A DNA stretch of 40,210 nucleotides from an uncultured Alphaproteobacteria bacterium (GTDB taxonomy: Bacteria; Pseudomonadota; Alphaproteobacteria; RF32; CAG-239). The notes beneath the pieces were generated by a model, which saw only the letters and a program-made list of their open reading frames with translations, searched no databases and was not told the origin of the DNA. The stretch covers positions 1-40,210 of the forward strand of contig CALXUQ010000012.1 of NCBI GenBank assembly GCA_944391725.1, in the 5' to 3' direction. The translations under genes and the position numbers were made by a program. This document shows, piece by piece, positions 1 to 40,210 of the stretch. Position 1 is the first letter of the stretch; every line of letters begins with the position of its first letter.

Positions 1-49
1 CATGATATATACATAGCGCTCAAGGTGTACATCTTGCTGCAATGAATTC

Positions 50-520
50 ATATATAATGATAAGGGCGAGCCGATATATCGGATTAGTGCCAAAAATGAT
101 AAAGAAAAAAAAGTCACCATTGAGCAAGATGTTGACAACCAAGGCACCACCGATTTACAAACCGTCGTCGCCAAACTGGCCTTGCAGTATAATCAGGTCA
201 AATTTTGTGCCGCCCGCATGGAAGTTTTTGACGGCAAACGCCGTTATGACGTCATCTTCAAAGATGAAGGACAAGATACCCTGCCCGCCACCGAAAAAAG
301 CCCTTTTTCCGGTGCTGCTTCCAAATGCTCCATGTATATTGATAAGTTAGGTGAACAAGGCGATGATTTGCTTTGGGAATTGACCAAAGACCGCCCGATA
401 TATTTTTGGATTATGCAAGATAAAAAGACCAAAGTTCCGTTTATTGCCAAGATAAAGATTGATGATACCCCGCTTGGTGAACTTGAGGTCCATACAACAA
501 GTGTTGAGATAAAGGAATAA
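50..520 (+). pseudogene. DUF3108-family protein, C-terminal part, 5' end disrupted
   Basis: The reading frame ending at 520 encodes a C-terminal DUF3108-like segment. It has the family pattern of a Cys followed by VFDGKRRYDV, then a second conserved Cys (KCSMYI) and a final VPFIAKI plus GELEVHT strand. Coding character is clear from about position 86 (GEPIYRIS) onward, but no good start exists: this frame has a stop at 14-16, frame 1 has one at 43-45 and frame 3 has one at 3-5. A frame change near the TA-rich run at 50-65 would join an open stretch of frame 3 (6-50) to this frame, which suggests a frameshift, decay or sequence error. DUF3108 proteins are usually exported, with unknown function. 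The stop lies 4 nt before the next gene, so the two were probably co-transcribed. Confidence 0.55.
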
Positions 521-524
521 GAAG

Positions 525-1931
525 ATGAAACATACCCACGCCGAACTCCTTTTACCGGCCGGATCACTGGTCAAACTAAAAACCGCCATTTTGTATGGAG
601 CCGATGCCGTTTATGCCGGAACGCCCGACATGTGCCTCCGCGCTCAGTCCAAAATGACCATGGAAGACCTCAAAGAAGGCATTGAGTTTGTGCACCAAAA
701 AGGCAAAAAAATCTACCTCACGCTAAACCTGTTTATGCATAATTCTGACGTCAAAAAACTGCCGCAGTTTGTAGATACCTTAAGAGAGCTAAAACCCGAC
801 GGAGTGTTAATTGCCGACCCCGGAGTTTTTGACTATGTCAAAGAACACGCTCCCGAGCTCAACCGCTTTGTTTCCACTCAAGCCAATATCTGTTCGTCTT
901 TAGCCGTAAAGTTCTGGCAAAAACAAGGCGCCAAGCTGTGCGTGTTGGGACGAGAGGTAACTTTTGCCGAAATGCAAGAAATCCGCCAAGATTGTCCCGA
1001 TATTTTGCTTGAATGTTTTATGCACGGCGCCATGTGTATGTCTTATTCCGGCCGCTGTCTGATATCCAATTATTTGGCCGACCGCAGTGCCAATCAGGGC
1101 AAATGCGCCCACTGCTGCCGTTGGCATTACAAACTTCACCTCCGGCTCAAAGACGGCAACATCAAAGAAATTGAGATAAACGAGCAAAACAAAGATGCTT
1201 TTGAGTTTTTACTGGAAGAAGAATTCCGCCCCGGAGAATATTATGAAGTTGTTGAAGACGAGCACGGCGGATATATATTGAACTCCAAAGATATGTGCCT
1301 AATGCCAAGGTTAAACGATTTACTGTCAATTGGCATGGATTCACTCAAAGTCGAAGGAAGAAATAAGACTGAATATTATACCGGCGTAGTCGCCAGAGCT
1401 TACCGCCAAGCCATTGATGATTATTATAATAAGCCCGAAAGTTGGGATTATCAAAAATACATGGGCGAATTAGATACCTTGCAAAATCGGGGCTATTGCT
1501 TAGGCTTTCACGATGGCAAATTGACTAACATATCGCAAAACTATGAATATACCCGCACTTTAGGCGATTGGCTTTTTGCCGGCTCCATTATCGAGTGGCA
1601 AGGAGATGACGCGATTTTTGAAATCCGCAATTATATTAACTCGGGAGAGTTTATCGAGTTTTTAGTTCCGGGTAGTTTGGATAATATCCGCTTGAGCCTA
1701 TCTGAGTTTGAAGATGCCGTGAGCGGTGAGATTACACCCCGCGTTTCTGCCGGACAAAACAAACAGATACGCATTCGCCCTCAAGCTTGGGATAAGGATA
1801 TTAAAGAGATTAAAAAGCTGTTGCCGCAATATTCGATAGCGCGCAAACCGGGAATTTTGAACTCCGAAAGCGCCGAGATGTTAGGACATAAAAAAGCTGA
1901 GTTTGAAATCCTCTGCCATCATAAAGCATAA
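525..1931 (+). CDS. trhP: U32 family protein, TrhP (YegQ)-like tRNA hydroxylation factor
   Basis: A 468-residue U32 family protein, close in length to E. coli TrhP/YegQ (about 450). It opens with the family's LLLPAGS and YGADAVYAG motifs. The core signature is MHGAMCMSYSGRC at residues 166-178, followed by NQGKCAHCCRW, which gives cysteines at 171, 178, 194 and 198; another Cys sits in SKDMCLMPRL. TrhP takes part in prephenate-dependent 5-hydroxyuridine formation at wobble U34 of tRNA, and related U32 proteins carry Fe-S clusters on such cysteines. Peptidase is the old family label. RlhA and UbiU are other U32 branches, but the length and the YSGRC / NQG.C.. RW spacing fit the TrhP branch best. 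The start is 4 nt after the preceding stop. Confidence 0.8.
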   Translation: MKHTHAELLLPAGSLVKLKTAILYGADAVYAGTPDMCLRAQSKMTMEDLKEGIEFVHQKGKKIYLTLNLFMHNSDVKKLPQFVDTLRELKPDGVLIADPGVFDYVKEHAPELNRFVSTQANICSSLAVKFWQKQGAKLCVLGREVTFAEMQEIRQDCPDILLECFMHGAMCMSYSGRCLISNYLADRSANQGKCAHCCRWHYKLHLRLKDGNIKEIEINEQNKDAFEFLLEEEFRPGEYYEVVEDEHGGYILNSKDMCLMPRLNDLLSIGMDSLKVEGRNKTEYYTGVVARAYRQAIDDYYNKPESWDYQKYMGELDTLQNRGYCLGFHDGKLTNISQNYEYTRTLGDWLFAGSIIEWQGDDAIFEIRNYINSGEFIEFLVPGSLDNIRLSLSEFEDAVSGEITPRVSAGQNKQIRIRPQAWDKDIKEIKKLLPQYSIARKPGILNSESAEMLGHKKAEFEILCHHKA

Positions 1932-1988
1932 TTAGTTATCTCTCGTTTATAATAGCGTCATCCCTCAAGTACGTTAACATTATTTAGA

Positions 1989-2027
1989 GTCATCCCTCGT
2001 TTTTCGCAGAAAAACGTCAAGGGATCT
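1989..2027 (+). repeat. REP-like palindrome copy 1
   Basis: A 39-nt hairpin. Arm ATCCCT (1992-1997) pairs with AGGGAT (2020-2025), and CGTTTTTC (1998-2005) pairs with GAAAAACG (2009-2016) around a 3-nt loop. It begins GTCA and ends TCAAGGGATCT, the same frame as the copies at 2120 and 2200. The layout resembles the GTCATCC...GGATCT intergenic palindromes common in alphaproteobacteria, with a different stem sequence. Confidence 0.7.
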
Positions 2028-2119
2028 ACGAATTAATTTAAGCAACCGGTACTTAGATAGCATCGCGGATACAAGGCACATACGCCAAGCAACTAACCCG
2101 CCGCGCACCAGCCGTGCTG

Positions 2120-2159
2120 GTCATTCCTCGTTTTCTGATAAGAAAACGTCAAGGAATCT
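2120..2159 (+). repeat. REP-like palindrome copy 2
   Basis: A 40-nt hairpin. ATTCCT (2123-2128) pairs with AGGAAT (2152-2157), and CGTTTTCT (2129-2136) pairs with AGAAAACG (2141-2148). Relative to copy 1, the outer stem changes C to T on the left and G to A on the right, which keeps the pairing. Confidence 0.7.
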
Positions 2160-2199
2160 TCAAATTTTTTTATACTTTCCAAACATTTAACAAACTCGA

Positions 2200-2237
2200 A
2201 GCCCCCTTGATGGCTGTTGCCACAGCCAAGGGGTGAC
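2200..2237 (-). repeat. REP-like palindrome copy 3, divergent and inverted
   Basis: Read on the minus strand this 38-nt hairpin starts GTCACCCC and ends TCAAGGGGGCT, the same frame as copies 1 and 2, but with GGCTGT/ACAGCC as inner stem instead of the GTTTT/AAAAC stem. Length, the conserved GTCA start and the TCAAGG segment argue for common origin. Confidence 0.5.
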
Positions 2238-2240
2238 ATT

Positions 2241-2283
2241 TGTAAAAAAGAACTCCGCAGAGCGCTTTCGCCACTCTGCGGAG
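2241..2283 (-). terminator. Intrinsic terminator of the 2333-5248 gene
   Basis: A ten-base-pair stem, CTCCGCAGAG (2253-2262) with CTCTGCGGAG (2274-2283). On the minus strand it is followed by TTCTTTTTT. Confidence 0.85.
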
Positions 2284-2332
2284 CATCGGAGAAAGAAAAA
2301 ACATAATAATACCTGTTACCCAAACTTGGTTA

Positions 2333-5248
2333 TTATTTAACCTCAAACCCGAGGACACACCTGACGGACTCATTGCTGACCTTAACGTAGTCGTACACAT
2401 TGCCGCCACCGGCGTACACTACCCACGCGTCGTTTTTGGAAGACTCGGACGAAGACCAATACACATCATTCAGTATAGCCGTACCTCCGGCCGCACTCAA
2501 TCCACTGTTTACGGCCGCTTTGTTTGTCGATACAGTCGCATATAGCTCCCCTTCCGCCGGTAAGTACCACTGCCCCTTAGATGTTCCTGTGGTCGTATAG
2601 TTATAGCAATATCCTGCCGCATAACTTGTGGAGCTACTTCCTAATACACTTACTATCTTAGATGTATTACTCTTACCACTAAAGTCATTCTTCGCCGTGC
2701 TAAATGAGGTAATATTTGTCAATCCTGATATATCCGTGCCATAGCCACCCCATTGCCTTGACGTATTCACCAGATTTATCGCCAATCTCGTACTGCCGTT
2801 CATATAAGAGATGACCCCGATTGGCGTCTTGCCGCTCACCTTGCACGAACTGCAAGTGTGGTCGGAATAAAGAATGTTACCTACAGAACAGGTATTGTCA
2901 CAACTTTTTTCACAAGCACCATCTTTCCACTCATAACCAGCTGCACATTGGCAAGATTGATACAATCCACCGCAAGAAACCCCCACTCCACCGGTAATAT
3001 GCGTATCATCCCCCACGGTACAGGTATATAAATAGTCATTTCCGCACAGCGTCCCCGTCCCTTCTCCATTATCTTCAAACCCTAGGACACACCTGACGTA
3101 ATAGCGGTTGCTGTACTTAAAGTAGTCGTTCGCGTAGCCGTCATTGGCGCCCACGCCCCACGCGTAGCGGCTAGAGGCCTCGGACGAAGACCAATGATAT
3201 CCACTTACAGATGTACCTCCGGCCGCACTCAATCCACTGTTTACGGCTGAATAGTTAGTATATATCGAGGCATATAGCTCCCCTGCCGCTGGTAAGTACC
3301 ACTGCCCCTTAGATGTCCCTGCAGTCGTAAAATTATAGCAATATCCTGCCGCATAACTAGATGTATAACCTAAAGCACTAACTATTATAGATGTATTACT
3401 CTTACCACTAAAGTCATTCTTCGCCGTGCTACTTGAGGTAATATTCGTCAATCCCGATATATCTGTACCAGAGCCACCCCATGCTAATTGTGTACTAACC
3501 AGATTTATCGCTAATCTCGTACTACCGCTGGCATAAGAGATAACCCCGATTGGCGTCTTGCCGCTCACATTACAAGAACTGCAGGTATAATCTGAATATA
3601 AAATATTTCCGACGGAGCATGTCTCATCACACGCCACGCACGCACCATCATACCACACATACCCACTCGCACATTGGCAAGATTGATACAATCCGCCGCA
3701 AGCCGTACCCACTCCGCCGGTAATATGCGTATCATCCCCCACGGTACAAGTGTATAAATAGTCATTTCCGCACAGCGTCCCCGTCCCATTTCCATTATCC
3801 TCAAAAGCTAGGGCACACCTGACGGACTCGTAGCCGTTCTTATAGTTCCAGGGCACACCGCCGCTCGCGACCACGCTCCACGCGCCGTTGCTCGAATACT
3901 CGGACGAAGACCAATGATATCCATCCTTTATAGCCGTACCTCCGGCCGCCTTTATACCATTGTTTACGGCTGAATAGTTAGTATATATCGGGGCATATAG
4001 CTCTCCATGTGCAGGGAGATACCAATCTCCCTTAGATGTCCCTGCAGTCGTAAAATTATAGCAATATCCTGCCGCATAACTAGATGTATCACCTAAAGCA
4101 CTAACTATTATAGATGTATTACTCTTACCGCTAAAATCTGTTGTATGTGGCGATGAACTATAATTCGTCAATCCCGATATATCTGTACGATAGCCACCCC
4201 ATTCCGTTGACGTACTTACCAGATTTATCGCTAATCTCGTACTACCGCTGGCATAAGAGATGACCCCGATAGGTGTCTTACCATCTTCTTTGGTCTTGGT
4301 ACAGGTCATATCGGAGTTCAAGACATACCCCACATCACAAGAAACTTTGACACAAGTATCATTTTCCCATACATACCCACTGCCACATTCGCCTTCTTTG
4401 ACCTTATATTTCATTCCGTCACAAGAATCACAGCTATCGCCCTTGACGTAACCCTCTGGAATTTGGCTCTCCAAATAAGGATAATCATCACACGGCGCGC
4501 AACATTCTTTGTACCACTTTTCATCGCCACGCCAACAAACTTCCGTACCGGTCTGCCCGCCTTTGTCACATTGAATAAACCCTTGCGCCGCACAATCGTT
4601 GAGTTCTTTTTGATAGCGGGTCACATTGCCACAGGCCAAACAGCTACCCCCGGTCTGATAACCTTGGGGGATTTCATCGGCTTCATACGGATAATCTGCA
4701 CACAAATTACAGCATTTTCCATACAAATCCGAATACGAACACAGTTCCGTATCATCAAGTGTCCAACCATCCTGACAATCGCTCACATAATCATTATCTT
4801 CCTCAAGGCAAGCTTTTTCCAAATCTTCCTTACACTGAAAATACAGCACCTCACCATTAGGGCACTGCGCATCGGCATATTGCGGCACTTGGCAATCATC
4901 CGGCACAATCGTATAGCCGTTATCCAAACACCACTGCCGCAAATTACATTTGATATAAGAAGAATTTTCGGGACAGCGTTCAATATTAGAATTAGGGTGA
5001 CAAATTTTGGTAGAAGTACTTTCATACCCGGCCGCTAAACATTCATCAGCTCCGCTTGGCTCAAACTGCATCGGCTTATCCTGACAGTCTGGCAAAAAAC
5101 AAATCGCCGCCTGCGCCACCACGGAAAACAACACCAGTCCGCCCACCAAACTCAAACCCGACACCACCGCCATTGCGCCTCGATAAAAGCGCAATTTTTT
5201 TAAATTTTGGCCGCAACAAAACAGGCCGGATTTTCTCTTCTCCCGCAT
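2333..5248 (-). CDS. Large secreted Cys-rich protein with three DUF1566/Lcl-type modules and hypervariable ends
   Basis: 971 residues. A hydrophobic segment at about 26-47 ending AQA-A fits an export signal with an unusually long basic n-region; AAAGG 8 nt upstream supports the first Met. Residues about 50-320 are Cys-rich with repeated DYPYE..IP.GY units. Three modules follow, starting near 323, 565 and 810. Each has GKTPIGVIS, WGG..TDISGLTN, AAGYCYN, WYLPA.GELY, WSSSE, AW and VRC motifs typical of DUF1566/Lcl_C (C-type-lectin/FGE-like) domains; Cys-rich linkers (YLYTCTVGDD) separate them. The modules are nearly identical in DNA except for a block between WSSSE and VRC (residues 451-475, 691-717, 936-961), which is hypervariable. 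A surface-displayed ligand-binding role is inferred. No partner gene is obvious, and the gene has its own terminator. Confidence 0.8.
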   Translation of the reverse strand: MREKRKSGLFCCGQNLKKLRFYRGAMAVVSGLSLVGGLVLFSVVAQAAICFLPDCQDKPMQFEPSGADECLAAGYESTSTKICHPNSNIERCPENSSYIKCNLRQWCLDNGYTIVPDDCQVPQYADAQCPNGEVLYFQCKEDLEKACLEEDNDYVSDCQDGWTLDDTELCSYSDLYGKCCNLCADYPYEADEIPQGYQTGGSCLACGNVTRYQKELNDCAAQGFIQCDKGGQTGTEVCWRGDEKWYKECCAPCDDYPYLESQIPEGYVKGDSCDSCDGMKYKVKEGECGSGYVWENDTCVKVSCDVGYVLNSDMTCTKTKEDGKTPIGVISYASGSTRLAINLVSTSTEWGGYRTDISGLTNYSSSPHTTDFSGKSNTSIIVSALGDTSSYAAGYCYNFTTAGTSKGDWYLPAHGELYAPIYTNYSAVNNGIKAAGGTAIKDGYHWSSSEYSSNGAWSVVASGGVPWNYKNGYESVRCALAFEDNGNGTGTLCGNDYLYTCTVGDDTHITGGVGTACGGLYQSCQCASGYVWYDGACVACDETCSVGNILYSDYTCSSCNVSGKTPIGVISYASGSTRLAINLVSTQLAWGGSGTDISGLTNITSSSTAKNDFSGKSNTSIIVSALGYTSSYAAGYCYNFTTAGTSKGQWYLPAAGELYASIYTNYSAVNSGLSAAGGTSVSGYHWSSSEASSRYAWGVGANDGYANDYFKYSNRYYVRCVLGFEDNGEGTGTLCGNDYLYTCTVGDDTHITGGVGVSCGGLYQSCQCAAGYEWKDGACEKSCDNTCSVGNILYSDHTCSSCKVSGKTPIGVISYMNGSTRLAINLVNTSRQWGGYGTDISGLTNITSFSTAKNDFSGKSNTSKIVSVLGSSSTSYAAGYCYNYTTTGTSKGQWYLPAEGELYATVSTNKAAVNSGLSAAGGTAILNDVYWSSSESSKNDAWVVYAGGGNVYDYVKVSNESVRCVLGFEVK
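2366..2443 (-). repeat. Hypervariable segment of module 3
   Basis: Twenty-six codons between the conserved WSSSE and VRC. The segment keeps only scaffold residues (AW, V, A, G, DY, K, SN) in common with the others. Candidate DGR-type variable region. Confidence 0.55.
3098..3178 (-). repeat. Hypervariable segment of module 2
   Basis: Twenty-seven codons in the same place as in module 3. Over the first 24 aligned codons it differs from module 3 at 23 bases: 9 at codon position 1, 8 at position 2 and 6 at position 3. The flanking DNA is almost identical. Confidence 0.55.
3824..3898 (-). repeat. Hypervariable segment of module 1
   Basis: Twenty-five codons in the same place. It is visibly GC-richer than the surrounding gene and rich in codons ending in C. 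One or two codons shorter than in the other modules, so the three variable segments also differ in length. Confidence 0.55.
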
Positions 5249-5430
5249 GGCTATAACCTTTCTTCGATTAAAAACTAGACAAAAGCTTAAATTACCTTAA
5301 AAACCTTAGATTCTCCCATTAGCGATTCTATATATAAGTAATATCATAATATATTTTTCCAAAATTTGCAATAATTTAATAGCTTACCCTAAGGATATTT
5401 GTCAAATTTCCCTCACCACCATTCACACAC

Positions 5431-5458
5431 ACAAAAAAAAGAGGCAGTTTCCTGCCTC
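5431..5458 (-). terminator. Intrinsic terminator after the 5499-5909 gene
   Basis: Stem GAGGCAG (5441-5447) with CTGCCTC (5452-5458), followed on the minus strand by a run of eight T. The rest of 5249-5498 is AT-rich and holds only the likely promoter region of the large minus-strand gene. Confidence 0.85.
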
Positions 5459-5498
5459 TTTCATCTTTGTCGTAACCCCAAGGTCTTACAACATTTTC

Positions 5499-5909
5499 TC
5501 AATTCCGGTTACAAGCCTCATTCAAATTTTTTCCCGTAAACGAGATTGTCTTTTGCTGACACTTCATCTTGTCATTGAGCTCATTCACCAGAGCAAAAAT
5601 AATTGCCAAACCAATAATCATACCTTGCGGATACACCAAGCTGAGCAAATCCGAAACATGTTCCGGAGAGCCGTATGGATGAATATAAATCACCATATAC
5701 ATAACCGCAAGATACCCAAATTTTGAAACCAAAAAACACCACACCACATTAAAGAAGACCAAAGCCCACCATAACCCGACACGGCGTTTGATTCTGTTCC
5801 ACAACAAATAAAAAACACACATTCCCTCAACCAATCCGCTTAAGATTGAAAATATCAAAATCAGCACATATCCGCAGGTATTCCACCACGAAAAAAAATC
5901 TACTTCCAT
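5499..5909 (-). CDS. Small membrane protein, unknown
   Basis: 136 residues with about four predicted membrane segments (roughly 10-32, 43-62, 64-80 and 92-110), followed by a hydrophilic tail with two Cys (KCQQ and EACN). I do not recognise the family. It starts 35 nt after the end of the 196-residue membrane protein gene at 5945-6535 on the same strand and is followed by a clear terminator, so the two are probably one transcript. No strong ribosome binding site is visible before the ATG, as for the neighbouring genes. Confidence 0.6.
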   Translation of the reverse strand: MEVDFFSWWNTCGYVLILIFSILSGLVEGMCVFYLLWNRIKRRVGLWWALVFFNVVWCFLVSKFGYLAVMYMVIYIHPYGSPEHVSDLLSLVYPQGMIIGLAIIFALVNELNDKMKCQQKTISFTGKNLNEACNRN

Positions 5910-5944
5910 AGTTTTTCTAAATTAACTGATTAAACATTTGGCAT

Positions 5945-6535
5945 TTAGGCATGTGCCCCGTCTTTTGCAACAATCTTATCCGATAAGTGATAACCACACT
6001 CTTTCAAGACATCAATTTTCCATTGCTCCAACTGCAGCTGCGGTTGGCGATCCAAGAACTTTTGCATATCCTCGCGAAAACCCTGAGCATCTTTATACAA
6101 ATACTCACCAATTTCCACCAGCATCCCGTTTTGCAACAAAAACTGCAATTTGTTCAAACTATCAGCCTCCGACAAAACATAAAGCAGTCCTTCATCGCTG
6201 ATTATTCTATTATACAAACATTTGCGCCGCCACCAAAAAAATGGCTGCATTTTGCTCAGCAGTGCTTGTCTGTCAAGGGCCAAAGCAATCGGCAAACTAC
6301 CAACCGCAAGCCACAACATTTGGGTATGCATTCCGCTTGCCCAATCTGTCAGCAGCAATAAGCCAAAACAAATCGGCAACACAACCAACGGCCGGATTAA
6401 CCAAGCGTGCTCAAGCATATGTAATCTTTTCAATTCTTGAAAAAAAACAGAGCTGGAACTGATGAAAAACATTAATACAGCGCCCATTATCACGCTATAC
6501 ACACTTTGCAAAAAACCAACATTCATTGTTTCCAT
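5945..6535 (-). CDS. Membrane protein, tandem paralogue A
   Basis: 196 residues from the ATG at 6533-6535. That start gives the same length and the same opening (ME..MN) as the paralogue at 6673-7263; a TTG two codons upstream is possible. Membrane segments lie near 12-30, 48-66 and 75-92. The cytoplasmic-looking C-terminal half carries GEYLYKDAQGF, ED.QKFLDRQ and QWKIDVLKECGY, shared with the paralogue. The family is unknown to me. The upstream sequences of the two genes are also alike (CTTATT then TATGGAA), so the duplication included the leader. Only three membrane segments and a conserved soluble tail suggest a sensor or anchor role, but this is a guess. Confidence 0.65.
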   Translation of the reverse strand: METMNVGFLQSVYSVIMGAVLMFFISSSSVFFQELKRLHMLEHAWLIRPLVVLPICFGLLLLTDWASGMHTQMLWLAVGSLPIALALDRQALLSKMQPFFWWRRKCLYNRIISDEGLLYVLSEADSLNKLQFLLQNGMLVEIGEYLYKDAQGFREDMQKFLDRQPQLQLEQWKIDVLKECGYHLSDKIVAKDGAHA

Positions 6536-6615
6536 ATACAATAAGATTAAATTAATAATTCATTTTTAGAACCGGCAACATAGCTCAATTTAATTTTTTT
6601 GTCAACATTTAACAC

Positions 6616-6645
6616 AAAAAAAAGCTCCGCCGCAGCAGAGCTTTT
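6616..6645 (-). terminator. Intrinsic terminator after paralogue B
   Basis: Stem AAAAGCTC (6620-6627) with GAGCTTTT (6638-6645), with a T run on the minus strand. It separates the two paralogues into different transcripts. Confidence 0.8.
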
Positions 6646-6672
6646 CTTTTTTTAAATTTCTTAAACATGAGT

Positions 6673-7263
6673 TTATTCCGATATAGGAATAATCTTTTCC
6701 GTGAGTTGGTAGTCACATTCCCTGAGCACCTCAATTTTCCATTCTGCAAGCTTCAGTTCTTTTTGCCGGTCCAAAAACTTTTGCAAATCCTCGTGAAAAC
6801 CTTGAGCATCTTTGTACAAATACTCACCATTATCCAGCAAAAAACCTTTACTAACCCACTGATAAAAGTTTTCTTTTGAAACCTCGCAAGTCAAAAAATT
6901 TATCACATTATTATCTTGGACATATTTGTTATACAAATACTTGCGATACATCCGCAACAGCGGTTGCATTTTTTGCAAAGCCTCCTCCCGATTAAAAGCA
7001 AGGCTCACCGGTATCACTCCGAGCATCGCCCACAAGATAAAAAAGTGCAAATTAAACATCAGCGAGAGCACCAAAAGAATGATAATCAGCGGCAACGCTA
7101 ATATCGGTGCCAGCACAATTCGCGCCAAGTTACAATCTTTGATAAGAGAAATTCTTGCCGTTTCCTGCACCCAAACTCCGCATATATCATACCATAGACT
7201 AAGGACCGCTCCGAAACAAACGCTATATACGGCTCCAACAAAATCATAATTCATCAATTCCAT
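6673..7263 (-). CDS. Membrane protein, tandem paralogue B
   Basis: 196 residues. Membrane segments lie near 10-28, 48-70 and 72-90, followed by a soluble tail that shares GEYLYKDAQGF.ED.QKFLDRQ and the WKI.VL.EC.Y.L..KI pattern with paralogue A at 5945-6535. The membrane half has diverged much more than the tail, so the tail is probably the functional part. The family is not recognised. It has its own terminator downstream and lies just downstream of the ftsZ terminator, so it is transcribed separately from the division genes. Confidence 0.65.
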   Translation of the reverse strand: MELMNYDFVGAVYSVCFGAVLSLWYDICGVWVQETARISLIKDCNLARIVLAPILALPLIIILLVLSLMFNLHFFILWAMLGVIPVSLAFNREEALQKMQPLLRMYRKYLYNKYVQDNNVINFLTCEVSKENFYQWVSKGFLLDNGEYLYKDAQGFHEDLQKFLDRQKELKLAEWKIEVLRECDYQLTEKIIPISE

Positions 7264-7340
7264 ACAAAATAAGATTAAAGATAATAATTATTTTTATGAG
7301 GTCTTAATAACACAACCCCAAATATCTGTCAACCACCAAC

Positions 7341-7366
7341 AAAAAAGCCCTGCCTCGGCAGAGCTT
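7341..7366 (-). terminator. Intrinsic terminator of the division cluster after ftsZ
   Basis: Imperfect stem AAAAGCCCTGCC with GGCAGAGCTTTT around TCG, followed by T residues on the minus strand. It ends the mraY-to-ftsZ cluster. Confidence 0.8.
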
Positions 7367-7389
7367 TTTCAACACAATTTTTAATGCGG

Positions 7390-9063
7390 TTATTTCCGTC
7401 TTAAAAATGATGGAATATCCAAATTCATTCTATCCTCGGAATAATCATCGGAGAAAGAAGGAGAGATAGGCTCTTGGACGCGTCCTGCTTCTTTTTCTTT
7501 TTGTTTTTTCTTATTCCGTCTGGCAATTGAGAATCCGGTCACCCGCTCAATCAGAGTAGGAGTATAATCATCTTCATCATCTTCCACAATCAGTTCTTCT
7601 GGCTCTTCTTGTCTTTTCGGAGCGAAAATACCTGGATTATGATCCGGGAACAATTCGGGTTCTTCCTCAACGGTCCTAATCACCGTTTTAGGAGCAAATC
7701 CGTTTTCATTTGATGACAATGCTTTAGCTAAATCAGCCGCATCATTGGCATCTTCCGCCTTATTAATAATTGCTTTGAACAAAGCCGAAGACTTAGGCAT
7801 TTCTTCCATCACACCGGATTTTTCGAGCATATCAAAATCTTCAATATGCCGAACTTCTGCTTGAGGAGCATTGGCATCAGCATTCAGACTTTGTCTTTCT
7901 TCAATCGAAACTACCTCAGCTTTTTCGATAGTTTCAGCGATTTCGGCTGTTTCATCTTCTTTCACCGCCGAAAACTTCTCCAAATTAGAATTTAGTTCGG
8001 CACTCGGAGCCACCGCCGCCTCAGCACGGTTCATACTCTCTTCTAAATATTCCTTAGCTTTTTGCTCTGCTTTGGGTTTTGCGATCGCGGGTTTGTCGCC
8101 AATTCCGGTTGCCACAATCGAAACCCGAATTTTTCCGGCCAAAGTTTCATCATAGCTTGAGCCAAAAATGATATTGGCATCTTCATCAACTTCTTCTTTA
8201 ATCCGGCTGGCCGCTTCATCAATCTCAAAAAGTGTAATATCCGGACCGCCGGTAATATTGATTAATACACCTTTAGCCCCTTGCATTGAACAATCGTCCA
8301 ACAACGGATTTGACAAAGCCTGCTCAGCGGCTTTAACTGCTCTGTCTTCGCCTTCGGCCTCACCGGTTCCCATAATTGCTTTGCCTTTGTCCTCCATAAT
8401 GGATTTAATATCGGCAAAGTCCAAATTAATCAACCCCGGCATCATCATCAAATCGGTAATGGAGCGCACACCGGCATAAAGCACATTATCGGCCATGATA
8501 AAGGCATCGGCCAAAGTTGTTTTTTTATCAGCAATCCGAAACAAATTTTGATTGGGGATAATGATGATACTATCAACTTCTTTGGTAAAATCTTCTACTG
8601 CGCTTTCAGCAGTTTCCATTCTTTTTTTACCCTCAAACTGGAAAGGTTTGGTCACCACACCAACGGTCAAAATACCTTTTTGCTTAGCCAGTTTTGCCAC
8701 CACCGGAGCTGCACCGCTGCCCGTACCACCGCCCATACCGGCCGTAATAAAGACCATATTGGCGCCTTCGAGCTCTTTTTCAATTTCATCTTTTGCTTCT
8801 TCGGCCGCCATTTTACCCACTTCGGGTCTGGCACCGGCGCCAAGTCCCTGAGTTGTTTCAAGCCCGAGCTGAATTTTGCGGCTGGCAGAAGAATGAGCCA
8901 AAGCCTGTGCATCGGTATTAGCAACAATAAAATCTACACCTTCCAAGTTTTGGGCAATCATATTGTTAACGGCATTACCACCGCCGCCGCCCACACCGAT
9001 GACCGAGATTCTCGGTTTAAGATGCATAATAGATTGTTCCGGTACTGCTAACTTGATTGACAT
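7390..9063 (-). CDS. ftsZ: Cell division protein FtsZ
   Basis: 557 residues. The tubulin-like GTPase polymerises into the Z ring at midcell. The nucleotide-binding signature GGGTGSG is at 111-117, the GVGGGGGNA loop at 23-31 and the T7 loop NLDFAD at 213-218. After the globular domain (to about 330) comes a long, acidic, low-complexity linker and then the conserved tail [10 protein letters not shown] at 548-557, the docking peptide for FtsA and other partners. The long linker is typical of alphaproteobacterial FtsZ. It is the last gene of the cluster, 81 nt after ftsA, with a terminator behind it. Confidence 0.97.
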
Positions 9064-9144
9064 GGTATTTCTGACTCCAAAATTAGATTCTTTCTACTTA
9101 CTACGCATCATATCGCGCAATAAATTAAGATTTCGTAACTATGC

Positions 9145-10398
9145 TTAAAAATTTTGTTTTATCCACCCCAAAATTTTGCCGAACCCACCGGAATTTCCGG
9201 CCGGCTTATTGACAATTTTGTTTGGCTTGCGTTCGGTGTAGTTAAGAGCAAATAACAATAACCCAATGCAGGTAGAATATGCCGGGTTATAGAGCAGCTC
9301 CGGCAAATTGCTCACATTTTTGGGGCGACCGATACGCACTTGCTTGTCCAAGACCATGGTTGCCACCTCTCTGATACCCGAAAGCTGACTTCCTCCACCG
9401 GTTAAAACCACTCGATGACTGGAGATATCCCGCAGACCTTGTTCATCTAGTTTTTGGTTAACCAGTTCAAAAATTTCTTCAATTCTGGGTGTAATAATAC
9501 TGATAAGTTCAGCTTTGGTAATTTGCTTAATACTGCTGTCGTCTTCCTCACCCACCGGATAAACATTAATGGTTTCTTCGCTGTCTTTGCGGGTCAGAAA
9601 AGCACAACCGTGCAAAGTTTTAAGACGCTCCGCATGAGCAAAAGAAGTCGTCAGACCAAAAGCAATATCATTAGTCACATTATTTCCGCCCACCGGAATA
9701 GAGGAGAAATAAACCGGATACCCATGCTTAAAGCTGGCAATACTGGTCACCCCGCCGCCGATATCAATCACCGTGGCGCCGATTTCTTTTTCATCGTCGA
9801 CCAAACAAGCCAAACCCGACGCATAAGCCGAAAAAGCCTTGCCCACAATTTCAAGATGCGCATTTTCAATCACGGTTGACAAGTTACGATAAATGATATC
9901 CGGCACTAACCCGAGCATAATATCAACGGAAAGATTTTCACCAAAGATGTTACGAGGGTCTTTAATTTCCTCACCAAAATTGAGCCGATAATTGGTCGGC
10001 AGACAGTGGATAAGCTCGCAACCTTCCACATTAATTTTGTTAATACCTTTTTCAATAACTTTGTTGATATCCGGTTCGCTAATCGGGCGGTTTTTATTAA
10101 GGGTAATGGTTGCATCTTTAATGGAACTGCGAATTTTATCACCCGAGACATTAACAATGATTTTGCTGATTCGCTCATTGGCCATTTGCTCGGCAGTTTC
10201 CACCGCATTACAAACCGAAAGCGTTGCCTGTCCGATATCGGTGATAATTCCGTTTTTGATTCCCTTGGAGGCATTATATCCATATCCGGCAATATTAATT
10301 CTGCCGTCGCGGCTGATTTTTGCAATCACACAACAAACTTTAGATGAGCCGATATCCAAAGCCGCAAAAGTCGTCAGTCTGTTAAAAGAGTGCGTCAC
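9145..10398 (-). CDS. ftsA: Cell division protein FtsA
   Basis: 417 residues. An actin-fold ATPase that tethers FtsZ filaments to the membrane and recruits later division proteins. It shows the ALDIGSSKV phosphate-1 motif near 14, the SHS2-type insert of FtsA in the 1C region, VIDIGGGVTSIA as phosphate-2 and VVLTGGGSQLSG as the adenosine motif. The C-terminus ends FGKILGWIKQNF, a typical amphipathic membrane-targeting helix. The start codon is GTG, placed after a G-rich stretch. It follows ftsQ by 32 nt. Confidence 0.97.
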   Translation of the reverse strand: MTHSFNRLTTFAALDIGSSKVCCVIAKISRDGRINIAGYGYNASKGIKNGIITDIGQATLSVCNAVETAEQMANERISKIIVNVSGDKIRSSIKDATITLNKNRPISEPDINKVIEKGINKINVEGCELIHCLPTNYRLNFGEEIKDPRNIFGENLSVDIMLGLVPDIIYRNLSTVIENAHLEIVGKAFSAYASGLACLVDDEKEIGATVIDIGGGVTSIASFKHGYPVYFSSIPVGGNNVTNDIAFGLTTSFAHAERLKTLHGCAFLTRKDSEETINVYPVGEEDDSSIKQITKAELISIITPRIEEIFELVNQKLDEQGLRDISSHRVVLTGGGSQLSGIREVATMVLDKQVRIGRPKNVSNLPELLYNPAYSTCIGLLLFALNYTERKPNKIVNKPAGNSGGFGKILGWIKQNF

Positions 10399-10430
10399 GC
10401 TAATCCCCCCAAAAAAAACATTAGATAGTT

Positions 10431-11321
10431 TTAGGTATTGCGCTCCCGCCCTCCATTCAGCTTAACATCGGGGTTTCCGGGAGTTTTACGCAGTTTGATA
10501 CCTATTTTTCCCTTAAATCTTAAATCCAGGATAGTTAATTTACGTTTAAGAATGCCCTTTGTTGTGTTTAATTTTATCAATTTTTTCCACGCTTTTTCCA
10601 CATCTTCTTCCGGCAGTTTGATGGTAATACCGTCGCGAATATCATCCAACACCAAATTCCAGCGTCGTTTGGAGATAAAGTTTGCTACCTTAACCCGTTG
10701 ATAAATTCCTTTATCTTGCTGAATTATCTTTAATAAGCTGTTGATATTTTCCGGCGCTCCCGCTCCCACAATCAGCAACAATGGTTTGTCGGGAACATAG
10801 TCGGCCTCAATCACTTTTCCGTCTTCATCAATCGGATGAAATTTCTCCGAGATTTGCCATAAAGACTGCACCTTTTTTTCTTGGAGAGTTATGTTAATAA
10901 CATTAGGCAAGAAAGTTTTTTTGACCGCAGCCTTGCGCACCCACGGGAGCTGTTCCAAACGTTGTTGCAAAGCATATACATCCACCTCAAAAATATTATC
11001 CTCGCGTGAAACCGCAATTGCTTGCATCAGTTCTTGTTTAGAGGTTCGTCTGCGCCCCTGCACCACAATCTCATCAACCGTAAACCCGAGTTTGTCGGTA
11101 AAATCATAAAAATCTTGCTGCCAAGATTCAAATTGTTTACTGACCAAACTTTCCTTAATCGTCACCGTAACCGAGGCCGCCGCCGCCATCAACGCCAACA
11201 CAAACAAGCTCCCGAGCAAACGCTGCGGCCATTGCCTTGGCAAATATACTTTGTTATCCGCAGGATTAGTCGCCGCCTTAGGAGTTTGTACTTCTGCTTT
11301 GATGTCGGGATTTTCAGCCAT
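10431..11321 (-). CDS. ftsQ: Cell division protein FtsQ
   Basis: 296 residues: a basic cytoplasmic N-terminus, one membrane segment at about 35-54, then a periplasmic POTRA domain starting near 75 (VDEIVVQGRRRTSKQELMQAI) and the FtsQ/DivIB beta domain with VRKAAVKKTFLPNVI and WNLVLDDIRDGITIKLP. FtsQ bridges the cytoplasmic Z ring and the septal peptidoglycan synthase through FtsB/FtsL. The ATG lies 3 nt after the murB stop, so translation is probably coupled. The tail after about 265 (KIGIKLRKTP) is basic. Confidence 0.93.
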   Translation of the reverse strand: MAENPDIKAEVQTPKAATNPADNKVYLPRQWPQRLLGSLFVLALMAAAASVTVTIKESLVSKQFESWQQDFYDFTDKLGFTVDEIVVQGRRRTSKQELMQAIAVSREDNIFEVDVYALQQRLEQLPWVRKAAVKKTFLPNVINITLQEKKVQSLWQISEKFHPIDEDGKVIEADYVPDKPLLLIVGAGAPENINSLLKIIQQDKGIYQRVKVANFISKRRWNLVLDDIRDGITIKLPEEDVEKAWKKLIKLNTTKGILKRKLTILDLRFKGKIGIKLRKTPGNPDVKLNGGRERNT

Positions 11322-11324
11322 AAT

Positions 11325-12257
11325 TTATTTTGCAATTCCCATTCTTTTAACTTCCCACTCCAACGTAATGGAAGTAGTGTCTTTGACTTTTGATACAATT
11401 GTTTCACCGAGCGTTTCCAAATCATGCGCCGTGGCATTACCGGTATTAATCAAAAAATTACAGTGTTTTTCAGAAACTTTCGCTCCGTTCACACTCAAGC
11501 CCGAGCAGCCGGATTTTTTTATCAACTCCCAAGCTTTTAAGCCTTCCGGATTTTTGAAAGTCGAACCGGCAGTACGCTCATTATAAGGCTGGCTCTGCAT
11601 ACGATATTGTTTTTGCTCTTCCAAAATTTTGCTGATTTGCTCTCGTGTTGAAGGTTCGGTCTTAAAAGTGATAGAAGTAATAATCCAATCATCAGGGAAA
11701 AAACTGCTCCGATACGAGAGCATCAAGTCCTCCACCCCGACAGTGGCTTTTTCACCGTTACCATCCACAATGGTTGCAGATAAAATCACATCTTTAACCG
11801 AGCGGCCGAAACAACCGGCATTAGTCTTGACCGACCCGCCGATAACTCCGGGAATAGAGCACAAAAACTCCAAACCGCCACGCTCATTTTCGAGCATCAG
11901 TTTTTTGAGTTCCACATTTTTCACCCCGGCAAAACAGGTTATGCTTTTATCCTCATTAACTTTGGTCTGCCGAAAATATTTGCTATCAAGCTTAATTACC
12001 ACTCCGGGGATTCCCCCATCACGTACTAATAAATTTGAACCTCCTCCGACCACGCAAATCGGCAGATTATAAGCCTTGGTCTTTAAGAACAGTGCTAAAT
12101 CATCTTCATCATAAGGGCTAAACATCACCTCAGCCGGCCCGCCCACTCCAAACCAGGTATATTTGGACATCGGGACATTTTGCTTATAAGTACCACGCAC
12201 TTTGGGCAAAATCTCCACCAAATTATCATTAAACCATTTTTGCGACTTTCCAAACAT
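11325..12257 (-). CDS. murB: UDP-N-acetylenolpyruvoylglucosamine reductase MurB
   Basis: 310 residues. This flavoenzyme reduces UDP-GlcNAc-enolpyruvate to UDP-MurNAc with NADPH. It shows the FAD-binding motif GGGSNLLVRDGG at 71-82, SIPGVIGG at 134-141, and GSTFKNP at 231-237 containing the likely proton-donor Ser232. I chose the ATG at 12255-12257 because a strong AGGAGGG site lies 4 nt upstream; the GTG at 12285-12287 has none. It lies between murG (23 nt gap) and ftsQ; the murC expected here in relatives is absent. Confidence 0.96.
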   Translation of the reverse strand: MFGKSQKWFNDNLVEILPKVRGTYKQNVPMSKYTWFGVGGPAEVMFSPYDEDDLALFLKTKAYNLPICVVGGGSNLLVRDGGIPGVVIKLDSKYFRQTKVNEDKSITCFAGVKNVELKKLMLENERGGLEFLCSIPGVIGGSVKTNAGCFGRSVKDVILSATIVDGNGEKATVGVEDLMLSYRSSFFPDDWIITSITFKTEPSTREQISKILEEQKQYRMQSQPYNERTAGSTFKNPEGLKAWELIKKSGCSGLSVNGAKVSEKHCNFLINTGNATAHDLETLGETIVSKVKDTTSITLEWEVKRMGIAK

Positions 12258-12280
12258 CGAGCCCTCCTGGAAAAAATTGC

Positions 12281-13399
12281 TCACCACTTATTACTAATTT
12301 GTTTTTCAAGTGCGTCAGCCAAGCGTTCCGCCGCATTTTTTATTCCGACCTTACGAGCTTTGTCTGACATTTTTTTGAGTTCTTTAGGATTTTTCATCAA
12401 CTCTTCCAGAAGTTGTTGAACTTTCTCTACCGTAAATTCTTTTTGTTTGATTACAATGGCGGCTCCGGCCTTGCTCAACTCAGCTGCATTATGAGTCTGA
12501 TGATCGTCAGCCGCAATCGGCAATGGTACCAAAATTGAGGGCACCCCAGCCACCGCAATTTCTGATACCGAAGAAGCTCCGGCACGAGAAATTATCAAAT
12601 GAGTATTGGCATATAGCTCATCCATATTTCCAAAGAAATGTGAAACTTCCACTTCTGCTTTGGTCTTAGCATAAGCTTTCTTTAGTGCTTCCACATCATC
12701 GGCACGGCTCTGTTGAAAAATGCGCAGTTTCTTTTGTTGACTTTCCGGCAGTGCGGCAATCGCTTGCGGTACAATTTCGGCAAACACTTTTGCCCCCTGA
12801 CTTCCGCCCAAAATCATCAGTTGGAATTTTTGCGCAGCGGTACGTTCCGGATATTTTCCCTCTGCCAATTTGACAATTGATTGTCGCACCGGCATTCCCG
12901 TCACCACTTGCTTGATCGATTGAGGAGCAAATTTGGCATTCTTAAAACTCTGCGCGGTTAGTTCGGCATATTTCGCCAAGAAGCGGTTAGTACGGCTCAT
13001 CACTGCATTTTGCTCATGAATAATCAAGTCTCGCCCGAGCAAAATTGCCGCCATTGCCGCCGGAAAAGAGGCATATCCGCCAAACCCGACCACACAAGCC
13101 GGTTTGTTTTTGAGCATAAAGATACCGGCCTGCACAATTCCCACACAGGTCTTAAACAAACTTTTGATTTTAAACCAGCGCGATTTTCCGACTAATGCAC
13201 CGGCATATACGGCATAGTTCGGAATTTCTCCCAGCCGACCTTTATAATTGTTTTTACCGCGCTTATCGGTAATCAGGGCCAAACGATACCCGCGTTTTAG
13301 CAATTCTTCCGCCAAAGCCTCCGCCGGATAAACATGACCACCGGTACCCCCGGCCGTAAGTACGATTAACGGTTTTTCTTTTTTTCTAATATGTTTCAT
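12281..13399 (-). CDS. murG: Lipid II synthase MurG (UDP-GlcNAc transferase)
   Basis: 372 residues. This GT-B enzyme adds GlcNAc to lipid I on the cytoplasmic membrane face to make lipid II. It shows the N-terminal glycine-rich loop GGTGGH at 17-22, the second G-loop LGGSQGA, and the C-terminal acceptor/donor region ISRAGASSVSEIAVAGVPSI followed by HQTHNA. The ATG at 13397-13399 has a GGAGG site just upstream. It overlaps the end of ftsW by 14 nt, which suggests coupled translation. Confidence 0.96.
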   Translation of the reverse strand: MKHIRKKEKPLIVLTAGGTGGHVYPAEALAEELLKRGYRLALITDKRGKNNYKGRLGEIPNYAVYAGALVGKSRWFKIKSLFKTCVGIVQAGIFMLKNKPACVVGFGGYASFPAAMAAILLGRDLIIHEQNAVMSRTNRFLAKYAELTAQSFKNAKFAPQSIKQVVTGMPVRQSIVKLAEGKYPERTAAQKFQLMILGGSQGAKVFAEIVPQAIAALPESQQKKLRIFQQSRADDVEALKKAYAKTKAEVEVSHFFGNMDELYANTHLIISRAGASSVSEIAVAGVPSILVPLPIAADDHQTHNAAELSKAGAAIVIKQKEFTVEKVQQLLEELMKNPKELKKMSDKARKVGIKNAAERLADALEKQISNKW

Positions 13400-14519
13400 C
13401 TTTATCCTCCGCATGAACGTTTTTGCGTGTAATTGCCAGCAACATTCCCATACCGAGAGCCGTTGCCAACAATGAAGAACCACCATAAGAAATAAACGGC
13501 AAGGTCATACCTTTGGTCGGCATCAAGTGCAGTGTCGAGGCCATATTGATAATCCCCTGAAAACCAAAAGAAGCGCTAAGCGCCGCCGCCGAAAGAATAA
13601 TAAACAAATTGTTGTCTTTAAGCGAAATCAGCATCGAGCGGATAACAATAACCGCAAACACGCCCACAATCAGCAAACATAAAAACATTCCATATTCTTC
13701 CGCCGCCACGGCAAAAATAAAATCGGTATGCGCGTCAGGAATGTTGAGTTTGACAACCCCTTCACCGGGGCCCATTCCAAACAGGCTCCCGTTCTGAAAT
13801 GCTTCCATTGATTTTCTCACCTGATAACTGAGCTCCCCACCCGAGGCCAAAAATTGGTCAACACGACTGTGCACATGATCAAATGTAAAATATGCCATCA
13901 CAATCATACCAACAAAGGCCGCCCCGAGTACGGCAATAAACTTCATAGATAGTCCGGCCAAAAAGAACTCAAACAACCAAATCACCGAAACCACGATAGT
14001 CATACCGACATCAGGTTGCATCAGCAACAAAGTTACCGTAAAAGCATATAGCCCCATTGAGAGCAAATTCCCCGGAAAATCCTGATAGCGTTTCTGCCCG
14101 TCAAACAACCACGCCGCCACCACCGCAAAAGTCGGTTTAATAAACTCCGATGGTTGCAAAGAAAATCCCAAAATACGTATCCACCGAGTTGCACCCTTGA
14201 TTTCCTCACCGCAAAACATCGTCATAATCATCAAAAAAATAGTTCCGGCATATCCGACTATGGCAATCCGCCGAATGGTTTTGAGGTTTTGCATCGAGAG
14301 AAAAATCATCAACGCCACCGCAATCGGAATAAACACCAACTGACGTTTTACAAAATGGAAACTATCCACCCCGATACGATTGGCCACTGCCGGCCCGGCC
14401 GAAAAGTTTAGAAACACCCCAATAAACACCAACACGCCGATTAGCAGCAACAAAGTCTTATCAACCGTCCACCACCAGTTGCCCAACAAACTCCGACTAT
14501 TGCGCGAAAACGTAAACAA
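13386..14519 (-). CDS. ftsW: Septal peptidoglycan glycosyltransferase FtsW
   Basis: 377 residues with about ten membrane segments. A SEDS-family polymerase working with class-B PBP at the septum. Seen: KRQLVFIPIA near 65, GATRWIRILGFSLQPSEFIKP (SEDS core), GPGEGVVKLNIPDAHTDFIFAVAAEE and LPFISYGGSS near the C-terminus. RodA is the main alternative, but the location between mraY and murG fixes it as FtsW. The start is TTG with GGGAG upstream. murD, usually located between mraY and ftsW, is missing. Confidence 0.95.
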   Translation of the reverse strand: MFTFSRNSRSLLGNWWWTVDKTLLLLIGVLVFIGVFLNFSAGPAVANRIGVDSFHFVKRQLVFIPIAVALMIFLSMQNLKTIRRIAIVGYAGTIFLMIMTMFCGEEIKGATRWIRILGFSLQPSEFIKPTFAVVAAWLFDGQKRYQDFPGNLLSMGLYAFTVTLLLMQPDVGMTIVVSVIWLFEFFLAGLSMKFIAVLGAAFVGMIVMAYFTFDHVHSRVDQFLASGGELSYQVRKSMEAFQNGSLFGMGPGEGVVKLNIPDAHTDFIFAVAAEEYGMFLCLLIVGVFAVIVIRSMLISLKDNNLFIILSAAALSASFGFQGIINMASTLHLMPTKGMTLPFISYGGSSLLATALGMGMLLAITRKNVHAEDKDETY

Positions 14520-14539
14520 CTTTGCTCCCTCACTTCATA

Positions 14540-15625
14540 CTACTTACTAATCAGGGCCAACAAACCCAAAATACTCAAGCCCAATGCCACAATCCAAAAA
14601 CGCAACACCACGGTAGTTTCTGCCCAACCGCATTGTTCAAAATGATGGTGTATGGGTGCCATTTTAAACACTCTTTTTCCGGTCCGCTTATACCAAAAAA
14701 CTTGTATCATCACCGAAATTGCCTCGAGCACAAAAATACCACCCACAATCGCCAGTAAAATTTCTTGCTTGAGCATCACCGCAATTGTACCGAGCAGAGC
14801 ACCAAGCGAAAGCGACCCCGTATCACCCATAAACACTTTTGCCGGCGGAGCATTAAACCACAAAAAGCCGACACAACCACCAACGACAGCCGCACAAACA
14901 ATGGCTACTTCACCCATGTTGGGTAATGCGCGAATATAGAAATATTGTGCCATATCTCCACCGCAAATATATGCTATCACCGCAAAGAAAGCAAAAGCCA
15001 CTACCAGCAAACCACCTGCCAAACCATCCAAACCATCGCTAAGATTAACCCCGTTTGAAGCACCGGCAATCACCACCATTGCAAACGGGACATAGAACCA
15101 CCATAAGTTTAAGGCCAAATCTTTGAAATAGGGTATGGTCAGCATAAAACGATTTTCCGGCGCAGTATAATAGCTGATGACTAATACAGCTGCCAAAGCA
15201 GTTAAAAATTGCAACACAAGTTTCATTTTTGCCGTCATCGCATTGGCGGTTTGTTTGGTCACCTTAACATAATCATCTGCAAAACCGACCAAACCATAAA
15301 TCCACATCACTGCCAAGCATACCCACACCATCGGGTTGAGCAAATTAGCCAAGAGCAAAATTGCAACACTCGCCGTTCCCAAAATCAAGATTCCACCCAT
15401 GGTCGGTGTACCTTTTTTGGTCAAGAGATGCGATTGCGGTCCGTCTTCGCGAATAGGCTGACCTTTTTTCTGGTGATGATGCAAAAATTCAATCGACCTT
15501 CCACCGCAAATCAACCCCAAAAACAAAGCCACAAAAAAAGCCAACACCGCCCGATGCGGCACATTGAGCCAATTTTGCCAACTATCACAATTTCCCCAAA
15601 CCGAATATAACAGATTATATAACAT
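14540..15625 (-). CDS. mraY: Phospho-N-acetylmuramoyl-pentapeptide transferase MraY
   Basis: 361 residues, about ten membrane segments. MraY transfers phospho-MurNAc-pentapeptide from UDP to undecaprenyl phosphate, making lipid I. Seen: DGPQSHLLTKKGTPTMGG, the catalytic FADDYVKV aspartates, NLSDGLDGLAGG, VFMGDTGSLSLG and the PIHHHFE motif. The ATG at 15623-15625 gives the usual family beginning MLYNLLY; a GTG five codons earlier is the alternative. It is the first gene of the cluster here. A possible -10 (TATACT on the minus strand, 15654-15659) lies between it and the upstream terminator. Confidence 0.96.
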   Translation of the reverse strand: MLYNLLYSVWGNCDSWQNWLNVPHRAVLAFFVALFLGLICGGRSIEFLHHHQKKGQPIREDGPQSHLLTKKGTPTMGGILILGTASVAILLLANLLNPMVWVCLAVMWIYGLVGFADDYVKVTKQTANAMTAKMKLVLQFLTALAAVLVISYYTAPENRFMLTIPYFKDLALNLWWFYVPFAMVVIAGASNGVNLSDGLDGLAGGLLVVAFAFFAVIAYICGGDMAQYFYIRALPNMGEVAIVCAAVVGGCVGFLWFNAPPAKVFMGDTGSLSLGALLGTIAVMLKQEILLAIVGGIFVLEAISVMIQVFWYKRTGKRVFKMAPIHHHFEQCGWAETTVVLRFWIVALGLSILGLLALISK

Positions 15626-15730
15626 TGCAATATTTCCCACTTAAGTATACTTGTGCGTTAGTCTAAACACTATTTCTAAAATAATGCTTAATAATTCCAA
15701 ATTTTCGCGGATAAATATAGCACTATAAAA

Positions 15731-15756
15731 AAGGCTTAAAGTTTCCCTTAAGCCTT
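15731..15756 (-). terminator. Intrinsic terminator after the AI-2E permease gene
   Basis: Stem AAGGCTTAA (15731-15739) with TTAAGCCTT (15748-15756) and T residues on the minus strand. It isolates the division cluster from the upstream operon, so mraY needs its own promoter in 15641-15730. Confidence 0.8.
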
Positions 15757-15772
15757 CTTGATTTAAGCATCA

Positions 15773-16840
15773 TCACTCCAAATAAAGTGAGCTTTCCTTA
15801 TATTGTTCAATGGCATATCTGATAAGCACGCCGATAATTGCCGCCACCGGCACTGCAATCATCAAGCCCAAGAAGCCAAGCAAGACACCCCCGGCCAGCA
15901 ATGCAAACATCACCCAAACCGGATGCAACCCCACATTGTCCCCCACCAGTTTTGGAGTTAGGAAATTCCCCTCAATAAATTGTCCGACCATAAACACGGC
16001 CACCACTTGGGCAATCGGCCCCCAACTGTCAAATTGAGCCAAGGCAATCCCCATACTCACCACAAATCCCGATATACTTCCGACATATGGAATAAACGAA
16101 ATTAACCCGGCAATAAAACCAACCAAAACTCCGAGCTCCAAACCCACCAGATAAAGTCCGCAGGCATAAAAAGTACCCAGCAATACACATACGCTAAGCT
16201 GTCCCCGAATAAACCCGGCTAAGATTCTATCAATCTGATGAGCCAAATTGCGGATGGTATCTTTATATTTTTCAGGCAACAACTCGTCCACATTTCCCAA
16301 AAAGCTATGCCAATCGCGCAGCATATAAAAGGCCACCACCGGTGTAATCAGCAATAAGGACAACAAATTAACCAAAGCAAAACCGCCGCTTACTACTTTT
16401 TGCACCACCGAACCGATAATCTTCATGCTATTAGCTAAATTTCCGCGGATATATTCTCTAATTTTATCTGCTTCAAGGCCCGGAAATTTATCTTGCAGTT
16501 CTATGATTAAAGGTTCCACTCGTTTGGCAAAATTGGCCGCATATTCCGGTACTGCCCCCAAGAAACGCCCGACCTGTTCATCAATCATACCGATTAATAA
16601 CCCCAAAGCCGGAATTAGGATAATAAAACAAATGAGCATCACCAAAACTGTAGCCAAAGCCCGATTTTTCACTCCGGCTTTTTGGAGTTTGGTTGTAAAC
16701 GGGTCCAAAAGATATCCGATAATAATCCCGGCCACAAACGGCAACAATACTGAGCGCAACACATAAAACAGCAAACAAAAGATTGCCAACATCGTCAGCC
16801 AGAAAACCCAGTTACGATTTGTTCTTTTATACATAGCCAT
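15773..16840 (-). CDS. AI-2E family (PerM-like) permease
   Basis: 355 residues with paired hydrophobic segments at both ends and a soluble insert near 85-150, the layout of AI-2E/PerM proteins. The conserved GFIRGQLSVC, ISFIPYVGS, GQFIEGNFLTPKLVGD and glycine-rich C-terminal segment LLGFLGLMIAVPVAA are all present. Members have been linked to export of small molecules or ion antiport; the substrate cannot be read from sequence. It follows the DUF2066 gene by 11 nt, a pairing seen in other proteobacteria (often beside purM and hda, from memory). Confidence 0.88.
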   Translation of the reverse strand: MAMYKRTNRNWVFWLTMLAIFCLLFYVLRSVLLPFVAGIIIGYLLDPFTTKLQKAGVKNRALATVLVMLICFIILIPALGLLIGMIDEQVGRFLGAVPEYAANFAKRVEPLIIELQDKFPGLEADKIREYIRGNLANSMKIIGSVVQKVVSGGFALVNLLSLLLITPVVAFYMLRDWHSFLGNVDELLPEKYKDTIRNLAHQIDRILAGFIRGQLSVCVLLGTFYACGLYLVGLELGVLVGFIAGLISFIPYVGSISGFVVSMGIALAQFDSWGPIAQVVAVFMVGQFIEGNFLTPKLVGDNVGLHPVWVMFALLAGGVLLGFLGLMIAVPVAAIIGVLIRYAIEQYKESSLYLE

Positions 16841-16851
16841 ATTGTTTAATC

Positions 16852-17898
16852 CTATTTTTTAGCAATTACATAAAAACCGTCATAAGCCTGCAAATTCAGC
16901 CCGCGACTGTTCAAGACCTGCTCCAAGCGGTTCAAACTTCCGGTATACTCCATTCGAAACTGAACCCGACCGGCTCCGATTGCATCTTCCTTAACCGACT
17001 TCACATACGGAGCCTTGTTGAGTTCTTTGAGTAAGCGCAACCAATCTGCCACAGAGTTATATTCATAAAGCACCATCATCTCATATTTTTGGTTGTCTTC
17101 TTCCAAATTGTAACGTTTAATCCGCTCTGAGATAATCGCTTTAACTTTTGCCACTGCCGTTTTCAAATTTTCATCATCGGCATTTCCGGGAACCGTAACC
17201 GTCTGTTCGATTCCGCCACGTCCTGACGGTGCAAAAATTTTCACCTGCACCCCGCCGTTTGTATATGCGGCATCAAGAATATACACTTCATCAGCTTTGT
17301 AGTTTCTGGCCAGCCATTCTAAAGTGGCCCCATCAAATTCCAAGACATTTCCGCTGTTCAGCATTTCTTGGTTAGCCCCGGTTGCTTCCACCACACGAAA
17401 TTCAGCCAGACCGGCTCCTTCCGAATTTTCATACCAAGCCTTGCGCCACACATTTTCGGGCTCCCAAAGCCACACTTTGCCGCTTGCTTCATCATGAAAC
17501 AACGGAATAACCAACGCCCGAAAACCACTGTTTTCCGTAAAAGGGATTCCTTTTTCGGTCAGATACTGGCGCAAAATATTTTCATTAAAACTAACCTTAA
17601 GTTCGGCCATATAGCGCACATCGGAAACCTTTTCCGAAACAATAGAAACTTCTTTTACAAAATTAAGTATTTGGTTGTCATTGAGCTCTGCAACTTGCGC
17701 CACACCGTCGGCCGTGGTAATTTTTTTCAGTAGATTAATCAGCGCCTGACGATTAGCCGCCACCATAGCTTTTTCGCGTGCTTTAGCGGCATCTTTATCC
17801 ACCACATCCACCACCACGTCGGTTTCATAAATACCCGCCGCCTGCACCGGAAGTGATAGCAACATCAAGAGCGAAAGTATGAGCCCAAATTTTTTCAA
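16852..17898 (-). CDS. DUF2066-family exported protein
   Basis: 348 residues from a TTG at 17896-17898. This start is preceded by AGGAGA at good spacing and yields a clean signal peptide (LKKFGLILSLLMLLSLPVQA-A). A start further upstream would overlap ndk deeply and bury the signal. The mature part has the DUF2066 opening Y.TDVVVDV.DKDAAKAREKAM..A.RQAL..LL and a C-terminal domain ending RLEQVLNSRGLNLQAYDGFYV. Periplasmic or lipid-side role unknown. It lies 10 nt after ndk and 11 nt before the AI-2E permease, so the three form one operon. Confidence 0.8.
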   Translation of the reverse strand: MKKFGLILSLLMLLSLPVQAAGIYETDVVVDVVDKDAAKAREKAMVAANRQALINLLKKITTADGVAQVAELNDNQILNFVKEVSIVSEKVSDVRYMAELKVSFNENILRQYLTEKGIPFTENSGFRALVIPLFHDEASGKVWLWEPENVWRKAWYENSEGAGLAEFRVVEATGANQEMLNSGNVLEFDGATLEWLARNYKADEVYILDAAYTNGGVQVKIFAPSGRGGIEQTVTVPGNADDENLKTAVAKVKAIISERIKRYNLEEDNQKYEMMVLYEYNSVADWLRLLKELNKAPYVKSVKEDAIGAGRVQFRMEYTGSLNRLEQVLNSRGLNLQAYDGFYVIAKK

Positions 17899-17908
17899 CC
17901 AATTTCTC

Positions 17909-18325
17909 CTAGCCCACAATTTCCACTTCGCTAAAGAAGAACTCAATCTCACGAGCCGCACTCTCCGGAGAATCAGAGCCATGCACCGTATTTTGGTTAA
18001 TTGAAAGTGCATAAGTCTTACGAATTGTACCTTCTTCGGCTACCGCGGGGTTAGTTGCCCCCATAATTTTGCGATAAAGCGCAATGGCATTTTCAGCCTC
18101 CAGCACCTGCACCACCACCGGACCTGAGGTCATAAACTCGACCAAACCCGAGAAAAAGGCTTTACCTTTATGTTCGGCATAAAATTCTTCGGCGAACTGC
18201 GGAGAGAGGCGGATTCGCTTTTGTGCCACGATTCGCAGTCCGGCCTCTTCAATCATGGCGTTGACCTTACCGGTAATATTTCTGGCGGTTGCATCTGGTT
18301 TGATAATCGAGAGTGTTCTTTCCAT
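17909..18325 (-). CDS. ndk: Nucleoside diphosphate kinase
   Basis: 138 residues, the normal length. It transfers the gamma phosphate of ATP to NDPs through a phosphohistidine, here His115 in [12 protein letters not shown]. It begins [11 protein letters not shown], and [16 protein letters not shown] with MGATNPA..EEGTIR completes the nucleotide site. AAGGAG precedes the ATG. First gene of the ndk-DUF2066-AI-2E operon and divergent from pta; 18326-18498 holds both promoters. Confidence 0.97.
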
Positions 18326-18498
18326 ATTAGCTCCTTTTTTGTGCCCAAAATTTCATAATTGCCGTTAATATATTACAATATTTTCAATAAGCAAAGTTTT
18401 TTATACCGATTTTTCCAAGTTTTTACAATTTTGATAGACTTTTAACTCTAAAAAGAGTAAACAAAAATAAAAAATCAGAACCAACAAAGGAATGTGAG

Positions 18499-19503
18499 AT
18501 GTCAGAAACAAGTTACATTGAAGGCATTTATGCCAAAGCCAGAAAATACAACAAAACCATTGTCTTGCCCGAAGGAGAAGACGAGCGTGTTTTGGAAGCC
18601 GCTCACCTGATTCGGGAAAGGAAGATAGCCGAATTAATCATTTTGGGCGATGTCAAAGCCATTCAGACCCACTTTGAGAGCCGCGGCTGGAACTTGGAAG
18701 GAATTACGCTCATTAATCCGGCCACCTCCCCCAAACTTGGTTCTTATGCCGAACTGTTGTACAACCTGCGCAAAGAAAAAGGCCTAACCCAAGAAGAAGC
18801 CGGGAAATTGGCCTTAAATGCTAACTATTTCGGTACCTTAATGATTAAATCCGGTGCCGCCGACGGTATGGTTTCGGGCGCCAATCACTCCACCGCCGAT
18901 ACAGTTCGTCCGGCTTTACAAATCATCAAATCGGCCCACAAAGACCGCGGAGTTTCTTCCATGTTCATTATGGTTTGCAACAACAAACCCTATTATTTGT
19001 CCGACTGCGCCATCAACATCAACCCCACCGCCAAAGAGCTGGCTGACATTGCCTTAGAGAGTGCGGAAAGCGTACTCAAATTTGGAGACACTCCGCGCAT
19101 TGCCATGTTGTCATATTCTACCTACGGCTCCGGCAAAGGCGAAGGCGTCGACAAGGTTAAAGAAGCCACCAAATTGGCCAAAGAAGCCTTGAGCTCAGAT
19201 GAATATAAGGACAAAAACATTACCTTAGACGGCGAACTCCAAGCCGATGCCGCTTTGGATATGACCGTTGCCAAAAAGAAAGCCCCCGGTTCTGAAGTTG
19301 CCGGTCAGGCCAATACTTTAATTTTCCCCAACATTGAAGCCGGCAATATCGGATATAAATTGCTCCAACGTTTGGGCGGAGCAGAATCTTACGGACCGAT
19401 GCTCCAAGGCTTAAATGCTCCGGTTAACGATTTGTCACGCGGATGCTCGGCCGAAGATATTGTGGGCTTGGTTGCCATCACCGTTTTACAAACAATTAAA
19501 TAA
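18499..19503 (+). CDS. pta: Phosphate acetyltransferase
   Basis: 334 residues, the short single-domain form without the N-terminal DRTGG/P-loop extension of enteric Pta. It converts acetyl-CoA and phosphate to acetyl phosphate and CoA. Seen: VLPEGEDERVLEAA at the start, SGANHSTADTVRPALQII, MLSYSTYGSGKG and ELQADAALD, then LIFPNIEAGNIGYKL and GLNAPVNDLSRGCS at the end. It sits 15 nt before ackA, making an acetate-forming, ATP-yielding operon. Confidence 0.96.
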   Translation: MSETSYIEGIYAKARKYNKTIVLPEGEDERVLEAAHLIRERKIAELIILGDVKAIQTHFESRGWNLEGITLINPATSPKLGSYAELLYNLRKEKGLTQEEAGKLALNANYFGTLMIKSGAADGMVSGANHSTADTVRPALQIIKSAHKDRGVSSMFIMVCNNKPYYLSDCAININPTAKELADIALESAESVLKFGDTPRIAMLSYSTYGSGKGEGVDKVKEATKLAKEALSSDEYKDKNITLDGELQADAALDMTVAKKKAPGSEVAGQANTLIFPNIEAGNIGYKLLQRLGGAESYGPMLQGLNAPVNDLSRGCSAEDIVGLVAITVLQTIK

Positions 19504-19518
19504 TCACGAGGTTTATCT

Positions 19519-20697
19519 ATGAAAATTTTAGTCTTAAACTCGGGTTCATCTACCCTCAAATATCAGTTGTTTAACGTAAATAACAATGATTATGAAATCA
19601 CCTGCAAAGGTAATGCCGAGCGCATTGCCCGCGATGCTTCTTTTGTCAGCATCAAATATGCCGATGGCAGCAAAAAGGAAGTGAGCGTTAATTTACCAGA
19701 CCACAACACGGCCTTAAACGAAATCTTCAAACTATTGTTAGATGGCGTGCTTAACAGCTTAAACGAGATTCATGCCATTGGGCACCGTATTGTTCAAGGC
19801 GGTGCAATTTTTAAGTCTTCGGCCCTGATTAATGAAGAAGTCATCCAGCAAATTGAAGAACTGGCGGTTTTGGCACCACTGCATAACTATGCCGCCGCTT
19901 TGGTAATTCGTGCTGTTCGAGGCGAACTGCCGAATGTTCCCCAAGTTGCAGTGTTTGATACTGCTTTTCATCAAACCATGCCGGCTGAGGCTTATACCTA
20001 TGCTTTGCCATTAGAGCAACGCAATAAATATAAGATTCGCCGCTATGGTGCTCACGGCACTTCGCACAAATTTGTGGCCCAAAGAGCCGCTGAGATTATT
20101 GGTCAAAAACACAAACTCATCACCTGCCACATTGGTAGCGGCGCTTCCATTACGGCGATTAAGGACGGAGTTTGTGTTGATACTTCCATGGGTCTGACCC
20201 CGCTGGCCGGAATCATTATGGATACCCGCTGTGGCGATATTGATCCTTATGTTCCGCTTTATATCATGAAGACCCAAAACTTGAGTGCTGATGAGGTTAA
20301 TGAAATGCTCAACAAGAAGAGCGGTAAATATGGCTTGAGCGGCTATAGCGATTCGCGCGATTTTGAGGCTGCATACCTGCGTGGAGAAACTGCCGCAATT
20401 GAGGGCATGAAATGCTATATTTACAGCATTGTCAAATTCATTGGTAGTTACATTGCGGCTCTGGGCGGAGTAGATGCCATTGTCTTTACCGCCGGTGTCG
20501 GCGAAAATTCGCCTCTGGTTCGTCAGTTGGTTTTAGAGCGCTTGAGCTATCTGGGGATTGAGTTGGATGAGGAGAAGAATAAAGTTCGCGGTGAAGAAGC
20601 TGAAATCACCAAACCCGGCTCCAAGGTTCGTGCCTTTGTCATTCCGACCAACGAGGAATTGGCCATTGCGAAAGATACCGTAGCTTTAGCTCATTAA
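19519..20697 (+). CDS. ackA: Acetate kinase
   Basis: 392 residues, standard length. It makes ATP and acetate from acetyl phosphate and ADP. Seen: VLNSGSSTLKYQLF at the N-terminus, GHRIVQGG, the catalytic FDTAFHQTMP, RRYGAHGTSH, HIGSGASI (adenosine/phosphate loop), MDTRCGDIDP and FTAGVGENSP. All catalytic positions of the ASKHA fold look intact. Translated with pta; a strong terminator follows. Confidence 0.97.
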   Translation: MKILVLNSGSSTLKYQLFNVNNNDYEITCKGNAERIARDASFVSIKYADGSKKEVSVNLPDHNTALNEIFKLLLDGVLNSLNEIHAIGHRIVQGGAIFKSSALINEEVIQQIEELAVLAPLHNYAAALVIRAVRGELPNVPQVAVFDTAFHQTMPAEAYTYALPLEQRNKYKIRRYGAHGTSHKFVAQRAAEIIGQKHKLITCHIGSGASITAIKDGVCVDTSMGLTPLAGIIMDTRCGDIDPYVPLYIMKTQNLSADEVNEMLNKKSGKYGLSGYSDSRDFEAAYLRGETAAIEGMKCYIYSIVKFIGSYIAALGGVDAIVFTAGVGENSPLVRQLVLERLSYLGIELDEEKNKVRGEEAEITKPGSKVRAFVIPTNEELAIAKDTVALAH

Positions 20698-20718
20698 TAA
20701 AAAAGTACCACTACCATA

Positions 20719-20748
20719 AATCCCCAAGAAATTTCTTGGGGATTTTTA
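20719..20748 (+). terminator. Intrinsic terminator after ackA
   Basis: Near-perfect palindrome: AATCCCCAAGAA (20719-20730) with TTCTTGGGGATT (20733-20744), then T residues. The rest of 20749-20932 shows nothing definite. Confidence 0.88.
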
Positions 20749-20932
20749 TTATGCTTTTGAGAATATGCACTTGGACAGCAAATGTTCTAACTCATAAATC
20801 AATTTGAATAAACGCCAACTTTTCCGCTGGTTACAAGCACCGCAGATAACCGATATTATTATGTTTTTTCTTCTCCGACACTCCGCAGTTAAACTATATT
20901 TCCTTTTTCTTTCCTCCTCCGATAGTCTTATT

Positions 20933-21610
20933 CTATTTTGACGCTATGTTTTTTGCCTTCAGCATTGCAGCTTTCATTGCCACATTTAGCAACGATTTAT
21001 CTTTTTTCGGTGACGCGGGCTTATCTCCACTCAAATCTGCCAAACCACGCAGCGCCATTAATTTCAGCGCCATGTTAATCGGCTTATCATTTCCAGGTTC
21101 CCGATTGTCACTTTCAACCGTTTGTGCATCGTGCTTACTTTCTTGTTGGTTAATTTCTTGTTGCACTTCTTGGCTAAATTGCTCCGGCTTTTGCGTTTCT
21201 TCGGCAAAATTATGGCTCTGCACTTTTTCGCGCAATTCTTGTTTTTCTTTTTCTGATAAATAGCTGGCATTAATCTGGCTAATGGTTTCTTGCTGAGCTT
21301 TGCTCATTCCATCTGCTCCGGTTTTAAGATTAGTCAGTTTCTCTCCGCGTTCGATGGCATCTTTGAGTTCCTTTTGCTCGCCGCGCACTTCAACTTTGCC
21401 CTCACCGGTAATATCCACTTGGGTTGATGCCCCATGCTTATCGGTCACCTTAAAACGCCGTCGATCCCCCATCACCGACTTTTCTTCTTCCACCTTAAAA
21501 TTTTTGCCATCACTACCATAGCGCAAATTTTCTTGTATGCGCTCTGCCGCCGCCCGTTGTTCGGCTAAATTATTATCATCACCTTTTTCTGTTACGTCTT
21601 GTTTAGTCAT
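20933..21610 (-). CDS. Highly charged hypothetical protein
   Basis: 225 residues from the ATG at 21608-21610 (a start six codons earlier has its GGAG only 2 nt away). The protein is rich in Lys, Glu and Gln, with no signal peptide or membrane segment. A central part (RRRFKVTDKHGASTQVDITGEGKVEVRGEQKELKDAI, about 50-90) looks like short beta strands; long predicted coiled or disordered helices follow, then a basic C-terminal helix pair (ALKLMALRGLADL; NVAMKAAMLKAKN). I do not recognise a family. It is monocistronic between the kdsB terminator and the ackA terminator region. Confidence 0.6.
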   Translation of the reverse strand: MTKQDVTEKGDDNNLAEQRAAAERIQENLRYGSDGKNFKVEEEKSVMGDRRRFKVTDKHGASTQVDITGEGKVEVRGEQKELKDAIERGEKLTNLKTGADGMSKAQQETISQINASYLSEKEKQELREKVQSHNFAEETQKPEQFSQEVQQEINQQESKHDAQTVESDNREPGNDKPINMALKLMALRGLADLSGDKPASPKKDKSLLNVAMKAAMLKAKNIASK

Positions 21611-21672
21611 CAACTTATCTCTACACATATCTCCACCATTATTAGCTTATCATAAAAAGGCTTAATGATAAA

Positions 21673-21709
21673 TAAAAAAAATCACCTTGTATAAACAAAG
21701 TGATTTTTT
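21673..21709 (-). terminator. Intrinsic terminator after kdsB
   Basis: Stem AAAAATCAC (21677-21685) with GTGATTTTT (21700-21708), extended by CTTG/CAAAG, with a T run on the minus strand. Confidence 0.8.
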
Positions 21710-21729
21710 AAGTTTAAGTTCTTTCAAAC

Positions 21730-22503
21730 TTATTTGATAAAGCGTCTGGCCTCGGCCAATTCTTCAGGAGTATTGATATCTGCCGGAGCCTCTTCTACCA
21801 ATTTGAGCTTATCAATCAGCATGGCCCGAATGGTCATACCGTTTTCCAAAGCTCGCAATTGCTCCAAAGATTCCCGATTTTCCAGCACTCCAACCGGCAG
21901 ATTGACAATTTTAGCCAGCGAACTTGCCCGATATACATAAATTCCGATATGATGATACAAATCCTGATTAGGACATTTTTCCGGATTGCGAGTATAAGGA
22001 GCCACCGCGCGCGTAAAATACAAACAACGACCTTCTTTTTCGCCCTCGCGCAAACCCATCACAATTTTGACATTAGTGGGGTTTTCGGCATCTTCCTTGC
22101 GCTTAAACACCATTCCGCAAGTGGCAATATCACATCCGGTCCGCTCAATCATCTCAATCAAACGATTATTAATCGCCGGATCCACATTCAGACCATCGCC
22201 TTGGAAATTTACCACAATGTCATACTTGCTGCCATCCGGATCAATTTGTTTTAAGGCCGCTGCAATCCGATCCGTCCCCGATGGCAAAGACGGATCCGTC
22301 AACAAAGCCTTTGCCCCAAACTTGGCGCATTCATCCAAAATCACTTGGTCGCCTGCCGCCACATAAATATCGCCCTCAATGGTTTTCTTCACATTTTCAT
22401 ACACCCGCTGGATTAAGGTTTTGCCGTTAATATCCACCAGCGGCTTGTTCGGCAAACGAGAAGAAGCCATGCGCACCGGAATCATCGTCACAATTTTACT
22501 CAT
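21730..22503 (-). CDS. kdsB: 3-deoxy-manno-octulosonate cytidylyltransferase (CMP-KDO synthetase)
   Basis: 257 residues from the second of two adjacent ATGs (22501-22503), which has GGGAG 6 nt upstream; a longer frame upstream has no family similarity. It activates KDO with CTP for lipopolysaccharide core synthesis. Seen: MIPVRMASSRLPNKPL (nucleotide binding), VVNFQGDGLNVDP (metal/nucleotide QGD motif), HIGIYVYR and LEQLRALENGM near the end. It is divergent from queA across 78 nt. Confidence 0.94.
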   Translation of the reverse strand: MSKIVTMIPVRMASSRLPNKPLVDINGKTLIQRVYENVKKTIEGDIYVAAGDQVILDECAKFGAKALLTDPSLPSGTDRIAAALKQIDPDGSKYDIVVNFQGDGLNVDPAINNRLIEMIERTGCDIATCGMVFKRKEDAENPTNVKIVMGLREGEKEGRCLYFTRAVAPYTRNPEKCPNQDLYHHIGIYVYRASSLAKIVNLPVGVLENRESLEQLRALENGMTIRAMLIDKLKLVEEAPADINTPEELAEARRFIK

Positions 22504-22581
22504 CATAAACTCCCAAAAAAAGTCATTGTGTTTTTTTTCGATATACACTATAACAGCAAAAAAATAAAGGAATTTAATACA

Positions 22582-23664
22582 ATGAAAGTGGATATTTTTG
22601 ACTTTGAGCTCGACCGCAGTCTGATTGCCGACCGCCCGGCCGAACCTCGCGATGCTTGCCGCCTTTTGGATATGTCCGAAGTTGGGCAAATCAAAGACCG
22701 ATTTTTTTACGAACTTCCCGATTTGTTAGATGAAGGCGATGTTTTAGTGCTAAACGATACTAAGGTAATCCCCGCCCGACTATATGGTGCCCGCGGCGAT
22801 GCTTTGGTTGAAGTCACTTTATACCGCCCCGAAGATGGTCTTACTTGGCACTCGTTTATCAAAAATGCCAAACGCCTACACCCTGGCGACATTATCCGCT
22901 TTTATACCAGCACCATCACTCCGGGAAATTCCGATTTCATGGCCGAAGTCATCGAGAAAAACGGCGAAGAAGGCGTGGTCATTCGTTTTTCTTGCACTCA
23001 TGACGATTTAGGCCGCAAACTTGAGCAATACGGTTCCATGCCGCTTCCGCCCTACATCAAACGCGACAAACCATCAGGCGATTTGTGGGATAAATATAAT
23101 GATAAAGAAAATTACCAAACCGTCTATGCCAAACACGAAGGTGCCGTTGCCGCCCCCACTGCCGGATTGCACTTCACCCCCCGCGTTTTTGAAGCGCTAG
23201 AGAAAAAAGGCGTCAAAAAAGTCTTTCTCACTCTTCATGTCGGCGCCGGAACTTTTCTGCCGGTTAAGGTTGAAGATACCAAAGACCACAAAATGCACAC
23301 CGAGTACGGCATTATCACCCCTGAGGCCGCCGAGCTGATTAATCAGGCCAAAGCCGCTGGCAAAAAGATTATTGCCGTTGGCACTACTTCACTCCGCTTA
23401 TTGGAAACCGCGGCCGATGAGCAGGGCATTTTGCACCCCTTTGCCGGAGACACCGGAATTTTCATTACCCCCGGCTATAAGTTTAAGATGATAGATTATC
23501 TCATCACCAACTTTCACCTACCCAAATCCACCTTGTTTATGTTGGTTTGCGCCGTTGCCGGAATTGATGCCATGAAAGCCGGATATCAACACGCCATGGA
23601 GCAAAAATACCATTTTTATTCTTATGGCGATAGCTCAATTTTAAAATGCGTAAATAAAATTTAA
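22582..23664 (+). CDS. queA: S-adenosylmethionine:tRNA ribosyltransferase-isomerase QueA
   Basis: 360 residues from the ATG at 22582; the frame is open upstream, but the family begins at MKVDIFDFELDRSLIADRPA. It builds epoxyqueuosine in tRNA (wobble G34) from SAM. Seen: RDACRLL, LVLNDTKVIPARLYG, GSMPLPPYIKR, YQTVYAKHEGAVAAPTAGLHF, HVGAGTFLPVKVED and NFHLPKSTLFMLVCAVAG. Other queuosine genes are not in the window. The upstream gap to kdsB must hold its promoter. Confidence 0.96.
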   Translation: MKVDIFDFELDRSLIADRPAEPRDACRLLDMSEVGQIKDRFFYELPDLLDEGDVLVLNDTKVIPARLYGARGDALVEVTLYRPEDGLTWHSFIKNAKRLHPGDIIRFYTSTITPGNSDFMAEVIEKNGEEGVVIRFSCTHDDLGRKLEQYGSMPLPPYIKRDKPSGDLWDKYNDKENYQTVYAKHEGAVAAPTAGLHFTPRVFEALEKKGVKKVFLTLHVGAGTFLPVKVEDTKDHKMHTEYGIITPEAAELINQAKAAGKKIIAVGTTSLRLLETAADEQGILHPFAGDTGIFITPGYKFKMIDYLITNFHLPKSTLFMLVCAVAGIDAMKAGYQHAMEQKYHFYSYGDSSILKCVNKI

Positions 23665-23707
23665 ACCATATTAGCTTATACTTCCTCCTCGCAAAGGAGA
23701 GCCTAAG

Positions 23708-24880
23708 TTGAAAAAGTTGATTGCATGGTTTAAGGGGATTTTTCCGCTGTTGCAGAATATGTTTCTGCCGGCATTGCTAACTGCCGCCACCATCGTCTGG
23801 TTCTATGCGCATGACAACATCAGCCGTCCCACGCTCCTTACCCTGCACCACTTGTTTTATTTGTTGGGCTTTGGCATTTTCATCGCTTTGCTCTACTTCA
23901 ACCAGAACAAAGGCTTGTTCTTCACCCTGTGCCTACTCATTGCCTATACCTTGCTCAATCGGCTCAAATACATCACCCCGGACAACTTTTGGGAAACTCC
24001 CGCTTTCCTCAATCTTAGTGTGTTGTTGCCCGTGAGTTTGCTGATATTTTATTTTTTGCCCGAACACAAATTGCTCAAACGCTACAATGTCCATTTATTG
24101 TTGGGTATGTTAAGTATTTATAGCTTAGGCGAACAACTTAGCCATCACAATATTTCTCTTTCCATCGAAAATTTTGAAACTTATGGCTGTTTGAGCAGCT
24201 TAGGTTTATTGAGTTTTGGTCTGTGCCTAATCGCTTTTTACATTCGTACCGTTTCAAGCGGACAAATTATGGATTATAGCCTCTTTTTTGCCACCATTTT
24301 AACCGGCTTTGGTTTTTATTACGCCTCTGAGCCGCATGCTTTGGTTCTGTTCTTTAGTTTGAGCCTTATCATCATCTGTTTGGGCTTAAGCGAAGAACTC
24401 TACAACGACATCTACAAAGACCGCCTGACCGGCTTTGGCAGTCGCAATGCCTTTGTCATTCAGTCCAAAAAATTTCCGCTCAAATACAGTGTCGGCATTG
24501 TCCGTATTGACAATTATGACAACCTCAAAAAAGCCTTTGGCAAACGCGGCCGAAAACAGCTGATGAAAATGATTTCCGAACGTATCTCATCAGTTGAAAC
24601 CGATGCAATCATTTACCGCTATGGCGATGATGAATTAGCGCTGATCTTTAAGGATGAAGACAAAAACACCGCCTACAATCAAATGGAACAAATCCGCCGC
24701 AGCGTTGCTTCTGCCGAGTTTATGTTAGCTAAAGCCAAGAAGCCGGTCAAACTAACCATTTCCGGCAGTGTTTCCGAGAAAAAACGCAGTGACGCCAACG
24801 CTCTGGAAGTTTTGAGCCGCGTGCATAAAACCTTGCAAAAGACCTCTGCTTTTAGCTTTAACATCACCTCTAAGGCTTAA
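23708..24880 (+). CDS. Membrane protein with degenerate GGDEF domain
   Basis: 390 residues: about seven or eight membrane segments in residues 1-230, then a C-terminal domain with the diguanylate cyclase layout. The metal-binding start is DRLTGFGSRNAF (238-249), matching DxLTGLxNRxxF. The active-site loop reads YGDDEL at 305-310 where cyclases have GG(D/E)EF, so the first Gly-Gly pair and the final Phe are changed. Cyclase activity is therefore doubtful; a GTP- or c-di-GMP-sensing or purely structural role is possible. The stop overlaps the convergent lgt stop by 4 nt. It follows queA by 43 nt and may be co-transcribed. Confidence 0.75.
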   Translation: MKKLIAWFKGIFPLLQNMFLPALLTAATIVWFYAHDNISRPTLLTLHHLFYLLGFGIFIALLYFNQNKGLFFTLCLLIAYTLLNRLKYITPDNFWETPAFLNLSVLLPVSLLIFYFLPEHKLLKRYNVHLLLGMLSIYSLGEQLSHHNISLSIENFETYGCLSSLGLLSFGLCLIAFYIRTVSSGQIMDYSLFFATILTGFGFYYASEPHALVLFFSLSLIIICLGLSEELYNDIYKDRLTGFGSRNAFVIQSKKFPLKYSVGIVRIDNYDNLKKAFGKRGRKQLMKMISERISSVETDAIIYRYGDDELALIFKDEDKNTAYNQMEQIRRSVASAEFMLAKAKKPVKLTISGSVSEKKRSDANALEVLSRVHKTLQKTSAFSFNITSKA

Positions 24881-25674
24881 GCTTTTTTCGTCCGCAAAAT
24901 ATAAGCAATCACACCTGCCCCAACCAGTATTAACGGCACCGACAACATTTGCCCCATCGTAATATGTCCAAAGAAAAAGCCGAGTTGGGCATCAGGCTCT
25001 CTGAAACGCTCCATCGAAATTCGGAATATGCCGTAAAGTGTAATAAACAACGCCGACACCAAACCCTGATGTTCCCGCACATATTTGTATCGCCACAAAA
25101 AGTTTAGGACTGCAAACATCACCAAACCTTCAAAAAAAGCCTCATAGAGCTGCGAGGGATGACGCGGCAAATATCCGCCGTTTGGGAAACGCACCGCCCA
25201 AGGAACATCAGTCACCCGTCCCCAAAGTTCATCATTTACAAAATTCGCCAAACGTCCGCAAAAAATTCCGATTGGCGCATATAGCACAATCAAATCGGTA
25301 ATACTAAGAAAGGGACGCTGATTTTTCTTGGCAAACAGCCATGCCGCGAACACCACACCAAGCACCCCGCCATGGAAAGACATACCGCCTTTCCAGACTT
25401 GCAAAATCAACCATGGCTGATATAAAAAGTCGCTTCCGCCATAAAAAATAACATAGCCGAGCCGCCCGCCTAAGATAATCCCCAAAGTCACATAAAAAAC
25501 CAAATCCTCAAGTTGAGCATATGACAACGGCAATTTATATTTGGCAATATTGCGCCGCACCAAAAACCACGCCGCCACAATCCCGAACAAATATGCCATT
25601 GAATACCACCGAATAGCAATCGGCCCAATCGTAAACATGATTGGCGAAACTTCAGGAAAATCAAGACCGGTCAT
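24877..25674 (-). CDS. lgt: Prolipoprotein diacylglyceryl transferase
   Basis: 265 residues, about seven membrane segments. It transfers diacylglycerol from phosphatidylglycerol to the lipobox Cys of prolipoproteins. Seen: IRWYSMAYLFGI near 22-33, LGGRLGYVIFYG, KGGMSFHGGVLGV, the Lgt signature GRLANFVNDELWGRVTDVPWAVRFP and HPSQLYEA, then RFREPDAQLG and MGQMLSVPLI. All conserved positions look intact. AGAGGA precedes the ATG. Converges with the GGDEF-like gene. Confidence 0.96.
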   Translation of the reverse strand: MTGLDFPEVSPIMFTIGPIAIRWYSMAYLFGIVAAWFLVRRNIAKYKLPLSYAQLEDLVFYVTLGIILGGRLGYVIFYGGSDFLYQPWLILQVWKGGMSFHGGVLGVVFAAWLFAKKNQRPFLSITDLIVLYAPIGIFCGRLANFVNDELWGRVTDVPWAVRFPNGGYLPRHPSQLYEAFFEGLVMFAVLNFLWRYKYVREHQGLVSALFITLYGIFRISMERFREPDAQLGFFFGHITMGQMLSVPLILVGAGVIAYILRTKKA

Positions 25675-25914
25675 TTTTTCTGTCCTCTTATTTTCATCAA
25701 ATTATTAACACTATATTAAAATAAAAAAAAATATCCACACTAAAAAAAACTATTTTTTTTGACATCAAATAACAAATTGATTTTATGTATTTTTATTTTG
25801 CAAAACACAATTTTTACTGCGGATAAAGTGGAAAACTTTTTAATGTTTATTGTCTTAACCGACTCGGGGTGGCAATCTGAAAACACGCCAGAAAAACAAA
25901 GGAGCAAAAAAGAC

Positions 25915-26415
25915 ATGCAAACGGCAAAGAACCTGCCACTTTCCTACAACCCGATTGATATTGTGGAAAACATTTTTTCCACCAGCTCGTATGAATTGGA
26001 AAGAAGAAATCTCAACGAAGTAGTCATAGAAGTTCAGGGCAAATGGAACAATATGTTATTGTTTTTTGCCTGGGAAGCCAGCATGCAGTGCTTGCACCTA
26101 TCATGTTTAATGGATATTGAAAGCACCATTGAAGACCGCAGCAAAATTTTTGAGTTGTTGGCAATGGTCAATGAAGAACTTTGGGTTGGTCATTTTTCCT
26201 ATTGGGCCGAACAAAAAATGCCGGTATTCAAACATTCCATTTTGCTCAACTCTGACGAAGGAGAAGTTTTTGAAAGCAAACTCAGTCAGGTGATTGATAT
26301 TGCCATTAAAGAATGTGAGCGTATGTATCCCATTTTTAAGGTTGTGCTCACCAAAGGCATGTCACCTCAGCAAGCTCTCTACCCCATGATGATGGAAACC
26401 GTCGGCCAAGCCTAA
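25915..26415 (+). CDS. YbjN-domain protein
   Basis: 166 residues from the ATG at 25915, which is preceded by AAAGGAG; the open frame reaches further upstream but through AT-rich, non-conserved sequence. The protein has the alphaproteobacterial YbjN pattern: NPIDIVENIF, VVIEVQGKW, MLLFFAWE, CLMDIE, FELLAMVNEELWVGHF and MPVFKHSI. Family members resemble type III secretion chaperone folds, and their role (linked to stress and motility in enterobacteria) is not settled. Convergent with the next gene; a shared terminator lies between. Confidence 0.85.
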   Translation: MQTAKNLPLSYNPIDIVENIFSTSSYELERRNLNEVVIEVQGKWNNMLLFFAWEASMQCLHLSCLMDIESTIEDRSKIFELLAMVNEELWVGHFSYWAEQKMPVFKHSILLNSDEGEVFESKLSQVIDIAIKECERMYPIFKVVLTKGMSPQQALYPMMMETVGQA

Positions 26416-26440
26416 GGCAAATCTCAGACAAGCTTTAATC

Positions 26441-26472
26441 AAAAAAAAGCCCCGCAATTGCAGGGCTTTTTT
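26441..26472. terminator. Bidirectional terminator between convergent genes
   Basis: Stem AAAAGCCC (26445-26452) with GGGCTTTT (26463-26470) enclosing the palindrome GCAATTGC; A run on the left, T run on the right. Confidence 0.85.
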
Positions 26473-26484
26473 ATCGCGTAAAGA

Positions 26485-27240
26485 TTATTTATTCAATTTA
26501 TTCCAACCGGTATTAACTTTGGGCTTAGCTTTTTCTTCCGGTTCAGCACTTTTTTCGGTTTCCCAACCACGAATGGGTTGGTTCTTCTGATTAATTAAAG
26601 CTTTTTGTTCTTCTGTTTGTGCCACACCCACCGGAAGGAGCTGATTTAAGAGTGCCGGAGAAACAAATTTCACTTTTTTCTTGAGCAACGGATTAATCAA
26701 CGCATCAATAATCTCCGCTGCCGGTTTTGCATTAAACGGACGCACTTTTCCGCCATAAAACACCGAATAAGAATAGCACGGAGAAGAAAGCAACACATCG
26801 GTATTATCCACCCCGCGCACAAAACGCAGCATGATTTTGGGCTGAATAATACAATTTTCATTTTTATCCAAAATCACATTTTGCGGGGTCATAAACAACT
26901 CGCGCAAAACCAAATCCTTAATTTCCTGATTGAGTACCCCGCAAAAACCGGTCAGCGCCATACCGTCAATTGTATAGCCGTCATAATCCACCGCGCGAGA
27001 ATCTACCTCATAGCAAAACACCTGTTCTGCTTGTTCAATATTGATAGCGGCCGCCGCCCCGATTGAATCCGCAATTCCTGGCAAAAACTCCGGCTTAGCA
27101 TTTTGTTCAGAGCGACGCCAAGCATCTTTATCCTGCTGAAAAGATTGCACTCCTTCCTTAATTTCGGGAAACTCATCCACCGCTTTCGCCGACGACGTGC
27201 CTAAGAACAATCCCATCATCAACAGGCAAAATGCTTTCAT
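26485..27240 (-). CDS. Exported hypothetical protein
   Basis: 251 residues with a signal peptide (residues 1-20, cleavage likely after SAKA). The mature protein has four cysteines (FCYEVD, GFCGVL, ENCIIQ, SPCYSY), enough for two disulfides, and a Pro/Lys/Glu-rich low-complexity tail. The Cys-containing part (about 70-180) looks like a compact mixed alpha/beta domain. I do not recognise the family, though pieces such as CYEVD.RAV.YDGYTIDG.A.TGFCG suggest a defined domain. GGAGG lies upstream of the ATG. Probably periplasmic. Confidence 0.65.
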   Translation of the reverse strand: MKAFCLLMMGLFLGTSSAKAVDEFPEIKEGVQSFQQDKDAWRRSEQNAKPEFLPGIADSIGAAAAINIEQAEQVFCYEVDSRAVDYDGYTIDGMALTGFCGVLNQEIKDLVLRELFMTPQNVILDKNENCIIQPKIMLRFVRGVDNTDVLLSSPCYSYSVFYGGKVRPFNAKPAAEIIDALINPLLKKKVKFVSPALLNQLLPVGVAQTEEQKALINQKNQPIRGWETEKSAEPEEKAKPKVNTGWNKLNK

Positions 27241-27330
27241 TTCATAAACCTCCGCATATTCAAAACTTTTATAGAATATAACATCAAAATCTTAATTTAC
27301 AGCTAACAAAATTAGCATAATACATAACAA

Positions 27331-27355
27331 AAAAAGCCTTCCCGTACAGGAAGGC
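27331..27355 (-). terminator. Intrinsic terminator after the ACP-like gene
   Basis: Stem GCCTTCC (27336-27342) with GGAAGGC (27349-27355), T run on the minus strand. Confidence 0.82.
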
Positions 27356-27386
27356 CGATTAAAAAGCATCTGTTATAATATCTTAA

Positions 27387-27809
27387 TTAAGATACCATGA
27401 CTGCTTTTTCAATTTTTTGTTTTACTAAATAGCGGGGAAAAAATTTTTCCGCAAAAAAACTTACAATATCTGAAACTTGTAAGTTTTTCTTTTCTAAAAA
27501 AGAAAGCGGAGTTGTTTGCCCCGGCTCAATCAAGAACAATTGCTCAAGCAGCAATATTACCGAGAAACGCGACAAACTATCCAGATATGAGCTCACCGGC
27601 TCATTGAGATGGATATCAGCCGGAACTGTGTCACTCTCCAGCGAGATAGCATATCTCACCGCAAACTCAACCTCACGATACGTTTTAGGTTTCAATACCA
27701 ATGGTTTGGCATTCGCACGTTTCTTGTAAGCTGTAATTGCTTTATTTTTTGCAATATCTCCAACTCCAAATGCATCATCCACAATTCTCTTGATTTCTTT
27801 AATTTCCAT
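27387..27809 (-). CDS. Hypothetical protein with acyl-carrier-protein-like C-terminal half
   Basis: 140 residues. No family was recognised at first sight, but residues 43-125 fit an ACP layout: a first helix (YREVEFAVRYAIS), a loop ending in SYLDSLS with Ser78 at the place of the phosphopantetheine Ser in DSL, a second helix (SVILLLEQLFLI), and a third/fourth helix region (LEKKNLQVSDIVSFFAEKF) like the LKTVGDVVDYI end of ACPs. The N-terminal 42 residues are basic. Bona fide AcpP is encoded about 2.5 kb away on the same strand. It lies downstream of mltG across 108 nt of AT-rich DNA and has its own terminator. The ACP reading is an inference. Confidence 0.5.
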   Translation of the reverse strand: MEIKEIKRIVDDAFGVGDIAKNKAITAYKKRANAKPLVLKPKTYREVEFAVRYAISLESDTVPADIHLNEPVSSYLDSLSRFSVILLLEQLFLIEPGQTTPLSFLEKKNLQVSDIVSFFAEKFFPRYLVKQKIEKAVMVS

Positions 27810-27917
27810 AGAAAAAAAATTTTAAAATATTTAATAATAAAAAATAAAAAAATTTGCAAATTTATAAAATATTGTTGTCCTTATACACCATTTTAGGACA
27901 TGAATCAAGCAAAAAAG

Positions 27918-28868
27918 CTATTTTTGTTTTTTCCACTCTCGCACATTGCGATTATGCTCTTTCAAACTCCTGGCAAAATTGTGCCCTCCGTTGCCGCTGG
28001 CCACAAAAAAGATATAATCCGTCAGCTCCGGATTAGCGGCGGCAAGTAAAGATTCCCGCCCCGGATTACAAATCGGCCCCGGCGGCAAACCGCGATACTT
28101 GTATGTGTTATACGGATTATCAATTGTCAAATCTTTGCGGGTCAACAACCGCCCCAAATCTTTTTGCCCTGCCGTCAAAGCATAAATAACCGTTGGGTCG
28201 GTCTGGAGCAACATTCCTTTTTTGAGTCGGTTCACAAAAACCGAAGCCACCAAACCACGTTCTTCCGGAATTCCGGTTTCTTTTTCCACAATCGAGGCCA
28301 AAATCAGGAGTTCTTGTGGGTTCTCAAGAGGAACCGATGCATCGCGATTTTCCCAAACTTTTGCGAGCGTATTATCCATAGCTTTTTTAGCTTGCTCAAT
28401 CACACTTTGGCGGCTATCTCCGCGCATAAAGCTATAAGTCTCCGGCAACAACGAGCCCTCAACCGGAATATTTTCAACTTCGCCGGAAAGATAAGGATTC
28501 TTGTTCAAAATCTCAACCATTTGCGCCACGGTCAAACCCTCTGGCAACGTGACCTTGCGATAGATAATATCTCCCGAGGCAATTTGCTCCATCACCTCCA
28601 CCAAGCTCATCTGGGGAGCAAATAAATATTCACCGGCCTTGAGTTTTTTATCCAGACCGTTTAAGCGTCCCATAATCCGAAATATTAAAGGAGAAGCTAT
28701 CACACCGCTTTCGTATAATTTTTCGGCCACGGTATAAGAATTTGCACCCCGCGGTACCAAAAGCTCCACCGGTTTGTCATAAGCCCCTGGTTTCCCTACA
28801 TATTCCAAAAAAAGATACCCGCCCACAACACATATTGCCATCGCAGCGATAATCAGTTTTTTTAACAT
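27918..28868 (-). CDS. mltG: Endolytic murein transglycosylase MltG
   Basis: 316 residues of the YceG family. It cleaves nascent glycan strands at the membrane and may set strand length. One membrane anchor (about 5-22), a LysM-like region (YTVAEKLYESGVI), then the catalytic domain with LPEGLTV, LLPETYSF and ASIVEKETG at 191-199 (Glu195 corresponds to the catalytic Glu218 of the E. coli protein), PTVIYAL and NTYKYRGLPPGPICNPG. Downstream of fabF, the usual order in proteobacteria, but a hairpin terminator separates the two. Confidence 0.95.
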   Translation of the reverse strand: MLKKLIIAAMAICVVGGYLFLEYVGKPGAYDKPVELLVPRGANSYTVAEKLYESGVIASPLIFRIMGRLNGLDKKLKAGEYLFAPQMSLVEVMEQIASGDIIYRKVTLPEGLTVAQMVEILNKNPYLSGEVENIPVEGSLLPETYSFMRGDSRQSVIEQAKKAMDNTLAKVWENRDASVPLENPQELLILASIVEKETGIPEERGLVASVFVNRLKKGMLLQTDPTVIYALTAGQKDLGRLLTRKDLTIDNPYNTYKYRGLPPGPICNPGRESLLAAANPELTDYIFFVASGNGGHNFARSLKEHNRNVREWKKQK

Positions 28869-28887
28869 CAGAGGCTCCCAGTTAACA

Positions 28888-28945
28888 CAAAAAGAGCGAA
28901 AACCATTTCCAATTCAAGAAACTTTCATCAGGATGATTTTCGCTC
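28888..28945 (-). terminator. Probable terminator between fabF and mltG
   Basis: GAGCGAAAA (28894-28902) pairs with TTTTCGCTC (28937-28945) around a loop that itself contains a TTTC/GAAA pair; CTTTTTG follows on the minus strand. The long loop makes it less certain than the others. Confidence 0.55.
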
Positions 28946-28958
28946 ACAAAACAATAAA

Positions 28959-30233
28959 TTAAGCAAACTTCTTAAAGATAAGCGAAGAGTTTGTTCCCCC
29001 AAAGCCAAATGAGTTTGACATTGCGGCTTTGATTTCGCGTTTTTTAGCCTTCAGCGGCACCAAATCAAAATCAGCCAACTCATCAGCCGGATCTTCCAAA
29101 TTCAGGGTTGGCGGGCACATCTGTTCATTAATTGCCTTAATGGTATAGACCGCCTCTACCGCACCGGCGGCTCCGAGCAAATGCCCGATTGCCGACTTGG
29201 TTGAAGACATGGAAACATGTTTAATTCCCTCATCGCCAAACAAACGTTTAACCGCCAAAGCCTCGCCGACATCACCGGCCGGAGTTGAAGTACCGTGAGC
29301 ATTGATATAACCAATATCAGACAGTTCCACACCGTTTTCTTTAGCATGATCGGCCGCCATTTTCATAGCCCGATAAGCACCGTCGCCGGAAGGAGCCGTA
29401 ATATGATAAGCATCGCCGCTCATACCATAGCCCACCACTTCGGCATAGATTTTAGCCCCGCGAGCTTTTGCGTGTTCGAGTTCCTCAAGCACCACTGCGC
29501 CCGAACCTTCACCCATCACAAAGCCGCTGCGGTGCTTGTCCCACGGACGAGAAGCTTTTTCCGGACAATCATTAAAATCAGAAGTAATTGCCTTCATGCG
29601 GGCAAAACCGGAAAGTCCGAGCACATTAACCGCAGATTCGGCACCACCGGCCAACATCATATCGGCATCGCCCATAGCAATAATGCGAGCCGCATCACCA
29701 ATAGCGTGAGTACCGGTTGAGCAAGCCGTAACACAAGCATGATTCGGGCCCTTAAGACCATGTTTAATAGAAAGATTACCCGAGACCAAATTAATCAAGC
29801 AAGAAGGGATAAAGAAAGGAGAGATTTTTTTGATACCATTTTCATGAAAAGAAATAGAGTTATCATAAATCACCTGCAAACCGCCGATACCCGAGCCCAT
29901 CATCACGCCGAAACGATTTTTTTCTTCCTCGGAAGCGGTTTCCGCATTCCAGCCGGCATCTTTGAGCGCATCATCACCGGCAGCCATACCATAAAGAATA
30001 AACTTATCATTTTTCTTTTGGTCTTTGGGCGGCATCACCGTATCGGGATTAAAATCGAACTCTCCGTCGCCCCAAGGCACCTGACCGGCGATTGAAACCG
30101 GAATATCCTTCAAATCAACATTTTCAATTTTTTTGATTCCGGATTTTCCCTCAATCAGGCATTTCCAGTTATGCTCAACACCTCTCCCCAATGGAGAAAT
30201 CACGCCCAATCCGGTCACAACAACTCTTTTCAT
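28959..30233 (-). CDS. fabF: Beta-ketoacyl-ACP synthase II FabF
   Basis: 424 residues from the ATG at 30231-30233, which has GAGG upstream and gives the canonical MKRVVVTGLG start. It elongates acyl-ACP with malonyl-ACP. The catalytic triad is visible: Cys171 in VTACSTGT, His313 in NAHGTSTPAGD and His351 in SAIGHLLGAAG, with Lys346 before it. The C-terminus FGFGGTNSSLIF is typical. It follows acpP across 114 nt that contain an acpP terminator, so it is expressed by read-through or its own promoter. Confidence 0.97.
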   Translation of the reverse strand: MKRVVVTGLGVISPLGRGVEHNWKCLIEGKSGIKKIENVDLKDIPVSIAGQVPWGDGEFDFNPDTVMPPKDQKKNDKFILYGMAAGDDALKDAGWNAETASEEEKNRFGVMMGSGIGGLQVIYDNSISFHENGIKKISPFFIPSCLINLVSGNLSIKHGLKGPNHACVTACSTGTHAIGDAARIIAMGDADMMLAGGAESAVNVLGLSGFARMKAITSDFNDCPEKASRPWDKHRSGFVMGEGSGAVVLEELEHAKARGAKIYAEVVGYGMSGDAYHITAPSGDGAYRAMKMAADHAKENGVELSDIGYINAHGTSTPAGDVGEALAVKRLFGDEGIKHVSMSSTKSAIGHLLGAAGAVEAVYTIKAINEQMCPPTLNLEDPADELADFDLVPLKAKKREIKAAMSNSFGFGGTNSSLIFKKFA

Positions 30234-30293
30234 ACAAAACCTCATCAAAAGTTACGACATACATCAACAGATGCAAACTTTGTTCTTTATATG

Positions 30294-30320
30294 AAAAAAC
30301 TCGCTATAAGTCAAGCGAGT
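30294..30320 (-). terminator. Intrinsic terminator (or attenuator) between acpP and fabF
   Basis: Stem ACTCGCT (30299-30305) with AGCGAGT (30314-30320), then TTTTTT on the minus strand. Probably lets acpP be made in excess over fabF. Confidence 0.82.
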
Positions 30321-30347
30321 TTCATCAATTCAACAAGTCTGCAAAGA

Positions 30348-30581
30348 CTATGCATTCTTAGAAAGATAGTCGATAGCATCTTTAACAGTAAGAATTTTTT
30401 CAGCGGCTTCATCGGGGATTTCAACACCGAATTCTTCTTCAAAAGCCATAACCAATTCTACTGTATCCAGACTATCAGCGCCCAAATCGTCAATGAAGCT
30501 GGCGTTATCGGTTACTTTTGCTTCTTCAACACCAAGGTGCTCTGCAACAATTTTCTTAACGCGATTAGCTGTATCAGTCAT
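30348..30581 (-). CDS. acpP: Acyl carrier protein
   Basis: 77 residues, acidic, standard length. It carries acyl chains on 4'-phosphopantetheine attached to Ser37 in [13 protein letters not shown]. The helix II motif [19 protein letters not shown] and the closing TVKDAIDYL are canonical. Upstream of fabF on the same strand. The stretch 30582-30909 between this gene and rpmJ (about 330 nt) holds promoters and the rpmJ terminator; I saw nothing else definite in it. Confidence 0.97.
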
Positions 30582-30850
30582 ATGATAAACCTCAATAAAA
30601 GATTAAAACAAAATTAATCAAACCATAACGGCCTGTGATTGACTTGTTAGCACAATTTTATCTTATTTGGCAAGCATTATTTTTCATAAAGCTGTGCATT
30701 TTCGTTTCATAGACCTGACATAATCCTCTGTTTTGCTTGATTTTCCTAACATTTTAGGTTTCAAACTCTTGTGCAATTTTATCAACAAGCCCCCTTGAAA
30801 GCCCTTAAACCAAGGTATATATCGCTAAAAAAAAAGTTATATTCGACACA

Positions 30851-30879
30851 AAAAAGACCGCCATAATCACCGGCGGCCT
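30851..30879 (-). terminator. Intrinsic terminator after rpmJ
   Basis: Arms AGACCGCC and GGCGGCCT (30856-30863 / 30872-30879, one mismatch) followed by TTTTTT on the minus strand. Confidence 0.75.
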
Positions 30880-30909
30880 TTCAGATAGTCTTAACAACGA
30901 GCAACAAGA

Positions 30910-31035
30910 TTAACCCTGACGAACTTTCAATTTGGGGTTTTTCTTGTTGATAACATAGATACGCCCTTTACGACGAACCACGATGCAGTTGCCGTCGCGT
31001 ACTTTTTTAGACTTCAAAGAGCTACAAACTTTCAT
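30910..31035 (-). CDS. rpmJ: Ribosomal protein bL36
   Basis: A 41-residue gene on the minus strand. It begins [17 protein letters not shown] and continues [16 protein letters not shown] to a KVRQG end, the zinc-free 41-residue bL36 form common in alphaproteobacteria (one Cys at 4 and one at 17, not the CxxC...CxxxxH set). AAAGGAAATAAAAATG gives a good ribosome binding site. It is alone between two intergenic spaces with its own terminator. Confidence 0.93.
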
Positions 31036-31191
31036 TTTTATTTCCTTTTATCAATGTTTGCCCGCAACTTATGCTAAATATCTATGTTTGTCAACCAAAA
31101 TTTTACAAATAAATCAAAAATAAGCAAAAAATCTTTTGCAATATACAATATTTTCCCTATAATCAGCACTAAATAACGAAGAGGAAGGTCG

Positions 31192-31812
31192 ATGAGAAAG
31201 TTTTTTCTGACTGCATTTATGTTGTTACTGCCTTGGAATATGGCCTATGGGCAAATGCCCTATTTAGAAGAGGTAAAAGCCTTAGGGATTATCTCCGGGC
31301 AAGGCATGGCCTGCGGTTCATCCAAACACCCCACATTTGAGATGTTGGCCCGCGCAATTATGCTGACCAAAGCCCCCAATCAGCAAATGCTCACCGAAGC
31401 CGCCTATACTTATAGCGAAGCCAAAGCCAGCACCTATCTTTCCAAACAAATGGACGGCTATTATCAGTGCGATGCCATTATTCGGCGTTTTGATAATCAA
31501 GATATTTTCAAGATAAATTTATATGCCGACGGCACACTTAAAATGCCCGACGGACAGATAATCACTCCGCGCCAGCCCTATGACGCCAGTGCCTTATATA
31601 AAGACGACAAACAAATTGAGATTAAGGCCAAAGCCATTTATGAAGGTGCACCGGCGCGAGTCCCCGAAGGTGTACCGGCTCCGGTTATTAGCTCGGTCAA
31701 ACCCGACAAAAGTAGTTTTTCAGGGCTCAATGCTCCGGCCGTGCCCGATAACATCGGTTCAGAAAATTATGCCCCGAGCATGATAAAACACATCAGCCGC
31801 AACAATCATTAA
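31192..31812 (+). CDS. Exported hypothetical protein
   Basis: 206 residues with a signal peptide (1-20, cleavage likely after AYG). The mature part has two Cys (GMACGS and YYQCDAI) and a helical opening domain with LARAIMLTKAPNQQMLTEAAYTY, then a short strand region (FKINLYADGTLKMPDGQ) and a Pro/Ala-rich tail (PARVPEGVPAPV). The family is unknown to me. GAGGAAGG precedes the ATG. It is followed 34 nt later by ettA and may share its transcript; no functional link is apparent. Periplasmic location is inferred. Confidence 0.65.
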   Translation: MRKFFLTAFMLLLPWNMAYGQMPYLEEVKALGIISGQGMACGSSKHPTFEMLARAIMLTKAPNQQMLTEAAYTYSEAKASTYLSKQMDGYYQCDAIIRRFDNQDIFKINLYADGTLKMPDGQIITPRQPYDASALYKDDKQIEIKAKAIYEGAPARVPEGVPAPVISSVKPDKSSFSGLNAPAVPDNIGSENYAPSMIKHISRNNH

Positions 31813-31846
31813 ACCACCCCGTAGTTTTTAAGGAGTAGACAATACT

Positions 31847-33526
31847 ATGGCATCTTATCAGTATATTTATGTAATGCAAAACTTAAGCAAAGTTTTCCCC
31901 GGCGGCAAAGAGCTGTTTAAGGGAATTAGCTTGTCGTTTTTACCCGGAGCCAAAATCGGTGTTTTGGGTGTTAACGGCGCCGGAAAATCCACCTTATTAA
32001 AGATTATGGCCGGCGTAGATAAAGAGTTCAACGGTGAGGCTTGGGCAGCCGATGGTGTCAAGGTCGGTTATCTTGAGCAAGAACCCAAACTTGACCCCAA
32101 TAAGAACGTGCTTGAAAACATCATGGACGGCTTGGGCGAAACCCGCGATTTGCTCAAACGCTTTGAGGAAGTTTCCGCCAAATTTGCCGAACCCTTAAGC
32201 GATGAGGAGATGAATAAGCTCATTGAAGAGCAAGCCGAACTCTCCGAAAAGATTGATGCCTGCAACGGCTGGGATTTGGAAAGAACTATCGAAATCGCCA
32301 TGGATGCTTTGCGCTGTCCGCCGGCCGAAGCCGATGTTACCAAACTTTCCGGCGGTGAAAAACGCCGCGTGGCACTTTGCCGTTTGCTGTTACAAAAACC
32401 CGATATGCTGTTGTTAGACGAACCCACCAACCATCTTGATGCTGAGTCGGTTGCTTGGCTGGAAAAACACCTCAAAGACTATAACGGCACCGTGGTCATG
32501 GTCACTCACGACCGCTACTTTTTGGACAATGTCACCGGCTGGATTTTGGAACTTGACCGCGGTCAGGGTATTCCTTATGAAGGGAACTATTCTTCTTGGC
32601 TGGAGCAAAAACAAAAACGCTTAGAGCAAGAATCTCGTGAAGAAACCGCCCGCCAAAAAACTTTGGCCAATGAGCTGGAATGGATTCGCAAAAACCCCAA
32701 AGCTCGCCAAGCCAAATCTAAGGCACGTATCAACGCCTATGAAGAGCTGTTGGCGGCATCGGGCAAAGATAAAATTTCTTTTGCCAGCATTAATATCCCC
32801 ATGACCGAACGCTTGGGCGATTTGGTGATTGAGGCCGAACACATCAACAAAGGCTATGGCGACAAGTTGCTGATTGATGACCTTTCTTTCAAAATTCCCA
32901 AAGGCGCAATTGTGGGTATTATCGGTCCGAACGGCGCCGGTAAAACCACTTTGTTTAGAATGATAACCGGACAAGAGCAACCGGATTCGGGGACGATTCG
33001 CATTGGCCCGAGCGTCGACCTTGGTTACGTTGACCAAAGCCGCGATGAGCTAGACCCCAACAAAACCGTCTGGGAAGAAATTTCCGATGGCTTGGATATT
33101 ATTGAATTGGGCAAAAAACAAATGCCCTCACGCGCCTATGTCGGACAGTTCAATTTTAAGGGCGGCGACCAGCAAAAGAAAGTCGGGCAACTGTCAGGCG
33201 GTGAGCGCAACCGTGTTCACTTGGCCAAAATGCTCAAAAAAGGCGCCAATGTCATTTTGCTCGACGAGCCGACCAACGACTTAGATGTCGATACCTTGCG
33301 CGCTCTGGAAGAAGGTATTATGGAATATCCGGGTTGCGTCTTGGTCACCTCACACGACCGCTGGTTTTTGGACCGCTTGGCCACTCATATTCTGGCCTAT
33401 GAGGGCGATAGCCATGTGGTTTGGTTTGAAGGCAACTACGAGGAGTATGAAAAAGACAAGAAACGCCGCCTCGGTGAAGATGCCGCCAACCCGCATCGCA
33501 TTAAATATAAACCCTTACATCGATAG
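31847..33526 (+). CDS. ettA: Energy-dependent translational throttle protein EttA (ABC-F)
   Basis: 559 residues, the EttA length, with two ABC domains and no membrane segments. ABC-F proteins bind the ribosomal E site; EttA gates the first peptide bond according to ATP/ADP. First domain: GVNGAGKST, signature [11 protein letters not shown], Walker [12 protein letters not shown]. The linker contains the basic PtIM-like region [15 protein letters not shown]. Second domain: [32 protein letters not shown]. The ending RIKYKPL is typical of EttA. Rho-independent terminator shared with the convergent XRE gene. Confidence 0.95.
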
Positions 33527-33534
33527 AAAAAATG

Positions 33535-33565
33535 CTAAAGCCCCGAGTTTGGGGCTTTAGTTTAT
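33535..33565. terminator. Bidirectional terminator between ettA and the XRE gene
   Basis: Perfect ten-pair stem CTAAAGCCCC (33535-33544) with GGGGCTTTAG (33551-33560). Confidence 0.85.
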
Positions 33566-33799
33566 CTATTGCTTGTCGATGAGTTCGATTCTGATTTCTT
33601 TGTTGTATAAGATGAGCAGTTTTTTAATTAAACTCAGGTGGGTATAGCGACCAATTTCGGTACGGTCAATATACTTGGGCGAAATATGGAATTGGGCGGC
33701 CAGTTGTTTTTGGGTAATACCTTTTTGCCAACGGACAAGCATTAATTCATGCCCGATGGCGCGACTGATTTTATCAATGTGAAATTCTTTAATTATCAT
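33566..33799 (-). CDS. Small XRE-family HTH regulator
   Basis: 77 residues from the ATG at 33797-33799, which has AGGAG upstream; the longer frame has no such site. A Cro/CI-type HTH occupies residues 14-60: IGHELMLVRWQKGITQKQLAAQF followed by HISPKYIDRTEIGR, with the usual Q-L-A / S-P-K-Y-I pattern. The C-terminus IRIELIDKQ is a short strand. There is no second domain, so it probably acts as a dimer. Its 5' side is the structured interval 33824-34507, the only accessory DNA nearby, so it may bind or regulate something there; that link is speculation. Confidence 0.8.
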   Translation of the reverse strand: MIIKEFHIDKISRAIGHELMLVRWQKGITQKQLAAQFHISPKYIDRTEIGRYTHLSLIKKLLILYNKEIRIELIDKQ

Positions 33800-33823
33800 A
33801 AATTTTGCTCCTAAGTTTTGATT

Positions 33824-33856
33824 AAACAAAACCGCCTATTCGGATTGAAAAGGCGG
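33824..33856 (-). terminator. Intrinsic terminator at the minus-strand 3' end of the structured interval
   Basis: CCGCCT (33832-33837) pairs with AGGCGG (33851-33856). On the minus strand the stem is followed by TTTTGTTT. It would end any transcript coming from pyk through the hairpin region, before the XRE gene starts. Confidence 0.7.
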
Positions 33857-34036
33857 GGAGCTCAAAAACTGTAGCTATCACAGTCGCATTTATTCGTTAC
33901 ATAAATGTACTTATCTCATGCACTCCCCATAAAGGAGGCATTGCATAGCTAAGGTGTTTTTGAGACACCACAGTTTACCTCTAAACTGCAAGAATTAGAG
34001 TAAGAATAAATGGGATAAAATGCAAGTGAAAAGTTT

Positions 34037-34145
34037 TAGCGTAGATAGACCTACGTGGGTTTGTTGAATTCCCCGTAAATGCTCTAATAAACAAATTGAA
34101 CTTTCAACTTTGGCACGGCTTAAAATTCGGAGAATGAGTCGTATA
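34037..34145. repeat. Long direct repeat, copy 1
   Basis: 109 bp, identical to 34295-34403 except for one base (T at 34139, G at 34397). The left edge is exactly the TAGCGTA neck of a hairpin and the right edge is CGTATA at the base of the next hairpin. Confidence 0.9.
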
Positions 34146-34246
34146 ATAAGAAACCAGAGAAAATGCGAGTGAGCGTATAAAGAAATACGTGACCGAGCAT
34201 TTTACTCGCAGTTTCTGTATTAGACGACCATTATACGAATTTTAAG
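34119..34246. repeat. Outer stem enclosing hairpin C
   Basis: CTTAAAATTCG (34119-34129) is perfectly complementary to CGAATTTTAAG (34236-34246), with TATAAT/ATTATA just inside. Confidence 0.75.
34149..34216. repeat. Hairpin C
   Basis: AGAAAC (34149-34154) pairs with GTTTCT (34211-34216) and CGTA (34174-34177) with TACG (34186-34189) around loop TAAAGAAA. Between them either AAAATGC/GCATTTT or GCGAGT/ACTCGC can pair, not both. Confidence 0.65.
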
Positions 34247-34265
34247 GTCGGATAGTGGATTTAGT

Positions 34266-34343
34266 AGAGTGATTTCTAGGGGCGAAACAAACCCTAGCGT
34301 AGATAGACCTACGTGGGTTTGTTGAATTCCCCGTAAATGCTCT
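34266..34343. repeat. Hairpin A
   Basis: 25 pairs: AGAG/CTCT, ATTT/AAAT, GGGG/CCCC, the variable arm AACAAACCC (34286-34294) with GGGTTTGTT (34315-34323), and CGTA/TACG at the neck, with loop GATAGACC. Confidence 0.85.
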
Positions 34344-34403
34344 AATAAACAAATTGAACTTTCAACTTTGGCACGGCTTAAAATTCGGAGAATGAGGCGT
34401 ATA
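34295..34403. repeat. Long direct repeat, copy 2
   Basis: The partner of 34037-34145, offset 258 bp. In this copy the right half of the first hairpin still matches its left arm; in copy 1 it does not. Confidence 0.9.
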
Positions 34404-34506
34404 GAGTGATTTCTAGGGGAGATGGCAATCCTAGCGTATAAAGAAATACGTGGATTGGCATCTACCCCGTAAAATTGCTCTAGACGACCATTATACGAAT
34501 TTTAAG
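34377..34506. repeat. Outer stem enclosing hairpin B, touching the pyk stop codon
   Basis: The same 11-bp stem as 34119-34246 (34377-34387 with 34496-34506). The right arm contains the pyk stop codon (34502-34504). Confidence 0.75.
34403..34481. repeat. Hairpin B
   Basis: The same outer stem as hairpin A (first 17 nt identical, 34403-34419) and the same CGTA/TACG neck, but the variable arm is AGATGGCAATCC (34420-34431) with GGATTGGCATCT (34452-34463): 11 pairs and one G-G mismatch. Loop TAAAGAAA, as in hairpin C. Confidence 0.85.
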
Positions 34507-35926
34507 GGATGTAGACGGTATGCAACATATTAGTCCTGCCTTTCTTGCCGAGCGGAAAACCGGCCGTGATGATGATGTGATCACCGGAATGAGCAAAACC
34601 ATTTTCTACCGCAATTTTTACGGCAATGTCTTCAATTTTATCAAAACTCTTAAAACTGTCTTTGTTGATAAAACTTTTGGCACCCCAAACCAAAGCCATT
34701 TTTCTGGCCACAGAAACATCGGGTGTTACGGCCAAAATCGGCAGATTCGGACGCTCCCGCGCGGTTAACAGCGTGGTAAAGCCTGAAGAGGTGTAAGTCA
34801 CAATCGCCGCCACATTGTTGAGCACGGTAGGAATATCGGAAGCCGCATAAGTAATGGCATCGGCCTCATCGGCGCAACAATGATTGCGACGGGAGTTTTG
34901 CATACAGGTATAAAACAGCGGATCCGATTCGACTTGGATAATGATGTCGCGCATCATCTTAACGGCCTCAACCGGATATTTTCCGGCCGCAGTTTCAGCT
35001 GAGAGCATCACGGTGTCGGCCCCATCATATACGGCGGTAGCCACGTCGGATACTTCGGCCCGCGTCGGCGATGGATTATTAATCATCGATTCGAGCATTT
35101 GGGTTGCCACAATCACCGGACGAGCATATTTGCGGCAAGCCGTCACAATCCGTTTTTGGAGCACCGGCACGGTTTGGATAGGACACTCAACACCCAAATC
35201 GCCACGCGCCACCATGATGGCATCGGACAAGCGGATAATTTCATCAAGTTCATCAATTGCGCTGGGTTTTTCGAGTTTAGAAATCAGCCAAGCTTTATCA
35301 CCAATCAGTTCACGAGCACGACGTACATCGGCGGCCGTTTGCACAAAAGACATTCCAATCCAGTCCACTCCGAGCTTGAGCGCAAATTTCATATCTTCTT
35401 CATCTTTGGGAGTGATAGCCGAAATTGGAAGTTGGGTATTGGGGAGATTCACTCCTTTATGACCGGAGAGATAACCTCCGACTTTTACGGTGGTGCGTGC
35501 CATAGATTCGTTGCAGTCTTCCACATGGAGGACAATACTGCCATCATTTAAGAGCAAATCATCACCGGGTTTAAGCGCGGCAAAAATTTCAGGATGCGGG
35601 AGGTTGACGCGTCGCTCATCACCAAGAGCCTTGTCCAAATCCAGCACAAAAGTTTCGCCTTCTTTCAAAAAGACTTTTCCGTCCTTAAAATCACCCACTC
35701 TAAGTTTAGGTCCCTGCATATCGGCCAAGATAGAAATATGCCGATTCTTAGCCTTAGCGAGTTTACGCACGATATCATAACGTTCTTTGTGTTCCTCGTG
35801 AGTTCCGTGACTAAAGTTAAAACGGAAACCATCGACCCCGGCATCAATCAATTTTTCAATTTGTTCTTTAGTGGCCGAAGAAGGTCCGATAGTGGCCAAG
35901 ATTTTGGTTTTTGTTTGCAACGGCAT
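34502..35926 (-). CDS. pyk: Pyruvate kinase
   Basis: 474 residues from the ATG at 35924-35926 (GAGG 8 nt upstream; GTG and ATG codons just before it are too close to that site). It makes pyruvate and ATP from PEP. Seen: KTKILATIGPSS, FRFNFSHG, DMQGPKLRVG, the lid and metal-site stretch WLISKLEKPSAIDELDEI then MVARGDLGVE, VATQMLESM, DTVMLSAETAAGKYPVEAV and the C-terminal domain ending in TNMLHTVYIP. The stop codon lies inside an arm of the adjoining palindromic element, but the end of the protein looks normal. Divergent from gapR. Confidence 0.96.
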   Translation of the reverse strand: MPLQTKTKILATIGPSSATKEQIEKLIDAGVDGFRFNFSHGTHEEHKERYDIVRKLAKAKNRHISILADMQGPKLRVGDFKDGKVFLKEGETFVLDLDKALGDERRVNLPHPEIFAALKPGDDLLLNDGSIVLHVEDCNESMARTTVKVGGYLSGHKGVNLPNTQLPISAITPKDEEDMKFALKLGVDWIGMSFVQTAADVRRARELIGDKAWLISKLEKPSAIDELDEIIRLSDAIMVARGDLGVECPIQTVPVLQKRIVTACRKYARPVIVATQMLESMINNPSPTRAEVSDVATAVYDGADTVMLSAETAAGKYPVEAVKMMRDIIIQVESDPLFYTCMQNSRRNHCCADEADAITYAASDIPTVLNNVAAIVTYTSSGFTTLLTARERPNLPILAVTPDVSVARKMALVWGAKSFINKDSFKSFDKIEDIAVKIAVENGFAHSGDHIIITAGFPLGKKGRTNMLHTVYIP

Positions 35927-36067
35927 AATCATCACCTCATAAAAAAAATTTCAAATTTGATATATCAATAACAGAAATAAGTTAATAGCATATTAAATAT
36001 AGTACTTGTAAAAAACAAACATATTTGCTAGCTTATTCCACAAACGATTCAGCAAAAGGAGAAAAAA

Positions 36068-36325
36068 ATGAGTGAAGAACAAAACAGCGATGTCGGAGGG
36101 ATTGCCGCTGACCGCCTGCGCTCACTGATTGAACGCATTGAACGCCTGGAAGAAGAGAAGAAAGCCATTTCTTCTGATATCAGAGATATTTATGCCGAGG
36201 CAAAAGGCGCTGGTTTTGATGTCAAGATTATGCGAGCCATTATCAAACTGCGCAAGATGAATGCGGCCGACCGCGACGAGCAAGAATTTTTGCTGGAAAC
36301 CTACCGCAAAGCCTTGGATATTTAA
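36068..36325 (+). CDS. gapR: GapR family nucleoid-associated protein (DUF2312)
   Basis: 85 residues, one long coiled helix (LRSLIERIERLEEEKKAISSDIRDIY) followed by the diagnostic AEAKGAGFDVKIMRAIIKLRKM and a C-terminal helix. Caulobacter GapR binds overtwisted AT-rich DNA as a tetramer clamp and helps replication and topoisomerases; the strongest conserved stretch is intact here. Almost confined to alphaproteobacteria and some of their phages, so it supports the taxonomic call. AAAGGAG precedes the ATG. Confidence 0.92.
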   Translation: MSEEQNSDVGGIAADRLRSLIERIERLEEEKKAISSDIRDIYAEAKGAGFDVKIMRAIIKLRKMNAADRDEQEFLLETYRKALDI

Positions 36326-36343
36326 GGGTATAAACTTTAGTTT

Positions 36344-36374
36344 AAAAGCCTGCTTAAAAAGCAGGCTTTTTTAT
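36344..36374. terminator. Bidirectional terminator between gapR and the chromate-transporter pair
   Basis: Perfect twelve-pair stem AAAAGCCTGCTT (36344-36355) with AAGCAGGCTTTT (36359-36370) and T residues on both strands. Confidence 0.88.
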
Positions 36375-36377
36375 TAT

Positions 36378-36896
36378 TTATAGTTCAAATACAATTCCGA
36401 TGACGGCGGCAAGACAAATATAAACTATCGGGTGCCACTTCAACCAGCGAATAAGCCCAAAAGAAACAATCGCAATCAGCACGCTTTGCCAGTTGATTAA
36501 AGACAAGCGCGCCAACTCCCAGCCGGCAAACAAAATCAGCGCCAACACCGCCGGACGGATTCCAAACAACGCTTGGCGCAAAAATCCGCCTTCTTCTTTG
36601 GCAAACAAATATTTGGCAATCAAAATAATCACCACCAGCGAAGGCAGCACCAAGCCCAAAGTAGCCACGATTCCGCCCCAAATTCCGGCCGTATTATACC
36701 CCGCATAGGTGGCCATATTCACGCCGATTGGCCCCGGAGTAGATTCGGAAATAGCAATCATATCCATTAGTTCGCCTTTGGTATACCAATCATATTTATC
36801 CGCCAAATCGAGCAAGAAGGGAATAGTCACCATTCCGCCGCCGATTGCCGTTAACCCAATTTTGAAAAACTCCCAAAACAACAATGCATAAATCAT
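36378..36896 (-). CDS. Chromate transporter family protein, half-size subunit 2
   Basis: 172 residues from the ATG at 36894-36896; the open frame upstream lies inside the partner gene. Four to six membrane segments. Conserved half-ChrA features: FFKIGLTAIGGGMVTIPFL, SESTPGPIGVNMATYAGY and GLVLPSLVVIILIA. It overlaps the partner's stop in an ATGA. Short ChrA proteins work as pairs of opposite topology; the family is named for chromate efflux, but many members may move other anions. Confidence 0.9.
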   Translation of the reverse strand: MIYALLFWEFFKIGLTAIGGGMVTIPFLLDLADKYDWYTKGELMDMIAISESTPGPIGVNMATYAGYNTAGIWGGIVATLGLVLPSLVVIILIAKYLFAKEEGGFLRQALFGIRPAVLALILFAGWELARLSLINWQSVLIAIVSFGLIRWLKWHPIVYICLAAVIGIVFEL

Positions 36897-37438
36897 GAGC
36901 GTTTTCTCCTCAGGTAGAGTTGGAAAGCATAACCGGCGACACCGGCCACAATCACAATCATCACCGGTGACAATCCGGCCGCTACCAACAACAGCAAGCT
37001 CAAAGCAAACATACCCCAGCCGAACCGCCCTTTGACCCCTTGCTTCCACAAACGCACCACCGCATCTAAAATCAAAGCCACTACCACGATTCTAATTCCG
37101 GCAAAAGCGTGTATCACATAAGGATTATGCATATACTTGCTCAAAATTGAGGCAACGAGCAAAATAATGATAATGGATGGGGTAACGATTCCGAGCGTGG
37201 CGGCAATTGCTCCGATTTTACCTTGTTTTTTGTAGCCCACAAAGGTTGCGGTATTAATGGCAATAATCCCCGGAGTACATTGCCCAATAGAATAAAAATC
37301 CATCAACTCGCTGTCTGTCACCCACTTGCGGCGCTCGACAAATTCAGCCTGAAGCAACGGCAACATTGCCGCCCCACCGCCAAAGGTAAATAAGCCGACC
37401 TTAAAAAACGAAAAAAACAAATCCCATAACATTTTCAT
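36893..37438 (-). CDS. Chromate transporter family protein, half-size subunit 1
   Basis: 181 residues from the ATG at 37436-37438 (a GTG four codons earlier is possible; no strong ribosome site either way). Half-ChrA motifs: FFKVGLFTFGGGAAMLPLLQAEFVER, SIGQCTPGIIAINTATFVGY and GIVTPSIIIILLVA. Compared with its partner, the conserved F.vG....GGG and s..tPGpi.iN.At..GY blocks match, so the pair descends from an ancient duplication. Translation of the two is coupled. Divergent from pntAA across 81 nt. Confidence 0.9.
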   Translation of the reverse strand: MKMLWDLFFSFFKVGLFTFGGGAAMLPLLQAEFVERRKWVTDSELMDFYSIGQCTPGIIAINTATFVGYKKQGKIGAIAATLGIVTPSIIIILLVASILSKYMHNPYVIHAFAGIRIVVVALILDAVVRLWKQGVKGRFGWGMFALSLLLLVAAGLSPVMIVIVAGVAGYAFQLYLRRKRS

Positions 37439-37519
37439 ATTACATCTCACAAAAATCCCTTTAATCTTAAATATATCCGCATTATCTTAAAAGAAATTAA
37501 AAAAAACGAGGTCATAAAC

Positions 37520-38626
37520 ATGATAATATCAATCGTCAAAGAAATTCGCCCCGGAGAAACCCGCGTGGCCGCCACTCCCGACACCGTGATTAAAATGCTT
37601 GCCTTGGGCGCTGAAGTACACATTGAGCAAGGCGCCGGACAAGCCTCCGGCTTTAGTGACGAGGCTTATCAAAAAGCCGGTGCTAAAATTATGCCCGATG
37701 CCGCCGGCACTTACCAAGGTACCGATATTGTGCTCAAAATCTGGGCACCGCAACCAAGCGAAGACAAGTACTTAAAAAAAGATATGACTATAATTGCCAA
37801 TTTTCAAATCTTAAACCAGCCTGAGCGTAAAAAAGCTTTTGCCCAACTCGGCACTCAGTGCTTTGCCTTAGAGCTGTTGCCGCGCATTTCTCGGGCTCAG
37901 TCTATGGATATTTTGTCCTCACAAAGCAACCTCGCCGGTTATAAGGCCGTGTTGGAGGCAGTTAATCTGTCCCCCAAAGCCGTGCCCCTGATGATGACTG
38001 CCGCCGGCACCGTATCTCCGGCCAAAGTCTTGGTTTTAGGAGCCGGGGTAGCCGGACTTCAGGCCATTGCCACCGCCAAACGCTTGGGTGCGCAGGTGTT
38101 TGCCTCTGATGTCCGCCCCGAAGTCAAAGAGCAAGTGGAATCTCTCGGCGGCCGTTTTGTGGAGGTTGAGAGTAACGAAACTTTTGAAAACACCGGCGGC
38201 TATGCCAAAGAAACCACCGCCGATTATCAAAAAAAGCAGCAAGCCGCTATCGCCGCACAGTTGCAGAAAACTGATATTGTTATTACCACGGCGCAAATTC
38301 CGGGCAAAAAAGCTCCCTTGCTGATTAATGAAGAAATGCTTCGCCAAATGCCCTCAGGCGGTGTGGTGGTGGATATGGCTGCCGAAAGTGGCGGTAATGT
38401 CTTTGGTAGTCACGAAGGTGCCACAACCGAGTTCAACGGCATCAAGATTATCGGCAACTCCAATCTCGCCGCCCAGATTCCGCATTCGGCCAGCAAGCTG
38501 TATGCCAACAATCTGTATAACTTTTTAGCCCCGATGTATCAGAAAGAAACCAAACAATTTGTATTTAACTTTGCCGACGAACTGGTCGCCAAAACCTGCA
38601 TCTGCAAAGAAGGAGAAATTAGATGA
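37520..38626 (+). CDS. pntAA: NAD(P) transhydrogenase subunit alpha part 1 (PntAA)
   Basis: 368 residues, the soluble NAD(H)-binding dI component. It exchanges hydride with the NADP(H) subunit and is coupled to proton entry. Begins with [17 protein letters not shown] and shows [21 protein letters not shown], the Rossmann loop [40 protein letters not shown] and the [16 protein letters not shown] end. As in many alphaproteobacteria, the alpha subunit is split, and the membrane part is the next gene (4-nt ATGA overlap). Confidence 0.96.
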
Positions 38627-38916
38627 TTGATATCTGGACCCTCTTAACCATTTTAACCTTAGCCTGCTTTGTTGGCTATTTTGTAGTCTGGGGTGTCACT
38701 CCGGCCCTGCACTCTCCTTTGATGAGCGTATCCAACGCCATTTCCGGCATTGTGATTGTTGGTGCTTTGATAACCGCCGGCATCAGCCAAATGGGCATGG
38801 TCAAAATCTTTGGACTGATTGCTATTGTCTTAGCCAGCATTAACATTTTTGGCGGTTTTGCCGTTTCACAAAGAATGTTGCTCATGTTCAAAAAGAAAAG
38901 AAAGGAGAACCGCTAA
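38623..38916 (+). CDS. pntAB: NAD(P) transhydrogenase subunit alpha part 2 (PntAB)
   Basis: 97 residues with three to four membrane helices, the membrane half of the alpha subunit. It has the conserved [25 protein letters not shown] pattern and [14 protein letters not shown] near the end. It overlaps pntAA by 4 nt and pntB by 1 nt (TAATG), so all three are translationally coupled. It joins PntB helices to form the proton channel. Confidence 0.95.
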
Positions 38917-40210
38917 TGACCAATGCATTTCTTTCGCTTAGCTACCTTTTAGCCAGCATTTTGTTTGTGTTCTCCATTCGCAGTTTGGCCTCTCCCGAAA
39001 CCGCTCGCCGCGGCAATGTTTTGGGTATGATTGGTATGGGTATTGCGATTCTCGCCACCTTACTTTCCCCCGCCGTAGAAGAAATCTGGTGGGTTTTGGG
39101 CGCCATTGCTTTGGGTGGTATCATTGGGGTGTATAGCGCGCTTAAAGTAAAAATGACCTCCCTGCCCCAAATGATTGCCGCCTTCAATGGCTTGGGCGGC
39201 TTATCAGCAGTGTTCATTTCCTTAGCTGAGATAATCTCGGGCGGACAAACATGGATTGAATCTTCACTCGGGCTTTTGATTGGAGCTATCGCTTTTTCAG
39301 GTTCCGCAATTGCCTTTGCCAAACTCCAAGGCCTGATAAAAGCCAAAGCCATTGTCTTTACGGGACAGCAGCTTCTCAATTTGCTCTTAGGCTTGGGCAC
39401 AATTGGTTTGACGGTTGCTTTCTGCTTAACCGGTGATGTGAAGTTGTTTTATGCCCTCACTGCAGTTTCGATTCTGTTGGGATTTTTGCTGGTCTTGCCG
39501 ATTGGCGGTGCCGATATGCCGGTGGTCATTTCCGTACTCAATGCCTATTCGGGTTGGGCGGCTGTTGGTATTGGTTTTTCGCTCCACAATGTATTGCTGA
39601 TTATTGTCGGTGCTATTGTCGGTGCCAGTGGGGCAATATTATCTTATATCATGACCAAAGCCATGAACCGCTCACTCATGAGTGTAATGCTTGGCGGATT
39701 CGGAGCCGAAACTAAAACCTCAAACAATAGCAATGATGAAGACAAAGTCGCTAAAAGCGGCAACCCCACCGATGCGGCTTTCATTATGGAAAATGCCAAC
39801 AAAGTCATCATCGTTCCGGGCTATGGCATGGCTGTGGCTCAGGCACAACACATTCTAAAAGAAATGGCCGACGATTTAATGAAAGACGGTGTTGAAGTCA
39901 AATTTGCCATTCACCCCGTCGCCGGACGTATGCCCGGACACATGAACGTGCTTTTAGCCGAGGCCAATGTTCCCTATGAGCAAGTTTTTGAGTTAGAAGA
40001 AATCAACCGCGAATTTGCCACCGCCGACGTTGCTTATGTGATTGGCGCCAACGATGTTACCAATCCGCTGGCTAAAAACGATCCCGATTCGCCCATTTAC
40101 GGCATGCCGGTTTTAGATGTCGAAAAAGCCAAGACGGTGTTCTTTGTCAAACGCTCGCTCAACTCCGGCTATTCCGGAGTTGACAATCCGCTCTTTTATG
40201 CCGACAACAC
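38916..40210 (+). CDS. pntB: NAD(P) transhydrogenase subunit beta (PntB), 3' truncated by the window end
   Basis: An open frame from ATG at 38916-38918 to the window edge: 431 codons of an expected 460 or so. N-terminal membrane half with about eight helices, including QMIAAFNGLGGLSA, FTGQQLLNL, PIGGADMPVVISVLNAYSGWAAVGIGF and MLGGFGAET. The soluble NADP(H)-binding dIII domain follows: VIIVPGYGMAVAQAQH, HPVAGRMPGHMNVLLAEA, VIGANDVTNPLA and MPVLDVEKA. AAAGGAG lies 10 nt upstream. No break is visible; the C-terminus lies beyond the window. Confidence 0.95.
   Translation, partial: MTNAFLSLSYLLASILFVFSIRSLASPETARRGNVLGMIGMGIAILATLLSPAVEEIWWVLGAIALGGIIGVYSALKVKMTSLPQMIAAFNGLGGLSAVFISLAEIISGGQTWIESSLGLLIGAIAFSGSAIAFAKLQGLIKAKAIVFTGQQLLNLLLGLGTIGLTVAFCLTGDVKLFYALTAVSILLGFLLVLPIGGADMPVVISVLNAYSGWAAVGIGFSLHNVLLIIVGAIVGASGAILSYIMTKAMNRSLMSVMLGGFGAETKTSNNSNDEDKVAKSGNPTDAAFIMENANKVIIVPGYGMAVAQAQHILKEMADDLMKDGVEVKFAIHPVAGRMPGHMNVLLAEANVPYEQVFELEEINREFATADVAYVIGANDVTNPLAKNDPDSPIYGMPVLDVEKAKTVFFVKRSLNSGYSGVDNPLFYADN

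What the first reader, a model, noticed from the sequence alone, without database searches (positions are those of the whole stretch)
2333..5248. Secreted protein with three modules that look like diversity-generating retroelement targets
Module DNA is nearly identical outside a block of 75-81 nt per module, and that block is hypervariable. Between modules 2 and 3, 23 bases differ over 24 aligned codons, 17 of them at codon positions 1 or 2, with many codons ending in C. The block sits between WSSSE...AW and VRC in a DUF1566/C-type-lectin-like fold, the place where DGR variable regions lie, and it ends at a conserved GC-rich stretch (GTCAGGTGTG) like an initiation site. No reverse transcriptase, avd gene or template repeat is in the window, so the proposal needs a remote DGR acting in trans.
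Basis: partly seen in the sequence, partly recalled or inferred. Interest (0 to 1): 0.75.

Follow-up and report, generated by a model that had tools for sequence, protein, structure and literature searches.

The report
Triple-module hypervariable surface protein, retroelement-diversified
A secreted gut-bacterium protein carries three lectin-like modules whose binding faces bear the marks of a known mutation machine (a diversity-generating retroelement); a close relative still has that machine, but this genome assembly has no trace of it.

Summary
Gene 2333-5248(-) is intact (971 aa) with three Lcl_C/DUF1566 modules of C-type-lectin fold. Each has a 100-106 nt variable tract between invariant ends, TGGTCTTCGTCCGAG and GTCAGGTGTG. 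Four more such tracts lie elsewhere in the genome. One (C29) is in a gene with otherwise unrelated flanks, yet 24/24 end bases match; copying from a shared template is the easy explanation. A congener (G004) has the whole DGR: Avd, three tandem template repeats with the same ends, an RT with the IGNLSSQ motif, and remote targets. There one template-target pair differs at 18 bases, 16 of them template adenines. In six related cis-cassettes 85-100% of changes fall on template A, in DUF1566 targets.

The window's own 1.57-Mb MAG has no RT, Avd or template, and the site where congeners carry the cassette (MPG-recA) is contiguous and empty. So these are DGR targets by origin, but the DGR here is either recently lost (favoured) or unassembled. 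Ongoing diversification is not shown. Three variable regions in one ORF have one published precedent that I found, and targets left behind without an RT have another. Ordinary in kind, unusual in combination.

The parts
2333..5248 (-). DGR-type target gene, 971 aa: N-terminal signal-like and Cys-rich part, then three Lcl_C/DUF1566 modules
   Evidence: ORF; Pfam PF07603 three stretches
3803..4282 (-). module 1 (aa 323-482)
   Evidence: module limits
3814..3913 (-). variable tract 1, 100 nt, TGGTCTTCGTCCGAG to GTCAGGTGTG, internal, no strong hairpin just downstream
3077..3562 (-). module 2 (aa 563-724)
   Evidence: module limits
3088..3193 (-). variable tract 2, 106 nt, internal, no strong hairpin just downstream
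2345..2833 (-). module 3 (aa 806-968), modelled as a C-type-lectin-like fold
2356..2458 (-). variable tract 3, 103 nt, C-terminal
2356..2366 (-). CGTCAGGTGTG, initiation-site-like end of tract 3 (also 3088-3098 and 3814-3824); seven copies in the genome, all at such tracts
2253..2283 (-). GC-rich hairpin after the stop codon; homing hairpin or transcription terminator

Best explanation
The three blocks are variable regions of a diversity-generating retroelement (DGR). Mechanism as in known DGRs: an RT with Avd copies a template-repeat RNA, misreads template adenines, and the cDNA replaces the matching tract of a target gene next to the GTCAGGTGTG end. In this lineage one or more cassettes served several remote lectin-fold targets in trans: seven tracts in five genes of this genome, three of them in this one polypeptide, giving a secreted protein with three differently randomised binding faces. 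Shown: shared tract ends in unrelated genes; templates with the same ends, RT and Avd in a congener; adenine-specific change in relatives. Inferred: that the same process made the tracts in this genome. The cassette is absent from this assembly; I favour recent loss over non-assembly (roughly 60:40).
For: Seven tracts with identical ends in the own genome. C29 tract: 24/24 end bases shared with window modules while 60 nt upstream and 40 nt downstream match only 28-41%. Third positions of the tract ends differ 5 of 105 times against about a third in the rest of the modules. Congener G004: Avd (NF033474 E 1.2e-14, bAvd 2.3e-17), three tandem repeats with the same ends, RT with IGNLSSQ and YVDD; TR2 to its C2 target 16 of 18 substitutions at A. 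Related cassettes with DUF1566 targets: 14/14, 21/21, 20/20, 23/24, 17/19, 11/13 substitutions at template A. C-type-lectin-like fold with pLDDT 92. Loss: MPG-recA closed in this genome, while G004 has MPG-cassette and G001 RT-recA.
Against: No RT, Avd or template in the MAG, so adenine specificity cannot be tested on the own template. Own tracts do not fit G004's templates (58 of 139 substitutions at A). About a quarter of the differences between modules are at third positions, which a single AAC-rich template would not give; several templates are needed. No read data.
Confidence: 0.88

Rival explanations
1. Same DGR origin, but the cassette is still in the organism at another locus or in part of the population, missed by assembly or binning; diversification goes on in trans.
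For: Own contigs break next to targets (C6, C20, C78) and the smallest contig in the bin is 3658 bases, so a short repeat-bounded cassette contig could be dropped. Relatives' RT contigs are often only 3-8 kb. Tract ends are undecayed.
Against: The site used in G001 and G004 is contiguous and empty here. The MAG is rated 100% complete. No RT fragment, Avd or template anywhere in it.
Confidence: 0.35
2. Only the C-terminal tract was a direct DGR target; tracts 1 and 2 were carried inward by module duplication or recombination between paralogues.
For: Strong hairpins follow the C-terminal tracts in own, G004 and cis relatives but not tracts 1 and 2; the BPP-1 DGR needs a hairpin just after the VR (PMC3240598), and VRs are almost always near the 3' end (PMC7517822). 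Internal modules of G004's 1344-aa target lack such tracts.
Against: The hairpins here lie tens of bases after the tract with varied loops and may be terminators. The variable codons of the three tracts are as different from each other as from other genes' tracts, while their ends are identical. Three VRs in one ORF are on record (PMC3521204).
Confidence: 0.3
3. No retroelement: tandem lectin modules under diversifying selection, with ordinary recombination among paralogues keeping the tract ends alike.
For: The gene family is large in the genus (5-30 relatives of the N-terminal part per genome), and no RT is in this MAG.
Against: The C29 gene shares only the tract ends, to the base, including silent positions; the same ends bound A-rich templates beside an RT and Avd in a congener; conserved silent positions bound the hypervariable block in exactly the TR/VR extent.
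Confidence: 0.06

Closest known systems
DGR cassette of congener G004 (public MAG BRZ_CI__bin121, contig CALXTR010000022.1), not described in a paper that I found
   Same: Same tract ends, same Lcl_C fold targets, remote targets in trans
   Different: Has Avd, three TRs and RT; its multi-module 1344-aa target carries only a C-terminal tract; its templates are not the source of the window's tracts
DUF1566-domain DGR variable proteins of human microbiomes (PMC4159848; PMC6642488)
   Same: Same Pfam domain, the commonest annotated target class there; the same structural neighbour, 4EPS
   Different: The cases described have the VR at the C-terminus, near an RT; here three tracts in one protein and no RT in the genome
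Treponema denticola TvpA-type targets in isolates without core DGR (PMC4891356)
   Same: VR-bearing targets in genomes with no RT and no TR, explained there as leftovers of DGR loss
   Different: FGE-sulfatase-type lectin fold and one VR per gene in the cases read; here Lcl_C fold and three tracts
Marichromatium purpuratum 984 ORF with three VRs in three tandem FGE-sulfatase paralogues (PMC3521204)
   Same: Three VRs in one ORF of tandem lectin-fold modules
   Different: Different domain family, part of a DGR with its RT; the authors could not tell whether the ORF was an artefact
BPP-1 Mtd DGR (PMC3240598)
   Same: Mechanism: VR with a downstream initiation end, adenine mutagenesis
   Different: Hairpin immediately after VR; one VR; RT in cis

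Membership tests
DGR variable region / target gene | Hypervariable tract with conserved 5' and 3' (IMH-like) ends, shared with a template repeat | tested here: met
   Ends identical in seven own tracts and in the templates of congener G004; template of this genome itself not found
DGR variable region / target gene | Differences from the own template concentrated at template adenines | tested here: inconclusive
   No own template. Indirect signs fit (A-containing columns 2 of 42 constant); shown directly only in relatives
DGR variable region / target gene | C-type-lectin-type or Ig-type fold with the tract at the ligand face | tested here: met
   Model pLDDT 92.3; 4EPS Z 16.3, Legionella Lcl 8Q4E Z 12.4, C-type lectins Z 7-8; exposure of the face not computed
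DGR variable region / target gene | Hairpin or cruciform just downstream of the VR (BPP-1 type) | tested here: inconclusive
   GC hairpin after tract 3 and other C-terminal tracts, none strong after tracts 1 and 2; distance and loops unlike BPP-1, terminator possible
Complete DGR in this genome | RT of the DGR clade in the genome | tested here: not met
   No RVT_1 match and no match to the congener's RT at E<=10 in the MAG; the same searches ring in congeners
Complete DGR in this genome | Template repeat and Avd | tested here: not met
   Inferred-template search finds only the tracts and a decayed one; no bAvd match
DGR cassette of congener G004 | RT with (I/V/L)GxxxSQ motif, Avd, TR, VR with adenine-specific change | tested here: met
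   IGNLSSQ at residue 226, YVDD; Avd; TR2 to VR 16 of 18 at A; motif from PMC3521204

The most novel reading that the evidence does not exclude
One polypeptide carries three separately retro-diversified lectin faces, two of them internal and without the usual downstream hairpin, supplied in trans by a multi-template DGR that comes and goes within the genus while its targets stay behind as a frozen binding repertoire.
Probability: 0.3. Interest if true: 0.65.

Novelty: new member of a known kind. Interest (0 to 1): 0.48.

Why it matters
DGR surveys start from the RT and mostly look beside it; Roux et al. say that remote targets are missed in fragmented assemblies (PMC8144416). Here a target family is recognisable by its tract ends alone, in a genome without any RT, with three tracts in one protein. 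The pair of this genome and G004 makes two questions testable: how long targets outlive their DGR, and whether internal variable regions are true retrohoming sites.

Tried and rejected
RT, Avd and template in the own MAG, by family model, congener RT and inferred template: nothing. Phage- or plasmid-borne DGR: no viral contig with the 22-nt own tract end, no close RT relative in viral contigs; best phage RT 48% identical, best plasmid RT 38%. Own tracts as products of G004's templates: rejected (58 of 139 substitutions at A). 'Hypervariable columns contain A' was dropped as evidence because the flanks show the same (49 of 52). Rfam on the MPG-recA gap: one hit far below its cut-off. The 28-nt match between the end of G004's cassette and the recA terminator is a generic hairpin and is not relied on. 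TvpA and Mtd were not among the structure rows shown; this says nothing either way.

Full report
The observation. The ORF at 2333-5248(-) is intact and Pfam finds three Lcl_C (DUF1566) stretches in it. In each module a 100-106 nt tract runs from TGGTCTTCGTCCGAG to GTCAGGTGTG. 'Nearly identical outside the block' is too strong. Window modules differ at 18% of sites before the block, half at third positions, against 37% in the block, three quarters at positions 1-2. The true contrast is a reversed codon-position pattern plus exactly conserved tract ends.

The rest of the genome. The window is a whole contig (C12) of a 1.57-Mb, 78-contig MAG. CGTCAGGTGTG occurs seven times, always at such a tract: three in the window and one each on C6, C20, C29 and C78. 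The C29 gene is next to the rpoB-like ORF, and its flanks match those of the window modules no better than chance (28-32% upstream, 38-41% downstream), yet the 24 end bases are identical. Third positions in the ends differ 5 times in 105 comparisons, against about a third in the rest of the modules. A shared template that overwrites the tract explains this; module duplication alone does not. C23 holds an 1884-aa multi-module relative whose tract ends have decayed.

The machine in a relative. Congener G004 has a complete cassette: Avd, three tandem template-like repeats about 246 nt apart, and an RT with IGNLSSQ and YVDD. Its templates and its five remote targets carry the same ends as the window's tracts. 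TR2 against the C2 target: 16 of 18 substitutions at template A. In more distant relatives the cassette sits beside a DUF1566 target, and template-to-target changes are nearly all at A: 14/14, 21/21, 20/20, 23/24, 17/19, 11/13; A went to G 59, T 48 and C 15 times in the equal-length pairs. Two cassettes with several templates give a weaker bias (about 65-75%), as expected when the true template is not the one aligned (inference). So DUF1566 modules of this family are DGR targets in this group of gut Alphaproteobacteria.

The fold. AlphaFold2 of module 3 with twelve relatives gives pLDDT 92.3. The best matches are 4EPS (Z 16.3, 177 residues) and Legionella Lcl 8Q4E (Z 12.4), then many C-type lectins at Z 7-8. 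The block lies between WSSSE and VRC and covers strands and loops of the C-terminal half. One lysine in the block (AAG) is constant in all seven own tracts and kept in every relative's pair checked, although its adenines are in the template; selection for the fold is the simplest reason.

Where is the DGR of this genome? RT, Avd and template searches of the MAG are empty while the RT and Avd searches ring in congeners. In G004 the cassette follows MPG (a 3-methyladenine DNA glycosylase-like gene); in G001 the RT abuts recA; in this genome MPG and recA are neighbours on one contig with about 200 nt between. This favours loss at that site. A copy elsewhere, unassembled, stays possible: own contigs break near targets, and the smallest contig in the bin is 3658 bases. 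The tract ends have not decayed, so loss, if real, is recent. The own tracts do not fit G004's templates (58 of 139 substitutions at A) and fall into four lengths, so this lineage probably had several templates of its own (inference).

Internal tracts. Published VRs lie almost always near the 3' end (PMC7517822). Here two of three are internal. I found one clear precedent, three VRs in one ORF of Marichromatium purpuratum (PMC3521204); PMC6642488 also counts multi-VR ORFs, with an atypical Pseudomonas example. Strong hairpins follow the C-terminal tracts but not the two internal ones. BPP-1 needs such a hairpin (PMC3240598), but here distance and loops vary and a terminator is an equal reading. 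Whether the internal tracts are direct targets is open.

Verdict. DGR target by origin: well supported. A DGR acting now in this cell: not shown. Each part has a precedent: DUF1566 targets (PMC4159848, PMC6642488), targets left without RT (PMC4891356), several VRs in one ORF (PMC3521204). The combination is unusual, but it is a member of a known kind.

Noticed in passing
L033:8271-8382 and L032:2853-2964 (both G004:C22): The first template-like repeat of the G004 cassette is identical over exactly 112 nt to a target tract about 20 kb away, with unrelated flanks, and has lost many of the adenines of its neighbour TR2. It looks like a target tract copied back into the template array.
   Followed up: partly
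L058, L059, L062, L033: Cassettes of this group often carry two or three template repeats in tandem between Avd and RT, with different lengths; one G004 target (C20) looks like a mosaic of TR3 (5') and TR2 (3').
   Followed up: partly
own tracts and pairs in L059-L069: The adenines of one AAG lysine codon in the template are kept in every tract checked, while the neighbouring AAY codons vary freely.
   Followed up: partly
L038:3054-3253 (G000:C39, between recA and MPG): The place of the missing cassette holds a run of short perfect palindromes (CCCCGAGTAAACTCGGGG, CCACGC...GCGTGG), perhaps a REP-like or insertion-sequence remnant.
   Followed up: no
L031 (G000:C23), ORF from 917, 1884 aa: A larger multi-module relative whose tract ends have decayed (GTTAGATGTT, GTTAAGTGTG): probably an older, retired target.
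   Followed up: no
window 1959-1999 and L027:1-41: A 41-nt intergenic repeat after this gene (CATCCCTCAAGTACGTTAACATTATTTAGAGTCATCCCTCG) is identical at the broken start of contig C6, also after a target gene.
   Followed up: no
genus-wide: Relatives of the Cys-rich N-terminal part occur 5-30 times per genome in all seven genomes of the genus, also where no RT is found: a large expansion of secreted proteins.
   Followed up: no
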